DNA of 64,000 nt, from positions 682,001-746,000 of the forward strand of contig NZ_FQWT01000002.1 in the NCBI RefSeq assembly GCF_900129755.1, in the 5' to 3' direction. How positions within the stretch are numbered: position 1 is the first letter of the stretch; every line of letters begins with the position of its first letter. Below the pieces are notes generated by a model that was given only the letters and a program-made list of their open reading frames with translations, ran no database searches and was not told where the DNA came from. The DNA is from Chryseobacterium oranimense. Lineage in GTDB: Bacteria; Bacteroidota; Bacteroidia; Flavobacteriales; Weeksellaceae. Both the position numbers and the translations under genes were made by a program. Below, piece by piece: positions 1 to 64,000 of the stretch.

Positions 1-413
1 CGGAATGGGATCGGTGTCTCTGATCCTGTATAGAAATCGTCGATAGTTCCTTTCCAGATTACCTGAAGCTCATCCTCTTCATTTTTCTCAAACAAAAGCT
101 CATTATCATAGATAAAGGCTTCTTCGTCATCGAACAGATCCACTTCTGTGTAGGTTTCTTCATCAGAATCATTGATTTTGATTGTTTTTCCCTCAATCTC
201 CTTCGATTCAATGGGAAAATCAAAAATTTCAAGTGAAAGCTGCGGAAAGTTGTACTGTAATGAATCATCATCTACATGATCCAAACTGTCATCCGTTATA
301 ATTTCAACCTCAAGAAAATGCTGCTGGTTGCTGTAGACCGCTTTACAATAAGTATTTCTAATATTGTATTTTAAGGTCTCCTCCGGATGGTAAATTTTTA
401 AAATCCCTTTCAT
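1..413 (-). CDS. Hypothetical acidic protein, C-terminus cut by window edge
   Basis: An open frame reads leftward from an ATG at 411-413 to the window edge without a stop, giving at least 137 residues. It begins MKGILKIYHPEE and is rich in Asp and Glu, with an acidic stretch around residues 80-115. There is no signal peptide or membrane segment, so it is probably cytosolic. Other frames through this stretch give only short Arg/Lys/Met-rich shadows, whereas this frame has balanced composition. I do not recognise the family. It is transcribed divergently from the peptidase gene at 582. Confidence 0.7.
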   Translation of the reverse strand, partial: MKGILKIYHPEETLKYNIRNTYCKAVYSNQQHFLEVEIITDDSLDHVDDDSLQYNFPQLSLEIFDFPIESKEIEGKTIKINDSDEETYTEVDLFDDEEAFIYDNELLFEKNEEDELQVIWKGTIDDFYTGSETPIPF

Positions 414-554
414 TATTTCTTAAAAAAGAGCTGTAATAATATGATTGTTAAATGTTTTAGACAAAGATAAAAAATTGATTCAAAGTTGAAAATATTTTGA
501 AAATTATTTTTTTAAATCATTATGATTGAGTATTCCGTATATGCCAATAATACT

Positions 555-562
555 TACTTTTG
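555..562 (+). promoter_or_regulatory. Candidate -7 promoter element
   Basis: TACTTTTG matches the Bacteroidetes -7 word TAnnTTTG, 20 bases before the ATG at 582. It lies inside the longer reading frame that could start at 522, which argues for the downstream start. No clear -33 TTG was seen at the usual spacing. Confidence 0.4.
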
Positions 563-581
563 TCTCATAAAGATTCTGAAA

Positions 582-2378
582 ATGAAAAACATTTTATCAA
601 AAGGCATTTTAGGACTGGGACTGGTAATCAGCCTGGCATCCTGTAAAAAATCTGATTCTCCGCTGACGAAGGTAACTCCTACGAATCTGGATTCTATTGC
701 ATCCAACTATTATGAGCAGTATCTTAAACTATATCCTTTAGAGGCTACCTCTCAGGGAGATACGAGATATAATGACCAGCTTCCTATCAATATAGACAGA
801 GATTTTATTTCCGGAGAGGTGGCTTTCTACAACTCGGTTCAGAAGCAGCTGGAAAGTGTTGACTATAAGAATCTTTCGGATGATGAAAAAGTGGTTTATG
901 ACGTCCTGGACTATACTTTAAAAGATAAAATCGAGGCATATGCCTATCATCCGGAATATATTCCTTTTACCCAGTTTGGAGGACTCCCGCTGAGTTTCCC
1001 TCTATATGGAAGCGGAGAAGGAAGCCAGCCTTTCAAAACTGAAAAAGACTACAGTGACTGGCTGAAAAGAATGGAAAAATTCCCGGACTGGATGAATGCA
1101 GCAGCAGATAACTTCCGTGAAGGAATCAATAATAAAATCGTTCTTCCTAAAAAACTGGTGGTTAAAATGATCCCCCAGATGAAAGCTGAAGAGATTACGA
1201 CAACTGATATGACCAAAAATATTTTCTATGGTCCTATCAGAAATTTCCCCAAAAATCTTACAAAAGCCCAGAAAGATAAATATTCAGCTTTATATGCTGA
1301 TGCTATTACCAAAAAGATCATTCCGGCTTACACCAAAATGGGTGCATTTCTGGAGAAGGAATATCTTCCTAAAGCCCGCGATACTGATGGGTATAACAGT
1401 CTGCCGAATGGAAAGGAAATTTATAGATATTATGCTAAAAGCTGGACTACAACCAAGAAAACACCTGAAGAGATCAATAAAATTGGCCTGCAACAGGTAG
1501 CCATGCTCCGCGCAGAGATGGAAAAAGTAAAGCAACAGGTAGGTTTTACAGGAACACTGGAAGAGTTTATCAATTCTGTGAAAACAGATCCTAAAGCTAT
1601 GCCTTACAAAACTTCTAAGGAGGTTCTGAACGGATTTAATGATATTTTAGCGAAAATCACTCCAAAGCTGAAAACCATGTTCAGTGTAACTCCTAAAACG
1701 AAATTTGAAATCAGGCAAACGGAAAAATTCAGGGAAGCAAGTGCAAGTGCGGAATATATTCAGGGAACTCCTGATGGGAAAAGACCGGGAATATTTTACA
1801 TCCCGCTTCCGGATCCTTCCAAGTTCAATGTAACTTCCGGAATGGAATCTCTTTTTCTTCATGAGGCTATTCCCGGGCATCATTATCAGGTTTCGCTGCA
1901 ACAGGAGAATACAAAACTTCCGAAGTTTATGAGGTTTGGATGGTTCGGAGCTTATGGAGAAGGCTGGGCGCATTATTGTGAAACTTTAGGTCCTGAATTT
2001 GGCCTTTACACAGATCCTTACCAGAAAATGGGTTACCTGAGCGACCAGATGCTGAGAGCGGTAAGATTGGTTGTAGATACAGGAATCCACACCGGAACCA
2101 TGAGCAGAGAAGATGCCATTAAATACTTCCTGAGCAATATTTCTTATGATGAAGCCGGCGCTACTGCGGAAGTAGAGAGATATATGGCCATGCCGGGACA
2201 GGCTCTAGGCTACAAAATCGGATCGCTTCGCATCCGTGAGCTTAGAGAACAGTATCAGAAAGAGCTTGGAAAGAAGTTTAATCTTGCCAGCTTTCATGAT
2301 GAGATCTTAAGCCAGGGATGTCTTCCGCTTGATGTTCTGAACAGAAAGATGGAACTTTGGGCGAAGAAACAGAAATAA
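582..2378 (+). CDS. DUF885 family zinc peptidase-like lipoprotein
   Basis: This 598-residue protein begins with a lipoprotein signal peptide ending LASC (Cys about 21), so it is probably anchored in an outer or periplasmic membrane face. The motif HEAIPGHH at residues 427-434 is the DUF885 version of a zinc HExxH site, and this family is thought to hydrolyse peptides. A longer frame from 522 would place a non-secretory stretch ahead of the lipobox and would overlap a -7 promoter word, so 582 is chosen. The substrate cannot be told from the sequence. The gene stands alone, with a terminator hairpin just downstream. Confidence 0.88.
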   Translation: MKNILSKGILGLGLVISLASCKKSDSPLTKVTPTNLDSIASNYYEQYLKLYPLEATSQGDTRYNDQLPINIDRDFISGEVAFYNSVQKQLESVDYKNLSDDEKVVYDVLDYTLKDKIEAYAYHPEYIPFTQFGGLPLSFPLYGSGEGSQPFKTEKDYSDWLKRMEKFPDWMNAAADNFREGINNKIVLPKKLVVKMIPQMKAEEITTTDMTKNIFYGPIRNFPKNLTKAQKDKYSALYADAITKKIIPAYTKMGAFLEKEYLPKARDTDGYNSLPNGKEIYRYYAKSWTTTKKTPEEINKIGLQQVAMLRAEMEKVKQQVGFTGTLEEFINSVKTDPKAMPYKTSKEVLNGFNDILAKITPKLKTMFSVTPKTKFEIRQTEKFREASASAEYIQGTPDGKRPGIFYIPLPDPSKFNVTSGMESLFLHEAIPGHHYQVSLQQENTKLPKFMRFGWFGAYGEGWAHYCETLGPEFGLYTDPYQKMGYLSDQMLRAVRLVVDTGIHTGTMSREDAIKYFLSNISYDEAGATAEVERYMAMPGQALGYKIGSLRIRELREQYQKELGKKFNLASFHDEILSQGCLPLDVLNRKMELWAKKQK

Positions 2379-2404
2379 TTTCTTGAAAGATGTAAAATAT
2401 TAAG

Positions 2405-2439
2405 GATGGGATAATTAATTTTAATATCCCATCTTTTTT
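2405..2439 (+). terminator. Rho-independent terminator after the DUF885 gene
   Basis: GATGGGATA (2405-2413) pairs perfectly with TATCCCATC (2425-2433) across an 11-base loop and is followed by six T. It sits 27 bases after the stop codon. Confidence 0.75.
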
Positions 2440-2494
2440 GATTTTGAAAACGATAAAGAGTCAATAAATAGATTTTTAATTTAATTCAATCAGC

Positions 2495-2941
2495 ATGATC
2501 ATAGAAAGCCTTAAATCACTCTACAACAGAGACTTAAACAAATTAAAAACAGAGATAGAGTCTTACCGGAATGAAACAGCCATCTGGAAAACCGATAAAA
2601 ACACTTCAAATTCCGCAGGAAATCTCTGTCTTCACCTGGTGGGCAACCTCAATAATTATATAGGTGCAGAGCTCGGTAAAACCGGCTATATCAGGAACAG
2701 GGAACTGGAATTCTCATTAAAAGATATTCCTCAGGCAGAACTTATTGAAAAAGTGACGGCAACAGTAGATATGGTAGACGATGTTCTCAGTCAGTTAACC
2801 CCTGAAGATCTGGAAAAAGAATATCCTTTGGCTGTTTTCGGAGATACAATGACCACGGGGTATTTTCTTATTCATCTGATTACGCATCTGGATTATCATC
2901 TGGGACAGATCAATTATCACAGAAGGCTGTTGGATATCTAA
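2495..2941 (+). CDS. DinB-like protein (DUF1572 type)
   Basis: This is a 148-residue cytosolic protein. The spaced histidines NLCLHLVGNL near residue 45 and HLDYHLGQINYHRR near the C-terminus fit the DinB/YfiT-like four-helix bundle, which binds a divalent metal through three His. Members act as thiol-dependent S-transferases or remain uncharacterised, so the precise reaction is unknown. It is a single gene between a terminator and the convergent nth gene. The family call is confident; function is not. Confidence 0.82.
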   Translation: MIIESLKSLYNRDLNKLKTEIESYRNETAIWKTDKNTSNSAGNLCLHLVGNLNNYIGAELGKTGYIRNRELEFSLKDIPQAELIEKVTATVDMVDDVLSQLTPEDLEKEYPLAVFGDTMTTGYFLIHLITHLDYHLGQINYHRRLLDI

Positions 2942-2961
2942 TCCTTGCTTAACTACCCTTC

Positions 2962-2978
2962 TTTTTGCTACGCAAAAA
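2962..2978. terminator. Short hairpin between convergent genes
   Basis: TTTTTGC (2962-2968) and GCAAAAA (2972-2978) form a 7-bp stem with a 3-base loop between the convergent DinB-like and nth genes. It may end transcription in either direction, but it has no extra T tract beyond the stem. Confidence 0.35.
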
Positions 2979-3024
2979 TCCACCCCTTCAGTGAATGGGA
3001 ATTGGTGTAGCCGGAAATATCACC

Positions 3025-3645
3025 TTATTTTTCAAACATCATTTTTGTAATGAAATCTTTCTCTCCTTTTCCTCTGGCGGGAGAATATTCCCTGCCATAG
3101 TAAATGATCTGAAGGTGAAGTTTGTTCCATACTTCTTCCGGAAATATGGCCTTTGCATCTTTCTCCGTTTCTACCACGTTTTTACCTGAAGTGAGCTTCC
3201 ATTGCGTCATCAGTCTGTGAATGTGCGTATCAACCGGAAAAGCAGGAAATCCGAAACCCTGACTCATGACCACAGAAGCGGTTTTATGACCGACTCCCGG
3301 AAGGGCTTCCAGTTCTTCGTAGGTTTGGGGAACGATACCGTTGTGTCTTTCGAGTAGAAGTTCCGCCATTCTTTTAAGGTTTTTGGCTTTGGTATTGGAC
3401 AGCCCTATTTCTTTGATCAGTTCCTTGATCTGGTATTCTTCAAGTTTGGCCATCCTTTGCGGGGTTCCGGCGACTTCAAAAAGGTGGGGCGTTACCTGAT
3501 TTACTTTTTTATCCGTTGTCTGTGCAGAAAGTGCTACGGCAACCATCAGGGTATAAGGATCGGTATGATCTAAAGGAATCGGTGTGGTGGGATATAATTT
3601 ATCCAGTTCTCTCTGAACAAGCTCAGCTCTTTGCTTTTTTGTCAT
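3025..3645 (-). CDS. nth: Endonuclease III homologue lacking Fe-S cluster cysteines
   Basis: The 206-residue protein carries the helix-hairpin-helix motif LPGVGHKTAS with catalytic Lys121 and the catalytic Asp139 in PVDTHIHR. These match E. coli Nth Lys120 and Asp138, so base-excision repair of oxidised pyrimidines is expected. The C-terminal [4Fe-4S] cysteines of classical Nth are absent: the tail reads YSPARGKGEKDF with no Cys. The ATG at 3643-3645 is preferred over a TTG 21 bases upstream. The gene is divergent from bcp, with only 33 bases between the starts. Confidence 0.9.
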   Translation of the reverse strand: MTKKQRAELVQRELDKLYPTTPIPLDHTDPYTLMVAVALSAQTTDKKVNQVTPHLFEVAGTPQRMAKLEEYQIKELIKEIGLSNTKAKNLKRMAELLLERHNGIVPQTYEELEALPGVGHKTASVVMSQGFGFPAFPVDTHIHRLMTQWKLTSGKNVVETEKDAKAIFPEEVWNKLHLQIIYYGREYSPARGKGEKDFITKMMFEK

Positions 3646-3678
3646 GTAACCATTAAATTTGAACAAAATTAATTCATT

Positions 3679-4128
3679 ATGTTGAAAGTAGGAGATAAAT
3701 TACCTGAATTTGAAGGAACAAATCAGGATGGAGAAACCATAACCTCATCGAAATTAACCGGGAAAAAACTAGTTGTTTTCTTTTATCCTCAAGCCAATAC
3801 TCCTACCTGTACTGTAGAAGCCTGTAACTTGAGTGACAATTATTCAAAGCTTGAAAAAGCCGGTTACCAATTGCTTGGAGTAAGCGGAGACAGCGTAAAG
3901 AAGCAGAAGAATTTTCATAACAAATTTGCATTTCCTTATGACCTTATTGCCGATGAAAGCCATGATATCATAGAGAAATTCGGCGTTTGGCAGGAAAAGA
4001 AAACATTTGGAAAAACCTATATGGGAATTGTAAGAACCACTTTTATCTTTGATGAAAAAGGGATTTGCACAAGAGTGATAGAAAAGGTAACTTCTAAAAC
4101 AGCGGCGGAACAGATTCTTGAAGGCTAA
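3679..4128 (+). CDS. bcp: Thioredoxin-dependent thiol peroxidase (BCP-type peroxiredoxin)
   Basis: At 149 residues it has the usual BCP length. The sequence TPTCTVEAC holds the peroxidatic Cys44 and the resolving Cys49, five residues apart as in E. coli BCP, in a thioredoxin fold. It should reduce hydrogen peroxide and organic or lipid hydroperoxides in the cytosol using thioredoxin. The motif has TPTC where most members have TPGC. Its placement head to head with nth pairs an antioxidant enzyme with an oxidative-damage repair enzyme. Confidence 0.92.
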   Translation: MLKVGDKLPEFEGTNQDGETITSSKLTGKKLVVFFYPQANTPTCTVEACNLSDNYSKLEKAGYQLLGVSGDSVKKQKNFHNKFAFPYDLIADESHDIIEKFGVWQEKKTFGKTYMGIVRTTFIFDEKGICTRVIEKVTSKTAAEQILEG

Positions 4129-4149
4129 GAAGGCAAAAAGGCTGAGAAA

Positions 4150-4204
4150 GCAAAGAAAGTGAATCCGTTAAAAGCGAAAATATGCTTTCTTTGCCTTCTT
4201 TACT
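4150..4204. terminator. Inverted repeat between convergent genes
   Basis: GCAAAGAAAG (4150-4159) is the exact complement of CTTTCTTTGC (4195-4204). The 35-base loop holds a second small pairing. It separates bcp from the convergent GNAT gene and may act as a bidirectional terminator, though the loop is long for one. Confidence 0.4.
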
Positions 4205-4243
4205 TTATAAGTTTTCTTTTTCTAGTAGTTTGCCATAAGAAGT

Positions 4244-4777
4244 TTATTTCGTTTCAAAATACATCAGCTCTTCATCATCATTAGGAAGTGTCACGTAATT
4301 TTTGAATTCAAGACCTAACTTTTTGATCAGTTTTTGAGAAGAAAAATTATCTTTTGAGGTGATCGCTGAAATCTTCTTCAAACCAAAGTCATCCATCCCG
4401 ATAGATTTTACCTTTTGGGCTGCCTCATAAGCGTATCCTTTACCTTCGAACTCTTCCAGCAGGGAGAACCCTATATCCACCACATCCAGTCCTTCCCTTT
4501 CAAAGATTCCAACACCTCCGATTTTCTCACCCGTATCTTTGGTAACGACCAGGTAGTTTCCAAAACCTAATTTTTCAAACTGTGGAAGAAATCTGTCCCG
4601 GATATAGTTTTCTGCATCGGAAACCGTTTTAAGATTGCGGTCGCCGATATACCTGATAAAGCTGGGCCTGTTGTAAAGCTCAAAAATAAATTCTTTATCC
4701 TCCAGAGACATTGGCTGAAGGATCAGTCTTTCCGTTTCGTAAACGTTATTTCCGTTTGGTTGATTTTTTAGGCTCAT
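4244..4777 (-). CDS. GNAT N-acetyltransferase (RimJ/RimL-like)
   Basis: This 177-residue protein starts with the RimJ/RimL-type ETERLILQPMSLED and contains the acetyl-CoA-binding region EFEGKGYAYEAAQ (about residues 112-124), followed by a typical SSQKLIKKLGLEF helix. It should transfer an acetyl group from acetyl-CoA to an unknown amine acceptor, either a protein N-terminus or a small molecule. Its start overlaps the end of the upstream secreted-protein gene by 32 bases in another frame. That makes it the last gene of the leftward tolC-sprT-manC run. Confidence 0.85.
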   Translation of the reverse strand: MSLKNQPNGNNVYETERLILQPMSLEDKEFIFELYNRPSFIRYIGDRNLKTVSDAENYIRDRFLPQFEKLGFGNYLVVTKDTGEKIGGVGIFEREGLDVVDIGFSLLEEFEGKGYAYEAAQKVKSIGMDDFGLKKISAITSKDNFSSQKLIKKLGLEFKNYVTLPNDDEELMYFETK

Positions 4778-5408
4778 CTTTGGGTTCTTCTTTTTTCTGG
4801 ATTTTTAATAGCCTTGGATTATTAGCGCATTTTTTATTGTAAAGCTCAATGTAGGTTCCGTTGTCTTTTACATTGGAAACTGTTCCGGAAGATTTATTGA
4901 CCGTTAAAGTATAATGCGTTTTCTGGTAAGGACATTCTTTTGAAGTAAGTTTCCCCATATCCAGATAATAGTGGCCCGGATCTTCATAATAATTACCTGC
5001 TACATCTTTAAACTCTTCGTCTACCATATATCCGTCGGCCGTCAGTATAATTGCTGCTTCCTCTGCATTGTCTATTTTTCCTGCAAATTTCTTCAGACCT
5101 TCAAGATCTGTTATATAATTTGTTTTTCCGCCTGCATTATAGGCAATATAGTAAAAGCTGTCTTCTTCAGGAAACAAATTGAATCCCGAAAACTGAGGGA
5201 TATAATCTGTTTTTCCACCTGACGTTTTGATTTCCTGGTTCTTTCCGTAGTTGTTATACACCAGGACCCAGGAATCTATTCTGTCATTCGGGATAATCTG
5301 CTGCAGAATGTTCGGGATACCGGAAAAGTTTTTCTTGTTCTGGGAATATCCTAAAAATCCCAAAAGCAGAAATATAATGGCTGTTGATCGTGTTGCGGTT
5401 TTTATCAT
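4746..5408 (-). CDS. Secreted protein of unknown function
   Basis: The 220-residue product has an N-terminal signal peptide (hydrophobic IIFLLLGFLGYSQ, residues 10-22), so it is exported. The mature part contains two short similar stretches, SGGKTDYIPQFSGFN and AGGKTNYITDLEGLK, and two Cys pairs that could form disulfides. It ends in a lysine-rich tail (KKEEPKDEPKKSTKRK). I do not recognise a domain. The 3' end overlaps the GNAT gene by 32 bases, and the gene follows manC by 30 bases, so co-transcription is likely. Confidence 0.75.
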   Translation of the reverse strand: MIKTATRSTAIIFLLLGFLGYSQNKKNFSGIPNILQQIIPNDRIDSWVLVYNNYGKNQEIKTSGGKTDYIPQFSGFNLFPEEDSFYYIAYNAGGKTNYITDLEGLKKFAGKIDNAEEAAIILTADGYMVDEEFKDVAGNYYEDPGHYYLDMGKLTSKECPYQKTHYTLTVNKSSGTVSNVKDNGTYIELYNKKCANNPRLLKIQKKEEPKDEPKKSTKRK

Positions 5409-5438
5409 AATTCAAAAATCCGTAGAAATATACCCAAA

Positions 5439-6521
5439 TTACATGAATTTATCGCCTTTCTTAAAACTTTTCAGGTCAAGAACATAGTCTTTGATCAGCT
5501 GATCGTTATCTCTCGGGCAGATCAGCAGCGCTTTATCCGTATCTACCACAATAAAATTTTCCAATCCGTCAATAATCACGGCCTTGTTATTATTTTTGAG
5601 ACGGATAATGTTTCCTTTGGAATTATAGTTAAGAAAATGTTTCAGGTTTACAGCATTTTCGTTCTCATCCTTTTCCGTATTCTCATATACGGAAGTCCAT
5701 GTTCCCAAATCACTCCATCCAAGATCCGACGGAATTACATAAACATTTTTTGCTTTTTCCAGGATACCGTTATCAATAGAAATTTTCTGAACTTTCGGAT
5801 AAATGGTTTCAATACAGCTGTTTTCTTTTGCAGAATTATATTCACAGGCCATGAAATGCTGCATCATTTCAGGAAGATACAGATCAAATGCATGGTGAAT
5901 GCTTTTTACATTCCAGATGAAAATCCCGGCATTCCAAAGAAAATCACCACTTTCTAAAAAGCTCTGGGCTATTTCAAGAATAGGCTTTTCCGTAAAGGTT
6001 TTTACTTTAAAATAATCGGAACCTTTCTTTTCCACAAACTGGATATATCCGTAGCCGGTATCGGGTCTTGTTGGTGTAATTCCAAGCGTTACCAGGTAAT
6101 CGTGGCTGGCTGCAAGGTCAAAAGCCAGCTCTACTTTCTCCAGGAATATATCTTCTTTCAGGATCAAATGATCTGCCGGAAGCACGATCATCGTCGCATC
6201 CGGATTAATTTCAGCAATCTTATTGGCCATGTACAGGTTACAGGCCGCTGTATTTTTCATCAGAGGTTCTCCCACAATATTCTCTTCAGGAATTTCCGGA
6301 AGCTGCTGGTGGGAAAGCGCAACATACTCTTTATTCGTAATGACGAATATCTGTTCTTTAGGAATGATGCGGCTGATTCTGTCATAAGTCTGCTGAATCA
6401 TGGTACGCCCAGTTCCTAAAATATCCTGAAACTGTTTTGGAAATTTATGTGTACTCATGGGCCAGAACCGGCTACCGATCCCTCCTGCCATAATGACACA
6501 GTATCTATCTGATTTTAACAT
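5439..6521 (-). CDS. manC: Mannose-1-phosphate guanylyltransferase
   Basis: The 360-residue protein opens with the nucleotidyltransferase signature AGGIGSRFWPMS followed by FPKQF, and later has LPADHLI, FTEKP and WNAGIFIW. It converts mannose-1-phosphate and GTP to GDP-mannose for polysaccharide and glycoprotein glycans. It has only the nucleotidyltransferase part, without the C-terminal phosphomannose isomerase domain of the roughly 470-residue bifunctional enzymes. Its start overlaps the sprT-like gene by 7 bases, indicating tight translational coupling. Mannose use also fits the glycosyltransferases at 11.6-15.3 kb. Confidence 0.92.
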   Translation of the reverse strand: MLKSDRYCVIMAGGIGSRFWPMSTHKFPKQFQDILGTGRTMIQQTYDRISRIIPKEQIFVITNKEYVALSHQQLPEIPEENIVGEPLMKNTAACNLYMANKIAEINPDATMIVLPADHLILKEDIFLEKVELAFDLAASHDYLVTLGITPTRPDTGYGYIQFVEKKGSDYFKVKTFTEKPILEIAQSFLESGDFLWNAGIFIWNVKSIHHAFDLYLPEMMQHFMACEYNSAKENSCIETIYPKVQKISIDNGILEKAKNVYVIPSDLGWSDLGTWTSVYENTEKDENENAVNLKHFLNYNSKGNIIRLKNNNKAVIIDGLENFIVVDTDKALLICPRDNDQLIKDYVLDLKSFKKGDKFM

Positions 6522-7114
6522 TCTTGCCTACATTTTTCAACCCTAGCCAGAGGCTTGAAAGAATACTTCCTTCCTGTAGCCAGATTCTTACAAAGATAGT
6601 TTTTTTTAATCAGACCTTCTAACAAATACTTTTCGTTCCTGTAGATAAAAAATTCTCCTTTTTGAAGCTCTTCAATGAAATGCAGCCTATCGTCTTGTTT
6701 TTCAGTATGAAAATATCTTACAAGATCCGGACTGGCCATGAAATTGGCTTTCGGAGATTTTGAAAATCTTATGATGATTGGCCTCAGATCTTCATCGTAT
6801 ACCTCAAGGCTTTCAAGAAGCATATTTCTAAATGTTTCTTTCCATTCATTGCCATGCGGCGATATTCTCCGGCCATACTTTTCAAAGGCGATCAGATGAG
6901 CCAGTTCATGCGTAAGGACAAAGAAAAAAAGCGGCGGCGTCAGGGTAGAATTCACCGTTATTTCATGGGAATTATCAGGAAGCTTCCTGTAATCCCCCAG
7001 TTTGGAATTCCGGCCTCGCGTAACTTTTATGTGTATATAATAATCAGCGAACCAGACTCTTAGGAATTTATGGGTATTTTGTGGTAAATATTTTTCTAAT
7101 GACTGGATAGACAT
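6515..7114 (-). CDS. SprT-like zinc metalloprotease domain protein
   Basis: This 199-residue cytosolic protein has the zinc motif HELAH (His69, Glu70, His73) and the third ligand His87 in SPHGNEWK, which is the SprT/Spartan arrangement. Related eukaryotic proteins cut DNA-protein crosslinks; the bacterial role is not settled. The C-terminal part lacks the Cys-rich zinc ribbon of longer SprT proteins, although a few Cys remain (LCKN, EKCRQEC). It lies one base after the tolC gene and overlaps manC by 7 bases, so it is inside an operon. Confidence 0.87.
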   Translation of the reverse strand: MSIQSLEKYLPQNTHKFLRVWFADYYIHIKVTRGRNSKLGDYRKLPDNSHEITVNSTLTPPLFFFVLTHELAHLIAFEKYGRRISPHGNEWKETFRNMLLESLEVYDEDLRPIIIRFSKSPKANFMASPDLVRYFHTEKQDDRLHFIEELQKGEFFIYRNEKYLLEGLIKKNYLCKNLATGRKYSFKPLARVEKCRQEC

Positions 7115-7115
7115 T

Positions 7116-8453
7116 TTACAAAGTTAATGGAATTCCTGAATAGAAGTTCAGCAGTTTAAGACTGAAAAGATAATTATATTTTGCCTGTGCAACCGATCCC
7201 TGTGCATTGGCATAGTTATTTCTGGCCACGTTCACATCATAAATGGTAGATCTTCCTGCCGCATAGCTTTTATCTGCAAACTCCAGAGCCAGCTTTGTGC
7301 TTTTCTCTGTTTCCAGTGCCGAAAGATAGGTTTCATAATTGGCATCCACATCAAACTGGGCTTTCTGTACATTCTGTCTCACAGTCTGTTTCTGTTGTTC
7401 CAGGGTATTTTTGGCAACATTCTGATTGATAACAGACTGTTCTACCTGCAATCTGGTAATCCCTTTGTTGAAAATAGGAATGTTCAGGGAAAGTCCTACA
7501 TTCTGACCGAAGTTATCTTTATACTGCTTGAAAAAAGAGGGATCATTAACAATGTTCCCAAGCTGGTCATAGTTTTTGCTTAACATATTATTATAGAACG
7601 AAGAAATACCGGCACTAGCGGTCAGTGTCGGCCAAAATCCTGTTCTGGTAACTTCTGTCTGTGCTTCAGCAGATTTAATCCTGCTTTCCGCGGCTTTTAT
7701 CTGAGGCTGGTTCTCATAAGCCGTCGCAAGAACTTCATCTACAGATTTTAGCTGGGAAGGAAGAGTATCTGAAACCGTAACATCCTCTACATCAAAACCT
7801 TTATACTCAGGAAGCTGTAAAAGCTGAACAATGGCAAACAATGCTCTTCCCACATTTATTTCTGCCGTTTTCAGATTCTGCTTTTCTCTGGCAAGGGCTG
7901 CTTCAGCTTCAGCAAGAACTGTCTGTGCAGTAGTTCCTACCTGGGTCGTTATTTTCGCCCTGTCATATTGCTTCTGGGCATTTTCCACAGCACTTTGGGA
8001 GATCTTTACAATCTCTTTATTCAGAAGAACCGTAAGGTACTGCTGAGCGATCTGAAGGGAAATATCGTTTTTGATCGTTTCTATATCGTATTGGCTGGCT
8101 TCTACATCAAACTTTATTTTTCTGATATTTTTTTCCAATCTGCCATTATTGTAAAGCAGAACATCCGCACCCAGGTTCGCACTGTTGTTGAACCTGTCAT
8201 TCCTGATACTTCCCGTACCTAATGGAAGCTGCCCGAAACTCACTGAATTGGACATTCCCGCTGATACAGAAGGCAGGTATTCTTTTTTAGCCATTTTAAG
8301 ATTGGAATCCTGGATCTGTTTAGAATATTGATTTTGGATAACCTGAAGATTATGTTCCACGGCATAGTCCACACATTCCCTTAAGGACCATTTCTTCTGA
8401 GCACTCAGCCCCAGACAACTTAATCCGAAAACGATAATCCAAACTTTTTTCAT
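7116..8453 (-). CDS. TolC-family outer membrane efflux protein
   Basis: The 445-residue protein starts with a signal peptide (MKKVWIIVFGLSCLGLSAQ) and then WSLRECVDYAVEHNLQV, the usual start of an outer-membrane-factor protein. Long alpha-helical coiled regions alternate with short barrel strands, and the two halves repeat (residues about 20-215 and 225-430). It should form a trimeric outer membrane duct for an inner membrane pump. No pump or adaptor gene lies next to it here. The ATG at 8453 is chosen over 8483 because the signal peptide starts there and a -7 word covers 8481-8488. Confidence 0.9.
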   Translation of the reverse strand: MKKVWIIVFGLSCLGLSAQKKWSLRECVDYAVEHNLQVIQNQYSKQIQDSNLKMAKKEYLPSVSAGMSNSVSFGQLPLGTGSIRNDRFNNSANLGADVLLYNNGRLEKNIRKIKFDVEASQYDIETIKNDISLQIAQQYLTVLLNKEIVKISQSAVENAQKQYDRAKITTQVGTTAQTVLAEAEAALAREKQNLKTAEINVGRALFAIVQLLQLPEYKGFDVEDVTVSDTLPSQLKSVDEVLATAYENQPQIKAAESRIKSAEAQTEVTRTGFWPTLTASAGISSFYNNMLSKNYDQLGNIVNDPSFFKQYKDNFGQNVGLSLNIPIFNKGITRLQVEQSVINQNVAKNTLEQQKQTVRQNVQKAQFDVDANYETYLSALETEKSTKLALEFADKSYAAGRSTIYDVNVARNNYANAQGSVAQAKYNYLFSLKLLNFYSGIPLTL

Positions 8454-8480
8454 ATTAATAATTTTCCCAATTAGACGAGC

Positions 8481-8488
8481 CAAATATA
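8481..8488 (-). promoter_or_regulatory. Candidate -7 element for the tolC operon
   Basis: Read on the minus strand this is TATATTTG, an exact TAnnTTTG word 27 bases before the ATG at 8453. No good -33 element was found. Confidence 0.4.
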
Positions 8489-8551
8489 AAAAAGTTACAG
8501 TTTAAAAAAATTATTGTTTCTTTTTAATAAAACTTTTGAGAATTTTGTATC

Positions 8552-9796
8552 ATGACAACCGAACAATATCAGGAATCTGTCGACTGGCTTTTCGTACAGG
8601 CTCCGAACTACCAGATTGACGGCCTTAAAGCCTATAAACCGGGATTAGACAACATCACAAAGCTTTGCGCTTTCTTTGGCAATCCGCAGGAAAAGATAAA
8701 ATGCATCCATATCGGTGGGACCAACGGAAAAGGATCTACAAGCAATATGCTGGCTTCCGTACTGCAGGAAGCCGGGTATAAAGTGGGGTTATATAATTCT
8801 CCTCACCTTATAGATTTCACGGAACGTATTAAGGTGAATGGTAAAAACTGCAATAAAGAGTTTGTGTATAATTTTATCCAAAAACTCAAAACCCTTCCTG
8901 AAGATATCCTTCCCTCTTTTTTTGAATTCACAACCATTATGGCTTTTGAATATTTTTACCAGCAAAAGGTAGATTTTGCCATTATTGAGGTTGGACTTGG
9001 CGGAAGGCTGGATTCTACTAATATCATTAAACCTTTGGTCGCCGCCATTACGAATGTACAGCTGGATCATCAGAATATTCTAGGAAACACCATTGAAGAA
9101 ATTGCAGCAGAAAAGGCAGGCATCATCAAAAATAATATTCCCGTAATTTCCGGGGATGAAAACAACAGCGTTAAAAGTATTATCAGAGAAAAAGCTGACA
9201 GGGAAAATGCTCCGTTTATCGATGCCACAATGATACAATCTGATTTAATTTCTGATCTGAAAGGAAACTATCAGAAAAAAAACATCCGGGTAGTTCTTGC
9301 TTTAATAGAAGAATTAAAAAAGATAAACATTCCTGTTTCCGAAGAAAATATTGTGAAAGGCCTGCTGAATGTTCATCACAATACCGGTTTCATCGGCCGT
9401 TGGTTCGAATTTTCAAAAGATCCGCTTACGATCTGTGACACAGGACACAACCAGGCGGGGCTGGAATATGTATTTTCCCAACTGAATTCTATTGAGCGCC
9501 ACAAACATATTGTCCTCGGCTTCGTAAATGATAAAAAAATAGATGAAGTAATGACTCTTCTTCCTGAAAATTCAGAATTTTATTTTGCAAAACCATCCAT
9601 CAACAGAGGAAGACATCCGGAAGACTATGAAAATCTTTTACAGGAGGCAAAAATTTCCTATAAAATTTTCAATTCTGTACAGGAAGCGTATCTTTCTGCA
9701 AAAGAGCACTGTACAAAAGAAGAAATGATTTTTATCGGCGGAAGTAATTTTGTTGTAGGAGAATTTTTAGAAAAAAATTTGGAGATTTCCGAATAA
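8552..9796 (+). CDS. folC: Folylpolyglutamate synthase / dihydrofolate synthase
   Basis: The 414-residue protein has the Mur-ligase-type P-loop GGTNGKGSTS near residue 55, the LGGRLDSTN motif near 150, and DTGHNQAG in the C-terminal domain. It adds glutamate to dihydropteroate and to folates in an ATP-dependent reaction in the cytosol. Length and motif order are normal for FolC. The start is the first ATG after a short AT-rich leader shared with the divergent tolC operon. The -33 element of the downstream tRNA promoter lies in its last codons. Confidence 0.92.
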   Translation: MTTEQYQESVDWLFVQAPNYQIDGLKAYKPGLDNITKLCAFFGNPQEKIKCIHIGGTNGKGSTSNMLASVLQEAGYKVGLYNSPHLIDFTERIKVNGKNCNKEFVYNFIQKLKTLPEDILPSFFEFTTIMAFEYFYQQKVDFAIIEVGLGGRLDSTNIIKPLVAAITNVQLDHQNILGNTIEEIAAEKAGIIKNNIPVISGDENNSVKSIIREKADRENAPFIDATMIQSDLISDLKGNYQKKNIRVVLALIEELKKINIPVSEENIVKGLLNVHHNTGFIGRWFEFSKDPLTICDTGHNQAGLEYVFSQLNSIERHKHIVLGFVNDKKIDEVMTLLPENSEFYFAKPSINRGRHPEDYENLLQEAKISYKIFNSVQEAYLSAKEHCTKEEMIFIGGSNFVVGEFLEKNLEISE

Positions 9797-9808
9797 GTCG
9801 TATATTTG
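9778..9808 (+). promoter_or_regulatory. tRNA-Val operon promoter
   Basis: TTTG at 9778-9781 and TATATTTG at 9801-9808 are separated by 19 bases. This is the Bacteroidetes -33/-7 layout, about 30 bases before the first tRNA. It is the best-matching promoter in the window. Confidence 0.7.
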
Positions 9809-9838
9809 CACCACTCTAAACGAGGATACAAGTATAGA

Positions 9839-9913
9839 GGGTTCTTAGCTCAGTTGGTTCAGAGCATCTGGTTTACACCCAGAGGGTCGGGGGTTCGAAT
9901 CCCTCAGGACCCA
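9839..9913 (+). tRNA. tRNA-Val (anticodon UAC), copy 1
   Basis: A 75-base cloverleaf can be folded by eye. The acceptor stem GGGTTCT pairs with AGGACCC including one G-T pair, the T-loop region is GGTTCGAATCC, and the anticodon loop TTTACAC carries TAC at 9874-9876. The 3' CCA is not encoded and must be added after transcription. Copy 2 follows after a 33-base spacer. Confidence 0.95.
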
Positions 9914-9946
9914 CAGAAAAGGAAACGAAACCTTTCAAAAAAATTC

Positions 9947-10021
9947 GGGTTCTTAGCTCAGTTGGTTCAGAGCATCTGGTTTACACCCAGAGGGTCGGGG
10001 GTTCGAATCCCTCAGGACCCA
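9947..10021 (+). tRNA. tRNA-Val (anticodon UAC), copy 2
   Basis: This is base-for-base the same 75-base tRNA as copy 1, again without an encoded CCA. The two copies share one promoter upstream and one terminator downstream, so they are probably cut from one transcript. Confidence 0.95.
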
Positions 10022-10024
10022 CAA

Positions 10025-10056
10025 AAATCTCTCAGGAAACTGGGAGATTTTTTTTT
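10025..10056 (+). terminator. Rho-independent terminator of the tRNA operon
   Basis: AAATCTCTC (10025-10033) pairs with GGGAGATTT (10042-10050) with one G-T pair and an 8-base loop, followed by a run of T to 10056. It starts four bases after the second tRNA. Confidence 0.8.
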
Positions 10057-10084
10057 GTAAATTTCCAAAAAAACTACTAACCCC

Positions 10085-11569
10085 ATGAAAAAAATATTTT
10101 TACTCTCTTTATTAATAGCTTCATTCGTAAAAAGCCAGACTCCAGGTACACAGGATATGTCTTTTGGAGCTAACGGAACAACAGAATTCATTACCAGTTC
10201 AAACCCTTTCAAAGGATTCCAGGGAAACGGCATGGCCCTCCTTCCAAATAATGATTTTATTGTGGGTGGCGTTTCTAATTGGGGGTGCAGCGCAACCAGC
10301 TATTATACGGGAATTATTTCTAAATTTAATCAAAACGGCATTCTTGACACCTCTTATAGTCAGAATGGTATACTTAATAATGTCGGTGTCGTAGGTACAA
10401 TGAAACCATCCAATGATGGAAATTATTTTATTATCGACCAATATACACGCTTAGTGAAAATGAGTCCCTCAGGAAGCCGTATAGCCTCTTGGGGAACCAG
10501 TGGGTTTGTAAACCTGCCAACAGATTATTTTATCAAGGACTGGAAGGAAACCTCTAACGGCGAAGTTATTGTCACCAGCGTTAAAAGAAATTATGACAAT
10601 AAATATTATTCGGCCATTTTTAAGTATGACATGAACGGTATTTTAGTAACTTCTTTCGGAACAAACGGGACAATAGATTTTACTGCTAACCCTAACTGGC
10701 TTTTCACTAATGTAAATATCGATAATGATAATAATCTTTTGTTTACCGGAAAGAAAAGAACCAGTGCTGTATATGATGATGCGAATATTGTCGTTTTTAA
10801 AACAGATATCAATGGTGTCCCTGTCACAAATTTCGGGTCAAACGGCATGCTTACAATAACTAACTATAATTCTTATTACAATAACAATACATTTACTTTT
10901 ATTACTCCAGATAATGGTTTGGTAGTAAGCACAAGCGGTTCAAACCGTTATTTAATTGTAAAGATCCTACCTAATGCAACTCTGGATCCTGCTTTTAACA
11001 GCGGCTTTAAATTTGGCTCAAATGTAGTAAACCCTATCAATACTTTTTTCATCGATAACAGCTTCTATGTTTTTGGAGAATTCAATGCTTCAAATTTTAT
11101 TGTTGGAAAAATAAACAGCAGCGGAAATGCCGATACAGCCTATAATACCAACGGCTATGTCATAATCAACAGATTACCGGGTTTACATAATGCCACTAAA
11201 GCTATGCAACAAGACAACAAATTAGTCATTGCAGAAACGATGGATAATTTTTATTGTGCCCAATCCAACTGGAAACTGGTCATGAGAAGATTCTATTTTA
11301 AAGCAGCAGGTTCCCTTTCAACAAACGAAAATATTAAAACAAACGATATAAGCATATATCCTAATCCTGCCGACAATAGTATTTTCCTAGAAGGATTAGA
11401 GAAAGATATAGAACTCATCGCAGCAGATGGTAAAAAAATAGATATACCAACCAAACGCGAAGGAAAAAAATTGACTCTCAACATAAGTCACCTCATAAAA
11501 GGAACTTACATCCTTAAAGGAAAAACTTCTGATGGAAAAACGGTAACTAAAAAGTTCATTAAAAAATAA
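10085..11569 (+). CDS. T9SS-secreted delta-60 repeat protein
   Basis: The 494-residue protein has a signal peptide (LLSLLIASFVKSQ). The body has delta-60-type repeats of the form LDTSYSQNGIL, VTSFGTNGTIDF and VTNFGSNGMLTI, likely a beta-propeller. The C-terminal about 75 residues begin ISIYPNPADNSIFL, the type A sorting domain recognised by the type IX secretion system, and end VTKKFIKK. It should therefore be moved across the outer membrane and released or attached at the surface. The ligand or substrate is unknown. It lies just after the tRNA terminator and stands alone. Confidence 0.87.
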   Translation: MKKIFLLSLLIASFVKSQTPGTQDMSFGANGTTEFITSSNPFKGFQGNGMALLPNNDFIVGGVSNWGCSATSYYTGIISKFNQNGILDTSYSQNGILNNVGVVGTMKPSNDGNYFIIDQYTRLVKMSPSGSRIASWGTSGFVNLPTDYFIKDWKETSNGEVIVTSVKRNYDNKYYSAIFKYDMNGILVTSFGTNGTIDFTANPNWLFTNVNIDNDNNLLFTGKKRTSAVYDDANIVVFKTDINGVPVTNFGSNGMLTITNYNSYYNNNTFTFITPDNGLVVSTSGSNRYLIVKILPNATLDPAFNSGFKFGSNVVNPINTFFIDNSFYVFGEFNASNFIVGKINSSGNADTAYNTNGYVIINRLPGLHNATKAMQQDNKLVIAETMDNFYCAQSNWKLVMRRFYFKAAGSLSTNENIKTNDISIYPNPADNSIFLEGLEKDIELIAADGKKIDIPTKREGKKLTLNISHLIKGTYILKGKTSDGKTVTKKFIKK

Positions 11570-11615
11570 ACATTCTTGATATCTTTGTGATCTCACAGCC
11601 TTAAATAAACTGTTT

Positions 11616-12737
11616 TTGAAGGAACTTCATCTTATATCGTTCAATTACCCCTACCCTCCTTCTTACGGCGGTATTATTGATGTTTATTATAAGATCAAAG
11701 CCCTGGCGGAAATTGGTGTAAAGATTCATCTTCATTGTTTTGTAGACGATATTCCCGAAACTGTTGATCAGGAAGTCAAAAACATTACAGAAAGCGTTTT
11801 TTTTTACAAAAAAAAGAAAAATCCTCTGCATTACTTTTCAAAGGTTCCCTTTGCGGCCTCTATAAGGACTTCCGATACTCTTTTTGAAAACCTGATGAGT
11901 GTAAAGGCTCCCATTTTGTTTGAAGGACTGCAAACCACACCAATCATCAGAAGGCTTAAAAACAGAGGCTGTAGCCTTTATCTGAGGTTTCATAACAATG
12001 AAGCTGAATATTACAAAGGGCTTTCTTCTTCTGAAAAAAACATTTTCAAAAAGATCATTTACAGGATAGAATCTTTAAAGTTTGCTGATTACCAGAAAAA
12101 ACTTCTTAAGGAATTTAATGCTGTATTCTGTCTTTCTGAGAAGGAATTCAACGATGTGGAAAGCTATTCGGAAAATGCACAGCTTATTCATATTTTTCAC
12201 GGCAACAGAACTGTAAAACCTTTGACTAAAAAAGGAGATTATTTCCTTTTTCATGGTGATTTAAGCATTTCAGACAATAAACGGGCGCTCGAAGAAACCA
12301 TCACAATGTTTAAAGCTCTTCCCCAGTACAAACTTGTAGTGGCATCCGACCGTGCCGGTGATGATTTAAAAAAGAAAATCAGCAACATCGATAATATAAG
12401 CCTTGTTCCCATTGAAACCAGAGAGAACCTTCACCGGCTTTTTGAACACGCCCATGCCAATATTCTGCTTTCCTATCAGAATTCCGGAACAAAAGTAAAA
12501 CTGTTTAATGCATTGTATAACAGTCGGTTTGTGATTATCAATCAGAATATTACAGACGATAAAACCCTGACGAAATTGTGCCGTTTTGGTTCCACTTCAG
12601 ATGAGATCCGGCAGCAGATCATTGAAACCGCAGTACAGGATTATAACGAATACGAAACCAGGAAAGACATTCTGGAAAGAAACTATTCTGATGACGCTAA
12701 AGCAGAGGAAATGAGTAAAATTATTTTTAAAGATTGA
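11616..12737 (+). CDS. Glycosyltransferase (GT-B type)
   Basis: The 373-residue protein begins KELHLISFNYPYPPSYGGIIDVYYK, with the aromatic-Pro-Pro-GG start common in family 4 glycosyltransferases, and ends with a Rossmann-like half (YFLFHGDLSISDNKRALEET, then VKLFNALYNSRFVI). It should transfer a sugar from a nucleotide donor to a cell-surface glycan. The start is a TTG at 11616; no in-frame ATG gives the conserved N-terminus. The 3' end overlaps the convergent family 9 gene by 11 bases with no room for a terminator. Donor and acceptor are unknown. Confidence 0.82.
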   Translation: MKELHLISFNYPYPPSYGGIIDVYYKIKALAEIGVKIHLHCFVDDIPETVDQEVKNITESVFFYKKKKNPLHYFSKVPFAASIRTSDTLFENLMSVKAPILFEGLQTTPIIRRLKNRGCSLYLRFHNNEAEYYKGLSSSEKNIFKKIIYRIESLKFADYQKKLLKEFNAVFCLSEKEFNDVESYSENAQLIHIFHGNRTVKPLTKKGDYFLFHGDLSISDNKRALEETITMFKALPQYKLVVASDRAGDDLKKKISNIDNISLVPIETRENLHRLFEHAHANILLSYQNSGTKVKLFNALYNSRFVIINQNITDDKTLTKLCRFGSTSDEIRQQIIETAVQDYNEYETRKDILERNYSDDAKAEEMSKIIFKD

Positions 12738-13698
12738 CCGCTTTTACTATTTTCTGAATATTAAGCTCTTCCAGGCAAGCCCAATCTCCCCTGTAGCACT
12801 CTTTATCTCCAAAAACAGAACAAGGTCTGCAGGTAAGATCTTTCACCTGGACAACATCATCTTCGCTCTGTCCGAAGCCTAAAAAGCCCGCATAAGGATG
12901 AGTTGAACCCCAAACTGAGACACACCGGGTCCCCACAAGGCTTGCAAGGTGCATATTGGCAGAGTCCATAGAAATCATCAGCTCCAGTTCAGAGATCTTC
13001 TGAAGCTCTTCTGAAAGACTTAATTTTCCTGAAAGGCTCTTGGTATTGGGAATTTCTCTTTCCCATTTTTCAAGGGTTTCTGTTTCTTTTTTACCGCCAC
13101 CAAAGAAATAGATGGGATGTTTTTGAGCCAAAATTTTTGCCAGATCATAAGATTTTTCCAAAGGGAGCATTTTTCCCCTGTGCTGTGCAAAAGGAGCCAG
13201 GCCTATTCCTGATTTCGGTCCCGGCGCCGGCCTAAGCTTATGAGAAAGCTCAACCCTAAAGCCCATAGCTCGGAAAACATCAGCATAGCGCTCAACAGTC
13301 TTTTTCAACTGAACTTTATTCAGGTTCCAGACGTCTGTAAGCTCTTCTTTTTCTTCTTTCCCCTTATTAATTTTAAAAACCTTAAATCCTTTTCTTCTGA
13401 AAATTCTATCAAGGATTTTGGTTCTTATTACATCATGAAGATTCGCTATAAAATCGGGATTAAACTCTTTAGCCAGTTCATTCGCCAGCCTTGTCAATCC
13501 AAAGATCCCTTTATATTCATCAAGATTAATTCCTTTAAATGTAACATTCTGTATATCAGCAAATAAGCTTTCAAAGTTTTTCCTCGAAACCATGATGATT
13601 TCCACATCCGGATTCTGTTCCAGGAATTCCCTAAAGACAGGCGCCGTCATCGCGACATCGCCAAAAGCAGAAAAACGATATGCTAAAATTCTGGTCAC
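12727..13698 (-). CDS. Family 9 glycosyltransferase (heptosyltransferase-like)
   Basis: The 323-residue protein begins RILAYRFSAFGDVAMTAPVFREF, typical of ADP-heptose:LPS heptosyltransferases, and has the C-terminal motif SMDSANMHLASLVGTRCVSVWGSTHP. It should add a heptose or related sugar to the lipid A core on the cytosolic side of the inner membrane. A Cys-rich end (LTCRPCSVFGDKECYRGDWACLEEL) resembles that of many flavobacterial homologues. It starts two bases after the sufE stop, so it is probably co-transcribed. Confidence 0.87.
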   Translation of the reverse strand: MTRILAYRFSAFGDVAMTAPVFREFLEQNPDVEIIMVSRKNFESLFADIQNVTFKGINLDEYKGIFGLTRLANELAKEFNPDFIANLHDVIRTKILDRIFRRKGFKVFKINKGKEEKEELTDVWNLNKVQLKKTVERYADVFRAMGFRVELSHKLRPAPGPKSGIGLAPFAQHRGKMLPLEKSYDLAKILAQKHPIYFFGGGKKETETLEKWEREIPNTKSLSGKLSLSEELQKISELELMISMDSANMHLASLVGTRCVSVWGSTHPYAGFLGFGQSEDDVVQVKDLTCRPCSVFGDKECYRGDWACLEELNIQKIVKAVNL

Positions 13699-13700
13699 GG

Positions 13701-14120
13701 TTACGATTTTAGCTGATAGGCAACTGCGTAAAATTTGATCTGTTTTGTCATCGCCATTAATCCGTTTGCTCTGGATGGCGAAAGAAACTCCTGAAGCCCA
13801 ATTTCAGAAATGAACTCAAAATCAGAATCCAGGATTTCCTGAGTAGAATGCCCGCTGTAAATGCTGACGAGTAGAGAAACAATCCCTTTTGGAAGAATTC
13901 CGTCGGAATCTGCATTAAAAAAAAGTTTACCATCTTTAAACTCAGCATCAATCCACACCTTACTCTGACAGCCTTTAATTAAATTATCATCCGTTTTGCG
14001 GTCTTCCGGCAACCCTTTCAGCTCTTTCCCAAGATCAATAATATATTCATATTTTTGTTCCCAGTCATCCAGAAATGCAAATTCGTCGATTATTTCCTGC
14101 TGTTTTTGTTTAATGGTCAT
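13701..14120 (-). CDS. sufE: SufE family sulfur acceptor protein
   Basis: The 139-residue protein has the SufE active-site Cys51 in IKGCQSKVW and the C-terminal FLSPSRANGLMAM that is conserved in the family. It accepts persulfide sulfur from the cysteine desulfurase SufS for Fe-S cluster assembly. The rest of the suf cluster is not in this window. It sits between two glycosyltransferase genes and has its own -7 word upstream, so it may be transcribed apart from them. Confidence 0.92.
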   Translation of the reverse strand: MTIKQKQQEIIDEFAFLDDWEQKYEYIIDLGKELKGLPEDRKTDDNLIKGCQSKVWIDAEFKDGKLFFNADSDGILPKGIVSLLVSIYSGHSTQEILDSDFEFISEIGLQEFLSPSRANGLMAMTKQIKFYAVAYQLKS

Positions 14121-14140
14121 TTTGTTAACAAATTTTAATG

Positions 14141-14148
14141 CAAAGATA
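14141..14148 (-). promoter_or_regulatory. Candidate -7 element for sufE
   Basis: On the minus strand this reads TATCTTTG, an exact TAnnTTTG word 20 bases before the sufE ATG. It suggests transcription independent of the upstream glycosyltransferase. Confidence 0.4.
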
Positions 14149-14167
14149 TCATTTTTATAAAGATTAT

Positions 14168-15262
14168 TTATTCCGATGCCTTTTCAAAAACATTCAATAA
14201 TTTAATTTCTTCATTTTCCCAGCAGAAAGTTTTGGAAGCCTTTTCAAGTTCAGCCTGATAGTTTTTTCTTCCTTTATCAAGAATTTTCTGCACGGCAGCG
14301 GCAATATTTTCGGGCTTGTGATCTTTGATAATCTCTCCTATGTCGAATCTGCTTTTGATATTTTGCATTTCGGGCAGGCTTGAGAGTATCAAGGGGACCC
14401 GGGACTGAATACAATCCAGAACTTTGTTCGGCAGTGAATAAAGATAACTTTCACCTCCATTTTCCTCAATACTCATTCCCACATCAGCTGTTACCGTGAT
14501 CTTTCTTAAATCATCCGGTTTTAATTTTCCTAAAAACTGAATTTTATGGTGAAGTTTTTCTTTACTGACAAGATCTTCATATTCTTTTTTTCTGGGTCCG
14601 TCACCTGCTATTTTGAAAATCACTCCTTCAAGATGATGCATCGCCAGAATAGCCTTGTCGATTCCGCGAAAAGGATTGATCGCTCCCTGGTACAAAAGTA
14701 TTTTAGGATTGTTTTCAGGAATTTCCATTGTAAAATCAACCTTTTTCGGAGCATTCTGGATGACAACCGGATCAATTCCGTATTTTTCACGGAACCATTT
14801 TGCATAGCTTCCACTCGCTGTGATCATGAATTTAAGGTTGGGAATGACTTTCTTTTCAAGATACCTCCAGATTTTTTGTGACATTTTGCCCTGAATTGCA
14901 GGCATTTCTGAAAAAATTTCATGACTGTCAAAAACCAGCGGAATATTCAGCTTTTTGGCGATAAGATAATTGGGCAGCAGTGCGTCCAGATCATTGGCAT
15001 GAAGAATGGTATTCTGATCCGCTTTTTTCTTTAACTGCCGGTATAGTTTCCAGTTAAATTCAAAGTAAGCTGTTTTAAGGCTCTTTGAATCCAGATGAAT
15101 CCGGGAAAACGGATAAGGCCTTTCCATATGTTCCGCCCCTTTCCAGTCATTACCAATAAGTTCCACCTGGTAGCCCGCTTCATATAAAGTCCTGCATACC
15201 TTCTCTATACGCTGATCCGTGTACAGATTACTGAAAGCAGAAGTAATTACTTTTTTTTTCAT
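14168..15262 (-). CDS. Family 4-like glycosyltransferase
   Basis: The 364-residue GT-B protein has an N-terminal domain with ILHANDLDALLPNYL and FDSHEIFSE, and a C-terminal donor domain with LLYQGAINPFRGID and GGESYLYSLPNKVLDCIQSRVPLI. The latter includes the family's E...E-like SLPNK region. It probably builds a cell-surface polysaccharide from a nucleotide sugar. It overlaps the small membrane gene upstream by 4 bases (ATGA), so translation is coupled. Donor and acceptor cannot be read from the sequence. Confidence 0.87.
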   Translation of the reverse strand: MKKKVITSAFSNLYTDQRIEKVCRTLYEAGYQVELIGNDWKGAEHMERPYPFSRIHLDSKSLKTAYFEFNWKLYRQLKKKADQNTILHANDLDALLPNYLIAKKLNIPLVFDSHEIFSEMPAIQGKMSQKIWRYLEKKVIPNLKFMITASGSYAKWFREKYGIDPVVIQNAPKKVDFTMEIPENNPKILLYQGAINPFRGIDKAILAMHHLEGVIFKIAGDGPRKKEYEDLVSKEKLHHKIQFLGKLKPDDLRKITVTADVGMSIEENGGESYLYSLPNKVLDCIQSRVPLILSSLPEMQNIKSRFDIGEIIKDHKPENIAAAVQKILDKGRKNYQAELEKASKTFCWENEEIKLLNVFEKASE

Positions 15263-15486
15263 TGCTTTCTATTTCCAGCCAGCAAATGATAAATCTGGAT
15301 AAAGCAGATCAGTCCGTTTGGAATAATGACAGGCCAAAGCATTCCGTTAAAAATGCCATAAATGACAAAGCAGATGCAGCCTATCATATTGACAATTCTG
15401 ATTTTTCTTACATCTTTTAATATGAAGCTCAGCACTATGAATATTGATGCAGAATAACCGATATATGTAGTAATTTCGGGATTCAT
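15259..15486 (-). CDS. Three-helix membrane protein, SemiSWEET/YgjV-like
   Basis: This 75-residue protein has three hydrophobic segments (about 7-24, 32-48, 50-68) with short loops, the size and layout of SemiSWEET or YgjV-type half-transporters. Those act as dimers of three-helix bundles. A conserved IGYSASIFIVLSFILKDVRKIR start resembles this group. Direct evidence for sugar transport is lacking, so the family call is tentative. It overlaps the following glycosyltransferase gene by 4 bases, which hints at a shared glycan-related role. Confidence 0.6.
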   Translation of the reverse strand: MNPEITTYIGYSASIFIVLSFILKDVRKIRIVNMIGCICFVIYGIFNGMLWPVIIPNGLICFIQIYHLLAGNRKQ

Positions 15487-15506
15487 GGGGAAATTTTAAA
15501 GGATCA

Positions 15507-15514
15507 CAAACTTA
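15507..15514 (-). promoter_or_regulatory. Candidate -7 element for the membrane protein/glycosyltransferase genes
   Basis: On the minus strand this reads TAAGTTTG, an exact TAnnTTTG word about 20 bases before the ATG at 15486. No -33 element is obvious. Confidence 0.4.
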
Positions 15515-15638
15515 ATCATTTTCAATAAGATAATAAAATTTTTTCTGCCATAAAGTCATTAATTGATTTTTGGTAAAATATTTGTAATTTAGATAATGAA
15601 TAAATGGCAACGCTGCCGTTATTCTAATGAGATATATT

Positions 15639-18173
15639 ATGGATTATAAGTTTTCACAAGGTTTGAGCCAGGTGTTCAAACAAAGCAAGAGCGAAGCGAA
15701 GAGGCTCAAAAGTGAATTTCTTAATACAGAACATCTACTTTTAGGTATTATAAAAACAGAAAACTCTGCAAAAGAAATCCTTCAAAACCTTAATGCGGAT
15801 TTAACACAAATCAGAAGAAAAATTGAAACTCTAAATACAGCAAGTCTTAATCCTATTTCTGAGGAGGTTACTAATATTTCTTTCACTAAGATGGCAGATC
15901 ATGCCATCAAACGTGCTGAACTGGAATGCAGACAATACAAGAGCAATGAAATTAATACCGTTCATTTGCTTTTAGGCATTCTTTACAAATATGAGGACCC
16001 TACTTCAAATATTCTGGGAGCTTACGACATCGATTATGAAGGAGTTTCAAGAGAATACCAGACTATGCTTAAAAATTCCGGGCAGTCACCACAAATGAGT
16101 GCTTATGATGATGACGATGAAAGAGAGGAATTCGAGCAGATGAGAAAGCCTACAGGAAATTTAGGCTCTGCAAAAAGTAAAACTCCTACATTGGATAACT
16201 TTGGTAGAGACCTGACTTCTTTGGCAAGAGATGGAAAATTAGACCCTGTCATCGGCCGTGAAAAAGAAATTGAGAGAGTTTCTCAGATCTTATCACGAAG
16301 AAAGAAAAACAACCCGCTTCTTATTGGTGAACCCGGAGTTGGTAAATCTGCTATTGCAGAAGGACTGGCTTTGAGAATTCAACAGAAGAAAGTATCCAGG
16401 GTTCTTTACGGAAAACGTGTGATCACGCTGGATCTGGCAAGTTTAGTAGCCGGAACAAAATACCGTGGCCAGTTTGAAGAAAGAATGAAGGCCATCATGA
16501 CCGAGCTGGAGAAAAACAGGGATGTCATCCTATTCATTGATGAGCTTCACACCATTGTAGGTGCAGGAAGTTCTACAGGAAGTCTGGATGCTTCCAATAT
16601 GTTCAAACCTGCTTTGGCAAGGGGTGAAATTCAATGCATCGGGGCTACTACTCTGGATGAATACCGTCAGTATATTGAAAAGGACGGAGCTTTGGAAAGA
16701 AGATTCCAGAAGGTAATGGTAGAACCTACTTCCATTGATGAAACGATTCAGATTCTTAATCAGATCAAAGATAAATATGAGGAACACCATAATGTAGTGT
16801 ATACTCCGGAAGCTATTTTAGCGTGTGTCAATCTGACATCGAGATATATTACAGACCGTTTCTTACCGGATAAGGCTATTGATGCCATGGATGAAGCCGG
16901 TTCACGTGTGTACATCAAAAACATGAAAGTTCCTACCGAGATCATTGATTTTGAAAAGAAAATCGAAGACATCAAGGAAATGAAGCAGAAAGCTGTAAAA
17001 GCCCAGGATTATCTTGAAGCCAGAAAGCTTAAGGATGAAGAGGAACGCCTCCAGATGGAACTGAATGTGGCCCAGGAAAAATGGGACAAAGATGTTAAAG
17101 AGAAAAAAGAAACCGTAACTGAAGAAAATGTGGCTGAAGTGGTTTCTATGATGAGCGGTGTTCCGGTAACCAAAGTCGGTAAAAATGAGCTTGATAAATT
17201 AGCTCAGATGGATGAAAAACTGAACGGAAAAGTAATCGGTCAGGAAGATGCTGTGAAAAAGGTTGTTAAGGCAATCCAGAGAAACAGGGCTGGTCTTAAA
17301 GATCCGAACCGTCCTATCGGTACTTTTATCTTCCTTGGTACAACCGGGGTTGGTAAGACCGAGCTTGCCAAAGTAATGGCAAGAGAACTTTTCGAGTCTG
17401 ATGAATCTCTGATCCGTATCGATATGAGTGAATACATGGAGAAATTCGCGGTTTCAAGATTAGTGGGAGCTCCTCCGGGATACGTTGGATACGAAGAAGG
17501 TGGTCAGTTAACTGAAGCCGTAAGAAGAAAACCTTATGCTGTGGTTCTTCTGGACGAGATTGAAAAAGCTCACCCTGATGTATTCAATATCCTTCTGCAG
17601 ATCCTAGATGAGGGTCATGTAACTGACAGTTTGGGAAGAAAAATTGATTTTAGAAATACAATCATCATCCTTACTTCAAACATCGGAACGAGAGATCTTA
17701 AAGATTTCGGAGACGGTGTAGGATTCGGAACTTCAGCTAAAAAGACAGGTTCAGACACAAGAGCAAGAAGCACCATTGAAAATGCCCTTAAGAAAGCATT
17801 TGCTCCTGAATTCCTAAACAGAATTGATGATATTGTGATCTTTAATTCTCTTGTACAGGATGATATCAAGAAAATTATTGATATTGAACTGAGCAAACTT
17901 TATAGCAGACTTGAAAAACTAGGCTACAAAGTAGAGTTAACTGAAGAAGCAAAAGATTTCATTTCTGAAAAAGGATGGGATAAAGATTTTGGTGCAAGAC
18001 CATTGAAACGTGCCATTCAGAAATATATTGAAGACTTATTGGCAGAAATGCTGGTTAACAAGCAATTATCTGAAGGAGAAACAGTAATCCTGGATCTTAA
18101 CGATACAAAAGATGCGTTAATTGGAAAAGCTCCAAAAGCAAAAAAGACAACTGAAAAGTCTTCTCAATCATAA
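15639..18173 (+). CDS. clpC: ClpC-type AAA+ unfoldase of the Clp protease
   Basis: The 844-residue protein has the double Clp N-domain (residues about 1-145, NTEHLLLGI and NTVHLLLGI), a first AAA+ module with GEPGVGKSA near 228, a UVR-type coiled segment around 437-470 (QDYLEARKLKDEEERL), and a second AAA+ module with GTTGVGKTE near 565. The UVR segment and N-domain mark ClpC rather than ClpB or ClpA. It should feed unfolded proteins to ClpP. The start MDYKFSQGL at 15639 is preferred; an ATG four codons upstream is possible. A small 7-bp hairpin lies in the leader at 15603-15620. A strong terminator follows. Confidence 0.93.
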   Translation: MDYKFSQGLSQVFKQSKSEAKRLKSEFLNTEHLLLGIIKTENSAKEILQNLNADLTQIRRKIETLNTASLNPISEEVTNISFTKMADHAIKRAELECRQYKSNEINTVHLLLGILYKYEDPTSNILGAYDIDYEGVSREYQTMLKNSGQSPQMSAYDDDDEREEFEQMRKPTGNLGSAKSKTPTLDNFGRDLTSLARDGKLDPVIGREKEIERVSQILSRRKKNNPLLIGEPGVGKSAIAEGLALRIQQKKVSRVLYGKRVITLDLASLVAGTKYRGQFEERMKAIMTELEKNRDVILFIDELHTIVGAGSSTGSLDASNMFKPALARGEIQCIGATTLDEYRQYIEKDGALERRFQKVMVEPTSIDETIQILNQIKDKYEEHHNVVYTPEAILACVNLTSRYITDRFLPDKAIDAMDEAGSRVYIKNMKVPTEIIDFEKKIEDIKEMKQKAVKAQDYLEARKLKDEEERLQMELNVAQEKWDKDVKEKKETVTEENVAEVVSMMSGVPVTKVGKNELDKLAQMDEKLNGKVIGQEDAVKKVVKAIQRNRAGLKDPNRPIGTFIFLGTTGVGKTELAKVMARELFESDESLIRIDMSEYMEKFAVSRLVGAPPGYVGYEEGGQLTEAVRRKPYAVVLLDEIEKAHPDVFNILLQILDEGHVTDSLGRKIDFRNTIIILTSNIGTRDLKDFGDGVGFGTSAKKTGSDTRARSTIENALKKAFAPEFLNRIDDIVIFNSLVQDDIKKIIDIELSKLYSRLEKLGYKVELTEEAKDFISEKGWDKDFGARPLKRAIQKYIEDLLAEMLVNKQLSEGETVILDLNDTKDALIGKAPKAKKTTEKSSQS

Positions 18174-18194
18174 TTGATTACTATAATTATATAG

Positions 18195-18228
18195 AAAAGC
18201 ACCGGAAATCCGGTGCTTTTTGTTTTTT
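18195..18228 (+). terminator. Rho-independent terminator of clpC
   Basis: AAAAGCACCGG (18195-18205) pairs perfectly with CCGGTGCTTTT (18210-18220) around the loop AAAT, followed by further T. It is 22 bases after the clpC stop. Confidence 0.88.
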
Positions 18229-18239
18229 AATAGATTTTT

Positions 18240-18291
18240 GGCTAAAGCCGAATTAAATATGTTAAAAAAATGAAGCGGGCTAAAGCCCGCT
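18240..18291. repeat. Intergenic palindromic repeat (GGCTAAAGCC / GCGGGCTAAAGCCCGC)
   Basis: Two related palindromes lie in tandem: GGCTAAAGCC at 18240-18249, and AGCGGGC-TAAA-GCCCGCT at 18274-18291. Both have the core GGCTAAAGCC, and the second has a longer 7-bp stem. From general acquaintance, such GCTAAAGC units recur between genes in Chryseobacterium. They are too GC-rich to be part of the clpC terminator and do not end in a T run. Confidence 0.65.
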
Positions 18292-18379
18292 CCTATTGAT
18301 CATTGAGTTTTTATCCGGCCACGAATTTACATAAATACTTAAAAATTAATTATTGGGATATGTAAAGTCTTTAGAAAGA

Positions 18380-18907
18380 TTAAAGCCCTACAACGAAACC
18401 GATATTAGGGACAAGTCCGCTGGAGAACACACTTGAATTTTCTTTCCAAAGCACATTATACATCAACCCCAGCTGCATAAAAGAATTGGCTCCAATCCTT
18501 TGCATATACCCTCCGCCAAGGTACAGTGCAGTTTCCTGCTCGTTCACTTTGTAATCATAAAATTTATCTTTATAATTGATGAAATACTGCTGAAGATTCG
18601 CTCCTACATAAAAAGACCTCGCAATGTAATAGTTGACAAAAGGTCCCACCCCGAACATCGTTGATTTATAATAATCGGAGGTTTGCCAGGAAATGCTTCC
18701 CACCACACCGCCTTCAAGGTCGTCGGTAATTTTGTATCCTACTCGTGGGGAGGCCTGAAGATAAAATGCGCTGTTGCTTCCGAATCCAACACCAATCCCG
18801 CCACCGAAGGTCCATCTGTTATTTTGTTGTGAACCCGTACCTATTGAAACCTGGGAAAATAATGATCCTGATATCACCAGCATCAGAGGAATAATAAATT
18901 TTTTCAT
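18380..18907 (-). CDS. Outer membrane beta-barrel protein
   Basis: The 175-residue protein has a signal peptide (IIPLMLVISGSLFSQ) and then alternating aromatic/glycine strands (FGGGIGVGFGS, FYLQASPRVGYKI, MFGVGPFVNYYI, FYVGANLQQYFI), ending in FVVGL. This is the pattern of a small eight-stranded outer membrane barrel (OmpW/OmpX-like, porin family). The role is unknown. It is a single gene on the strand opposite to clpC and mnmA, divergent from mnmA. Confidence 0.82.
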   Translation of the reverse strand: MKKFIIPLMLVISGSLFSQVSIGTGSQQNNRWTFGGGIGVGFGSNSAFYLQASPRVGYKITDDLEGGVVGSISWQTSDYYKSTMFGVGPFVNYYIARSFYVGANLQQYFINYKDKFYDYKVNEQETALYLGGGYMQRIGANSFMQLGLMYNVLWKENSSVFSSGLVPNIGFVVGL

Positions 18908-18966
18908 ATTAATATCGTTTTTATCAATGTTTAAAATTATGGTTTTTTTACGAATTTATTTAGTTG

Positions 18967-18974
18967 TATTTTTG
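18967..18974 (+). promoter_or_regulatory. Candidate -7 element for mnmA
   Basis: TATTTTTG is an exact TAnnTTTG word 50 bases before the mnmA ATG. No -33 TTG was found at normal spacing. Confidence 0.4.
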
Positions 18975-19024
18975 CCCCGTCAAACTAAGAACTCCCGTTA
19001 AGAGTTTCGTAAAATTGAAATACA

Positions 19025-20212
19025 ATGAAAGTAGTAGTAGGATTATCCGGAGGTGTAGATTCCAGCGTTACAGCATATCTTCTACAGCAGCAGGGGCACG
19101 ATGTGGTAGCTCTGTTTATGAGAAACTGGAACGATGCTTCCGTGACCCTTGAGGATGAATGTCCGTGGATTGAGGACAGTAATGATGCCCTGATGGTGGC
19201 CCAGAAACTGGGAATTCCTTTCCAGGTGATCGATATGAGTGAGCTCTACAAAGAGCGCATCGTTGATTATATGTTCGATGAATATCAGAAAGGGAGAACC
19301 CCTAATCCAGATGTTCTGTGCAACAGAGAAGTTAAATTTGATGTTTTTATGAAAACAGCAATGTCTTTAGGTGCTGATAAAGTAGCTACAGGACACTATG
19401 CACAGGTAAATTCTACTTTCGATGAAAACGGAAAGGAAATTTTCCATCTTCTTGCAGGAAAGGATAACAATAAAGATCAGTCTTATTTCCTGTGCCAGCT
19501 GAGTCAGGAACAGCTGTCTAAAGCTCTTTTCCCGATCGGAGAACTGACAAAGCCTCAGGTAAGGGAAATTGCTAAAGAGATCGGACTTGTCACAGCTGAT
19601 AAAAAAGATTCCCAGGGTCTCTGTTTTATCGGAAAGGTAAGCCTTCCCCAGTTTCTGCAACAGCAACTGGTCCCTAAAGAAGGGGAAATTGTAGAAATTT
19701 TCAAAGATTCACCTTTATTTTCGGCAGAAAAACCTGAATTTTCTTCAAAAGAAGAAGAGCTGGAATACCTGTCTCAGAAAATCAATTATAAAAAAACCGA
19801 CGGCAAAGTAATCGGAAAGCATCAGGGTGCCCAGTTTTACACAATCGGGCAAAGTAAAGGTCTTGGCATCGGCGGCCATAAAGAAAGCTGTTTTGTGGTT
19901 TCCAGAGATATGGAAAACAACATTATTTTCGTAGGTGAAGGCCACAGCTTCCCGGGACTCCATAAAAAAGCATTAAAAATAGATCAATCCGAAGTGCATT
20001 GGGCACGTGAGGATATGAAGCTGGAAAACGGCGGCTCTATGGAAGTAATGGCTCGGTTCAGATACAGACAGCCTTTACAGAAAGCCACTCTTTATCAGCT
20101 TGAAAATGCAGCTTATATTGAATTTGAGGAGCCACAGTCTGCCATTGCCGAAGGACAGTTTGCCGCATGGTATATTGGTGAAGAACTGATAGGAAGTGGC
20201 GTTATTGCCTAA
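19025..20212 (+). CDS. mnmA: tRNA-specific 2-thiouridylase MnmA
   Basis: The 395-residue enzyme has the PP-loop SGGVDSS at residues 8-14. It has the catalytic Cys in [12 protein letters not shown] (about 100) and the second Cys in SQGLCFIGK (about 201). It adds sulfur to U34 of Lys, Glu and Gln tRNAs. Compared with short MnmA proteins it carries an insert around residues 220-258 (rich in Glu, [19 protein letters not shown]), which is common in Bacteroidetes. MnmG, encoded at 49232, modifies the same wobble uridine. A terminator hairpin follows. Confidence 0.94.
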
Positions 20213-20247
20213 AAAATAGAAAAGACCTCTTACCGGTCTCTGTAAAT

Positions 20248-20277
20248 CCCGAAGCATTTTTGTTTCGGGTTTTCTTT
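20248..20277 (+). terminator. Terminator after mnmA
   Basis: CCCGAA (20248-20253) pairs with TTCGGG (20264-20269) over a 10-base loop, followed by TTTTCTTTT. The stem is short but the position, 36 bases after the stop, fits. Confidence 0.6.
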
Positions 20278-20296
20278 TAATTATTGTATTGGACTT

Positions 20297-20650
20297 TTAG
20301 CGTTTAATTTTATCCTTGAATTCAGTTGACATAAAAATCATATTAACAATAGCTTCTATTACCAGAATACTGAATAAAATTCCGACCGGACGGTCTAAGC
20401 TCAATCCTCTGAATAATTTGACCACGCCTAAAAGGAAAATGAAAATCATAAAACAGAGGGTTATTTCTGAAAGCCTTTCTTTGAAGAATTTTAAATAAAT
20501 AACTGAAAGGTAAAATCCTATGACCAGGCTAAAATAAAATTTTAAAAAATCCGGACCTCTTAAAATAATGGGATTCATCGTATGATAAAATATAGCCAGT
20601 CCTATAAAGCCTATCAATATTGGTATTGAGTGAATGATGATCTTTTTCAT
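20297..20650 (-). CDS. Small four-helix membrane protein of unknown function
   Basis: The 117-residue protein has four predicted hydrophobic segments (about 7-24, 38-53, 62-80, 90-108) and a charged C-terminus (TEFKDKIKR). The ATG at 20650 is chosen; the longer frame from 20704 reads through the Cys/Gly-coding repeat of the neighbouring gene and gives an unlikely Trp/Arg-rich start. It begins 11 bases after the stop of that neighbour, so the two are probably one transcript. I do not recognise the family. Confidence 0.7.
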   Translation of the reverse strand: MKKIIIHSIPILIGFIGLAIFYHTMNPIILRGPDFLKFYFSLVIGFYLSVIYLKFFKERLSEITLCFMIFIFLLGVVKLFRGLSLDRPVGILFSILVIEAIVNMIFMSTEFKDKIKR

Positions 20651-20661
20651 AATTCTGTTTT

Positions 20662-21396
20662 TTAGCCACCGCATCCCCCACAGCCACCACAACCGCCACC
20701 GCATCCCCCACAGCCTCCTCCACTACAGCTTGAACCTCCACTACAGCCTCCTCCATCATTATTCTGATTGTCTTTTTTATGATGTTCAGAAGCTTCGTTG
20801 TCCCTTATATTTGATGTTATTACTCCAACAATAAAAATAATTCCAAGTATAACTGCTGTAACAAACATTCCCATCCCGGTTTCTTCCGTACAAGAATACA
20901 GCAGTAGTAAAATCAGAATTGGAGAGAAGGCAGCCGCTCTTTTTAACCCTGATTTTCTTTTAGCCCTTTCTTTCCTTTCGCCCCAGATCTCTTCCGGTGC
21001 TTTCTGCTGAAATACTTCCTGATAATTCTTTAATGTATCTGTAAACCAGTTCTGATGTTTTTCCTTTTCTATCATTCCTCCTTTTGAAGGATGATGATGA
21101 AGTTTCCTTTTCAGGATATTGGGACAGAATTCTTCCCAATAGTTTTGGGTGTAAATAAGATGCATGTGCCATACTTTATCTACCGTTTCACTTGGGGAGG
21201 CTCCGTTTGGCAAAATACAGCAGAGATAAACAAACTTTTTATACTCTTCTATGGCTTTTTTAGTAAAATCTAAGGTCCAGTTTTCTTCTTTAGCCAGTTT
21301 TTTCGAAAAAGGAAAATCAGCCCCCGAAGCATCTAATGAAAAACTCCGGATCCTGTCCCAAAGGGTTTCGTCTTTTAATAAGATTGCTGTTTTCAT
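20662..21396 (-). CDS. GRDP-like membrane protein with Cys/Gly-rich tail
   Basis: The 244-residue protein has three parts. Residues 1-130 hold VDKVWHMHLIYTQNYWEEFC (74-91), which resembles the DxxWHxHxxxTxxYxxFC core of glycine-rich-domain-containing (GRDP-like) proteins. Two membrane segments follow at about 156-170 and 176-195. The last 30 residues consist almost only of Gly, Ser and seven Cys spaced three to six residues apart. The start MKTAILLKDE (21396) is preferred over 21423. Function is unknown; the Cys tail could bind metal, be cross-linked or be modified. A small membrane protein gene follows after 11 bases. Confidence 0.75.
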   Translation of the reverse strand: MKTAILLKDETLWDRIRSFSLDASGADFPFSKKLAKEENWTLDFTKKAIEEYKKFVYLCCILPNGASPSETVDKVWHMHLIYTQNYWEEFCPNILKRKLHHHPSKGGMIEKEKHQNWFTDTLKNYQEVFQQKAPEEIWGERKERAKRKSGLKRAAAFSPILILLLLYSCTEETGMGMFVTAVILGIIFIVGVITSNIRDNEASEHHKKDNQNNDGGGCSGGSSCSGGGCGGCGGGCGGCGGCGG

Positions 21397-21497
21397 TGTG
21401 TTAACTTTTTGTTTTCTACTCAAATATCATTTGATTTTAAAATATAAAAGTCTTGTAGCTGTATTTTTTGGTTTTAAAAAAATCTTAAATTAGTCTT

Positions 21498-22394
21498 ATG
21501 AAAAAGGAAGATATTCTGCATCTTGAGAAACTGATGAATTTTCTCAGCCTGCATTTTTTAAAGAAAAACTGTTGGGAAGATGTTACGAAAACGGAATGGT
21601 CCTATATCGTTGCGGAAATTAATGACCTCATCATCCGTGACAATGAGGAGAAAGGTATTAAAAAAGCTGCTGATGTCCTGGGATTAAACTATCTTTATGA
21701 ACATCTGATAATCAACAAATTAAAGAAATATTATCACAACGAAAATTCGGTTTTAAGCAAACCGAATTTAGCCAAATTAAGTCTTATCGTTAAAGTCCTT
21801 GGATATTCAAATTATATTGATTTCATTAATTCGCATACGGGAGCATTTAATTTTAATGACCTGAGAATTGATATGGATAATGCCCGCCAAAACACTGCCC
21901 TTCTGGACCGTTTGGTTGGCTGCTGGTATTCTTACAACAGGAATTTACCAGATAATCCATCGGAAGCAAAGGACAACCGTATATGGCGTTCAGCAATGGA
22001 AATCTACAAATCCGAGACTTCGGGGGAATACTATATTGAGCGAAGCGGCGGAGATCACCATAAGTATTTCGGGAAGGTGACGGCCTATTCGGATTATGTA
22101 TTCATCATCATGAACAGTAATACATTTATCCGCCAGAGACATTTTATCTCAAGGATAAAAGATATCAAGGAAAAGCTCAAAAATCCAGAATATAAGCTCC
22201 ATGAGTTGCATTTTATAAGTACGTGTATCAGTTTTAACCAGGAGCCTATTGCCCTGTTTGAAATATTTCAGAAAGCAGACAGAAAGACCTTTATTGCGGA
22301 CTCTATCAGCTTTCCGATTGACAGTGATGAAATCCCGCAATCTATTATTAAACAGCTTGAAGACACTGAAGCTAACAGGATAGATTACAGGTAG
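21498..22394 (+). CDS. Conserved-looking hypothetical protein
   Basis: The 298-residue protein has no signal peptide or membrane segment. The first about 110 residues are helical with Leu/Lys spacing (ILHLEKLMNFLSLHFLKK, KPNLAKLSLIVKVLGYSNY), suggesting a helix-turn-helix-like or adaptor region. The middle (residues 135-250) looks mixed beta, starting LLDRLVGCWYSYNRNLPDNP. I do not recognise a family. It is divergent from the Cys/Gly-tailed protein gene and shares its 100-base promoter region. Balanced composition and the lack of a competing frame support a real gene. Confidence 0.7.
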   Translation: MKKEDILHLEKLMNFLSLHFLKKNCWEDVTKTEWSYIVAEINDLIIRDNEEKGIKKAADVLGLNYLYEHLIINKLKKYYHNENSVLSKPNLAKLSLIVKVLGYSNYIDFINSHTGAFNFNDLRIDMDNARQNTALLDRLVGCWYSYNRNLPDNPSEAKDNRIWRSAMEIYKSETSGEYYIERSGGDHHKYFGKVTAYSDYVFIIMNSNTFIRQRHFISRIKDIKEKLKNPEYKLHELHFISTCISFNQEPIALFEIFQKADRKTFIADSISFPIDSDEIPQSIIKQLEDTEANRIDYR

Positions 22395-22395
22395 A

Positions 22396-22514
22396 TGCGG
22401 TTCGGGTTGCGAGGTGCGGATTCGGGTTTAAAGTTTAAGGCCTAAAGTTTAAGGTTTGAGTTAGGTTATTATAGCTGCGGCTATTAAGACCTGAAATCTG
22501 ATGTCTGAAATCTG
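22396..22514. repeat. Intergenic short direct repeats
   Basis: TAAAGTTTAAGG occurs at 22429-22440 and again at 22443-22454. CTGAAATCTG occurs at 22491-22500 and 22505-22514. Near-copies GCGGTTCGGGTT and GCGGATTCGGGTT precede them. The stretch lies between the ends of two convergent genes and encodes nothing visible. Confidence 0.6.
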
Positions 22515-22522
22515 GTATTATC

Positions 22523-23266
22523 CTAGCCTACCAGCCATTCTTTAAAATCCTTTACCCTGTCCCGGCTGACGGTAATCTCTTCCTGAGGCTGAAACTCCAT
22601 ATCCACTTTGTAGTAAGGTGAGGTATGAATGTTTTTTATGTAATCGGAATTGATAATAAACTGCCTGTTTACCCTGAAAAATTTTTTTTCATCCAGAATA
22701 TCTTCCAGCTCATCCAGCGTAAAATCTGAGGGATAAACGCGTTCCGCGGTCTGGAGATATACGATCTTATTCTCACTGAAAAAACAGCTTATTTCGTGGG
22801 TCTGGACAATTTTCAGGTTATATCCTATTTTCACCAGAACTCTTGACAATGTAGATTTTTCTTTCCTGATCAGCTGCTTGATGTCCTCGGAACCTGTCGT
22901 ATTGCTTGCCGGTATAAATGATTTGAACTTTTCTACCGCTCCGGAAAGATCTTCTTCCAGGATAGGTTTCAAAAGATAATCGATGCTGTTCAGCTTAAAT
23001 GCTTTCAGGGTATACTGATCAAAAGCTGTGGTATAAATGATAAACCCTTTGGTAGGTGTTTTTTCAAAGATATCGAATGACAAGCCGTCTCCAAGAACGA
23101 TGTCGGAAAAAATAAGCTGTGGATGTTCATTTTCGGAAAACCAGGCTACTCCTTCTTCTACCGATTCTATTTTAGCAACCACTTCTATCTCAGGAAAGTT
23201 ACTGAGCATTCTTTCCAGCTTCCGTGAGGCGGGTTTTTCATCTTCAATAATGACAGTCTTGATCAT
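22523..23266 (-). CDS. LytTR-family response regulator
   Basis: The 247-residue protein has a receiver domain (residues 1-120: IIEDEKPASRKLERML, phospho-acceptor Asp in LIFSDIVLGDG, and Lys in YLLKPI) and a C-terminal LytTR DNA-binding domain (about 145-245; FFRVNRQFIINSDYIKNI). It should be phosphorylated by a LytS-type kinase and bind direct repeats upstream of target genes. The likely partner kinase is at 25058-26386, with four genes between them on the same strand. That separation is unusual because such pairs are normally adjacent. Confidence 0.92.
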   Translation of the reverse strand: MIKTVIIEDEKPASRKLERMLSNFPEIEVVAKIESVEEGVAWFSENEHPQLIFSDIVLGDGLSFDIFEKTPTKGFIIYTTAFDQYTLKAFKLNSIDYLLKPILEEDLSGAVEKFKSFIPASNTTGSEDIKQLIRKEKSTLSRVLVKIGYNLKIVQTHEISCFFSENKIVYLQTAERVYPSDFTLDELEDILDEKKFFRVNRQFIINSDYIKNIHTSPYYKVDMEFQPQEEITVSRDRVKDFKEWLVG

Positions 23267-23311
23267 GGTTATTGTTTTAGCAGGGATAAAATTAGATAAA
23301 AAACGGAAAGA

Positions 23312-23587
23312 TTAAAAGTTAATATTCTTTTTGCTCTTTTTCATTTCTTTTTCTATGATATCGTTTTCCCATTCTGTATCCAAAAGGAATAGTTTTACTG
23401 CTTTTACCATTAAAACAATTCCCCATATCAAAAGGATGACAGATCCGTCGAATAAAGAGAAATTAATGGTTCCCTCTTCAAAAATATCGTCAAGAAAAAT
23501 AAACCCGGTTACTATTCCAAACCAAAACAGGTTTTTATAGAATTTTTTTAATTGGCTGACTCTTTCGTATGCGCTATTGTAATCCAT
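23312..23587 (-). CDS. 2TM domain protein (divergent)
   Basis: The 91-residue protein has an N-terminal helix AYERVSQLKKFYKNLFWFG, two membrane segments (about 19-32 and 48-66), and a charged tail TEWENDIIEKEMKKSKK. This is the layout of the flavobacterial 2TM domain (PF13239): helix, two membrane spans, then a WExxxIxxxMKK-type tail. It lies between the response regulator and another 2TM gene. Function is unknown; its repeated linkage to the kinase suggests a signalling partner. Confidence 0.78.
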   Translation of the reverse strand: MDYNSAYERVSQLKKFYKNLFWFGIVTGFIFLDDIFEEGTINFSLFDGSVILLIWGIVLMVKAVKLFLLDTEWENDIIEKEMKKSKKNINF

Positions 23588-23609
23588 GATTATTAAATTT
23601 TTAAGGTGA

Positions 23610-23906
23610 TTATAATATTTTTGTATTGTTTTTCTCCTGTTTCATCAGTTCCTGGATCTTTCTTTCTTCCCATTCTTTCCCTATCCCGAAAACATTGACT
23701 GCATGAGCTACGATCCCGATTCCCCATCCCAGCATCGGCCAGTAAAACCATAAATGTTGGGGAGAAGTAAGAAGATTCAGGGCAAGCAGGAATGGAATGA
23801 CCAAACAATATGAAGTAAGGTTTCCGTAGAACCCTTTCAGTTCTTTTACTCTTTTTGCTGCTTTTTCGTAAGCTAATGTTTCTTTAGTGTATCCTATTGT
23901 TTCCAT
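23610..23906 (-). CDS. 2TM domain protein
   Basis: The 98-residue protein has AYEKAAKRVKELKGFYGNLTSY, two membrane spans, the signature WFYWPMLGWGIGIVAHAVNVFG, and the tail EWEERKIQELMKQE. It is almost the same in pattern as the C-terminal part of the kinase at 25058 (KELKSFYANLISYC, WFYYPMLGWGIGLASHAF). This suggests that one arose from the other by duplication. It has its own promoter-like words upstream. Role unknown; it is probably an inner membrane protein. Confidence 0.85.
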   Translation of the reverse strand: METIGYTKETLAYEKAAKRVKELKGFYGNLTSYCLVIPFLLALNLLTSPQHLWFYWPMLGWGIGIVAHAVNVFGIGKEWEERKIQELMKQEKNNTKIL

Positions 23907-23947
23907 AATTCTTAATTTAAAGATTGGTTTGTTATTTTTTGTTGAAT

Positions 23948-23979
23948 CAAAGGTAGGTCAGAAACAAGGCTCTTATCAA
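23948..23979 (-). promoter_or_regulatory. Candidate promoter for the 2TM/response regulator genes
   Basis: On the minus strand TTG (23977-23979) is followed after 21 bases by TACCTTTG (23948-23955), an exact TAnnTTTG word 41 bases before the 2TM start. The spacing is slightly long. Confidence 0.42.
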
Positions 23980-24060
23980 CTTTATATGACCGAATGGTAG
24001 AATATGATTACTGAATGGTAAAAAGAAAGATTAAATGCCTGTTATTGGCTCCGAACAGGA

Positions 24061-24630
24061 TCAGTAAATGAACGGGATAAGCTTTTTTGTGGTTCTCCTG
24101 TATTCCAGATACTCTTCTCCAAATTTTTCTATCAGGGCCTGTTCTTCAATTTTAATTCTGTAAATGAAGGCTAAAAACGGCGGAAGAAAAGCCAGCAGCA
24201 AAGAAATCCAGTTATTAAGATATAGTCCTAATCCTAAAGAGGTTAGCAGAGAAAAAGCATAGGAAGGATGCCTTAAATATTTGTAAAAACCTTCTTTTTT
24301 GATTTGGTGGTCCTGTTTTATCGTCACATCTACTGTAAAGTATTTCCCTAAAGACCTGATGATGATATACCTGAAAACAATTCCGATAAGAATAAAAGCT
24401 TCACCCAAATATAATATCCAGATGCCTTCTGCAATAGGAAATTTTGTGATATTAGAAACTGTAACTGAAGCTGCAATGGAAAACGGAATAGCAACCCATA
24501 GAATGTTTAAAGTCGATTTATCTTTATCCTTGCTGTCTTCTTTACCGGATTTCAGCATATTTTTGTAAAGGATCTCCGTGAGAAACCAGGCGACCATTGA
24601 AATGGTGAACAGAATTTGTAGTGGATTCAT
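24061..24630 (-). CDS. Isoprenylcysteine carboxyl methyltransferase-like membrane enzyme
   Basis: The 189-residue protein has about five membrane segments and the ICMT/PEMT-type C-terminus: YLRHPSYAF (about 137-145) then IEEQALIEKFGEEYLEYRRTTKKLIPF. This is the S-adenosylmethionine-binding region of membrane methyltransferases. Bacterial members methylate lipids or other hydrophobic acceptors, and the true acceptor here is unknown. The gene lies between 2TM genes and the two-component pair, all on the same strand, so a link with that system is suspected but not shown. Confidence 0.85.
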   Translation of the reverse strand: MNPLQILFTISMVAWFLTEILYKNMLKSGKEDSKDKDKSTLNILWVAIPFSIAASVTVSNITKFPIAEGIWILYLGEAFILIGIVFRYIIIRSLGKYFTVDVTIKQDHQIKKEGFYKYLRHPSYAFSLLTSLGLGLYLNNWISLLLAFLPPFLAFIYRIKIEEQALIEKFGEEYLEYRRTTKKLIPFIY

Positions 24631-24768
24631 TTTTTTAGTTTTTTTGGTAAATGGTACATAGCAAAAAGGTAAAAGAGCTTATCAGGTCATTATACAACAT
24701 CTGATCTTATTAAAACTATCCTTAGTCGAAAATATTTTCTTACAGGACAAAGACAATTTAGCCTTTAA

Positions 24769-25071
24769 TTACTCTTTATTCTTCTTCATCTCTTTCCTGA
24801 TCCTTTCCTCTTCCCAGTTTCTGACAAAGCCGACATTGGGAAGAAAAACGCTTATTGCATGAGCCACCAGCCCAATCCCCCAAAAGGTAGCGGTAAAGAA
24901 GTTTTTGAACTGGAAATAACTCTCCCCGGGATCTAAATGTTTACAATTATAGAAAACAATTAAAATATTTACAACGATGTAGATGAACAGGTGCCTGTAA
25001 AATCTGCTTAACCGTTCTACCTGCCTTTTTGCATGCTGATACCGGATGTCATTTTCATCATAATCTTTCAT
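24769..25071 (-). CDS. 2TM domain protein
   Basis: The 100-residue protein has RYQHAKRQVERLSRFYRHLFIY, two membrane spans, FFTATFWGIGLVAHAISVF and the tail NWEERIRKEMKKNKE (approximate), giving the full 2TM pattern. The ATG at 25071 is preferred; a GTG at 25077 would add two residues. Its start lies inside the 3' end of the kinase gene (14-base overlap), so it is translated from the same mRNA. A role as partner or regulator of the kinase is likely but unproven. Confidence 0.87.
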   Translation of the reverse strand: MKDYDENDIRYQHAKRQVERLSRFYRHLFIYIVVNILIVFYNCKHLDPGESYFQFKNFFTATFWGIGLVAHAISVFLPNVGFVRNWEEERIRKEMKKNKE

Positions 25072-26386
25072 GGTCACTGTTTTTTTGTTTGTTCATAATT
25101 TCCCGGATCTTCCTTTCTTTCCAGGATTCTCCGACCCCAAACACGCGGAATGCATGAGAAGCGAGGCCGATACCCCATCCCAGCATCGGATAATAGAACC
25201 ATAAGTCTTTGGATGAAGTCATAAGGTTGATAATAATTAAAAAAGGGATCACCGTACAGTAGGAAATTAAATTGGCATAAAAGCTTTTCAGCTCTTTTAC
25301 CCTTTTCCTGGCTTTCTCGTAAGATCCGTTTTCATCTTCGCTCTTTACGCTGGTACTGTTTGGCTTACTGACAAGTATCGGAACTTTTACTTTAAAATAG
25401 TCTTCTGATTTTTCAATAAAAACATTTTTCTTGGTAAGCAGAGCATAACGCTGAACAATATTGGCCAGACCTATTCCTGCACTTTCCTTCATCTGCTCTC
25501 TTGCCTGAAGGTTGTTTTCAATACAAAGGGTATCGTTATCCGAAAATATTTTAATCACCAAAGGTTTTGAAGAGGTGGCAAAATTATGTTTGATGCAGTT
25601 TTCCAGTAAAAGCTGGAGGGAAAGCGGAACTACATATCTCCTGTAATCTTCTTTTTTAACATCAAAAATAAAATCTACACTGTCCTCGAATCTTGTTTTC
25701 AAGAGATCACAGTAGGTTTTTGCAAATTCGATTTCATCCTCTATCGTGACAAGTTCTTTGTCTTTCTGCTCCAGCACATAGCGGTAAATCTTTGACATTG
25801 AAGCGGTAAACTTCTGAGCCTGAGCAGGATTTTCATCAATCAGTGAGCTCAGTACGTTCAGGGAGTTAAAGAGAAAATGAGGGTCCAGCTGGTTTTTCAG
25901 GCTTTCAAACTGCGCATTGGCAGATTTTGCGATGAGTTTCTGTTCTACAACTTCTTTCCGTGATGTTTTTTTCAGCTCTTCCATAAAGCCTTTTGCATGA
26001 AGAAATGCGGAAATAAGAAGAGCGATATTAATCATGAACCAATTGGTGACGCCATATTTTTTGGAAAAGAACTCTTCTGTAGTTGCCACTTTCTGAATCA
26101 CCACATAATTCATATAATTACAGAAATACACGAGGATAAAATTCCCGATAATAATGGAAATAATACTTAAAATGGCTCTTGTTCTCGTTGTTTCGGACCA
26201 GGGAAACTTTTTATTGAGGAAATCATTAATCAGACCGTTTCCTACTCCCAATACAAAGGAATACATCGTGGAGAGCAGCAGTGTCATTATAAAGCTCTTT
26301 AAAGTCCTTTCATTAAAGAACAAGAAGAAGAACAGTGCTGTTCCCAATGATATCCAAAGTAATGAAATAAAGTATCTGCGTTTCAT
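25058..26386 (-). CDS. LytS-type sensor histidine kinase fused to a 2TM domain
   Basis: The 442-residue protein has four N-terminal membrane segments (about 7-25, 33-55, 70-91, 117-138). A His_kinase domain follows with the phospho-His in NQLDPHFLFNSLNVLSSLI, then an ATPase region with LLENCIKHNF and SAGIGLANIVQRY. After a short linker (about 330-350) it ends in a complete 2TM domain (KRVKELKSFYANLISY ... ERKIREIMNKQK). It should autophosphorylate and pass phosphate to the LytTR regulator at 22523. The added C-terminal membrane domain is unusual for a LytS kinase. The next 2TM gene overlaps it by 14 bases. Confidence 0.92.
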   Translation of the reverse strand: MKRRYFISLLWISLGTALFFFLFFNERTLKSFIMTLLLSTMYSFVLGVGNGLINDFLNKKFPWSETTRTRAILSIISIIIGNFILVYFCNYMNYVVIQKVATTEEFFSKKYGVTNWFMINIALLISAFLHAKGFMEELKKTSRKEVVEQKLIAKSANAQFESLKNQLDPHFLFNSLNVLSSLIDENPAQAQKFTASMSKIYRYVLEQKDKELVTIEDEIEFAKTYCDLLKTRFEDSVDFIFDVKKEDYRRYVVPLSLQLLLENCIKHNFATSSKPLVIKIFSDNDTLCIENNLQAREQMKESAGIGLANIVQRYALLTKKNVFIEKSEDYFKVKVPILVSKPNSTSVKSEDENGSYEKARKRVKELKSFYANLISYCTVIPFLIIINLMTSSKDLWFYYPMLGWGIGLASHAFRVFGVGESWKERKIREIMNKQKNSDHERL

Positions 26387-26403
26387 GATCCGTTTTCTTA
26401 GCT

Positions 26404-26411
26404 CAAAATTA
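26404..26411 (-). promoter_or_regulatory. Candidate -7 element for the kinase operon
   Basis: On the minus strand this reads TAATTTTG, an exact TAnnTTTG word 17 bases before the kinase ATG. A -33 element is not evident. Confidence 0.38.
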
Positions 26412-26480
26412 ATCTTTAATAAAGGTATCTGAAATTATTTTTTACCGAAGGGCGGATTTTGTTTCCTGAACGGCATAAAA

Positions 26481-26504
26481 AAACCTTCCGTGTAAGGAAG
26501 GTTT
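26481..26504 (-). terminator. Terminator of the secreted-protein gene
   Basis: AAACCTTCC (26481-26489) and GGAAGGTTT (26496-26504) form a 9-bp stem with a 6-base loop. On the minus strand it is followed by a T run (the A tract at 26477-26483). It lies 12 bases after the stop at 26517. Confidence 0.8.
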
Positions 26505-26516
26505 AAGGTTTCTTTA

Positions 26517-27170
26517 TTATTCAGCTTTAGGCATATTGATGAAATATTCCGCTTCTGCTCTGCCCCAGTTCGGATCTAAGGCCGTTTTAGGTTTGTAAGC
26601 ATTAAACTTGGTAATCGCCTCTTTAAACATTTCCAATCCTTTAGTCTTGCTTCCTCCATATTGTTCAGGGGTAAAATAAGTGTCTTCTGCTTTGATAAGA
26701 GCGATTCTCGGGTTTGAAGGATCCAGTTTTTCTGCAATTCCCATTTCTTCCGTAGCCTTGGCTCCGTCTGTCATATAACGCTGTGCCGGGTTCACCATCA
26801 TTCTTAAAGAAGCCGCCATTTTTTTCAGCAAATGGATCTCTGCATTGTCGGCTCCTGCAAGATTCTGGGCAGATGCCAGGTATTTGTCCGCCTGTTCAGC
26901 AGTTTCATCCAGTGCCTGCATATTCCCGTTTCTCATCATCAGTCTTCCTTTCTGGATCTGGGAGAAGGCTGCATAGTATGGAGGAAGCCATTTTGAGCTC
27001 TCCTTACTTCCGATTCTCTGGAAATCATTAGCCAGTGTCTGGAATTCTTCCGGGGTTTTGCAGGTTTCTATTTTTGCGATTTTTTCAGCCATTACTTTTT
27101 CGTAATCTGCCTGTGCAAAAGCTGTTAAACTCATAAAAGCTAAAGCAAAACTTAAAAGGTATTTTTTCAT
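26517..27170 (-). CDS. Secreted helical-repeat (TPR-like) protein
   Basis: The 217-residue protein has a clear signal peptide (LLSFALAFMSLTAFAQA). The rest is all-helical with Ala-rich, TPR-like pairs (ALDETAEQADKYLASAQNLAG, ATEEMGIAEKLDPSNPRIALIKAE, GLEMFKEAITKFNAYKPK). The LDPSNPR element is typical of tetratricopeptide repeats. It is probably periplasmic and acts through protein contacts; no catalytic motif is seen. A strong terminator follows, so it is likely a single-gene unit. Confidence 0.78.
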   Translation of the reverse strand: MKKYLLSFALAFMSLTAFAQADYEKVMAEKIAKIETCKTPEEFQTLANDFQRIGSKESSKWLPPYYAAFSQIQKGRLMMRNGNMQALDETAEQADKYLASAQNLAGADNAEIHLLKKMAASLRMMVNPAQRYMTDGAKATEEMGIAEKLDPSNPRIALIKAEDTYFTPEQYGGSKTKGLEMFKEAITKFNAYKPKTALDPNWGRAEAEYFINMPKAE

Positions 27171-27250
27171 TATATCAATTTTTTAGTTAGTTAATTTGTT
27201 GTCCGAAGTTATGTATTTTGTTATTATCTATGATCTATGTTATTACTTTT

Positions 27251-29494
27251 TTATAAATTATTGTTGATGGCATCCTGTGTTTTATCGACACCAAAGCTGA
27301 TGAAGGCTCCTATGAATACAAAAGTATTGACCGGTGGAACCACTGCCGAACTTCTGGATCCATCCAGGGAAAAATTATATCCGTATACGTTTTTAGAACC
27401 CAAAACATTGGAAACACTTAATACAAATACAGTGAAGGCTTTAGCGTCTTTCTTTCCAAGATTCGGAAGATAATTAAAGCTGATGTTCAAAGCATTATAA
27501 TCTTTCAGTCTTCCTTCATTTCTGATATAGTTGATCGCATTGTTATTTTCAGTTTTTGTAGCAATATCATAATAAGGACGGCCTTTGGAATAGGTGTAAG
27601 ATAAATTTACACCCAGTTTCCATTCTGGAATAAACCTTTTAGCTACAGCAGAAAGCGTGTGTGCAGAAGCAAAATTCGGTTTCAGGCTTACAGGATAGTT
27701 GATAAAGTCTCTCTTTGAATCGAGGAAAGAGTAGCTGATCCAGTAATCTATATTCTCAAAGGTTTTTTTATCTCTCCAGAAGAGTTCAAGTCCTTTTGCA
27801 TAGCCAAAGCCGTTATTATTTAAAGCAGTTTGTACCTGCTGGTTCTGCTCTTTGTCCGGTGTGATATTAAATGTTTTGATCAGCTGGTCGTATTTTTTGT
27901 AAAAGGCCTCAAAACGAAGACTTCTACCTTCTGATGCTCTCTGAACCTGGAAAATATAATGCTGGGATTTCTGAAAATCAAGATCTGCAGGCCAGTTGAT
28001 ATATTTACTTTCGGGATTCTGATAAAAAAGTCCATAGGCAAAGGAGGTCGTCCAGTCTTTTGCCAGGCGGTAAGCCAGTGCGAAACGGGGTGCAATATTG
28101 CTTTTTCCTAAATAAGAAGAATTTTCAGCCCTCACTCCTATTTTGGCAGACAGCGCATTGCTGAATCCCAGATCGGTTTCTGCAAATACGGATGAGATAA
28201 GATCTTTATAATTTTTCTGTACTTCCCCGAAATTCAGGTTCTCATTGGTATTATTCAATTCAAAACCGGCTCTCACTGCACTGATCTTGTTGATCTTTCT
28301 TTCCAGAACCGCTTTAAAATTGATGTAATTTCCGTCTGTTAAAAGCTCAGTTCTGCCTGATTCTGTATCATTCGTTTCCGTGGAAAAATTAAGATCGGAT
28401 CTGTTGTAGGAATAAGAGGTTCCTGCATTCAGAAGATATTTCCCGAATTTCTGTTTAAAAGACAGATTATGATAAGTGTTTTTTCCCTTAAGTCTTACCA
28501 GGGCAAAATCGTATTCCGGTTCCAGGCTTTCCGTTCTTACCCCCATTTTATTGGAGTCATACATTCCATAATATTTCAGGAATCCGCCTGATTTTGTTTT
28601 AATTCTGAAGTTAAAATCACCATTTAAGCCCTGAGGAGCATCAATAAAATCTGTATTAAAATTAAAAACTTTCTGCATAGCACTTAAAAGTGAGTATCCA
28701 AGAGTTGCCCCGAAAGAATGGTTTTTATCTGCTCCCAGCTTCTGAAATCCTGCACTGAGAAAGATAGGCGATACCCCGAAGTCATAAGAGCTTTGGTCCG
28801 GAAGATCCACGCTTTCAAGCATCAGAGCTCCCGAAAGTGCCTGTCCGTATAATGCAGAATATCCACCGCTTGAAAAGATATTGCCTTTAAAAAGAGAGGT
28901 ATTGAAACGGTCTCTTCCTGCAATTCCCGGAACTGAATTCGAGAAATAGTTGTTGATGAGGCTTCCGTCCATAAAGATCTTGGATTCTGTTCCTGTTCCT
29001 CCCCTGATGAAAAGACCTTCGGTTTCCCCAACCTTCTGGACGCCCGGAAGGTAATTTAAAGCTGAAGAAATCTGTCCGTCCGCTCCTGCCGTAGTATAAA
29101 TATCAATGGGTGTCAACAGGGCTGTCGCTCTTTTTTTATCGCTGGCTTCAATAGAACCTGCAGAAACCACTACAGCATCAATTTCACTGATCTGTTCTTT
29201 AAGTTCTGTATTGACTGAAATATCCTGATTATCAATAACAACGGCTTTTTCTACCTGCTGGTATTTTGGATGGGTAAAAGTCAGGATATGGTTTCCTTTT
29301 TCTGAAGTTTCAAAGGAAAAGTTTCCCTGAGCATCTGTAGTGGCACCGTCATAAGTATCTTTTAATGTGACGTTTATTTCGCCAATGCCTTTACTTTTAA
29401 ACGTCACTTTTCCTGAGATTCTGACCTGCGAATATCCTGCGATGAAGGATAGAAAAGCAATCAGCAGTAAAAGTTTATTTCCTTGTGTTTTCAT
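27251..29494 (-). CDS. TonB-dependent outer membrane receptor
   Basis: The 747-residue protein has a signal peptide, a CarboxypepD_reg-like domain (about 25-105; GKVTFKSKGIGEINVTLKDTYDGATTDAQGNFSF), a plug domain (about 115-225; YLPGVQKV, GLFIRGGTGTESKIFMDG) and a 22-strand-type barrel to the end. It should import a substrate powered by TonB-ExbBD. There is no SusD partner, which argues for a siderophore, metal chelate or cofactor rather than a glycan. The next gene upstream on the same strand encodes an AraC regulator. Confidence 0.9.
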   Translation of the reverse strand: MKTQGNKLLLLIAFLSFIAGYSQVRISGKVTFKSKGIGEINVTLKDTYDGATTDAQGNFSFETSEKGNHILTFTHPKYQQVEKAVVIDNQDISVNTELKEQISEIDAVVVSAGSIEASDKKRATALLTPIDIYTTAGADGQISSALNYLPGVQKVGETEGLFIRGGTGTESKIFMDGSLINNYFSNSVPGIAGRDRFNTSLFKGNIFSSGGYSALYGQALSGALMLESVDLPDQSSYDFGVSPIFLSAGFQKLGADKNHSFGATLGYSLLSAMQKVFNFNTDFIDAPQGLNGDFNFRIKTKSGGFLKYYGMYDSNKMGVRTESLEPEYDFALVRLKGKNTYHNLSFKQKFGKYLLNAGTSYSYNRSDLNFSTETNDTESGRTELLTDGNYINFKAVLERKINKISAVRAGFELNNTNENLNFGEVQKNYKDLISSVFAETDLGFSNALSAKIGVRAENSSYLGKSNIAPRFALAYRLAKDWTTSFAYGLFYQNPESKYINWPADLDFQKSQHYIFQVQRASEGRSLRFEAFYKKYDQLIKTFNITPDKEQNQQVQTALNNNGFGYAKGLELFWRDKKTFENIDYWISYSFLDSKRDFINYPVSLKPNFASAHTLSAVAKRFIPEWKLGVNLSYTYSKGRPYYDIATKTENNNAINYIRNEGRLKDYNALNISFNYLPNLGKKDAKAFTVFVLSVSNVLGSKNVYGYNFSLDGSRSSAVVPPVNTFVFIGAFISFGVDKTQDAINNNL

Positions 29495-29511
29495 GGAGTT
29501 AATTTTCGGAT

Positions 29512-29519
29512 CAAAAATA
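29512..29519 (-). promoter_or_regulatory. Candidate -7 element for the TonB receptor
   Basis: On the minus strand this reads TATTTTTG, an exact TAnnTTTG word 17 bases before the receptor start. Confidence 0.38.
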
Positions 29520-29586
29520 ATACGGAATATGCCTTTCGTTAAAATAATTTTTACTGAAAGGCATAGTTTGGCTTCTGAATGGGAAA

Positions 29587-30489
29587 TTAATGAACCGGAA
29601 TGCAGAAATCCACGATCATCTTGCCTTCCGGATGCTCCCTGAAATTGGTGTGATAGATCTCAAATGGAAATGCCTTTCTTATAGAATAATGATGCTCATT
29701 CATCCATAAAAAAAGAGAAACCCAGCACTTCTCAAAGTCGTGAAGGGTCACTTCCCCGCTTCCTACAATAAACTTTCCGGCATGTATGGTTTCCGGAAAT
29801 ACCAGACCTTCCTGTTTTTCAAGATTTTTATCCAGAAGCATACATGCATGGATTCTCACTTTGTCGGGCGGAGTTACTTTAAAGCTGTCATGATACACAG
29901 ACATCATTTTAACGTTCTCACGGGGAAACAATTTCTTCTTTTTCGCCCAGTCTATGAGAATATTGTAAGAAGGTTCCACATTGGCAATTCCTAAACTCAT
30001 TACCGCAGCCAGATTCATTTCCGGCAGTTCTTTTACTTCGATTTTTAAATTCATTTTGGTACAGTTTAACAAGTTTTCTATACTGCAAATGTATTGGCTG
30101 AAAACTGTATCCATTTGTCCGTTCTTGCTCTGTATCTGTAAAATCTTGTGAAAAGTTTCGGGTGCGGAATTCCTGAAGGCAGTCGGAGATATTCCATAAT
30201 ATTTTTTAAAGGTCTTGCTGAAAACGGAATGGTTGGAAAACCCGAGATCAAGATAGAGTTCCTTCAATTCAATATCCTTCTTTACGGCCAGGTAAAAAGC
30301 GCTTTTTTCTGTTTTTTTTCTAATGATATAATTCTGGAGTGTTTCGCCGGTAATGAGCTTAAAAATCCTGTGAAAATGAAAGGAAGAATACATGGCAATT
30401 CCTGCCATTTTTTCCAGGGACAGATCTGCATCCAGATTATTATCAATGTATGCTATTGCTTTAATAATTCTTTTTTTGTGTTCCTCCAT
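29587..30489 (-). CDS. AraC-family regulator with GyrI-like effector domain
   Basis: The 300-residue protein has an N-terminal AraC DNA-binding domain (residues 1-105, two helix-turn-helix units, ending LDLGFSNHSVFSKTFKKYYGISPTAFR). A C-terminal GyrI-like/BacR ligand-binding domain follows from about 145 (IEVKELPEMNLAAVMSLG) to FCIPVH. Such proteins activate efflux or detoxification genes on binding a small hydrophobic or cationic ligand. It could control the TonB receptor that follows, but 92 bases and a separate promoter word lie between them. Confidence 0.9.
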   Translation of the reverse strand: MEEHKKRIIKAIAYIDNNLDADLSLEKMAGIAMYSSFHFHRIFKLITGETLQNYIIRKKTEKSAFYLAVKKDIELKELYLDLGFSNHSVFSKTFKKYYGISPTAFRNSAPETFHKILQIQSKNGQMDTVFSQYICSIENLLNCTKMNLKIEVKELPEMNLAAVMSLGIANVEPSYNILIDWAKKKKLFPRENVKMMSVYHDSFKVTPPDKVRIHACMLLDKNLEKQEGLVFPETIHAGKFIVGSGEVTLHDFEKCWVSLFLWMNEHHYSIRKAFPFEIYHTNFREHPEGKMIVDFCIPVH

Positions 30490-30637
30490 TTAAAAATACT
30501 GATCGGTAAAGGTATTAAGATCCATCCTTTTTCATTTGTCAGATATTGCTGTTTTCGAAAAAAAGGACTGAAATCATAAAGTCTTTCGGAAAATGTTTTA
30601 TAAATTTATCGTTAAAATCACTTTAAATCATTTAAAA

Positions 30638-31141
30638 ATGAAAGGACAAACATTAGCATTACTGGCGGGGTGTGCATTTTTAGCGGCTTCATGCTGCACG
30701 ACAAAAACGTACACTGTTAACGCTAAGAGCGGAACTCAGACGGGCGGAACGGCCAAGTTTACCCAGAAAGGAGAAGAAGTGACAATGAAACTTGAGGTTA
30801 CCAATCTTACTCCAGGTATTCATGCGGTGCATATTCACGAGAAAGGAGACTGCTCTGCAGCCGATGGAACTTCTACAGGCGGGCACTGGAATCCTGCTAA
30901 AGACGACCACGGAAAATGGGGTGCCGAACATTTCCACATGGGAGATATAGGAAACCTTACTGCTGACGCAAGCGGAAAAGCTGTCCTTACTTTCAAAACC
31001 ACCAAATGGTGCCTGGGTTGTACAGATGAATCTAAAAACATCATCGGAAAAGGATTAATTGTACATGCTGCTGCAGATGACTTCCATACTCAGCCTACCG
31101 GAAATGCGGGCGGAAGAGTGGGATGTGTAGAAATTAAATAA
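30638..31141 (+). CDS. sodC: Copper/zinc superoxide dismutase, lipoprotein
   Basis: The 167-residue protein has a lipoprotein signal ending AASC (Cys19), so it is anchored in an envelope membrane. Metal ligands can be read: HIH at 65 and 67, His83, His91, His100, Asp103 and His143, the Cu/Zn arrangement. It converts superoxide to oxygen and hydrogen peroxide outside the cytosol. Cys71 and Cys163 can form the conserved disulfide, and an extra CxxC is present at 125-128. A longer frame from 30593 is rejected because it hides the signal peptide. Confidence 0.93.
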   Translation: MKGQTLALLAGCAFLAASCCTTKTYTVNAKSGTQTGGTAKFTQKGEEVTMKLEVTNLTPGIHAVHIHEKGDCSAADGTSTGGHWNPAKDDHGKWGAEHFHMGDIGNLTADASGKAVLTFKTTKWCLGCTDESKNIIGKGLIVHAAADDFHTQPTGNAGGRVGCVEIK

Positions 31142-31155
31142 TTCTCTATTGCCAT

Positions 31156-31190
31156 AAAAAAGGCGCTGATCTTCGATCAGCGCCTTTTTT
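31156..31190. terminator. Bidirectional terminator between sodC and the Prc protease gene
   Basis: A perfect 16-bp stem, AAAAAAGGCGCTGATC (31156-31171) with GATCAGCGCCTTTTTT (31175-31190), has a 3-base loop. It has a T run on both strands and sits between two convergent genes. Confidence 0.92.
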
Positions 31191-31196
31191 ATTATT

Positions 31197-33326
31197 TTAT
31201 GATTTTGCTCCCATATCGGAAACGATATTCATAGCTTCTTGTAAGTATGGATCTTTTTTCAGATTCTTGATCCACATTTCAGATTTTTTCTTGAATGCTT
31301 CGTCTTTTTTCTCTCTTTCCAATTCGCTTGGATACATCATGAACTTAAGACCATTCTCGAACTTGCTTAAAGCTTTGAATTTTTCTATCTGAGCTTTTCT
31401 CTGCTTCATCAACTCATTGAATTTGTTGATATTAAGCGTGATGCTTTCTTCTTTATCCAGCTTTTCTCTCCACTGGGCAGATTCTAGCAATAATTGGTAG
31501 TTGCTGTTTTTAGCCATTCTGTCTGCGCTTGCTTTTTCAAGAGCCTGAATATTGAAATAATTCAGTTTCTGGAAGTTTGTGCTTGGAATTTTATCCCAGG
31601 CCAAAGCATAATCATCATATCTTTCTCCTACCTCAGCATAAGTAAAGAAGTCTTTCATCTGGATATCGGAAACAATTCCTTTTCTCTGGGTAGATTCTCC
31701 TGTGATTCTGTAGAATTTCTGGATGGTCAGTTTTAAAGATCCGAAATCATCTTCTGTATTCAGGAATCTGTTCAGGTCTACGAAAGTCTGTACTGTTCCT
31801 TTCCCGAAAGACTGTGGAGAACCAATGATCATTGCTCTTCCATAATCCTGCATTACTCCGGCTAAGATCTCAGAAGCCGAAGCAGAAAGTTCATTCTGCA
31901 TAATCACTAACGGGCCTGTCCAGATCGGAGTTTCGTTTTTGTTCTTCAGGGTCTGGATTTTTCCGTTTCCGTCTTTCACCTGTACATAAGGTCCTGCATC
32001 CATGAAAAGTCCCATGATATCTCCTACTTCAGTTAATGATCCACCTCCGTTATTTCTAAGGTCAAGAACGATTCCTTCGATGTTCTGTTGTTTAAGCTTG
32101 ATGATCTCATTTTTGATGTCATCAGAAGCATTTCTTCCTTTAGCATCCTCAAAATCAGCGTTAAAGCTTGGAAGGTTAATGAATCCGTATTTCTTCCCGT
32201 TTGGAGAATTCACTACGATACTTCTTGCGAAAGTGTCTTCAATAGCTACTTCTTCACGGATCATCGTTACATCCTTAATTGTTCCGTCTTTTTTCTGAAC
32301 TGTCAGTGTTACCGGTGTTCCTTTTTCACCTCTGATAAGTCTTACGGCTTCATCAGAAAGCATTCCCACTACATTTACGGCATCTTCTTTCGGTTTTGAT
32401 CTTACTTTCAGGATTTTATCTCCTTCTGAAAGCTGCTTGGACTTCCAGGCCGGTGCACCAATCGTTAAAGCTCCAAGGAAAAGATTTCCTTTTTTCTCCT
32501 GGATCAGAGCTCCGATACCTATCACTTTTCCGGTAAATTGAGTGTCAAAATCTTCTTTATCTTTTGGAGAATAGTAGTTGGTATGCGGATCGAATACTTC
32601 GGTATAGGCATTCATATACACGGTAAACCAATCCATTTTCTTTCTCTTTTTGAATCTTGTAAAGGTATCTTTTACCAGGTCTTTCACCTCATCAGTTGCT
32701 TTTTTGATCTTTTGGTCCTGATTAAGCGGCTGATATTTGATGGTATCTTTCAATTTATATTTCTGAACAGAGTCTTTCTTCTCCTTCTGGGCCTCTTCCT
32801 TGCTATTCATAGATTCGATCTCCTGAAGAATATTGTACTTAATATACTTTCTCCATTCGTTATACTGTTCCTGCTTATTAACAGGCACTTTTTTAAGCTT
32901 AGGCTCAAGAGTCAGCGATTCATCTTCCTGAAGGTTGATAGGCTTGCTGAAAATATCCTGAGTGATTTTATCGATTTCATCTACTCTCTGGTAAAGCCTG
33001 TCGATCGTCAGCTTATAGAAGGTAAGGTCACCCTGGCCGATATAGTCATCAAGCTTGGTCTCATGCTTGCTGAATTCGTCCATATCCGACTGCAGAAAGT
33101 ATCTTTTTGCAGGATCTACCAGTTCGAAATAATGTTTATAAACGTCCTTGGAATAGGCATCATTGATGGGTTTCGGGCTGTAATGTAAATAAGAAAGTGT
33201 ATTCTTTACGCTCACCATAATCGTCTGCATCTTTTCATCGTCGTTCTTTGGCGAGTTGAAACAAAACATTAGACTTGTCAATGGAATTAGGAGTAAAAAT
33301 TTATTCAGTTTGAAATTTTTCCACAT
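31197..33326 (-). CDS. prc: Carboxy-terminal processing (tail-specific) protease
   Basis: The 709-residue protein has an N-terminal hydrophobic signal (LLLIPLTSLMFCF), a long helical N-terminal region, a PDZ domain (about 250-335) and an S41 protease domain. In the last, VLDLRNNGGGSLTEV precedes the catalytic Ser in ELSASASEIL and the Lys in SFGKGTVQ. A helical C-terminal domain follows to the end (DUF3340-type). It cleaves proteins from their C-terminus in the periplasm. Size and order match the Prc/Tsp family. The gene shares a divergent promoter region with surE. Confidence 0.92.
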   Translation of the reverse strand: MWKNFKLNKFLLLIPLTSLMFCFNSPKNDDEKMQTIMVSVKNTLSYLHYSPKPINDAYSKDVYKHYFELVDPAKRYFLQSDMDEFSKHETKLDDYIGQGDLTFYKLTIDRLYQRVDEIDKITQDIFSKPINLQEDESLTLEPKLKKVPVNKQEQYNEWRKYIKYNILQEIESMNSKEEAQKEKKDSVQKYKLKDTIKYQPLNQDQKIKKATDEVKDLVKDTFTRFKKRKKMDWFTVYMNAYTEVFDPHTNYYSPKDKEDFDTQFTGKVIGIGALIQEKKGNLFLGALTIGAPAWKSKQLSEGDKILKVRSKPKEDAVNVVGMLSDEAVRLIRGEKGTPVTLTVQKKDGTIKDVTMIREEVAIEDTFARSIVVNSPNGKKYGFINLPSFNADFEDAKGRNASDDIKNEIIKLKQQNIEGIVLDLRNNGGGSLTEVGDIMGLFMDAGPYVQVKDGNGKIQTLKNKNETPIWTGPLVIMQNELSASASEILAGVMQDYGRAMIIGSPQSFGKGTVQTFVDLNRFLNTEDDFGSLKLTIQKFYRITGESTQRKGIVSDIQMKDFFTYAEVGERYDDYALAWDKIPSTNFQKLNYFNIQALEKASADRMAKNSNYQLLLESAQWREKLDKEESITLNINKFNELMKQRKAQIEKFKALSKFENGLKFMMYPSELEREKKDEAFKKKSEMWIKNLKKDPYLQEAMNIVSDMGAKS

Positions 33327-33403
33327 AAACTGTCTTTTTATTAATTTTTTTTAAAATATATACTACAATTTGTAGCAGCAATTAATTCGCTGTTACAAAC
33401 TAT

Positions 33404-33411
33404 CAAATTTA
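33404..33411 (-). promoter_or_regulatory. Candidate -7 element for prc
   Basis: On the minus strand this reads TAAATTTG, an exact TAnnTTTG word 77 bases before the prc start. A small palindrome, CTACAA/TTGTAG, lies in the leader at 33364-33376. Confidence 0.4.
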
Positions 33412-33444
33412 ATACCTTATTTATAATTATCGGATAGTTTTAAG

Positions 33445-33452
33445 TATTTTTG
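33445..33452 (+). promoter_or_regulatory. Candidate -7 element for surE
   Basis: TATTTTTG is an exact TAnnTTTG word 18 bases before the ATG at 33471. It overlaps a possible TTG start at 33450, which is therefore rejected. Confidence 0.45.
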
Positions 33453-33470
33453 TTAAAATTAAATTTTTTT

Positions 33471-34241
33471 ATGGAAAGACCACTTATTCTGGTTACTAAT
33501 GATGATGGAATCACCGCACCCGGTATCAGAAACCTTATACAATTCATGAACGAAATAGGAGATGTTGTTGTCGTTGCACCCAACTCTCCCCAAAGTGGAA
33601 AAGGCCACGCTATTACTATCAATTCTACTTTAAGCTATGAAGAAGTAACTCTTGAAGGACCTCAGACCGATTTTTCGTGCAGCGGAACACCTGTTGACTG
33701 TGTAAAAATGGCTCTTGACAAAATTCTTACAAGAAGACCGGATATTGTTGTTTCAGGAATCAACCATGGGGCCAACTCTTCAATCAACGTGATTTATTCC
33801 GGAACAATGTCTGCAGCTGTAGAAGCCGGTGTGGAAGGTATTCCGGCTATTGGATTCTCCCTTCTTGATTTCAGCTGGGAAGCAGATTTTACCCAGGCAA
33901 AAGAGCATATCCAGAATATCGTAAGAAGAACCCTGGAAAACCCAATGCCAAAAGGAATTGTTCTGAACGTTAATATTCCTAAGCTGACAGCCGCTGAAAT
34001 AAAGGGCATCAAAGTCTGCAAGCAGGCCAATGCAAAATGGGAAGAAAGCTTTGACGAACGTGTAAATCCTCACGGAAAGAAGTATTACTGGCTAACAGGA
34101 TATTTCAACAATATGGATGATTCTGAGGATGCTGATGAAACGGCATTGGCCAACGGATATATTTCAATTGTGCCTGTGAAGTTTGATCTTACAGCATACG
34201 AATACATGAAAACCCTTGAAGAGGTAATGAATTTCGACTGA
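33471..34241 (+). CDS. surE: 5'-nucleotidase SurE
   Basis: The 256-residue protein begins RPLILVTNDDGITAPGI, with the two metal-binding Asp of SurE, and has APNSPQSGKGHAIT and VVSGINHGANSS, the other conserved sites. It removes phosphate from nucleoside 5'- and 3'-monophosphates in the cytosol. The stop codon TGA overlaps the ATG of the downstream acetyltransferase by one base (TGATG), so the two genes are translationally coupled. Length is normal. Confidence 0.93.
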   Translation: MERPLILVTNDDGITAPGIRNLIQFMNEIGDVVVVAPNSPQSGKGHAITINSTLSYEEVTLEGPQTDFSCSGTPVDCVKMALDKILTRRPDIVVSGINHGANSSINVIYSGTMSAAVEAGVEGIPAIGFSLLDFSWEADFTQAKEHIQNIVRRTLENPMPKGIVLNVNIPKLTAAEIKGIKVCKQANAKWEESFDERVNPHGKKYYWLTGYFNNMDDSEDADETALANGYISIVPVKFDLTAYEYMKTLEEVMNFD

Positions 34242-34906
34242 TGTACGGCAAGCTAGACAATCCTGTTTATCATTCACTTAATGAATACCACGAAAAGTTC
34301 TGCTTCAACTTCGGGGATACGAAATTTTATAACCCTGAAGTTGCCTCTTTTGGTGGTGCAGCAATGGTTTCAAAAGCAGAAGACATTACAGAATATACTA
34401 AGATCTGTGATGATTTTCTGATTTTCGGAGAGCGTCCCGGCCTGGGAAACTTAAAAACGGATCTGTCACAACTTGTATGTGATCAGTATGTTCTGGAAAA
34501 TCCGATTAATATTGATTTCACAGAGGAAATTATTGAGCTGAAAGAAGAAAATCATGGTGAACTTCTGGCATTTGTGATGAAATTCTATCCTTACTACTTT
34601 AAAGCAAGAACTCCTGAATTAGGACGCTATTTCGGTATTTTTAAAGATGGCCAATTAGTGGCTGTAACGGGCGAAAGGATGCAGATGAATGATATGACGG
34701 AGGTAAGCGCTGTGATCACAGATACGGATCACCTGGGAAAAGGCCTGGCCAAACAGCTGGTGACTTTTGTGTCCGGAAAGATCTTTGAGGATGGGAAAAC
34801 ACCTTTCCTACATGTGGCAGAAAGCAATACAGGTGCTAAAATGCTCTATGAAAAGCTTGGCTTTATGCATAGAGGAAAAATAAACTTATGGGGTGTGAAA
34901 AGATAA
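34241..34906 (+). CDS. GNAT-family N-acetyltransferase
   Basis: The 221-residue protein has the GNAT fold in its C-terminal half: AVTGERMQMNDMTEVSAVITDTDHLGKGLAKQLVTFV (about 145-181) includes the acetyl-CoA loop HLGKGLAKQL, followed by ESNTGAKMLYEKLGF. The N-terminal about 95 residues are a separate segment with a FGDTKFYNPEVASFGG element. The substrate is unknown. It starts in the surE stop codon and is probably its co-transcribed partner. Confidence 0.85.
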   Translation: MYGKLDNPVYHSLNEYHEKFCFNFGDTKFYNPEVASFGGAAMVSKAEDITEYTKICDDFLIFGERPGLGNLKTDLSQLVCDQYVLENPINIDFTEEIIELKEENHGELLAFVMKFYPYYFKARTPELGRYFGIFKDGQLVAVTGERMQMNDMTEVSAVITDTDHLGKGLAKQLVTFVSGKIFEDGKTPFLHVAESNTGAKMLYEKLGFMHRGKINLWGVKR

Positions 34907-35008
34907 TTTTCCCGCCCTTTTTTATTATAAGTGCTATCCTATTTATTTTCCCGCAGATCTCACAAATTTTACAGATGATTGAGCATGAAAATCTGTGGGA
35001 AATTATTT

Positions 35009-36412
35009 TTAAAATAAAATTTTATCCTCTTTTCTCAATTCCTCAAGGTATTTAATTTTATCATCCCTGTAAAATAAATTCATGGTCTCGAAAGGAATCA
35101 TTTTTAAATCTTTATTGACAATGTGAACACAAGATTTTTTGATAGCGCGCACATCAAAATCGTGGGCGTCCATAAAATTCATGATGATAATTCTAAAGAG
35201 ATTGTCGTAGTCTAAATCCGGAGCTGAAACTTCAGGTAGACAGCACAGTAACTGGTTGACTTTAGGCTGAACTTTATCTACAGAAATCCCGGTGCTGAAA
35301 ATATCTAAAAGCTGCATTTGCAATCCCGTATCCTGTTCGTAAACAATAGTATTTCTTGTTTCATTATTCAGCAAATCGGCAGGGTTAATATATCTTGTAA
35401 GAGGAATGGTTTCACCTTCGAGTTTCAAAATATAGCCCATTGCCAAAGCATCCGGATTACACGGAACGGGGATAATATCATCGGCGTTCAGAAGTGGAAA
35501 CTGATTTAAAATTTCCTGCCTTACTTCTGTCAAAGTAATTTTCTCATGGGCAGAATCCTCCCTGTTTCTTCCTGCTACTTCAACCGGCTGGAAGGTAATC
35601 CCGCGGACGCACTTCTGTTTTAAAGCAAAATCAATTAATTTTCCAATCTCGTCGATGTTTTTTCCTTTCTGAAGAACGATAACCAAAGTTGTGGAAAGAT
35701 TTAATTCATTTAATTTTTCCAGGGCTTTCATGCGGACATCCGTTAAATCTTTTCCTCTGAAATCTTGCAAAACTTCCGGTTTAAAAGAATCAAACTGAAG
35801 GTAAATTTCAAATTCCGGGGCATAAGTTGCCAGTTTCTCCGCAAAACCGGGATCATTGGCAATACGGATCCCGTTGGTATTGAGCATCAGATGTTTAATC
35901 GGTTTCGATTTGGCGATATCCATAATCTTAAAAAACTCGGGATGAATTGTCGGCTCACCACCACTGATCTGTACAACATCCGGCTCGCCCTCGTTTTTAA
36001 CGATAGTATCAAACATGGCTTCAATCTGCTCCAAAGTTCTGTGACTTCCATAATGCGGCGAAGACATCGCATAACAGGTAGGACAGGTCAAATTACAGCG
36101 GTCAGTAACTTCCACAATAGAAAGGCAGCTGTGCTGCTCATGGTCTACGCACAAACCACAATCGTACGGACAGCCATATTCCACATCAGTTCCGAAATGA
36201 ACGGGCATTTCAGAGGCTTTATTGTAGTTTCTGATATTTTTGTAATACTGAACATCTGAAGCAATCATGGTCTTAAAAAAGCCGTGATCAGGACATCTTT
36301 TTGTCATAAAAACTGCTTCATCCTCAATAATGATCTTCGCTCCTACCCTTTTCAGGCATTCCGGGCAAAGACTTATGGTATAGTCGTAATAGGTATAATT
36401 TCTTACCGGCAT
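35009..36412 (-). CDS. Radical SAM enzyme, tetraether-lipid-synthase (Tes/MJ0619)-like
   Basis: The 467-residue protein has a rubredoxin-like start (CPEC at 16-19, CPDHG at 40-44) and an extra cluster site CPYDCGLC (81-88) with Cys96. The radical SAM motif CNLTCPTC (Cys106, 110, 113) and SGGEPTIHPEF follow. This order matches the MJ0619/Tes family, whose archaeal member joins lipid chains by C-C bonds. The reaction in this bacterium is unknown. The ATG at 36412 is used because the family N-terminus starts there. It follows a small membrane protein gene (11-base gap) and an Lgt-like gene, suggesting work on a membrane lipid or lipoprotein. Confidence 0.87.
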   Translation of the reverse strand: MPVRNYTYYDYTISLCPECLKRVGAKIIIEDEAVFMTKRCPDHGFFKTMIASDVQYYKNIRNYNKASEMPVHFGTDVEYGCPYDCGLCVDHEQHSCLSIVEVTDRCNLTCPTCYAMSSPHYGSHRTLEQIEAMFDTIVKNEGEPDVVQISGGEPTIHPEFFKIMDIAKSKPIKHLMLNTNGIRIANDPGFAEKLATYAPEFEIYLQFDSFKPEVLQDFRGKDLTDVRMKALEKLNELNLSTTLVIVLQKGKNIDEIGKLIDFALKQKCVRGITFQPVEVAGRNREDSAHEKITLTEVRQEILNQFPLLNADDIIPVPCNPDALAMGYILKLEGETIPLTRYINPADLLNNETRNTIVYEQDTGLQMQLLDIFSTGISVDKVQPKVNQLLCCLPEVSAPDLDYDNLFRIIIMNFMDAHDFDVRAIKKSCVHIVNKDLKMIPFETMNLFYRDDKIKYLEELRKEDKILF

Positions 36413-36423
36413 AATTTCAATTT

Positions 36424-36657
36424 TTACATTCCTCCACAAACAAAACCGCTGATCAGGCCACAAATCAACAAAGAAATAAGCATCGTCTGCCAAAACTGTT
36501 TTTTTGTGAATTTCCTGTCGTTATTCCACTCGTAAATAACTTTTGCGATCAGGGTTATAACCAGTGAAACAACTAAGGCAATTACTATGATTACTCCTAT
36601 AATCATGACGACCAGGCCGCCGAGATTACCAACTTCCAGAAGTGTCAGCATTTTCAT
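36424..36657 (-). CDS. Small two-helix membrane protein in the radical SAM operon
   Basis: The 77-residue protein has two hydrophobic segments (about 13-40 and 57-75) separated by a charged loop (KVIYEWNNDRKFTKKQFW). I do not recognise it. It overlaps the upstream Lgt-like gene by 4 bases (ATGA) and ends 11 bases before the radical SAM gene, so the three are almost certainly one transcript. It may be a membrane partner of the radical SAM enzyme. Confidence 0.75.
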   Translation of the reverse strand: MKMLTLLEVGNLGGLVVMIIGVIIVIALVVSLVITLIAKVIYEWNNDRKFTKKQFWQTMLISLLICGLISGFVCGGM

Positions 36658-37397
36658 AATTTAAATTTTATGGTGTTTTTAATTTTATAAATGTAGTAAA
36701 TAATCACTGAAAGAGATACCAGCTGAATCGTTCCCAAATTTCCGATGATCCCGACTTTAGGTTTGATAAAATCCAAAAAGAACCTGAATGTAAAATAACT
36801 CAGCATAAATACCTGAAAAATAAAGCCTGAAGGATATTTTCTTTTGCTCTCAATCCTTTTTAAAAAGATCCATAGAATAATCAGAAAAGCAATTTCATAA
36901 AGGGCTACCGGATGCCTCAGATATTCATCCCCAAGATGCATTCCGAATACTGATGTTGTGGGCAAACCATAAGTTTCTTCGTGAACTCCCGTAAGAAAAC
37001 AGCCGATTCTGCCAATGATTATGGCTAATATCAAAGGGTAAACAATCAAATCCCCGGTACTTTCTTTGTGCCCTACTATTTTTTTGGCCAGTTCAACCCC
37101 GATAAGCCCAAATGCCAACCCGCCAACAATGGTGTTATTGGTCCAAAATCTTTTAAAGCTGAAATGTTCAAATAAGGCATAAGGATCTTCAAGATTACCG
37201 ATAAGCTTTGAACCAATTAAAGCTCCTGCCGTTGCCCCGATGAGTACCGCTGCGGAAGTATTGAAAGACAGTTTTTCGGTTGATTTCCTTTTTAAATAAA
37301 AATAAAACCGCATCCCCAGAAAAATACCCAGGGTTTCAAATACAGGATGTGCAAGAACTGTTTTACCGAAAATCTGAAAAGTAACAGGGAAATCCAT
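36654..37397 (-). CDS. Lgt-like (prolipoprotein diacylglyceryl transferase family) membrane protein
   Basis: The 247-residue protein has about seven membrane segments and Lgt signatures: GRIGCFLTG (Arg130), YLRHPVALYE (161-168) and a late FRFFLDF (Arg205). Two Lgt positions have changed: the HGGL histidine (E. coli His103) is Val in IVGGL (91-94), and the Asn of GR(L/I)GNF (E. coli Asn146) is Cys133. It may therefore not be the housekeeping Lgt. It heads a three-gene operon with a small membrane protein and a Tes-like radical SAM enzyme. Its substrate may be a phospholipid such as phosphatidylglycerol, but this is inference. Confidence 0.82.
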   Translation of the reverse strand: MDFPVTFQIFGKTVLAHPVFETLGIFLGMRFYFYLKRKSTEKLSFNTSAAVLIGATAGALIGSKLIGNLEDPYALFEHFSFKRFWTNNTIVGGLAFGLIGVELAKKIVGHKESTGDLIVYPLILAIIIGRIGCFLTGVHEETYGLPTTSVFGMHLGDEYLRHPVALYEIAFLIILWIFLKRIESKRKYPSGFIFQVFMLSYFTFRFFLDFIKPKVGIIGNLGTIQLVSLSVIIYYIYKIKNTIKFKL

Positions 37398-37467
37398 CCT
37401 GTCAAAAGTAGTATATTTAAGGTAAATTACTAATTTTAATTTTTAAACAACAAATACATTCATTAAA

Positions 37468-38508
37468 ATGCGAATAGAAAATGATATAAAACTAGGTTTT
37501 AAAGATGTGATGTTCAGACCAAAGCGTTCTACTTTAAAATCCCGTTCGGAAGTGAGCCTTGAAAGGGAGTTCACTTTCAGACATACCAAAAAGAAATGGA
37601 ACGGCGTTCCTCTGATTGCAGCCAATATGGACACGGTAGGAACTTTTGAAATGGCCGTAGAGCTTGCCAAAGACAAAATCATTACAGCCGTTCACAAACA
37701 TTATACTCCTGAAGAATGGAGCCATTTCCTGGACAGCCAGCCCGAAAGCATTTACCAGTATATCGCATTGAGTACCGGTACCGGCCAGGCGGATGAAGAA
37801 AAACTTAAAACGATCCTCGAAAAGCATCCAAAAATTGAGTTTCTCTGCATAGATGTAGCCAATGGTTATTCCGAACATTTCGTTGGATTTGTGAAGAAGG
37901 CAAGAACCAATTTTCCCGATAAGATTATCATGGCAGGGAATGTGGTTACCGGGGAAATGGTAGAAGAGCTTCTTTTGGTAGGTGCAGATATTATTAAAGT
38001 CGGCATCGGACCCGGTTCGGTATGTACAACAAGAGTGAAAACAGGAGTAGGTTATCCTCAGCTTTCTGCAATTATAGAATGTTCTGATGCTGCACACGGC
38101 CTTGGAGGACATATTATCGCTGACGGAGGCTGTAAAGTTCCCGGAGATGTAGCCAAAGCCTTCGGTGGAGGCGCAGATTTTGTAATGTTGGGCGGAATGT
38201 TTGCCGGGCATGATGAAAGCGGTGGCGAAATCATTGAAGAAAATGGTAAAAAATACCGTTTGTTTTATGGGATGAGTTCAAAAACAGCAATGGATAAGCA
38301 TTCGGGAGGCGTGGCAGAATACCGTGCTTCGGAAGGAAAAACAGTGAAAGCGGCTTACAAAGGTCCTGTTTCGGAAACGGTGAAAGATATTTTGGGTGGC
38401 GTGCGTTCTACATGTACTTATGTAGGAGCTTCCAAACTGAAAGAATTGTCTAAAAGGACTACTTTTATCAGGGTTCAGGAGCAGGAGAACCAGATATTTA
38501 AAGATTGA
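37468..38508 (+). CDS. guaC: GMP reductase
   Basis: The 346-residue protein has the IMPDH/GMPR barrel with [12 protein letters not shown] near 52, the nucleophile Cys186 in [11 protein letters not shown], and a mobile flap region near the end. It lacks the CBS domains of IMP dehydrogenase. It converts GMP to IMP with NADPH, linking guanine and adenine pools. It is a single gene, divergent from the Lgt-like operon, with a strong shared terminator downstream. Confidence 0.94.
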
Positions 38509-38583
38509 TCTCTTATAGTAAATCAGGCTCTCGCTGATTTTGCAGATTGCGCAGATTTTTTCTTTTTTGATCTGACAGAAATA

Positions 38584-38618
38584 AAAACCGGCTGTACAAA
38601 TGATGTACAGCCGGTTTT
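38584..38618. terminator. Bidirectional terminator between guaC and fabG
   Basis: A 15-bp perfect stem, AAAACCGGCTGTACA (38584-38598) with TGTACAGCCGGTTTT (38604-38618), has a 5-base loop and T on both strands. It serves both convergent genes. Confidence 0.92.
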
Positions 38619-38628
38619 GTTTGTTTTA

Positions 38629-39375
38629 TTAAGTCAGCATTCCGCCGTCTACGTTCAGGGTTTGTCCTGTGATGTAAGAAGCCATCTCGCTTCCTAAGAA
38701 TACACAGGCATTGGCTACATCGCTGGTCTGCCCGGGTCTCTTCATCGGAATTCTGTCTCTCCATGCCTGAAGTGTTTTTTCATCCAGATCAGCAGTCATT
38801 TCAGTTTCAGTGAATCCTGGTGCCACAGCGTTACATCTGATGTTTCTTGATCCTAATTCCAGTGCGATGGATTTTGTGAATCCTATCACTCCGGCTTTAG
38901 AAGCTGCATAATTGGACTGTCCGGCGTTTCCGCTGATCCCAACTACAGAGGTCATATTGATAATAGATCCTGATTTAGCTTTCATCATTGGTTTGATCAC
39001 CGCTTTTGTAAGGTTAAATACCGAATCCAAATTGATTCTCATTACTTTGTCCCAGTCCTCTTTAGTCATTCTCAACAGCAGGTTGTCTCTTGTGATCCCT
39101 GCATTGTTGATCAGAATATCAATTTTCCCGAACTCTTCCATTACATCATCGATTAATTTTTGAGCTGCATCGTAATCTGATGCGTCAGACTGATATCCCT
39201 TGATCTGGGTTACAGAACTTAAAGCTGCTTCCAATTCCTTGGCTTTTTCTACAGAGCCGGCATAAGTAAATGCTACTTTTGCACCCTGTTCAGCGTACAT
39301 TTCAGCGATTTTCTTTCCGATTCCTCTTGTAGCTCCGGTAATTAGTGCTACTTTTCCTTCTAATAGTTTCATCAT
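38629..39375 (-). CDS. fabG: 3-oxoacyl-[acyl-carrier-protein] reductase
   Basis: The 248-residue short-chain dehydrogenase has the NADPH site TGATRGIG, the NNAG motif, and the Ser/Tyr/Lys catalytic set (NMTSVVG, YAASKAG). The ending GQTLNVDGGM is typical of FabG. It reduces beta-ketoacyl-ACP in fatty acid synthesis in the cytosol. Two adjacent ATG codons (39375 and 39372) are possible starts and differ by one residue. A second SDR at 62275 lacks the FabG-type ending. Confidence 0.93.
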   Translation of the reverse strand: MMKLLEGKVALITGATRGIGKKIAEMYAEQGAKVAFTYAGSVEKAKELEAALSSVTQIKGYQSDASDYDAAQKLIDDVMEEFGKIDILINNAGITRDNLLLRMTKEDWDKVMRINLDSVFNLTKAVIKPMMKAKSGSIINMTSVVGISGNAGQSNYAASKAGVIGFTKSIALELGSRNIRCNAVAPGFTETEMTADLDEKTLQAWRDRIPMKRPGQTSDVANACVFLGSEMASYITGQTLNVDGGMLT

Positions 39376-39465
39376 ATCTCTTGATAATTATATTCGTGGT
39401 AAATTCTTCCGTCTTTAAAAAACGGCAATTTAGCATATTTAATTTTATACAAATTAATCAGTCCG

Positions 39466-39473
39466 CAAAGATA
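39466..39473 (-). promoter_or_regulatory. Candidate -7 element for fabG
   Basis: On the minus strand this reads TATCTTTG, an exact TAnnTTTG word about 90 bases before the fabG start. Confidence 0.38.
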
Positions 39474-39544
39474 TTATAATTTGTTATTCAATATATTTGA
39501 AATCATCAAATTAGTGAATTTTTTTCTCTGTTTTTTATCATATT

Positions 39545-41050
39545 TCAAAGACGGTTCCCTTTATTCTTAAATCTTGTGAAATAAAGAATATCGGTTTTTT
39601 TATCCTTATCCAGCCTCAAAACTTCTTTCTGCCAGTAATATTTGTCATAAACAATATCCTTCAAAGGCTCATTCTGAAAGTTTAAAACGCCATATTTATC
39701 CTGTTTCTTTACTACAAATTCATTCTCAGAATTTTCAAAGGCAATAATATCATCATATGTAAAAGGAACGATCTCCTTCCCTTTCTCATCTATTATGCCA
39801 TACATCCCGCTGCTGTTTCTGCATACGACAGGTTTTGAATAGAGATTGAAAATATTAAAAAAATCAGGCAGCTGTTCTTTAATGGAAGCAATATCTTTCA
39901 TTACTGAAACAGACTTATCCAATACGGAAAAATGATAATAAGCATCTTGTTTTTTAATGATAAGCCGGTCCGGATAGAAGGCAATGATCCGGGTATTCTC
40001 TTCCAGAATATTTTTCAGGTCCTTATCCAGAAGCTGTTCTTGTTCTGCTTTTTTAAGGTAAATAAAATCTTTGCCTGAGATGTTGAAATTCCGGATGAAA
40101 TCATATTCCTGGGGATAAATAATTTCTCCCTGCAGATTGACGATTCCGGTTTTACCTGTCTTATCATTGTAAACCGTGAAAAGATGGTCAAACAAAGGGG
40201 TCAGATATTTGAAGTTTGCGGGATAAAGATTTCGGTCTTCCTTACTGAAAACGGTCGCTTTTCCTTTTTTTCTCAGATAAATATATTTTTTCTCTCCAAA
40301 ATATTCCGGTGTGGCTTCATCAAACATCTCCTCAGCCAGAATATTTTCTTCAGTATCAATAAGGCCGTATTTTCCTGTTGTTTTATTTTTGGTAATCAGG
40401 TAAGGATAAGCATCTGAATTGTAAACCTGCCTGGAAAATTTGTGCAGGGTTTGCCCATCTTTCCCTATGATCTCACTTTCATTGGTTTCATTAATGATCA
40501 AAGCCCTCCCGTTTTCAAAGTGAAAATCCGATTTAAGACCTCTGCTGTTGACTTGCTTTCCTTCAGGATCATAAAGGAACCATTGTTTATCTTTCAGAAC
40601 AAAAAAGCGGTCTTCCCCGGCAAACTGGATTCTGTCTGAATACGGAATGATCAGCCTCCCGTTATAGTCATAAACCGCATCTTTACCCGCTTTTGAAGAA
40701 ATAATACGTTCATCGCTGAGCCAGGGTGTATTGAACGTCTGTTCATCTAAAGGAAGGAGCTGATTTCCTTTTTCATCAATAACAGTTGATTTTATTCTTC
40801 CGGATTCCTGAGAAGTAAGGATGAATCTGTTTTTAAAGATATGTGAAATACCGGACCGGGATTCAAAGGTTATATTCCCCAGTGAATCTACAATCCCTTG
40901 TGTTTTTGTTCCGGAATCATACACCGTTCCATATCCTCCCGAATAGGAACTTACTTCCTTTCCGATCTTTTTGGATAAAAGAATCTTGGTATACTGATTG
41001 GTCTGGGCCATACACACTGATGAGCACAGTGCAAAAACTAAGTTTTTCAA
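39545..41050 (-). CDS. WG-repeat secreted protein
   Basis: The 501-residue protein has a short signal peptide (MKNLVFALCSSVCMAQ) and then repeated units like YGIIDEKGKEIVPFTYDDI, YGLIDTEENILAEEMFDE and TGIVNLQGEIIYPQEYDFI. These are the WG repeat, a surface beta-propeller-like module of unknown ligand. The start is a TTG at 41050, since an in-frame stop lies just upstream and no ATG gives the signal peptide. It begins five bases after the rsmI stop, so it is co-transcribed. Its role is not known. Confidence 0.82.
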   Translation of the reverse strand: MKNLVFALCSSVCMAQTNQYTKILLSKKIGKEVSSYSGGYGTVYDSGTKTQGIVDSLGNITFESRSGISHIFKNRFILTSQESGRIKSTVIDEKGNQLLPLDEQTFNTPWLSDERIISSKAGKDAVYDYNGRLIIPYSDRIQFAGEDRFFVLKDKQWFLYDPEGKQVNSRGLKSDFHFENGRALIINETNESEIIGKDGQTLHKFSRQVYNSDAYPYLITKNKTTGKYGLIDTEENILAEEMFDEATPEYFGEKKYIYLRKKGKATVFSKEDRNLYPANFKYLTPLFDHLFTVYNDKTGKTGIVNLQGEIIYPQEYDFIRNFNISGKDFIYLKKAEQEQLLDKDLKNILEENTRIIAFYPDRLIIKKQDAYYHFSVLDKSVSVMKDIASIKEQLPDFFNIFNLYSKPVVCRNSSGMYGIIDEKGKEIVPFTYDDIIAFENSENEFVVKKQDKYGVLNFQNEPLKDIVYDKYYWQKEVLRLDKDKKTDILYFTRFKNKGNRL

Positions 41051-41055
41051 TGGTA

Positions 41056-41730
41056 TTAAATAGAGTTATTTACAATAAGAACAATCTCTCCTTTTAAAGT
41101 TTTACTTTTGGAAAATTCTATTAATTCACTGATTGTTCCGCGTTTGGTTTCTTCAAACTTTTTGGAAATTTCCCTGCTCAGGCTTGCTTTTGTTTCTTCA
41201 CCAAAGAATTCTCTGATCTGCTCCAGAGTGGTGTTAATCTTATGCGGACTTTCATATAAAACAATCGTCTTTTTTTCTTCTGCAAGCTGTTTCAGCTTGG
41301 TCTGCCTTCCTTTTTTCTGGGGAAGGAATCCTGCAAAAAGAAACTCATTATTGGGAAGTCCTGAAACCACAAGTGCCGGAATTAAGGCTGTTGCTCCGGG
41401 AAGGCAGATCATTTCGATGTTGTTATCGGATCCCGCTTTGGCCAGAAGATAACCAGGATCTGAAATTCCGGGAGTTCCCGCATCTGTAATAATGGCAATA
41501 TTCTGCCCGTTTTTAAGGTCACCGATCACTTTTTCAGTAGCCTGGTGTTCATTATGAAGGTGATAGGATTTTAAAGGTTTGGAGATCTCGAAATGCTTTA
41601 AAAGTATTCCTGATGTCCTGGTGTCTTCACACAAAATATAATCAACTTCCTTAAGGACTTTTATCGCCCTGAAGGTCATATCTTCTAAGTTCCCGACGGG
41701 TGTGGGAACAAAATATAAGATTCCGCTCAA
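41056..41730 (-). CDS. rsmI: 16S rRNA (cytidine(1402)-2'-O)-methyltransferase
   Basis: The 224-residue SAM-dependent enzyme has PTPVGNLEDMTFRAIKVL at the start and CEDTRTSG and DAGTPGISDPGY further on, all signature stretches of RsmI. It methylates C1402 in the decoding centre of the small ribosomal subunit. It is shorter at the C-terminus than E. coli RsmI (about 286 residues) but complete in the catalytic fold. It sits three bases after the acidic repeat gene and before the WG-repeat gene in one operon. Confidence 0.93.
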   Translation of the reverse strand: MSGILYFVPTPVGNLEDMTFRAIKVLKEVDYILCEDTRTSGILLKHFEISKPLKSYHLHNEHQATEKVIGDLKNGQNIAIITDAGTPGISDPGYLLAKAGSDNNIEMICLPGATALIPALVVSGLPNNEFLFAGFLPQKKGRQTKLKQLAEEKKTIVLYESPHKINTTLEQIREFFGEETKASLSREISKKFEETKRGTISELIEFSKSKTLKGEIVLIVNNSI

Positions 41731-41733
41731 AAT

Positions 41734-43227
41734 TTATAAGAATTTATTTTCTACCAATATCCAGAGTCTCTGGGCATATTCATCTACTTTACTCCACTTT
41801 CTTTCGTAATAAAGATCGCTGAGATATTCTTTTGCTTCTTCCAGATTTCTGAATCCGTTCAGGCGGGCCACCGTTTCGTTAAGGTCCGACTGGCTTCCCC
41901 CAAACAGCATTTTTGAAAAAGCAATCCTGTCATTCAGATCCAGTCTGAACTCCGGTTTTACCTTATCAGCTTCCATAAAATTGGTAGGAATGTTAGTTTT
42001 AAGGATGCTTCCTGCGTCTTCTTTAGCTTCGGGTGTCGGTTTTTCCTTAGGAACCTCTCTTTCAAGAGGATCATCATCAAAAAGGCTCTGTACCACCTTA
42101 AGGCCTTTGATATTGGCCAGCTTTATTTTTTTCTCCCGCTGATAAGCATCCAGATCTTCGAAGCTTTCATCAGAAGCATGTTTTTCTTTTTCCGAAAGAG
42201 GTTTGTCTATTTCAACGATTTTTCTTCTGTCGTACACTTCTGCGAGGATCGTCTCTTCTTTTTCTTCAGAAGGAACGTCATGTTTTATTTCACTCAGAAT
42301 TCCCTCCACATTGGATGTTTCCGTTAGCATTTCTCCCTGGTCAATGCCAGCGCTGTTCACCATGAACTGTTCTTCATTTTCTTCAATCAGAATTTCATCT
42401 TCCAGCATTTCCGGATCGAATATGCTTGGAATTCTTTCTGTCTGTTCTCTGGCTCTATCTGCAGCTTCTTTGTGCGTCGTTTCTTCTTTCAGCAGGTCAT
42501 CTGAAGCAATTGTTTCATGTGAAACCATTTCTTCATCTTCGTCAATTTCATTGAGTTGATTGTTAAAAACCGCCTCTTCTTCTGTCAGTTCATTAATAAA
42601 TAAATCTTCATTCAGATCTTCATCATTATCAGGCTTCGCATCTGCAAGAACTCTTTCTTCATCAATAAAGCTGAACACTTTTTCACTGGCGTTGAAAGTT
42701 TCGTTTTCATCAATTTCATTCAGCTGGTTATTGAAAACAGCTTCTTCTTCCGTCATTTCGTTGTGAGGAGTCTTTTCATGAGCAACCGCCTCCTGCCCGT
42801 TAATTTCCTCTGCAAAACTCACAATGTTTTCGTGGAATTCATTTTCTACGATCTCATCAAGCTGATGATTGAATTTTTCCTCTTCATCTGCTGATGTCTC
42901 TGAATAATTTTCATTCCCGTTTTCATCAATTTCATTAAACTCATTATTGAAAATGGCCTCTTCTTCCGTTACTTCATGATGAGACTCGTGTACATCATCC
43001 GAATTTAAAGAAACATATTGATTCTCTGTATTCTGTTGTGGATGATCTGTAATAAAATACTCAATATTTTTTTCCAGAAGCCTTAAAAAAGAGATCCGGT
43101 TCGCAAGCTCATCCACAAGATCCTGCTTGGAAAGTAATTCGTCTACATTGTTTATTTTCTCCAAAATATCAATGATATTTTTGGATTCAAAAAAAATTTT
43201 TTCCTTTAAATCTTGGATGTTTTGCAT
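41734..43227 (-). CDS. Acidic repeat protein of unknown function
   Basis: The 497-residue protein has a helical N-terminal part (1-60), a long Glu/Asp-rich disordered centre, and a folded, less acidic C-terminal domain (about 420-497, DRIAFSKMLFGGSQSDLNETVARLNG; approximate). The centre contains four copies of a 15-16-residue unit. TEEEAVFNNQLNEIDE is exact at 159-174 and 215-230, with variants at 87-102 and 114-128. No signal peptide or membrane span is seen, so it is probably cytosolic. It heads the rsmI operon. I do not recognise it; the repeats suggest binding sites for a partner. Confidence 0.75.
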   Translation of the reverse strand: MQNIQDLKEKIFFESKNIIDILEKINNVDELLSKQDLVDELANRISFLRLLEKNIEYFITDHPQQNTENQYVSLNSDDVHESHHEVTEEEAIFNNEFNEIDENGNENYSETSADEEEKFNHQLDEIVENEFHENIVSFAEEINGQEAVAHEKTPHNEMTEEEAVFNNQLNEIDENETFNASEKVFSFIDEERVLADAKPDNDEDLNEDLFINELTEEEAVFNNQLNEIDEDEEMVSHETIASDDLLKEETTHKEAADRAREQTERIPSIFDPEMLEDEILIEENEEQFMVNSAGIDQGEMLTETSNVEGILSEIKHDVPSEEKEETILAEVYDRRKIVEIDKPLSEKEKHASDESFEDLDAYQREKKIKLANIKGLKVVQSLFDDDPLEREVPKEKPTPEAKEDAGSILKTNIPTNFMEADKVKPEFRLDLNDRIAFSKMLFGGSQSDLNETVARLNGFRNLEEAKEYLSDLYYERKWSKVDEYAQRLWILVENKFL

Positions 43228-43251
43228 AATAAGAATCTTATTAAAATTGCT

Positions 43252-43259
43252 TACTTTTG
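43252..43259 (+). promoter_or_regulatory. Candidate -7 element for tdk
   Basis: TACTTTTG is an exact TAnnTTTG word 29 bases before the tdk start, in the 61-base gap shared with the divergent acidic repeat gene. Confidence 0.4.
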
Positions 43260-43288
43260 ATCTTAAAAATATACGGCTAATTTAACAA

Positions 43289-43876
43289 ATGTTTTTAGAA
43301 AATACAATTAATCATTCCAAACAAAGTGGTTGGATGGAAGTTATTTGTGGCTCTATGTTTTCCGGGAAAACCGAGGAGTTGATCCGGAGATTGCGCAGAG
43401 CAGAAATGGCAGGGCAGAACGTGGAAATTTTTAAACCGAGACTGGATATACGATATTCCGAAGATGACGTCGTTTCTCACAATCAGAACAAGATCCGGAG
43501 TACGGCAGTAGATAATCCCAATGAAATTCTCCTCCTGGCTTCCAACTGCGATGTGGTGGGAATAGATGAAGCGCAGTTTTTTGATGAAAGCATTGTTGAT
43601 ATTGCCAATCAGCTTGCCAACAGCGGCATAAGAGTAGTGATCGCCGGTCTCGATATGGATTTCCTTGGACGTCCGTTCGGACCTATGCCCAATCTGATGG
43701 CAACGGCGGAATATGTCACAAAAGTGCATGCTATTTGCAAGAGAACGGGTAATCTGGCCAATTATTCAATGAGGACTTCACAGGGAAATGATCTGGTAGA
43801 ACTTGGCGAAACCGAAAGCTATGAAGCAGTAAGCCGCCGTGTTTTTATTGACGAAGTTCTTTCAAAAAGAAAATAG
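43289..43876 (+). CDS. tdk: Thymidine kinase (type II)
   Basis: The 195-residue protein has the P-loop GSMFSGKTEEL (21-31), the DEAQFFD motif, and the lasso region HAICKRTGNLANYSMRT. It phosphorylates thymidine with ATP for salvage. In many homologues the lasso has CxxC plus another Cys pair that bind zinc; here only the first Cys remains (CKRT). The structural zinc site is thus probably absent or altered. It is divergent from the acidic repeat gene. Confidence 0.93.
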   Translation: MFLENTINHSKQSGWMEVICGSMFSGKTEELIRRLRRAEMAGQNVEIFKPRLDIRYSEDDVVSHNQNKIRSTAVDNPNEILLLASNCDVVGIDEAQFFDESIVDIANQLANSGIRVVIAGLDMDFLGRPFGPMPNLMATAEYVTKVHAICKRTGNLANYSMRTSQGNDLVELGETESYEAVSRRVFIDEVLSKRK

Positions 43877-44048
43877 CTGTAAAGCAAAGCAGCAAATATA
43901 AAAATGGCTATTTAATATAAAATGAAAAGCGAAAAAGCTACACTGTAGAATATTTAACAAGGGAAAACCAGATGATCTCATACATCTCCCCTTTTACTAT
44001 TTTACCTTTTGCCATTTCGCTAAAAAAATAAAGCAGAAGGGGGTACCA

Positions 44049-46496
44049 ATGAACTATACAGTAAAACAAATTGCAGAGATCACCAATGCGAAAATCATTG
44101 GAGACGAAAACCTATTGATCCGGAATATAGCATTTGACAGCAGGATTATTTATTCAACGAAGAATACGGCATTTATTGCGATCAATACGCATAAGAATTC
44201 CGGTGAAAAATTCATTGAGTCTGCAGTGGACCGCGGTATTGATGTGATTATTTCCGAGCATCAGTATCCAGGGTTTGAACATATTACATGGATCATTGTT
44301 GACAATTCAGTAGATTTCCTTCAGAAATTAGCTCAATATCATTTTGAAAACTCTCATCTTAAATCTATCGGAATTACAGGAAGCAACGGGAAAACCATCC
44401 TGAAGGAATGGCTTTACCAATGTTTGTGGAATGAATTTCCGACTGTAAAAAGTCCAAAGAGTTTCAATTCCCAGATCGGGCTTCCCCTTTCCCTTCTCCA
44501 GATCAACAACTCTTATGAGCTTGGAATTTTTGAAGTAGGAATTTCAAAGCCTCACGAAATGGAAAAGCTGGAAAGAATATTCCATCCTCAAATAGGTCTT
44601 CTAACCCATATTGGGAATGCCCATGCAGCCAATTTTCAATCTGAAGAAGAACTTATTGACGAAAAAATAAAACTTTTTAAAGCTTCTGAAGTCATTATTT
44701 ACAATGGCGATAATTCATTAGTCAGCAAAAAAATACACGAATTATATTCAACCAAAAAATTAATCTCTTACGGTCTTAAGAAAGATAACCAGGTTTTCAT
44801 TAAAGAAGATGTTTCTAAGGATGAAAATATAACGGTTGTTTACATTGACGAAGAGATCTCCTTCCCTGTTCATCAGAGAGACGAAGCCACACTCACCAAT
44901 GCCCTGGCATTGATTACCGTTTTAAAGGAGCTGAAGATCGATAATCTGAAGATTATTGAAAAAATCAATTCCTTAAAAGCTGTAGAAATGCGTCTGGAAG
45001 CTATTGAAGGCGTTAAAAATAATATTGTTATCAATGACTCTTTTAACCTGGATCTGGACTCCCTGAAAACAGCTCTTCAGTTTCTGAATGAATACAATAA
45101 ACCTAAAAAATCTTTGGTACTGACGGATATTGTAGGGGTAAATTCCAATTCTAAAGAACTGTACGAGGAAGTTTCTGAGCTGGTGAATGACCAGAATTTT
45201 GACTTTGTATTCCTGATCGGCGATGAAATATCAAAATTCAGTGAATTATTTAAAGCTAAAACCTCTACTTTTGTCAGTACTCAGGAATTAATTGATAGTA
45301 AACGACTTACTGAAATAGAAAACCAGATTATTCTTCTTAAAGGAGCAAGAAAATTTGAGATTGAAAAGCTTAAAGATATCCTTGAACTCAGAAAACATGA
45401 CACCGTTCTGGAAATTAATCTGAATGCTATTCTTCATAACATCAACTATCATAAATCCCTGCTGAAACCGGGAACCAAAATGATGGCTATGGTAAAAGCA
45501 AATGCTTATGGATTGGGAAGCTATGAAATTTCTGAATTCCTGCAGCATCATCATATCGATTATCTTGGAGTTGCCTATGCAGATGAAGGTGTGGAACTTC
45601 GTAAAAAAGGGATCACCACTCCTATTGTGGTGATGAATCCTGAACAGCACAGTTACGAGGCTATTATTGAATATAATCTGGAACCGGAAATTTACAGTTT
45701 CAGGGTTTTGGAATTGTTCTACGAGGCAGTACAGAAATCAGGCTACGATAAAAAATACCCGATCCACATTAAATTGGAAACCGGAATGCACCGTCTTGGT
45801 TTTAAGGATTTTGAATTGGATGAGCTCAGTGAAACTTTAAGCCATAAGAATGTAAAAGTTCAGAGTTTATTCAGTCATTTATCATCTTCTGATGTGCCTG
45901 AGGAGAAGGAATTCACCTACAAACAACTTGAAGTCTTCGAAAAAAATTCCTCTTACCTCATTGAAAAACTGGGCTACACTCCCATCCGCCATATTCTTAA
46001 TTCTTCAGGAATAACGAGCTATACTGATCACCAATATGACATGGTGAGAATAGGGATTGGAATGCTGGGAGAATCACCAAATAGTGAAATACAAAAACAG
46101 CTTCAGTCTGTGGTAAGTTTTAAAACCGTAATTTCACAGATATCAATAGTGAGCAGTGGTGAATCCGTTGGGTACAGCAGAAAATATAAACCCGATCATG
46201 CCACTAAGATTGCCACTATTCCGGTAGGTTATGCAGACGGAATTCCTAGATTAATCGGGAACCAGGTAGGAAATGTTGGCGTTCACAAAATACTGGCTCC
46301 TATCGTCGGAAATATCTGTATGGACATGATGATGATCAATGTAGACCAAATACCTAATGTAAAGGAAGGTGACACTGTTACCGTTTTTAATGCAAAACCA
46401 AGTTTAAAAGAATTCGCAGGCTACTGCAAAACTATAACCTATGAAGTGTTAACCTCCATTTCGCCCCGGGTGAAACGGATTTATATAAAAGACTAG
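44049..46496 (+). CDS. murF-alr: MurF-Alr fusion: UDP-MurNAc-tripeptide:D-Ala-D-Ala ligase/alanine racemase
   Basis: The 815-residue protein joins two peptidoglycan enzymes. Residues 1 to about 450 are MurF with the P-loop GITGSNGKTILKEWL (about 112). Residues about 455-815 are alanine racemase with the PLP Lys in MVKANAYGLG and the C-terminal GNICMDMMMINV. It makes D-Ala and also attaches D-Ala-D-Ala to the muropeptide, so supply and use are linked. The fusion is known in Bacteroidetes. The patatin-barrel gene follows three bases after the stop. Confidence 0.93.
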   Translation: MNYTVKQIAEITNAKIIGDENLLIRNIAFDSRIIYSTKNTAFIAINTHKNSGEKFIESAVDRGIDVIISEHQYPGFEHITWIIVDNSVDFLQKLAQYHFENSHLKSIGITGSNGKTILKEWLYQCLWNEFPTVKSPKSFNSQIGLPLSLLQINNSYELGIFEVGISKPHEMEKLERIFHPQIGLLTHIGNAHAANFQSEEELIDEKIKLFKASEVIIYNGDNSLVSKKIHELYSTKKLISYGLKKDNQVFIKEDVSKDENITVVYIDEEISFPVHQRDEATLTNALALITVLKELKIDNLKIIEKINSLKAVEMRLEAIEGVKNNIVINDSFNLDLDSLKTALQFLNEYNKPKKSLVLTDIVGVNSNSKELYEEVSELVNDQNFDFVFLIGDEISKFSELFKAKTSTFVSTQELIDSKRLTEIENQIILLKGARKFEIEKLKDILELRKHDTVLEINLNAILHNINYHKSLLKPGTKMMAMVKANAYGLGSYEISEFLQHHHIDYLGVAYADEGVELRKKGITTPIVVMNPEQHSYEAIIEYNLEPEIYSFRVLELFYEAVQKSGYDKKYPIHIKLETGMHRLGFKDFELDELSETLSHKNVKVQSLFSHLSSSDVPEEKEFTYKQLEVFEKNSSYLIEKLGYTPIRHILNSSGITSYTDHQYDMVRIGIGMLGESPNSEIQKQLQSVVSFKTVISQISIVSSGESVGYSRKYKPDHATKIATIPVGYADGIPRLIGNQVGNVGVHKILAPIVGNICMDMMMINVDQIPNVKEGDTVTVFNAKPSLKEFAGYCKTITYEVLTSISPRVKRIYIKD

Positions 46497-46498
46497 TT

Positions 46499-48655
46499 AT
46501 GAGAAAACTCCTGATCCTTCTCTTCGTATTTCAACTCCTTATGATCCATTCCCAAGTGAAAAAGGATCTGGTTATACCAAAAAATCCAAGAATCGGTCTT
46601 TCACTTGCGGGTGGCGGCGCCAAAGGATTTTCACATGTCGGGGTACTGAAAGTATTGGATTCATTGGGAGTAAAGGTCGATTATATCTCCGGGACCAGTA
46701 TGGGTGCCATCGTGGGCGGGTTGTATGCTTCAGGATATTCGGGGAAAGAAATAGAAAAAATCGTAATGGATACGGATTTCTATTCTCTCATCATGGATCC
46801 GAAATCCAGGCAGGAATCTTCTTTCTTTAATAAATCGGTAGATAAATATCTTCTTTCCATTCCTTTAAAGAACGGAAAAATATCCCTACCCTCTTCTATA
46901 AGTTCCGGCCAGAGAAATGTATATCTTCTGAAGGAACTTTTCAAAAATGTTTCGAACATTGATGATTTTTCCAAATTGCCAATCCCGTTCATGTGTGTTG
47001 CCACCAATCTGGAAAGCGGTAATATGGAGATTTTTGAAAAAGGAGATCTTGTACAGTCCATTATGGCGAGTTCAGCATTTCCATCACTAATGGATCCCGT
47101 TAAGATTGGTGACAGTATATACATAGACGGAGCTATGACCGTTAATTATCCTTCAAAGCCGTTAAAGGACAAAGGAATCGATATCGTGATCGGTGTGGAC
47201 CTTAACCAGGATTTATCGAAAAGAGAGGATTTAAACAACATTATTTCAATTCTGAACCAGGTTATTGATTTCGGAATCAAAAGAGATACAAAAAAGCAAT
47301 ACAAATACACAGATATTAATATAAAACCTGATTTGAAAGGCATGACCGCAACCAGTTACGACGAGAAGAAAAAAATTCTCGACAGCGGGTATGCAGAAGG
47401 GAAAAAATATGCCGCGGTATTGGATCAGCTTCCAAAACGCCAGTTTGACCGTCTCAGGGAGCGCGTAAATCCAATATATTCCAATGTATATAAGATTGAC
47501 AGCATCTCACTGGATGGAGGCCGTATTTACGGTAAAAATTATGTTCTCGGGAAAATGAGTCTCCGCCTACCTTCCATGCAGACTTACGGCTCTATCAACA
47601 AAAAAATAGATAAACTGGTGGCTACCAACAATTACCGTTTTATCAACTATGATATTATCCCGGAAAATGATGCTAATTACCTTAAACTATACGTTACGGA
47701 AGATGATGCACGCCATTTCCTGAAAGTTGGACTGCATTATGATGAAGTATTCAAGACCGGTCTTCTTATGAATTACTCAGGAAAACGACTTTTATTCAAA
47801 AATTCAAATCTTTCACTCGATGTAGTTGTAGGTGACAAACCCAGATACTATCTGAATTATTTTATAGATAACGGATATATTCCGGGCTTCGGTATTTATT
47901 CTTCCGGAATGAGCTTTGACCTTAAAAATATAGACAATAATGTGATTGATAAATGGGAATGGTTCAGGAATGAGGCCTTTATACAGTCTGTATGGAGGGA
48001 TAAATTTGCCATCGGAGGCGGTATCAGCCACGATTATTTCGGAGCAGAGATCAATGGCGAACACGAAAGATATATGAGATTTCTAAATCCTTACGTATTC
48101 TTAAAAAGCGATACCCAGAATGATAAAGATTTCCCTTCCAGAGGTATTTACATCAATGCTGAAGGAAAAGTAGTCGATCTTTTGAAATCTGAAGTTGAAA
48201 AGAGAATTATCCAGGTTAAAGCTGATATCAGGCTGAATGTTCCCCTTTCCAAACAGTTTTCCTACCGTCTTAACCTTTACGGGGGAATTACAATCGGGGA
48301 CGATCTGCCGGAATTTTACCAATACAGACTGGGAGGAATTTTTGAACAGAATATAATCAACTTCAGGAATTTCGGAGGTTTTTATTTCGCACAGCTTAAT
48401 ACCAATAATGTCATCCTTGTCTCTAATGATATTCAGTTTAAATTCAACAAAAACTATTTCCTGAGCGGAAATTTCAGCTTTGCTAACCTTTCGGACGATA
48501 TCAACTTTGAAAATACAGTTAAAGTAAATTATAGCTCAGTAGGACTTACGGCTGGATACAAATCTCCATTCGGGCAGATTAAAATCAACTTTAGCCACTC
48601 ACTTAAAAACAATCAAAAAGGCATATTCAGTGTTATTTTAGGACACTGGTTTTAA
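46499..48655 (+). CDS. Patatin-like phospholipase with BamA-type outer membrane barrel
   Basis: The 718-residue protein has a signal peptide, a patatin domain (about 30-270: LAGGGAKGFSHVG, catalytic Ser in GTSMG, catalytic Asp in DGAMTVNYP), a POTRA-like linker from about 330 (YKIDSISLDGGRIY) and a C-terminal beta-barrel ending GHWF. This is the layout of type Vd (PlpD-like) or related patatin-barrel proteins, which insert in the outer membrane. It probably hydrolyses phospholipids or lysophospholipids. It follows murF-alr by three bases and precedes ybeY by five, so all three may be one transcript. Confidence 0.88.
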   Translation: MRKLLILLFVFQLLMIHSQVKKDLVIPKNPRIGLSLAGGGAKGFSHVGVLKVLDSLGVKVDYISGTSMGAIVGGLYASGYSGKEIEKIVMDTDFYSLIMDPKSRQESSFFNKSVDKYLLSIPLKNGKISLPSSISSGQRNVYLLKELFKNVSNIDDFSKLPIPFMCVATNLESGNMEIFEKGDLVQSIMASSAFPSLMDPVKIGDSIYIDGAMTVNYPSKPLKDKGIDIVIGVDLNQDLSKREDLNNIISILNQVIDFGIKRDTKKQYKYTDINIKPDLKGMTATSYDEKKKILDSGYAEGKKYAAVLDQLPKRQFDRLRERVNPIYSNVYKIDSISLDGGRIYGKNYVLGKMSLRLPSMQTYGSINKKIDKLVATNNYRFINYDIIPENDANYLKLYVTEDDARHFLKVGLHYDEVFKTGLLMNYSGKRLLFKNSNLSLDVVVGDKPRYYLNYFIDNGYIPGFGIYSSGMSFDLKNIDNNVIDKWEWFRNEAFIQSVWRDKFAIGGGISHDYFGAEINGEHERYMRFLNPYVFLKSDTQNDKDFPSRGIYINAEGKVVDLLKSEVEKRIIQVKADIRLNVPLSKQFSYRLNLYGGITIGDDLPEFYQYRLGGIFEQNIINFRNFGGFYFAQLNTNNVILVSNDIQFKFNKNYFLSGNFSFANLSDDINFENTVKVNYSSVGLTAGYKSPFGQIKINFSHSLKNNQKGIFSVILGHWF

Positions 48656-48659
48656 TACA

Positions 48660-49079
48660 ATGATACAATTCTTTTACGAAAACTTACAGGAATCTGTCAA
48701 TACAGATTATCAAAAATGGCTGGAAGATATTATTCTTTCGGAAGGAAAAAAACCAGGAGAAATCAATTATATTTTCTGTGATGATGAATATCTTCTGAAG
48801 ATTAATCAGGATTATCTGCAGCATGATTACTATACCGATATCATCACTTTCGATTATGTAAAAGGTAAAACAATAAGCGGAGAGATTTTCGTATCTTTGC
48901 AGCGAATTTCGGACAATGCTTCTACCCTTTCCAGAGATTATGAGGAAGAATTAAAAAGAGTCCTCGCCCATGGAATCCTTCACCTTGCAGGATACAAGGA
49001 TAAAACGGAAGAAGAAGAGAAAGAAATGCGAAGAATGGAAGATCTGTACCTGTCTAAATATAAGGAAACAAATCCTTAA
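48660..49079 (+). CDS. ybeY: Endoribonuclease YbeY (rRNA maturation)
   Basis: The 139-residue protein has the zinc motif HGILHLAGYKD near 112-122. The usual form is HGxLHLxGYDH, so the third His ligand is replaced by Asp at the same position, as I recall from flavobacterial YbeY proteins. It processes the 3' end of 16S rRNA and takes part in ribosome quality control. The N-terminus lacks any extension. It ends before the gap holding the first parS site. Confidence 0.9.
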   Translation: MIQFFYENLQESVNTDYQKWLEDIILSEGKKPGEINYIFCDDEYLLKINQDYLQHDYYTDIITFDYVKGKTISGEIFVSLQRISDNASTLSRDYEEELKRVLAHGILHLAGYKDKTEEEEKEMRRMEDLYLSKYKETNP

Positions 49080-49166
49080 CAAATTGAAGATTTGCTTAAA
49101 GAACAATCCGTAAAGCACTCAATTATAGCAAGTATAGAAGCTCATTTGGAGTATATTCTTCGAAAA

Positions 49167-49182
49167 TGTTTCACGTGAAACA
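49167..49182. promoter_or_regulatory. parS site 1 (ParB binding)
   Basis: TGTTTCACGTGAAACA is the perfect 16-base parS palindrome, extended to 20 bases as AATGTTTCACGTGAAACATT (49165-49184). It lies in the gap between ybeY and mnmG. ParB binds here to start the chromosome-segregation complex. Confidence 0.92.
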
Positions 49183-49231
49183 TTCATGAAAAACAGTGTA
49201 AATAAAGAGCTTTAAATAAGCAATATAAAAA

Positions 49232-51094
49232 ATGATTTCAGAAATATACGACGTAATTGTAGTAGGTGCCGGACATGCAGGATGTGAAGCTGCAGCCGCT
49301 GCTGCGAACCTAGGTTCAAAGACCCTGCTCGTTACTATGAATATGCAGACCATTGGACAAATGAGCTGCAACCCGGCCATGGGAGGAATCGCAAAAGGAC
49401 AGATTGTAAGAGAAATTGATGCTATGGGAGGATACTCCGGAATCGTAGCCGATAAATCTGCCATCCAGTTCAAAATGCTGAACCTTTCTAAAGGTCCTGC
49501 CATGTGGTCCCCAAGAACCCAAAATGACAGAATGCTTTTTGCGGAAGAATGGAGACTTGCATTAGAGAATACCCCAAATCTTGATTTCTTTCAGGATATG
49601 GTGAAACAGCTTATTGTAGAAAATAATAAGGTAACCGGAGTTATTACTTCTTTAGGAATTGAAATAAAAGCTAAATCCGTAGTTCTTACCAACGGAACAT
49701 TTTTGAACGGATTGATACATGTAGGAGATAAACAATTAGGTGGAGGAAGAATGGGTGAACCGAGAGCTTTCGGAATTACCGAGCAGCTTGTAAGTTTAGG
49801 TTTCGAAGCCGGAAGAATGAAAACAGGAACCCCACCCCGCGTGGATGGTAGAAGCCTGGATTATTCCAAAATGGAAGAACAGAAAGGAGATGAAAATCCT
49901 CAAAAGTTCAGCTATATGGATACACCTAAATTAACAAAACAATTAAGCTGTCATATCGTTTATACCAACGAAACGGTACATGATATTTTACGAGAAGGTT
50001 TCGACAGGAGTCCGATGTTTAATGGAACCATTCAAAGTTTAGGGCCAAGATACTGCCCAAGTATTGAAGATAAGATCAATCGTTTTGCAGAAAGAACGAG
50101 ACACCAGCTTTTTGTAGAACCGGAAGGTTGGAAAACTGTTGAAATCTATGTAAACGGGTTCAGCTCGTCACTTCCGGAGGATGTCCAAATAAAAGCAATG
50201 AAGCAGATTCCAGGATTTGAAAACGTAAAAGTTTTCCGTCCCGGCTATGCTATTGAATATGACTACTTCCCTCCTACCCAGTTAAAGCATACCTTAGAAA
50301 CCAAATTGATTGACAATTTATATTTTGCAGGCCAGATCAATGGTACTACAGGATATGAAGAAGCAGCAGGACAGGGTTTAATTGCAGGTATCAACGCTCA
50401 CAATAAAGTACACGACAAAGAAGACTTTATTTTAAACAGGGATGAAGCTTATATCGGAGTTTTGATTGATGATTTGATCACAAAAGGAACAGAAGAACCT
50501 TACAGAATGTTTACTTCCCGTGCGGAATACAGGCTTTTACTGAGACAGGATAATGCCGATATCAGACTTACTCAAAAAGCATTCGACTTGGGACTTGCAA
50601 AAGAAGACAGATTAAGAAAAGTTGAAACCAAAGTATCTAAAAGTCAGGAACTTGAAGAGTTTTTAAGAGAAACTTCTTTAAAACCAGGCATCATCAACCC
50701 TATTCTTGAAAAAGCAGAAAGTAATCCTGTAGACCAAGCTTATAAAGCTGCACAATTTCTTACCAGACCTAATATCACATTAGATAAACTGGATGAAATA
50801 GATACTATTAAAGAATTTTCGTCCAGATATGATGATGAAATAAGAGAGCAGGCTGAAATTAATATTAAATACAAAGGCTATATTGAAAAGGAAAAAGAAA
50901 ATGTTGCCAAACTTAACCGTTTGGAAAACATTAAAATTCCTGAAGACTTTGATTATAAAAGCCTTTCAAGTCTTTCTTCTGAAGCAAAACAAAAAATGTC
51001 CAATGTAAGACCTAAAACCATTGCACAGGCAGGAAGAATCAGTGGTGTTTCCCCAGCCGATATAAACGTTTTACTGGTCTATTTAGGACGTTAA
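49232..51094 (+). CDS. mnmG: tRNA uridine 5-carboxymethylaminomethyl modification enzyme MnmG
   Basis: The 620-residue FAD enzyme has the dinucleotide site VVGAGHAGCEAAAAAA at its start, the signature GGRMGEPRAFGITEQL, and the C-terminal helical tail ending LLVYLGR. With MnmE it modifies U34 of several tRNAs; mnmA (19025) adds the sulfur to the same base. It was once called gidA because it lies beside the origin in many bacteria. Here it sits between two perfect parS sites, which supports an origin-proximal position. Confidence 0.95.
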   Translation: MISEIYDVIVVGAGHAGCEAAAAAANLGSKTLLVTMNMQTIGQMSCNPAMGGIAKGQIVREIDAMGGYSGIVADKSAIQFKMLNLSKGPAMWSPRTQNDRMLFAEEWRLALENTPNLDFFQDMVKQLIVENNKVTGVITSLGIEIKAKSVVLTNGTFLNGLIHVGDKQLGGGRMGEPRAFGITEQLVSLGFEAGRMKTGTPPRVDGRSLDYSKMEEQKGDENPQKFSYMDTPKLTKQLSCHIVYTNETVHDILREGFDRSPMFNGTIQSLGPRYCPSIEDKINRFAERTRHQLFVEPEGWKTVEIYVNGFSSSLPEDVQIKAMKQIPGFENVKVFRPGYAIEYDYFPPTQLKHTLETKLIDNLYFAGQINGTTGYEEAAGQGLIAGINAHNKVHDKEDFILNRDEAYIGVLIDDLITKGTEEPYRMFTSRAEYRLLLRQDNADIRLTQKAFDLGLAKEDRLRKVETKVSKSQELEEFLRETSLKPGIINPILEKAESNPVDQAYKAAQFLTRPNITLDKLDEIDTIKEFSSRYDDEIREQAEINIKYKGYIEKEKENVAKLNRLENIKIPEDFDYKSLSSLSSEAKQKMSNVRPKTIAQAGRISGVSPADINVLLVYLGR

Positions 51095-51102
51095 ATGAAA
51101 AA

Positions 51103-51118
51103 TGTTTCACGTGAAACA
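51103..51118. promoter_or_regulatory. parS site 2 (ParB binding)
   Basis: A second perfect TGTTTCACGTGAAACA palindrome begins nine bases after the mnmG stop. The pairing extends to 22 bases (51100-51121). It forms a pair with site 1 around mnmG. Confidence 0.92.
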
Positions 51119-51208
51119 TTTCTAAATTAAAAGCAAAAATAAGGGTATTTATGAGAGTGTAATCTAATATATAATGCCCTTGTTTTAAAAATATCAAGAT
51201 ATCATTTC

Positions 51209-52030
51209 ATGAGAATAAAAGATCATTTTCTTTCACAGGAAATATTTGAAATTAAAGAAACGGAAACAAAAGGAGTTTTTAAGACCTCCCCTATTCCATC
51301 CAATATTTCCAGATATTACGAAAGCGAAGATTATATTTCCCATCACCAGGATTCAGGAAGTTTAAAAGAAAAACTTTACAAGTTCCTGCAGTCTTTTAAT
51401 CTCCAATACAAAAGAAATATTCTTGCAGACAGAATCAAAAAAGGATCAAAAGTTCTGGATTATGGTTGTGGCGCCGGAGAATTTGTGAAGTATATAGAAA
51501 ACGATTTTGAAACTTTTGGTTTTGAACCTGATGCAGACGCCAGAAAAGCTGCACTCAGTAAAATATCCAAAGCTGCAATACTTGATACTATTCAAACCAT
51601 TCCCGACAACAGTTTGGATGCCATTACATTATGGCACGTATTTGAACATATAGAAAATCAGGATGAGATGCTGGAAATATTTCACGGAAAATTGAAAGAG
51701 AAAGGTTTGTTGATTATTGCTGTTCCCAACCCCACTTCTTATGATGCAAAACATTATAAAGAATATTGGGCAGCATATGATGTACCAAGACACATTTATC
51801 ATTTCTCTAAAAACGGTATGGAAAATTTAATTTCAAAAAAACCGAATTGGAAAATGAGAAAAATCAAACCTTTGGTCCTTGACTCATTTTACATCTCTAT
51901 GTTGAGCGAAAAGTATAAAAAATCACCGCTATTTTGGCTTAAAGCAGTCATCTACGGAACTATTTCTAACGTAAAGGCACTTTTTTCGAACGAATTTTCG
52001 AGTTTGATATACATTATCGAAAAAAAGTAG
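51209..52030 (+). CDS. Class I SAM-dependent methyltransferase
   Basis: The 273-residue protein has a short N-terminal extension, motif I VLDYGCGAGEFVKYIE (about 85-100), motif II-like LDAITLWHVFEHIEN (about 137-151) and LLIIAVPNP. The WHVFEHI and VPNP stretches resemble methyltransferases that act on O-antigen-type glycans or small molecules (family Methyltransf_23). The acceptor is unknown. It ends at a strong terminator shared with the convergent beta-helix gene. Confidence 0.88.
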   Translation: MRIKDHFLSQEIFEIKETETKGVFKTSPIPSNISRYYESEDYISHHQDSGSLKEKLYKFLQSFNLQYKRNILADRIKKGSKVLDYGCGAGEFVKYIENDFETFGFEPDADARKAALSKISKAAILDTIQTIPDNSLDAITLWHVFEHIENQDEMLEIFHGKLKEKGLLIIAVPNPTSYDAKHYKEYWAAYDVPRHIYHFSKNGMENLISKKPNWKMRKIKPLVLDSFYISMLSEKYKKSPLFWLKAVIYGTISNVKALFSNEFSSLIYIIEKK

Positions 52031-52090
52031 AAAATCGATTTTTGAGCCATTTCTGAAGGTCAATTTTCACCCAATTTAGCATAAAAAACA

Positions 52091-52125
52091 AAACCCTGGA
52101 GAATTTTCCAGGGTTTATATTTTTT
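52091..52125. terminator. Bidirectional terminator
   Basis: AAACCCTGGA (52091-52100) pairs with TCCAGGGTTT (52107-52116) over a 6-base loop, with T runs on both sides. It lies between the methyltransferase gene and the convergent beta-helix gene. Confidence 0.85.
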
Positions 52126-53980
52126 ACATCTCAACTATAATATTACTTTTTAGTAGATTGTTAGCCGGAAAAGTATACGGTGCAATATTATCAACTTTAA
52201 AATCAACATTTGCACTTCCGCCCTTTCCAAAAGTAACAGCGTGGAAAAAAAGTTCCTGAAAAGGATAAGAAGGTTGGATCGTATACATCGCCCCTACCCT
52301 TTTATGATCATTGGAAAAATACGGAATGATAAAATCATAATCATTGGCATTAATTGTTGGAACCGGTGTATCAATCAAAGAAAGAATATATTTTGCATTA
52401 TTGGTGGAATCAGCCTTAAAAGCAGAAGAAGGTGTAAATTCCACACTTGGCTTATTATTCAGATAAGTATTATTTCTGATTGTTGTAGACTGGATCGCAT
52501 TACTATTAATCTCAATTAAGTCAGTTAAATTATTGGTTTCAAGAGATGCTGAATTATCAGAAATCAAACTATGGGTAACTTTTTCAGCATTTAAAGTAAC
52601 CAGTTTATATAATGAAGTAAAAGAATTTCCAGAAATTTTTACAAAAGAATAACTACCCAATAGATCTGATTCCTCTTTATCTAAAAGGAAACCTAAAGAA
52701 TGTCCTGAAAAATTATTATCACTGATTTCCAGAACGTCCACACCTGCAAAAATATCAGCTGCATACCTCAGATGATCTCCTATGGTATACAGTATATGAC
52801 ATGAATTACCTTTTGCAATAATTCTTTCATATTTTCCCCCTTTATTAAGAATACTTAATAGTCCCTGATGACCATTATAGTTCTGGGTTTCTCCTTCAAT
52901 ATGCTTTTGTCTTACATTGTTTCCGCTTATCAAAACATTGGAAATTAATGAATTAACATTAGACCAAAAATACACAACAGTATTTGTAATCTCAGCAATA
53001 TTATTAGTGATACTGATATTCGTAATATCCTTTCTTTCATAATCATAAGAAGCAACGAAATTCATCCTTGTATAGTCGTAAACTTTATTATTATCAAAGG
53101 ATGAATGACTACTGTGGATTTCACAAGCACAACCAATCAAACTCATTAGTCTGTTACCAATAAAAACATTATTATGAACCGATAAAAAATCAACATTTCC
53201 ATAAATAGTAGAATGATCATGATTTATTTCTTTAGTTCCTGTTGTAAGATTATCAAATGTGCAGTTTCTTATCGTTACATTACCTCCCGAATTTCCTTTT
53301 CCTACAGCTATACAATTCCGTAAATCGCCATTTGTCCAATATAAACCATCAATGAGAACATTGGTACAATTTCCTCCTTCAAAGCCTACTCTGTTCAGAT
53401 ATAAAGATCTCATTTTAGAAACATCACCGCCAAAATCAATAATACCTTTCCCTTTAAAAGAAATGTTATATAAAGGGGAAGAATCAGCAGTAAGACCAGA
53501 AAATAATACAAAAGCACTATCATCAAAATAGGCATCAAGCTTAATTACACTGTAGTCTTCAAACTCGACATCTAAGCCTGATCTTAATTCAAGAATATTT
53601 TCAGATGATGAATTAAAGCTTTTAATCAAAAAATGTCCGCTTGGAAACACAAGTTTTAAACCTAGTTCAGAGCATATATCAAAAGCATGCTGAATAAAAG
53701 CTCTCTGATCATCATTGTATGAAGATTTAGCTCCAAAAGCGGTTATGTATACTCTTTTAGATGAAAATACAACCGTATTTACATAAAATTCATTACCTCT
53801 TGTACGGTAAATAACCTGATCGTTTAATACCCTCGGATCATTGATAACAAGTACTGTTCCGTCAATCCATATATTCACCTTCTTGAAGCTAACAATTTCC
53901 CCCGTATTAGAGTCTATCAATTGTACAAAGTCATCATCCGGGCCTGATAACGATACGAAAAATTCATTTGTTGTAAGCAT
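52124..53980 (-). CDS. Tailspike-like right-handed beta-helix protein
   Basis: The 618-residue protein has no signal peptide. Residues 1-75 form a small beta-rich head (MLTTNEFFVSLSGPDDDFVQL), then VYITAFGAKSSYNDDQRAFIQHAFD (about 78-102), the usual start of a pectate-lyase-3/tailspike fold. Then come many short strands of right-handed parallel beta-helix type (ISFKGKGIIDFGG, VTIRNCTFDNL, VLEISDNNFSG) and a distinct C-terminal domain. The layout matches phage tailspikes or R-type tail fibres, yet no phage genes are nearby. The catalytic residues are not recognisable. It has its own promoter word and terminator. Confidence 0.75.
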   Translation of the reverse strand: MLTTNEFFVSLSGPDDDFVQLIDSNTGEIVSFKKVNIWIDGTVLVINDPRVLNDQVIYRTRGNEFYVNTVVFSSKRVYITAFGAKSSYNDDQRAFIQHAFDICSELGLKLVFPSGHFLIKSFNSSSENILELRSGLDVEFEDYSVIKLDAYFDDSAFVLFSGLTADSSPLYNISFKGKGIIDFGGDVSKMRSLYLNRVGFEGGNCTNVLIDGLYWTNGDLRNCIAVGKGNSGGNVTIRNCTFDNLTTGTKEINHDHSTIYGNVDFLSVHNNVFIGNRLMSLIGCACEIHSSHSSFDNNKVYDYTRMNFVASYDYERKDITNISITNNIAEITNTVVYFWSNVNSLISNVLISGNNVRQKHIEGETQNYNGHQGLLSILNKGGKYERIIAKGNSCHILYTIGDHLRYAADIFAGVDVLEISDNNFSGHSLGFLLDKEESDLLGSYSFVKISGNSFTSLYKLVTLNAEKVTHSLISDNSASLETNNLTDLIEINSNAIQSTTIRNNTYLNNKPSVEFTPSSAFKADSTNNAKYILSLIDTPVPTINANDYDFIIPYFSNDHKRVGAMYTIQPSYPFQELFFHAVTFGKGGSANVDFKVDNIAPYTFPANNLLKSNIIVEM

Positions 53981-53999
53981 AATATTTTATTTGGTACAA

Positions 54000-54007
54000 C
54001 AAATATA
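54000..54007 (-). promoter_or_regulatory. Candidate -7 element for the beta-helix gene
   Basis: On the minus strand this reads TATATTTG, an exact TAnnTTTG word about 20 bases before the ATG at 53980. Confidence 0.42.
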
Positions 54008-54034
54008 TAGTCCTGAAACGCCAAAACTTGACGT

Positions 54035-54066
54035 ATAAAAAAGCCTGCTAAGTTTTAGCAGGCTTT
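54035..54066 (-). terminator. Terminator of pgk
   Basis: AAAGCCTGCTAA (54040-54051) pairs perfectly with TTAGCAGGCTTT (54055-54066) around a 3-base loop. On the minus strand a T run follows. It lies about 20 bases after the pgk stop. Confidence 0.87.
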
Positions 54067-54087
54067 ATCATTATATATTTTCAAACA

Positions 54088-55278
54088 TTATTTATTAATC
54101 GCAGCAACTCCCGGAAGCTCCAGTCCTTCCAGACTTTCAAGCATCGCTCCGCCTCCAGTAGAAACATAGCTTACTTTATCGTCATAACCGAACTGCTTCA
54201 CAAAAGCAACACTGTCTCCACCTCCTACTAAAGAGAAAGCTCCCAGTTTTGTAGCTTCGGCAATACTGTCACCAAGAGCAACAGTTCCACCTGCAAAATT
54301 TGACATTTCAAAAACTCCGATCGGGCCATTCCAAAGAATTGTTCTTGAATTTAAAAGAACATCATTGAACTGATCTCTTGACTTATTACCGGCATCAAGC
54401 CCCATCCATCCTTCCGGAATTGCATATATGTCTGCTTCTTTTCTTTCAGCATCGTTACTGAAAGTTTCAGCAATAATAACATCCGAAGGAAGATACACTT
54501 TTACTTTATTTTCTTTAGCTTTTCCTAAAATTTCAAGAGCTAAAGGAAGCTTATCCTCTTCTACTAAAGAGTTTCCTATCTTTCCTCCTAAAGCTTTGAT
54601 AAACGTGAATGCCATACCTCCTCCGATAATCAAATTATCAATAGCCGGTAGTATATTTTCTATAATGGTAATTTTAGTTGAAACCTTAGATCCTCCAAGT
54701 ATAGCAGTTACAGGCTTTTCTCCCTTCTTCAATACTTTTTCAGTCGCCTCCAGCTCTTTAGCCATCAGTAAACCGAAAAATTTAGTTGATTGAAAATACT
54801 GGGCAATAACTGCTGTAGAAGCATGCGCTCTGTGAGCTGTACCGAATGCATCATTTACATACGCATCGCCAAGTTTGGCAAGCTTCCCGGCAAATTCTTC
54901 ATCTCCTTTCTCTTCTTCATTATGAAAACGAAGGTTCTCCAATAATAAGATTTCTTCCGGCTGAAGCTCAGAAGCAGCCTTTTCAGCCTTGTCTCCGATA
55001 CATTCATCCACAAACTTAACTTCATGCCCAAGAACAGTTGAAACTTCATCTACGATATGCTTAAGAGAAAATTCATCCTTCACCTCACCTTTCGGTCTTC
55101 CAAGATGCGTCATAAGAATGACAGAACCTCCGTCATTAAGAATTTTCTCAACCGTAGGTTTTACAGCTGCTATTCTTGTATTGTCAGTCACTTTCAGCTG
55201 ATCGTCCTGCGGAACATTGAAATCCACTCTTACCAAAGCCTTCTTGTCTTTAAAATTGAAATCATTGATTGTTTTCAT
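54088..55278 (-). CDS. pgk: Phosphoglycerate kinase
   Basis: The 396-residue protein has the substrate-binding start KALVRVDFNVPQ, HLGRPKGEVKDEFS, and the nucleotide-binding GGGDSVAFVKQFG near the end. It makes ATP from 1,3-bisphosphoglycerate in glycolysis. Length is typical. It is a single gene facing away from the AT-rich gap at 55279-55833 and ends at a strong terminator. Confidence 0.96.
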   Translation of the reverse strand: MKTINDFNFKDKKALVRVDFNVPQDDQLKVTDNTRIAAVKPTVEKILNDGGSVILMTHLGRPKGEVKDEFSLKHIVDEVSTVLGHEVKFVDECIGDKAEKAASELQPEEILLLENLRFHNEEEKGDEEFAGKLAKLGDAYVNDAFGTAHRAHASTAVIAQYFQSTKFFGLLMAKELEATEKVLKKGEKPVTAILGGSKVSTKITIIENILPAIDNLIIGGGMAFTFIKALGGKIGNSLVEEDKLPLALEILGKAKENKVKVYLPSDVIIAETFSNDAERKEADIYAIPEGWMGLDAGNKSRDQFNDVLLNSRTILWNGPIGVFEMSNFAGGTVALGDSIAEATKLGAFSLVGGGDSVAFVKQFGYDDKVSYVSTGGGAMLESLEGLELPGVAAINK

Positions 55279-55302
55279 AAATATCTTTGAATTTTCTTTT
55301 CA

Positions 55303-55310
55303 CAAATGTA
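55303..55310 (-). promoter_or_regulatory. Candidate -7 element for pgk
   Basis: On the minus strand this reads TACATTTG, an exact TAnnTTTG word 25 bases before the pgk start. It sits at one edge of the candidate origin region. Confidence 0.42.
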
Positions 55311-55787
55311 AGCTTTTAAACATTTTCAGCGGAACCATTGAAACAAAAGTTTTGGAAAACTTTCCCCAACTCCATTCACCCATTAATCAACAATTTTATT
55401 CTCTTTAAAAAAAAGAAATAATGTAGTTGTTGTTGAGTATTGTTAGTTTCGGGGATAAGTTTTAATGAAATATTTGATAACAAATAGTTTTTATTCAATT
55501 CATATTTAATTCACATTGTAATCTCTTGTAAATCTGCTTTTTCACAGACTTATTCACAACTGTTAGTAACTTCCCCACGAAACCATTATTAGTAATTTTA
55601 TTCTGGAAAAACTTCGGATTGTGTGAAGAAAACATTTTTGAAATTGTGATTAAATTTTTCAATTACATTTCCCATTACGAAATAAATTCATCTTTAAAAA
55701 TAGAAAGTTGAGAAAAGTTTTCCACAGTTACTCACACCGCTTTTCACAATTTACTCCCGAACAATTCACAGACTTTGTTATTATTCT
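55311..55787. other. Candidate replication origin (oriC)-like AT-rich region
   Basis: This gap (55279-55833 in full) is the only one over 300 bases. It is visibly AT-rich and holds DnaA-box-like words. TTATTCACA at 55550-55558 matches TTATNCACA exactly. One-mismatch words are TAATTCACA (55507), TTTTTCACA (55538), TTTTCCACA (55718), TTACTCACA (55728), and on the other strand TGTGAAGAA (55622) and TGTGATTAA (55645). Two further one-mismatch words lie in the start of rpiB (55939, 55953). No gene frame with sensible composition is present. Together with the parS pair this makes an origin plausible but not proven. Confidence 0.55.
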
Positions 55788-55795
55788 TACCTTTG
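55788..55795 (+). promoter_or_regulatory. Candidate -7 element for rpiB
   Basis: TACCTTTG is an exact TAnnTTTG word 38 bases before the ATG at 55834. It rejects the longer frame from 55708 as the true start. Confidence 0.45.
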
Positions 55796-55833
55796 TATTG
55801 AAATTAAATCTAAAAAGACCTAATAAGAGTATT

Positions 55834-56268
55834 ATGAAAAGAAAAATAGCTATTGCTGCAGACCATGCAGGCTATGAATATAAGGAGATTGTTAAGAACT
55901 ATCTCTCAGAAAAGTTTGATGTTCAGGATTTTGGCACGTTTTCCACAGACAGTGTGGATTATCCGGACTTTGTACACCCAGCTGCAACATCTGTTGAAAA
56001 CGGGGAAAATGAATTGGGAATTTTATTCTGCGGAAGCGGAAACGGAGTTCAGATCACGGCAAACAAACACCAGAAGATCAGATGTGCCCTTTGCTGGATG
56101 CCGGAGATTGCAGTGTTGGCAAGACAGCATAATGATGCGAATATGATCTCTATCCCGGCGAGATTTATTTCTAAAGAGCTGGCCATAGAAATTGCAGACA
56201 AATTTCTTTCCACAGATTTTGAAGGGGGAAGACACCAGAACAGGGTTGATAAAATTGCTGTTTGCTAA
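55834..56268 (+). CDS. rpiB: Ribose-5-phosphate isomerase B
   Basis: The 144-residue protein begins KIAIAADHAGYEYK, with the RpiB phosphate-binding DHAG, and has the catalytic Cys region GILFCGSGNGVQITANK. It interconverts ribose-5-phosphate and ribulose-5-phosphate. RpiB (LacA/RpiB family) is unrelated to RpiA. The ATG at 55834 starts the conserved protein; the longer frame from 55708 encodes an unrelated leader. It is the first gene of a rightward run and ends at a terminator. Confidence 0.94.
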   Translation: MKRKIAIAADHAGYEYKEIVKNYLSEKFDVQDFGTFSTDSVDYPDFVHPAATSVENGENELGILFCGSGNGVQITANKHQKIRCALCWMPEIAVLARQHNDANMISIPARFISKELAIEIADKFLSTDFEGGRHQNRVDKIAVC

Positions 56269-56275
56269 AAATATA

Positions 56276-56318
56276 AAGGCCTGTAAATCAAACTGCAGGC
56301 CTTATTTATTTTTTATTT
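56276..56318 (+). terminator. Terminator of rpiB
   Basis: AAGGCCTG (56276-56283) pairs with CAGGCCTT (56296-56303) over a 12-base loop, followed by a T-rich tail. Confidence 0.75.
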
Positions 56319-56320
56319 TA

Positions 56321-56328
56321 TATATTTG
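56321..56328 (+). promoter_or_regulatory. Candidate -7 element upstream of the TSP3-repeat gene
   Basis: TATATTTG is an exact TAnnTTTG word directly after the rpiB terminator, about 190 bases before the next ATG. The leader between holds nothing else I can recognise. Confidence 0.35.
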
Positions 56329-56518
56329 TACCAGCTAATAGAAAATTAGCATTCTATTATTTCCATACTGTGCCTGAAATATTTAAAGATATTTAATCAA
56401 AGGTTTTCTCCACTCTTCTCCATATTTATAGTAATTTTATACAGACTAAAGTTTCCATTACAGATAAAATTGGAAGGAAAATTGATGCTGTACGATTAAT
56501 AAGAAATGTAAAAACTGA

Positions 56519-57541
56519 ATGAAGATCATAGTATCTGCTGTATTATTTTTTGTAATAAGTTGTTTCCATACCCAGGAAATAAAGGATCAAGATGCTTTTA
56601 AGAAATGCAGAAAGGAAAACAGTAGAAAGATATGTCTTAGTGATAAGGATGCAGATGGAATTTTATTTTATCTGGATCAGTGTCCTGAAACTTCCGGTCC
56701 GGTGGAAAATCATGGTTGTCCGTGGCCTGATAAAGATGGTGACGGTGTTAGAGATAATATTGATCTTTGTCCGGATTTAATAGGAGAAGTAGAAAATAAC
56801 GGTTGTCCCTGGTCTGATTTTGATGGTGATAGTATTTTAGATAAAGATGATGCCTGTCCTGCAGATTTTGGTTATGCTTCAGATGATCCTCATAAAAATG
56901 GTTGTATGAAACAGGATTGCAAGAAATTATATGAAGAAAGCATGATCAGGTTAAAGAAGTTTCAGGAAGAATCGAAATTGGTGGACTACAACGGATTACA
57001 GGATAAAATTATTAATGATATTAATTTGAAATTACTCAAAGAAGATAATGTTATAATTTTTAATAAAAATCAAATGTTTACCTGCGGAACAACCGGAAGA
57101 GATTATTATTGTCCTGCATATTATGATTATGAAACACCCGTATACTCTACCAATGATTTCTGGAATGATATAGCCGTTGCAAAAATATATGATAAACTGC
57201 CGAAAAATATAATTTTTGCAACAAATAATGAAGGTGAAGGAAGTGGTATAGAATATGAAAAGGACCGTATCCTAAATGAAGTTAGTAAGCCTGTAAAGAT
57301 TTTGGATAGATATAATAACGAAAAAGAAGCAATAGTATATCCGAAGCTTAAAAATAGTCAAGTAAAAATTAATCAATACAATAGTCTGTTCATCAAAATT
57401 CTAAAAAATGATTTTGAAAATAAAATTAAAGTAATGGTATTGTACAAAAATGCTGATAACAGCTACAGTGAAAAGTATTTAATAACATATCAATACATTG
57501 GTAACCAATGGACGACTATTGAAACAAAAAAAGAAAATTAA
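56519..57541 (+). CDS. Secreted thrombospondin type 3 repeat protein
   Basis: The 340-residue protein has a short signal-like start (IIVSAVLFFVISCFHTQ) with a Cys that could make it a lipoprotein. Residues about 40-130 hold three calcium-binding TSP3 units (DKDADGILFYLDQCPET, DKDGDGVRDNIDLCPDL, DFDGDSILDKDDACPAD) separated by NHGCPW/NNGCPW. The C-terminal about 200 residues are a separate mixed alpha/beta domain that I do not recognise. TSP3 units usually precede an OmpA domain, which is absent here. The rnr gene starts two bases after the stop, so the two are probably linked. Confidence 0.8.
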   Translation: MKIIVSAVLFFVISCFHTQEIKDQDAFKKCRKENSRKICLSDKDADGILFYLDQCPETSGPVENHGCPWPDKDGDGVRDNIDLCPDLIGEVENNGCPWSDFDGDSILDKDDACPADFGYASDDPHKNGCMKQDCKKLYEESMIRLKKFQEESKLVDYNGLQDKIINDINLKLLKEDNVIIFNKNQMFTCGTTGRDYYCPAYYDYETPVYSTNDFWNDIAVAKIYDKLPKNIIFATNNEGEGSGIEYEKDRILNEVSKPVKILDRYNNEKEAIVYPKLKNSQVKINQYNSLFIKILKNDFENKIKVMVLYKNADNSYSEKYLITYQYIGNQWTTIETKKEN

Positions 57542-57542
57542 A

Positions 57543-59696
57543 ATGCCAAGAAAAGGTAAATATATAAGCCATAAAAACGAACAGAAACTCATAGAGATCG
57601 GAAGACAGATCCTGCGTTTCATGAACACTAATTCGTCAAAGATCTATAATTATAAACAGATCGCAGACGGAATAGATTATAAAAATCCACGACAGAGAGA
57701 GCAGGTAATCCAGGCTCTTCATAAGCTTCAGGGGTCTGAGAAGATCAAAGAAGTGGAGAAAGGAAAATATATCGTCAACCTGAAGATCGCTGGAACTTTA
57801 ACAGGAATCATCGATTTCAACCAGTCTGGTAATGCTTACGTGAGCGTAGAAGGGGTGGAAGATGATATCTTTATTCACTCTAAAAATGTGAAAGATGCCC
57901 TACAGGGCGATAAAGTTCTGATCATCACCTATCACTTCAAAGGAAAAAAACTGGAAGGTTCCGTACTGGAGGTTCTGGAGAGAACAAGAACTGAGTTTGT
58001 AGGAACATTCCAGCTTGTTGCCCATAAAGATTTTGGATTTGTGGTTTGTGATAAAAAAACGATCAACACCGATATTTTTATTCCGAAAACAAAATTCGGA
58101 GGAGCTGAAAACGGTGATAAGGTCATCGTTAAAATGACAGAATGGAAGCCTGGCGATAAGAATCCGGAAGGAGAAATCATTCAGGTTCTTGGAGCTCCGG
58201 GAGAGCACGAAACAGAGATCCACTCTATTCTTGCAGAATACGGACTGCCTTATGAATTTCCACAGGAAGTGGAGCTTGATGCAGATAAAATAGACCGTAG
58301 GATTACAGATGAGGAAGTAGCAAAACGTTGGGATATGCGTGACATATGTACATTCACCATCGACCCTAAAGATGCGAAAGACTTTGATGATGCGCTTTCC
58401 ATCAGAAAACTGGAAAACGGATTCTGGGAGATCGGTGTTCACATTGCGGATGTTTCCCATTACGTGGTTCCCGGGACAATCCTGGATGATGAAGCCTACA
58501 ACAGAGCAACTTCGGTTTATCTTGTGGACCGTGTGGTTCCGATGCTTCCGGAAGTTTTAAGTAATGATGTATGTTCCCTGCGTCCGAATGAAGATAAATA
58601 TACTTTTTCAGCAGTTTTCCAGCTGAATGATAAAGCAGAGATCCAGAAACAGTGGTTTGGAAGAACAGTGATTCATTCAGACAGAAGATTTACCTATGAA
58701 GAGGCTCAGGAACGCATAGAAACGGGAGAAGGAGATCTTGCTGAAGAAATCAATACACTGGACAGGCTGGCGAAAATTATGCGTGATCAGCGTATTAAAA
58801 ACGGAGCCATTACATTCGACAGAAGTGAAGTAAGGTTCAATCTGGACGAAAACAGTGAACCTGTAGGGGTTTACTTTAAAATAAGCAAGGATTCCAATCA
58901 CCTGATCGAAGAATTCATGCTTTTAGCCAATAAAAAAGTGTCCGAATTTGTATCATTAACCCACAAAGGAGGTGTTACAAACAATACCTTTATTTACAGG
59001 GTGCACGATGATCCGGATCCTGCAAAGCTGGAAGCATTGAGAGATTTTGTATCTACTTTCGGCTATAAAATGAATCTCGACAATACCAAAAAAGTTGCAG
59101 AATCATTGAATAACCTTCTTCATGATGTGAAAGGAAAAGGCGAAGAAAATATGATAGAAACGCTGGCGATGAGAAGTATGAGCAAGGCGGTATACTCTAC
59201 AGAACCTATCGGCCACTACGGTTTAGGTTTTGAATACTACAGCCACTTCACCTCTCCCATCAGACGTTATCCTGACCTTCTAGCCCACCGATTGTTACAA
59301 CATTACCTGGATGGAGGAAAATCTCCAAGCAAAGGAGAACTTGAAGAGAAAGCCAAACATTGTAGTGCAATGGAAAGACTGGCTGCTGATGCAGAAAGAG
59401 ATTCTATTAAATTTATGCAGGTGAAATTTATGGAAAAACATCTTGGAGAAACCTTCAGTGGTGTCATCTCCGGTGTTGCGGAATTCGGGTTCTGGGTTGA
59501 AATCCCTGAAAACGGTGCCGAAGGACTCATCAAATTAAGAGATCTTGTGGATGATTCCTATTCCTATGATGGTAAGACCCATGCGGTATACGGAAACAGA
59601 ACCGGTAAAAAATATCAACTGGGCGATGAAGTGAGGATTAAAGTAGTAAAAGCAAATCTTATTCAGAAACAGTTGGACTTTAAGATTGTTGATTAA
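57543..59696 (+). CDS. rnr: Ribonuclease R
   Basis: The 717-residue protein has an N-terminal cold-shock/helix region (LIEIGRQILRFMN), the RNB catalytic domain with TIDPKDAKDFDDALS (about 275-289), and a C-terminal S1 domain (FSGVISGVAEFGFWVEIPENGAEGL). It degrades structured RNA 3' to 5' using Mg2+. The start MPRKGKYISHKNEQK (57543) is preferred over 57498, which overlaps the upstream gene by more. It follows the TSP3 gene by one base, so both can be read from one transcript. Confidence 0.94.
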   Translation: MPRKGKYISHKNEQKLIEIGRQILRFMNTNSSKIYNYKQIADGIDYKNPRQREQVIQALHKLQGSEKIKEVEKGKYIVNLKIAGTLTGIIDFNQSGNAYVSVEGVEDDIFIHSKNVKDALQGDKVLIITYHFKGKKLEGSVLEVLERTRTEFVGTFQLVAHKDFGFVVCDKKTINTDIFIPKTKFGGAENGDKVIVKMTEWKPGDKNPEGEIIQVLGAPGEHETEIHSILAEYGLPYEFPQEVELDADKIDRRITDEEVAKRWDMRDICTFTIDPKDAKDFDDALSIRKLENGFWEIGVHIADVSHYVVPGTILDDEAYNRATSVYLVDRVVPMLPEVLSNDVCSLRPNEDKYTFSAVFQLNDKAEIQKQWFGRTVIHSDRRFTYEEAQERIETGEGDLAEEINTLDRLAKIMRDQRIKNGAITFDRSEVRFNLDENSEPVGVYFKISKDSNHLIEEFMLLANKKVSEFVSLTHKGGVTNNTFIYRVHDDPDPAKLEALRDFVSTFGYKMNLDNTKKVAESLNNLLHDVKGKGEENMIETLAMRSMSKAVYSTEPIGHYGLGFEYYSHFTSPIRRYPDLLAHRLLQHYLDGGKSPSKGELEEKAKHCSAMERLAADAERDSIKFMQVKFMEKHLGETFSGVISGVAEFGFWVEIPENGAEGLIKLRDLVDDSYSYDGKTHAVYGNRTGKKYQLGDEVRIKVVKANLIQKQLDFKIVD

Positions 59697-59719
59697 TTAA
59701 ATCATAAAGTCTAACTTTG
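59689..59719 (+). promoter_or_regulatory. Candidate promoter for the LysE-type gene
   Basis: TTG at 59689-59691 and TAACTTTG at 59712-59719 are 20 bases apart, a good -33/-7 pair 41 bases before the ATG at 59761. The -33 lies in the last codons of rnr. Confidence 0.5.
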
Positions 59720-59760
59720 TATAAATGGGATGAATTTTTTTCATTTTAAAATACTATTGA

Positions 59761-60447
59761 ATGTTTGAACTTGTACTTTCTGCCATTGTCTTAGGATTTA
59801 TGCTGAGCCTGGTTTTTATAGGACCTATTTTTTTCCTTTTAATTGAAACCAGCTTCACCAGAGGACCCAGACATGCTTTGGCACTGGATCTTGGTGTCAT
59901 TACGGCGGATTTGCTATGCATCGTTGCTGCCTATTATGCAAGTGCGGACATTGTTACTTTGATAGATAAGCATCCCGGATTTTACAGGATCACTTCCATA
60001 CTTATCTTTGTATATGGGATCGTCATGATGGTCACCAAGACCAAAATGCATATGCCCGGTGAAGAAAAAATCATTGGCCAGAACTATTTTAAAACGTTTT
60101 TCAATGGTTTTTTCTTTAATCTTTTAAATGTAGGAGTGATACTTTTCTGGTTGGTTACGGTAATCTCCGTAAGAAACCAGTATCCTGATACCAGCAGCTT
60201 TATTTTGTACATAAGCATCGTTATCGGAACGTATTTATGTATTGATCTTGCTAAAATATTCCTGGCAAAACAATTTCACGATAAACTTACCCAGAAGCTT
60301 GCCAACCAGATCAGAAGAATAGTTGGCGGGATTCTTATTGTTTTCAGTTTCTTTATTTTCCTGCAGAGCTTTAAGAAATTTAATCAGTTCGACAGACGTT
60401 TGGAAGAAGCTGAGAAAAAAGAAATAAAGTATCAAAAAACAGAATGA
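59761..60447 (+). CDS. LysE-family amino acid exporter
   Basis: The 228-residue protein has about six membrane segments and the LysE/RhtB-like start SAIVLGFMLSLVFIGPIFFLLIETSFTRGPRHALALDLG. It should export an amino acid or related compound; the substrate is unknown. The C-terminus is charged (QFDRRLEEAEKKEIKYQ). It overlaps the LD-carboxypeptidase gene by 4 bases (ATGA), so translation is coupled, though a functional link is not obvious. Confidence 0.87.
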   Translation: MFELVLSAIVLGFMLSLVFIGPIFFLLIETSFTRGPRHALALDLGVITADLLCIVAAYYASADIVTLIDKHPGFYRITSILIFVYGIVMMVTKTKMHMPGEEKIIGQNYFKTFFNGFFFNLLNVGVILFWLVTVISVRNQYPDTSSFILYISIVIGTYLCIDLAKIFLAKQFHDKLTQKLANQIRRIVGGILIVFSFFIFLQSFKKFNQFDRRLEEAEKKEIKYQKTE

Positions 60448-61373
60448 AAAAAATAATATTTCCCAAACCACTTAAAAAAGGAGCCAAAATAGCCGTTATT
60501 TCCCCGGCGGGAGCAGTAGATGCTTCTCAGCTTGAAAAAGGGATAGAAATGATTAAAAACAGGGGATTTGAACCTGTTATCGGCGAACATCTTTATTCAA
60601 AATTTTCAAACGGGTATAGCTATGCCGGGACTGAAGAAGAAAGGCTGAAAGATATGAACTGGGCCTTAAATGATAATGAAATTTCTGCAATCTGGGCTTC
60701 CAGAGGAGGTTATGGATGCCAGCACCTGGTTCAGCATTTAAAGCTTAAAAAATTTACGGAAAACCCAAAATGGTATATCGGTTATTCAGATAATACCGTT
60801 ATTCAAAGCTATTTACTCAACAAAGGATTTGCATCTATTCATGGACAGACTATCAAGACCTCCAGTTTTGGAGTTACTGATGAGAGCTACGATATGATCT
60901 TTGATGTCCTCAAAGGGAAAATGCCTAAATATGCCCTAAAATCCCATGCATTTAATAAGCAGGGGAATATTGAAGGCGAACTCGTCGGAGGCAATTTAGC
61001 CCTGATCTATGCCCTTCTGGGAACCAAATATTCTTTTGATTTCAGGAATAAAATTCTTTTCATTGAAGATATCGGTGAAAATTTCTATGCTCTTGACAGA
61101 ATGATCATGAGTCTGGAGCTTGCCGGTGTTTTCGGAAAAATAAAAGGACTGATCGTTGGCGGGATGACCAATATGGGCGACGAAAAAGAAAATAAAAGCT
61201 ATGAAGAAAGCTTCGATGAATTCGCTTATAAACTGATTTCAGAACGGATTTCAAAATATAAATTCCCGGTTGTTTTCGGTTTTCCGAATGGGCATATTAA
61301 AGACAACAGACCTCTGATTATCGGAGGAAATGTGAAATTGCAGGTAAAGGATAAGGTTAAGATTGAGTTTTAA
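60444..61373 (+). CDS. LD-carboxypeptidase (S66 family, MccF/LdcA-like)
   Basis: The 309-residue protein has the S66 layout: AVISPAGAVD at the start, WASRGGYGCQHL, the catalytic Ser in IGYSDNTVI (about 113), Glu in IEDIGENFYALDRM and His in FGFPNGHIKDNRP. LdcA cuts the L,D-bond in muropeptides for cell wall recycling; MccF cuts microcin C. Nothing nearby suggests microcin immunity, so wall recycling is more likely. It lacks a signal peptide, so it is cytosolic. It lies three bases before yraN. Confidence 0.9.
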   Translation: MKKIIFPKPLKKGAKIAVISPAGAVDASQLEKGIEMIKNRGFEPVIGEHLYSKFSNGYSYAGTEEERLKDMNWALNDNEISAIWASRGGYGCQHLVQHLKLKKFTENPKWYIGYSDNTVIQSYLLNKGFASIHGQTIKTSSFGVTDESYDMIFDVLKGKMPKYALKSHAFNKQGNIEGELVGGNLALIYALLGTKYSFDFRNKILFIEDIGENFYALDRMIMSLELAGVFGKIKGLIVGGMTNMGDEKENKSYEESFDEFAYKLISERISKYKFPVVFGFPNGHIKDNRPLIIGGNVKLQVKDKVKIEF

Positions 61374-61376
61374 ATA

Positions 61377-61748
61377 ATGGCAACTCACAATGACTTTGGG
61401 AAGCAGGCAGAAGATGTAGCAGCAGAATACCTGCAGAAAAACGGCTACAAAATCCTTGTGAGAAATTTCCGGTTTCAGAAAGCTGAAATTGATATTATTG
61501 CTGAAAAAGACAATCTGATCATTATTGCAGAAGTGAAAGCCCGTTCTACAGATGCTTTTATGTTGCCTCAGGAAGCTGTAACCAAAACAAAGATCAAATC
61601 TATAGTGGCTGCGGCCAATCATTATCTGGAAAAATTTAATAAAGATCAGGAAGTGAGGTTTGATATTATTTCTGTTCTGCCTGATGAAAAGAAAAACTTA
61701 ATTATTGAACATATAACGGATGCTTTCGAAGCATTTGATGCTAATTGA
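61377..61748 (+). CDS. YraN family (UPF0102) nuclease-like protein
   Basis: The 123-residue protein has GKQAEDVAAEYLQKNGYKILVRNFRFQKAEIDIIAEKDN, the full YraN start with the restriction-endonuclease-like Glu/Asp/Glu pattern (AEIDII, IIAEVKARS). The fold is related to Holliday-junction resolvases, but the role is not established. It starts three bases after the LD-carboxypeptidase stop and is co-transcribed with it. Confidence 0.9.
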   Translation: MATHNDFGKQAEDVAAEYLQKNGYKILVRNFRFQKAEIDIIAEKDNLIIIAEVKARSTDAFMLPQEAVTKTKIKSIVAAANHYLEKFNKDQEVRFDIISVLPDEKKNLIIEHITDAFEAFDAN

Positions 61749-61785
61749 ATATTAATAAATCAAACCGTTAATCAAAATTTATTAT

Positions 61786-62196
61786 ATGCCATTTGTAAGA
61801 ATTAGTTTGCCCAAAACACTGAGTCTGGAAGAGAAAAACCAAATTTCTATTTCTATTCATCAGTCTTTAATTAAAGAATTTAATATACCTGTTGATGATT
61901 ACTTTCATGTTATTGAGGAATTAGATTCACATCAGATTAAATTTCCTCAGAATTATCTTGGAGTTTCACATACAGAGACAATTATTTACATTCAGATTAT
62001 TGCAGGAAAAGGAAGGGACCTGGAAAAGAAGAGAAGGTTATATTCTGCTATTGCAGAAGAAATATCAAAATCTACTTCAGTCACAAAAAACAATATTGTT
62101 ATTGTGTTACTTGAAAACAATATTCAGGAAGACTGGTCATTCGGAAATGGAGAAATACAGGAATCTAAACATTTGTTACCAACTAATAAAGGATAG
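61786..62196 (+). CDS. Tautomerase superfamily protein
   Basis: The 136-residue protein begins MPFVRISLPK, with Pro2 as the catalytic base exposed after Met removal. It has the length of MSAD/CaaD-like two-domain tautomerases rather than the 62-residue 4-OT type. GKGRDLEKKRRLYSAIAEEISKS is typical of the second half. It should act on an alpha-keto acid or a dehalogenation product; the substrate is unknown. It stands in the rightward run but 37 bases from yraN. Confidence 0.85.
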   Translation: MPFVRISLPKTLSLEEKNQISISIHQSLIKEFNIPVDDYFHVIEELDSHQIKFPQNYLGVSHTETIIYIQIIAGKGRDLEKKRRLYSAIAEEISKSTSVTKNNIVIVLLENNIQEDWSFGNGEIQESKHLLPTNKG

Positions 62197-62274
62197 TATT
62201 CTGAAAAATGTAGCAGATTATCAATTGTTGTACTGCTATGTTATTAGATTGGTACATTAAAATTTACATTTTTT

Positions 62275-63024
62275 ATGAAAACAATACTCATCACCGGAGC
62301 CACTTCCGGAATAGGAAAATCTACAGCAGAACTACTGGCTAAACAAGGTAACAGAATTATTATCTGCGGGAGAAGAAATGAAGTTTTAGAATCTTTGAAA
62401 ACCGAACTTTCTCAACATACCGAAATATTTAGTTTAAAGTTTGATGTAAGAAATCTTGAAGAAGTTGAGAAAGCTATAAATTCCCTTCCTGAGGAATGGA
62501 AGACTATTGATGTCTTAATCAATAATGCAGGAAATGCACACGGTTTGGAACCTCTTTCTTCCGGAAATACAGATGATTGGGATTCTATGATCGACGGCAA
62601 TGTAAAAGGTCTCCTATATGTATCCAAAATGATCATCCCGTCTATGAAAGGGCGTAATTCCGGACATATTGTAAACATTAGTTCAGTGGCGGCAAGACAG
62701 ACTTATGCCAACGGTACAGTGTATTGTGCAACTAAAAAAGCAGTTGATGTAATTTCTGAAGGAATGCGTCTGGAACTTACGGAATTTGGGATCAAAGTAA
62801 CCAATATTCAGCCGGGTGCCGTAGAAACAGACTTTTCCCTTGTAAGATTCAAAGGCGACAGTGAAAGAGCTGCTACTGTATACGCCGGTTATGAAGCCTT
62901 AAAAGCAGAAGATATTGCGGATGCCATCGCTTACTGCATCAACGCACCAAAACATGTGATGGTTTCAGATATGACTATTTATCCAAGTGCCCAGAGCGAA
63001 CCGAGAACCATTTACAGAAAATAG
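62275..63024 (+). CDS. Short-chain dehydrogenase (YdfG-like)
   Basis: The 249-residue SDR enzyme has TGATSGIGKSTAELL, NNAG in VLINNAGNAHGLEPL, and the Ser/Tyr/Lys set (NISSVAARQTYANGTVYCATKKAV). The Arg15-region GRRNEVLESL suggests NADPH. The ending VSDMTIYPSAQSEPRTIYRK is typical of the YdfG group, which oxidises serine or 3-hydroxy acids. It is distinct from fabG at 38629. The substrate is not known for this protein. Confidence 0.9.
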   Translation: MKTILITGATSGIGKSTAELLAKQGNRIIICGRRNEVLESLKTELSQHTEIFSLKFDVRNLEEVEKAINSLPEEWKTIDVLINNAGNAHGLEPLSSGNTDDWDSMIDGNVKGLLYVSKMIIPSMKGRNSGHIVNISSVAARQTYANGTVYCATKKAVDVISEGMRLELTEFGIKVTNIQPGAVETDFSLVRFKGDSERAATVYAGYEALKAEDIADAIAYCINAPKHVMVSDMTIYPSAQSEPRTIYRK

Positions 63025-63040
63025 TCTCAAATAAAACGCA

Positions 63041-63048
63041 TAAATTTG
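63041..63048 (+). promoter_or_regulatory. Candidate -7 element for tsaB
   Basis: TAAATTTG is an exact TAnnTTTG word 59 bases before the tsaB ATG. No -33 element is obvious. Confidence 0.38.
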
Positions 63049-63107
63049 CAGAATATCCGGGAGATATTTGGTCTTTCGTAATTGGACATTAGCTTAAATA
63101 AAAAGAG

Positions 63108-63794
63108 ATGAAAATTCTATATCTGGAAACCTCTTCCAAAAACTGTTCTGTAGCTATTTCAGACGATGAAAAGCTCCTGTGCCTTTGTGAGGAAGTCTCC
63201 GAAAACTATAAACAGTCCGAAAGCCTTCACACCTATGTAGAATGGGCTTTAGAAGGCGCAGGTATCACAATGAATGATATTGAGGCCGTATCATTGGGAA
63301 AAGGGCCTGGTTCTTATACGGGATTAAGAATCGGAGCTGCTTCTGCAAAGGGGTTCTGCTACGGACTGAAGGTACCGTTAATCGCCGTAAATTCTTTAGA
63401 AACGATGATAGAGCCTTTTTTAGGCAAAAACTATGATTATGTAGTGCCATTGATCGATGCAAGGAGAATGGAGGTATATACGGCCGTTTATGACGGTGTG
63501 ACGGGAGAAGAACTTTCGCCGACCGAGGCTAAGATTTTAGATGAAACTTCTTTTCAGGAGTTTAAAGATAAAAAAATGATCTTCGTAGGAGACGGAGCAA
63601 AGAAAGCAAAAGATATCCTGGATCTTCCTGATGCGGAATTTAAAGATGATGCTTATCCTTCTTCTCAGTTTCTTATCAAAAAGACCATAGAAAAGATCAG
63701 CCGGGAAGAGTTTGAAGATATTGCCTACTTTGAGCCTTTCTATCTTAAAGATTTTCATGGAGTAAAGAAAAAGAATTCATCAGATTCTGATTGA
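63108..63794 (+). CDS. tsaB: tRNA threonylcarbamoyladenosine biosynthesis protein TsaB
   Basis: The 228-residue protein begins ILYLETSSKNCSVAISDDE and has SLGKGPGSYTGLRIGAASAKGFCYGL, the TsaB (YeaZ) signature. It acts with TsaD and TsaE in making t6A37 on ANN-decoding tRNAs. It lacks the metal-binding His motif of TsaD, as expected for TsaB. It ends at a strong terminator and is the last complete gene. Confidence 0.93.
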   Translation: MKILYLETSSKNCSVAISDDEKLLCLCEEVSENYKQSESLHTYVEWALEGAGITMNDIEAVSLGKGPGSYTGLRIGAASAKGFCYGLKVPLIAVNSLETMIEPFLGKNYDYVVPLIDARRMEVYTAVYDGVTGEELSPTEAKILDETSFQEFKDKKMIFVGDGAKKAKDILDLPDAEFKDDAYPSSQFLIKKTIEKISREEFEDIAYFEPFYLKDFHGVKKKNSSDSD

Positions 63795-63810
63795 CTTTAA
63801 AAAATAGATT

Positions 63811-63845
63811 AAAAAAGCGAAGATTTATTCTTCGCTTTTTTTATT
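63811..63845. terminator. Bidirectional terminator after tsaB
   Basis: AAAAAAGCGAAGA (63811-63823) pairs with TCTTCGCTTTTTT (63829-63841) over a 5-base loop, with more T following. It separates tsaB from the convergent partial gene at the edge. Confidence 0.88.
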
Positions 63846-64000
63846 TTAATGAGGCATTTCCGGAATAGCGTCAGGATTGTTTTCCTTACTTTTATCCTTT
63901 TTTAGCTTCTGTTTAGGTTTTTTAGGGTCAGTATTGGCATCCTGTATAAATTGCTGAAGCTGGGCATTCTTATCATTTCCGGCTGGATTTACTGGAATAC
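63846..64000 (-). CDS. Partial CDS, C-terminus of an unknown protein
   Basis: Reading leftward from the window edge, an open frame ends at a TAA (63846-63848). The visible 50 residues are Lys, Pro, Asn and Gln rich (DPKKPKQKLKKDKSKENNPD, then AIPEMPH) and look like a disordered tail. The N-terminal part lies beyond the window, so no family can be named. The strand and terminator placement support a real gene. Confidence 0.6.
   Translation of the reverse strand, partial: IPVNPAGNDKNAQLQQFIQDANTDPKKPKQKLKKDKSKENNPDAIPEMPH

Follow-up and report, generated by a model that had tools for sequence, protein, structure and literature searches.

A three-gene cassette of Lgt-like, small Cys-tail and Tes-like radical SAM proteins suggests an undescribed membrane-protein modification

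Gene organisation of the locus

Three genes lie on the minus strand at 35009-37397 of the window, by which we mean the whole 64-kb stretch of Chryseobacterium oranimense DNA that was analysed. In this Chryseobacterium-type genome they follow the order Lgt-like protein, small membrane protein, radical SAM protein (Table 1). The original prediction had described them as joined by an ATGA overlap and an 11-base gap, and both were verified, the gap being the 11 bases (36423-36413) that separate the small-protein and radical SAM genes. The mechanical ORF of the radical SAM gene opens at TTG 36493. ATG 36412 is the equivalent of the start codon of the mechanical ORF in 11 of 19 relatives (L006-L014, L016, L020).

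Table 1. Features of the three-gene cassette, with positions in the 64-kb window.
Feature	Position	Strand	Details
Lgt-like integral membrane protein gene	36654..37397	minus	247 aa; PF01790 81.5 bits; Foldseek best match 5azb
Small membrane protein gene, proposed substrate	36424..36657	minus	77 aa; conserved Cys74
Tes/TrsS-like radical SAM protein gene	35009..36412	minus	467 aa; metal-site cysteines; fold match to Tes
ATGA overlap of Lgt-like stop and small-protein start	36654..36657	minus	read in the sequence
Cys74 codon of the small protein	36436..36438	minus	position counted by hand; invariant column in 36 aligned relatives
Last hydrophobic helix of the small protein (predicted)	36439..36486, boundaries approximate	minus	from family topology counts; leads from the basic loop to the Cys

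Linkage and distribution of the cassette

We examined the best 80 of 585 confirmed candidate homologous loci, all from Bacteroidota, and these are the named loci. An Lgt-like gene lay upstream on the same strand in 78 of these 80 loci, which are not independent because 17 come from Chryseobacterium/Epilithonimonas and five from Sphingobacterium. The reading frames overlapped in 38. In a phylum-wide sample of 247 genomes, the Lgt-like gene was present in 20/20 radical SAM genomes, as against 1/227 others (E 1.3e-99 or better for the radical SAM protein and 5.6e-76 or better for the Lgt-like protein). Among 118 genomes of the genus, 86 carried both genes, 32 carried neither and no genome had one alone, the two lists of 86 having been matched by eye. 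The gene linkage noted in the original prediction is thus kept in other genomes (78/80, 20/20 and 86/86). In G034 and G251 the Lgt-like and radical SAM genes lie apart, yet in the same genome. G017 carries an Lgt-like gene but no radical SAM gene, and G013 has a small protein without either larger gene.

Neighbour conservation is frequent in close relatives, and ordinary synteny would hold that three unrelated housekeeping genes have stayed together by chance. Gene order within the cassette is rearranged, however, with the small-protein gene preceding the radical SAM gene in 23 loci and following it in 50 (best 80 of 585). The surroundings also differ between groups whilst the cassette persists. 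An all-against-all comparison of flanking ORFs of at least 110 aa, with Chryseobacterium/Epilithonimonas taken as one locus group and Sphingobacterium as one, found no further family that recurs around the cassette in over 10 of the 60 groups. Joint gain and loss (86 both, 32 neither) contradicts unrelated genes, and the Lgt-like and radical SAM genes each join Chryseobacterium with Sphingobacterium, which belongs to another family. Ordinary synteny is thus scarcely credible. The 78/80 linkage, the changing flanks and the 86/32 joint presence and absence ruled out a chance neighbourhood, confirming that the window holds a real three-gene unit.

More distant relatives, which stood outside the motif discovery, were read by eye. 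The radical SAM proteins of G121 and G156 are 38 and 37% identical to that of the window, and those of two Mycobacterium plasmids 26.7 and 29.8% identical. All four again have an Lgt-like gene next to small proteins whose Cys lies close to the end. The two plasmid records annotate these genes as 'prolipoprotein diacylglyceryl transferase family protein', 'radical SAM protein' and, for the small ones, 'hypothetical protein'. The cassette occurs in many Bacteroidota and on a few Actinomycetota plasmids, and the small Cys protein is mostly present. A single scan of viral contigs turned up no relatives. A role in anti-phage defence was rejected, PADLOC returning only weak viperin hits that we read as kinship within the radical SAM superfamily.

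The Lgt-like protein retains part of the Lgt active site

The Lgt-like protein passes the Pfam LGT model (PF01790; 81.5 bits, cut-off 24.9), and its best Foldseek match is E. coli Lgt (5azb; E 9e-07, TM 0.65). It scores below the cut-off of the functional-family model TIGR00544 (36.5 vs 118.9 bits) and also below that of NF000778 (NCBIfam). By residue correspondences counted by hand from alignments, Lgt R143, Y235 and R239 match R130, Y201 and R205, which are invariant across 47 Lgt-like sequences. Lgt E202 and the signature glycines are retained as well. By contrast, the 47 sequences have no conserved His matching Lgt H103 of the HGGL motif, H17 and H162 being the sole nearly invariant His of the family. 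An invariant Cys133 stands at the place of Lgt Asn146. The buried-network positions E243 and R246 of Lgt hold Asp/Glu and Lys, and Lys at the R246 position is also found in both other LGT proteins of the genome. The stretches holding Lgt E151 and Y26 align uncertainly.

Passages in PMC4728403 report that substitution of R143 or R239 inactivates E. coli Lgt, that H103 is essential and the proposed lipobox site, and that R246K fails to complement E. coli. Because the essential His103 is absent, we do not file the Lgt-like protein as a functional Lgt. The genome holds two further LGT genes, which score far above this one. A possible fourth Lgt gene (C7) was dropped, its frame being unlike an LGT protein.

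The radical SAM protein resembles tetraether synthase

All four cysteine motifs named in the original prediction (CPEC, CPDHG, CPYDCGLC and CNLTCPTC) were found in the radical SAM protein. Pfam matches it to Radical_SAM (98.6 bits) and to the HMPTM zinc ribbon (72.9 bits). It has a rubredoxin-type site (C16, C19, C40, H43), an N-terminal cluster (C81, C85, C88), a radical SAM cluster (C106, C110, C113) and candidates for a C-terminal cluster (C318, C390/C391, C428, M411). The prediction had claimed the full cysteine layout of MJ0619/Tes. This held for the first three sites and for M411, the equivalent of Tes Met439, but not throughout: in the C-terminal cluster, where correspondence was assigned by hand from a profile alignment, one Tes Cys is Glu442 and C318 and C390/C391 are extra, whilst C428 is kept. 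Tes Tyr459 is Ile431. Tyr459 shows strict conservation across 1,000 archaeal homologues, but Tes Y459F and Y459L remain active according to PMC9433317.

The protein fails the Tes model NF045702 (275.9 bits vs a cut-off of 450). L107, L108, L021, L022, L206 and L207 are also under this cut-off, and among the proteins scanned only L109 (G066) reaches it, with 493.8 bits. The best NCBIfam match by score is the radical SAM (seleno)protein TrsS (NF045646; 321.8 bits over residues 12-452), whose cut-off of 490 is likewise missed. Being below both cut-offs, the protein is filed under neither Tes nor TrsS. Its profile homology to Tes is nearly full-length (E 1.8e-94), and the predicted fold aligned with Tes 7tom at a VIA-align Z of 46.5 (417 residues, rmsd 2.4). 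The next non-Tes structure, the peptide enzyme SuiB, reached Z 20.1. The region matching the second lipid pocket of Tes (residues 356-397) is shorter and poorly modelled. No SPASM or peptide-recognition domain scored over its Pfam cut-off.

The small membrane protein keeps a cysteine near its C-terminus

The original prediction had framed the locus as a pair and had described the small membrane protein only as having two helices. The two larger genes are indeed linked, but the small membrane protein forms a third conserved component and is the likeliest candidate for the substrate. No Pfam or NCBIfam family reaches its cut-off on this protein. Its family varies greatly in sequence yet keeps one Cys, which lies 3-10 residues before the C-terminus in 92 of 96 small proteins (best 80 of 585 loci). 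Cys74 is the sole invariant column in an alignment of 36 relatives and is likewise aligned in 58 C-terminal segments, an invariance that is partly by construction because the rows of both alignments were picked for having the Cys. The gene occurs in one to three tandem copies per locus, found by script in 73 of 80 loci (best 80 of 585). From 105 candidate small ORFs, nine with no Cys within the last 25 residues were set aside. Most of these nine look like false frames, and the second ORF of L053 has the motif 30 residues from the end. A [GS] at -4 together with a preceding helix was present in 90/105 cassette candidates compared with 9/204 control ORFs from the same loci; the larger set is quoted here since the 96 had been selected for the Cys.

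At E 1e-5, the small-protein model found 14/247 genomes, all among the 20 radical SAM genomes, and missed 6/20. At E 0.05 it matched 60/247 genomes, mostly by weak fragments, and is therefore unspecific at that level. A profile search of the source genome for other Cys-tail proteins returned only the window copy as convincing (E 1.9e-14; next 0.105). No small protein was found at L054, L089 (at a contig end) or L101. In G251 and G248 copies lie on other contigs, and in Nonomuraea and G096 the small membrane protein does not end in the Cys motif.

The family averages 3.45 K/R in the loop against 0.15 in the tail, and K/R are more numerous in the loop in 94/96 small proteins. The Cys is thus predicted to sit at the outer end of the last helix, with the basic loop presumably cytoplasmic. 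The classical lipobox [LVI][ASTVIG][GAS]C was found at the Cys in 0/96 small proteins, and the residue preceding it is mostly bulky.

A conserved Cys might instead serve as a redox or metal ligand, with the small protein docking the radical SAM enzyme at the membrane or feeding it electrons and the Lgt-like protein acting as scaffold. The enzyme needs electrons and retains its rubredoxin-type site, and the invariant Cys133 of the Lgt-like protein would suit such a role. The predicted outer face is however a poor place for a cytoplasmic electron supply, and the Lgt-like protein retains both Lgt catalytic arginines. We regard a redox function as very unlikely.

Divergence of the three proteins

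Across 31 loci, divergence of the Lgt-like protein was correlated with that of the small protein (r 0.91; partial r 0.92 when controlled for the radical SAM protein). Variation in the radical SAM protein itself was slight, and the corresponding values between it and the small protein were 0.25 and -0.34. When four loci carrying a second version were left out, the correlation of the Lgt-like and small proteins fell to r 0.72 (partial r 0.65), and the Lgt-like protein followed the radical SAM protein too (r 0.76). The covariation rests largely on the four second-version loci. It could also arise without a functional match, because neighbours are exchangeable by one recombination tract.

These data bear on two further explanations. 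In the first, the small protein would be a RiPP-like precursor in the membrane. Its Cys, or the Gly-rich surroundings of this Cys, would receive a thioether or C-C bond from the radical SAM enzyme, and the Lgt-like protein would only bind or present the helix, or add a second group. Known precursor families are short variable genes in tandem next to a radical SAM gene, and the small-protein gene is likewise short and fast-varying, with 1-3 tandem copies and a fixed Cys motif. For Chryseobacterium, tandem precursors belonging to other RiPPs are described in passages of PMC8939145. Set against this, radical SAM divergence does not track that of the small protein once the Lgt-like protein is allowed for, the Cys is predicted on the outer face, and the nearest solved structure is, by a wide margin, that of a lipid enzyme (Tes Z 46.5, SuiB Z 20.1). 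The enzyme also has no SPASM or peptide-recognition domain by Pfam, although such a domain is not present in every RiPP enzyme. A RiPP-like precursor is thus unlikely.

In the second, the Lgt-like and Tes-like proteins would make a free membrane-spanning or glycerol-extended lipid, with the small protein serving as accessory subunit or anchor and not as substrate. Passages in PMC9433317 and PMC8941075 describe the joining of lipid tails by Tes, and those in PMC8941075 liken iso-branched tails to phytanyl ends and propose bacterial Tes homologues as makers of brGDGT. The loci at which no small protein was found, and the pairing of the larger genes with a different small membrane protein, would fit this pathway. 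An accessory protein, however, need not hold one Cys amid drift, nor occur in tandem, and the small protein covaries with the Lgt-like protein whilst radical SAM divergence does not track that of the small protein. A free-lipid pathway is possible but doubtful.

A proposed protein-lipidation cassette

Our preferred explanation, held tentatively and at a little short of an even chance, is that the cassette is a dedicated protein-lipidation system in which the Lgt-like protein lipidates the small-protein Cys and the Tes-like enzyme acts on the product. It starts from a three-part, co-inherited module with a conserved Cys of predicted placement, a shared divergence of the Lgt-like and small proteins, and the retention of R143 and R239 of Lgt and of the three N-terminal metal sites of Tes. 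The two reactions and the sequence in which they occur are inferred, as are the donor lipid and the absence of cleavage.

The small protein would insert with its basic loop on the cytoplasmic side, so that the last helix would run outward and bring the Cys to the outer side of the inner membrane. This geometry would be that of a lipoprotein signal peptide, but C-terminal and lacking a classical lipobox. The Lgt paralogue would move a glyceryl lipid (diacylglyceryl by analogy) onto the Cys thiol. Since the residue before the Cys is mostly bulky, the ordinary lipoprotein signal peptidase probably does not cut the product, which would stay a short membrane hairpin with a lipid cap. The Tes-like enzyme would then act on an invariant part of the product, probably its lipid. 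Most likely it would abstract hydrogen at the end of an acyl chain and form a C-C bond from there to a neighbouring chain or lipid. Ester phospholipids can fit the Tes active site, according to passages in PMC9433317. Counting against protein lipidation, the Cys is predicted on the face away from the cytoplasmic radical SAM enzyme.

A more specific and quite improbable form is a protein-anchored membrane-spanning lipid. Here the Lgt paralogue would cap the outer Cys with diacylglycerol, and the Tes-like enzyme, acting from the cytoplasmic side, would weld the tail ends of this outer-leaflet lipid to an inner-leaflet lipid. If true, this would be a covalent bilayer-spanning lipoprotein of mesophilic Bacteroidota and Actinomycetota plasmids.

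The original prediction of a lipid or lipoprotein modification system is thus partly supported: as a broad reading it is still the best one, but the score of the radical SAM protein is under the Tes cut-off and the Lgt-like protein is without His103. Chain joining, which the prediction itself offered as a guess, is a possible reaction. In full-text searches of PubMed Central papers under CC0, CC BY or CC BY-SA, no listed title or abstract opening described the cassette or its components, and a subscription paper or preprint may do so. Passages in PMC8939145 and PMC7641849 treat other systems. The cassette suggests an undescribed membrane-protein modification. Bacterial tetraether synthase homologues are described as without confirmed activity in passages of PMC11868695, and according to passages of PMC9433317 many bacteria carrying them are not known as producers of the lipid. 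The cassette ties one branch of these homologues, in culturable bacteria, to a dedicated Lgt paralogue and a defined candidate substrate that offers a single residue to test. If the lipidation reading holds, the Lgt fold would have a second acceptor rule, and annotation would have missed a class of lipidated mini-proteins, possibly with radical lipid chemistry on protein.

Comparison with known systems

Lipoprotein signal peptides share the basic loop, hydrophobic helix and outer-end Cys of the small protein. In the small protein, however, the Cys closes a hairpin on its C-terminal side with few residues after it, and a lipobox is found in 0/96. Lgt (5AZB) is like the Lgt-like protein in PF01790, fold, R143, Y235, R239, E202 and the signature glycines. 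It differs in having H103 and Asn146, and the candidate acceptor of the Lgt-like protein is no lipobox.

Mss, which acts with Ger in the brGDGT pathway, joins fatty acid ends and was modelled with the catalytic architecture of Tes, as passages in PMC11868695 and PMC13274423 describe. We liken it to the present enzyme by description only. These passages treat it as separate from Tes homologues and mention no Lgt-like or Cys-tail partner for it. More distant relatives, on a Mycolicibacterium plasmid and a haloarchaeal plasmid, adjoin methyltransferase genes, not Lgt.

Tes itself (GDGT-MAS, MJ0619, NF045702, 7TOL/7TOM) has the same fold as the radical SAM protein and the same CX2CX20CX2H rubredoxin site. 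It also shares the cysteines of the N-terminal and radical SAM clusters, and its Met439 has an equivalent. The radical SAM protein differs by Ile for Tyr459, Glu for a Cys and a shorter part between barrel and C-terminal cluster, and it is encoded here beside Lgt-like and small Cys proteins.

A conserved pairing of Lgt-like and radical SAM genes

The three genes of the cassette share one strand of the window; an ATGA overlap links the first two and 11 bases separate the second from the third, confirming the arrangement described in the original prediction. The flanking genes on either side look unrelated: downstream, surE and an acetyltransferase gene both face the cassette, whilst upstream an IMP dehydrogenase/GMP reductase family gene diverges from it. 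Two further LGT-family genes in this genome score much higher for the family (200.9 and 172.1 bits; G000:C10 and G000:C9 at L001 and L002), so the window's Lgt-like gene is a third paralogue. The window also encodes, at 41734-43227 on the minus strand, an acidic protein of 497 aa with repeats of the type LTEEEAVFNNQLNEIDE, for which a Pfam search found no family at E 1e-5.

Coordinates of the cassette genes and of related gene groups
Feature	Location	Strand
Lgt-like gene	window 37397-36654	minus
Small membrane protein gene, 77 aa	window 36657-36424	minus
Radical SAM gene	window 36412-35009	minus
Divergent cassette with ICMT-family methyltransferase and DUF4395 genes between radical SAM and Lgt-like	L107:8485-12087	
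Divergent cassette, same gene content	L108:3435-6941	
Lgt-like and radical SAM pair, Actinomycetota plasmid (Mycobacterium branderi)	L206:3352-6545	
Lgt-like and radical SAM pair, Actinomycetota plasmid (M. avium)	L208:2222-5542	
Lgt-like and radical SAM pair, Actinomycetota plasmid (Nonomuraea gerenzanensis)	L207:4115-6826	
Cys-tail gene and another LGT-family gene, Flavobacteriaceae MAG (G248)	L164:375-1731	

A collection scan supplied the named loci, the best 80 of 585 confirmed candidates and Bacteroidota throughout. Upstream of the radical SAM gene and on the same strand, 78 of these 80 carry the Lgt-like gene, including two loci where it is split over two frames (L093, L105) and one where it is partial (L101). 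The exceptions are L059, at a contig edge, and L100, where the gene lies on another contig of the genome. Among the 78, the frames of the two genes overlap in 38, gaps of 0-59 bases occur in 10 and of 60-599 bases in 25, and 5 have larger gaps (maximum 3.9 kb in L079). No further family with ORFs of at least 110 aa flanks the cassette in more than 10 of 60 locus groups from the same best 80 of 585, counting Chryseobacterium/Epilithonimonas as one group and Sphingobacterium as one. The window's radical SAM protein shares 94-99% identity with its counterparts at the Chryseobacterium loci of this set, placing the window in a Chryseobacterium-type genome. Chryseobacterium and Sphingobacterium rows cluster in the radical SAM tree and again in the Lgt-like tree (SH-aLRT 99; a quick method with 46 rows). 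As Sphingobacterium belongs to another family, this shared grouping suggests transfer of the module between families as a unit.

Both proteins were sought in one set of 247 Bacteroidota genomes. Of these, 20 encode the radical SAM protein (E 1.3e-99 or better), and an alignment search detected the Lgt-like protein in 21 (E 5.6e-76 or better); each search also gave 2 weaker matches. All 20 radical SAM genomes were also Lgt-positive (Fisher p 1.6e-28, ignoring kinship). In the window's genus, each gene was present in 86 of 118 genomes, and the two sets, matched by eye, were identical. The co-occurrence expected of Tes-like and Lgt-like genes holds beyond the window (20/20 and 86/86). The single exception among the 247, G017 (L141), has the Lgt-like gene without the radical SAM gene, and G013 (L157) encodes a Cys-tail protein with neither enzyme at the thresholds used; both genomes count against the cassette reading. 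As for the weaker matches, that of G066 to the radical SAM protein scores 493.8 bits, above the curated cut-off for true Tes, and the Lgt-like alignment search gave no match there at 1e-25. In G096 a weak radical SAM match adjoins a weak Lgt-like match.

A small membrane protein with a cysteine near its C-terminus

By script, one or more small membrane ORFs whose last 25 residues include a Cys were identified at 73 of the 80 loci (best 80 of 585). These ORFs total 96, with one copy in 55 loci, two in 13 and three in 5; at least two, the last ORFs of L059 and L067, look like false frames. In 23 loci, those of Chryseobacterium, Epilithonimonas, Sphingobacterium and Apibacter, the small gene precedes radical SAM; in 50 it comes afterwards. 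In 92 of the 96, 3-10 residues follow the Cys, and position -4 is likewise Gly or Ser in 92. The Cys is the sole invariant column in an alignment of 36 small proteins and in one of 58 C-terminal segments. Because rows of both were picked for the presence of Cys, the telling feature at the sequence level is the absence of any other fixed column. The fuller motif (Gly/Ser at -4, a preceding hydrophobic helix and Cys within the last 25 residues) occurred in 90 of 105 cassette candidates; of 204 comparable ORFs lying elsewhere in these loci (best 80 of 585), 9 showed it. A classical lipobox was found in none of the 96 proteins. Lys and Arg averaged 3.45 in the stretch before the last helix versus 0.15 in the tail after the Cys, the loop exceeding the tail in 94 of 96. 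Given this charge difference, the positive-inside rule predicts that the Cys lies at the outer face of the membrane.

At E 1e-5, a small-protein model built from radical SAM-carrying genomes matched 14 of the 247, every one of them among the 20 radical SAM genomes; the other 6 of the 20 gave no match at that threshold. At E 0.05 it matched 60, chiefly through weak fragments. For the seven named loci lacking a scripted small gene, whole genomes were searched and the matches read. L053 has a linked small gene with its Cys 30 residues from the end, L099 continues onto another contig bearing two copies, and the genomes of L100 (G251) and L064 (G248) hold copies on other contigs. In G248 a Cys-tail gene lies, by eye, directly downstream of another LGT-family gene. 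No acceptable small gene was found in the whole-genome search for L054, L089 (at a contig end) or L101. G034 carries its Lgt-like gene on a separate contig, and a weak small-protein candidate there (E 0.038, 90 aa) has a Cys near its end. A frameshift, either genuine or a sequencing error, disrupts the small gene at one of 32 genus loci (L176, about 1252-1487), in a genome where both larger genes were detected.

Divergent and plasmid-borne relatives

The radical SAM proteins of G121 and G156, genomes outside the set used for motif discovery, share 38 and 37% identity with the window's. Their gene order is radical SAM, ICMT-family, DUF4395, Lgt-like and a small membrane protein with a helix and Cys at its end. 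The DUF4395 protein of the L107 and L108 cassettes has a Cys-rich C-terminus. Plasmids of M. branderi and M. avium, likewise outside that set, carry an Lgt-family gene, then a pair of small membrane proteins, each with a Cys at the end of its final helix and 10-11 further residues, and then a radical SAM gene (26.7 and 29.8% identity to the window's, respectively). Persicobacter, in the plasmid survey, has the Bacteroidota form of the cassette. The Nonomuraea plasmid carries Lgt-like and radical SAM genes with a small membrane protein lacking the terminal Cys motif, an arrangement G096 resembles. The pair is thus more widespread than the Cys-tail protein. The distinct small protein of Nonomuraea (L207:6395-6826) and G096 (L110 near 8277) is encoded downstream of radical SAM and has an S(K/R)C-like stretch, then DTRLVLAYL, and no terminal Cys. 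Radical SAM relatives on Mycolicibacterium and haloarchaeal plasmids (L204 and L205; 35.7 and 31.2% identical) adjoin methyltransferase genes, not Lgt.

Co-divergence within the genus

Across 31 genus loci, small-protein divergence correlated with that of the Lgt-like protein at r 0.91 (partial r 0.92 given radical SAM). It did not track radical SAM divergence (r 0.25, or partial r -0.34 when Lgt-like is allowed for). The radical SAM protein is near constant in the genus (92-99%). Much of the covariation is due to four loci (L006, L182, L192 and L200) with a second version of the Lgt-like protein (62-66% to the window's) and small protein (27-35%), and a radical SAM protein 95-97% identical to the window's. 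With these four removed, the first correlation fell to r 0.72 (partial 0.65), and the Lgt-like protein tracked radical SAM as well (r 0.76). The L033 Lgt-like protein is 63 and 65% identical to those of two Sphingobacterium loci versus 62% to the window's, and its small protein 42 and 40% versus 35%; L033 and L006 appear to belong to the same genome. Since the Lgt-like and small genes are neighbours, a single exchanged DNA tract could account for their co-divergence with no functional match needed. The breakpoint would then fall in or near the short gap preceding the radical SAM gene.

Proposed function and comparison with Lgt, Tes and TrsS

With an E-value limit of 0.001, Foldseek matched the Lgt-like model (pLDDT 91.3) to E. 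coli Lgt alone. By hand correspondence, Lgt residues R143, Y235, R239 and E202 are retained, whilst N146 is replaced by an invariant Cys, E243 by Asp/Glu and R246 by Lys. In an extract of PMC4728403, R246K gave no complementation in E. coli Lgt; Lys also occupies this position in the genome's two other LGT proteins. The same extract reports H103 as essential and proposes it as part of the lipobox site. In our alignment no conserved His of the Lgt-like protein corresponds to H103, making a changed acceptor plausible; the reaction itself may also differ.

The radical SAM model (pLDDT 82.6) aligned to Tes across 417 residues at Z 46.5, the next entry reaching Z 20.1, and the two share the metal-site spacing CX2CX20CX2H (excerpt of PMC9433317). 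By our own count, Tes has 34 residues more across profile positions 311-453; the shorter stretch in the window protein includes the poorly modelled residues 356-397. Tes has a second lipid pocket made of amphipathic helices. Under NCBIfam cut-offs the protein falls under neither Tes nor TrsS.

In the proposed pathway, the Lgt paralogue would attach a glyceryl lipid to the Cys of the small protein, and the radical SAM enzyme would work on the non-varying part, most likely the acyl chains. With the radical SAM protein almost constant and the small protein drifting, a lipid or minimal motif would fit better as its substrate than a whole peptide. Iso-branched fatty acids are abundant in Bacteroidota. 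The ends of such chains are termed structurally identical to archaeal tails in part of PMC8941075, and an excerpt of PMC9433317 indicates that Tes can hold ester phospholipids. Cys lipidation followed by radical SAM action is a tentative reading to which we give slightly less than an even chance; chain joining across the membrane is improbable. The original prediction stands in part: a lipid or lipoprotein modification system is still the preferred broad interpretation and the linkage is kept (78 of the best 80 of 585), but the radical SAM protein lies below the Tes cut-off and H103 has no counterpart.

Full-text searches of openly licensed PubMed Central papers returned no description of the system. 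Its component families are already known, and on present sequence comparisons it would be rated under protein lipidation by an Lgt-type enzyme. Chain joining on a protein, if measured, would be categorically new.
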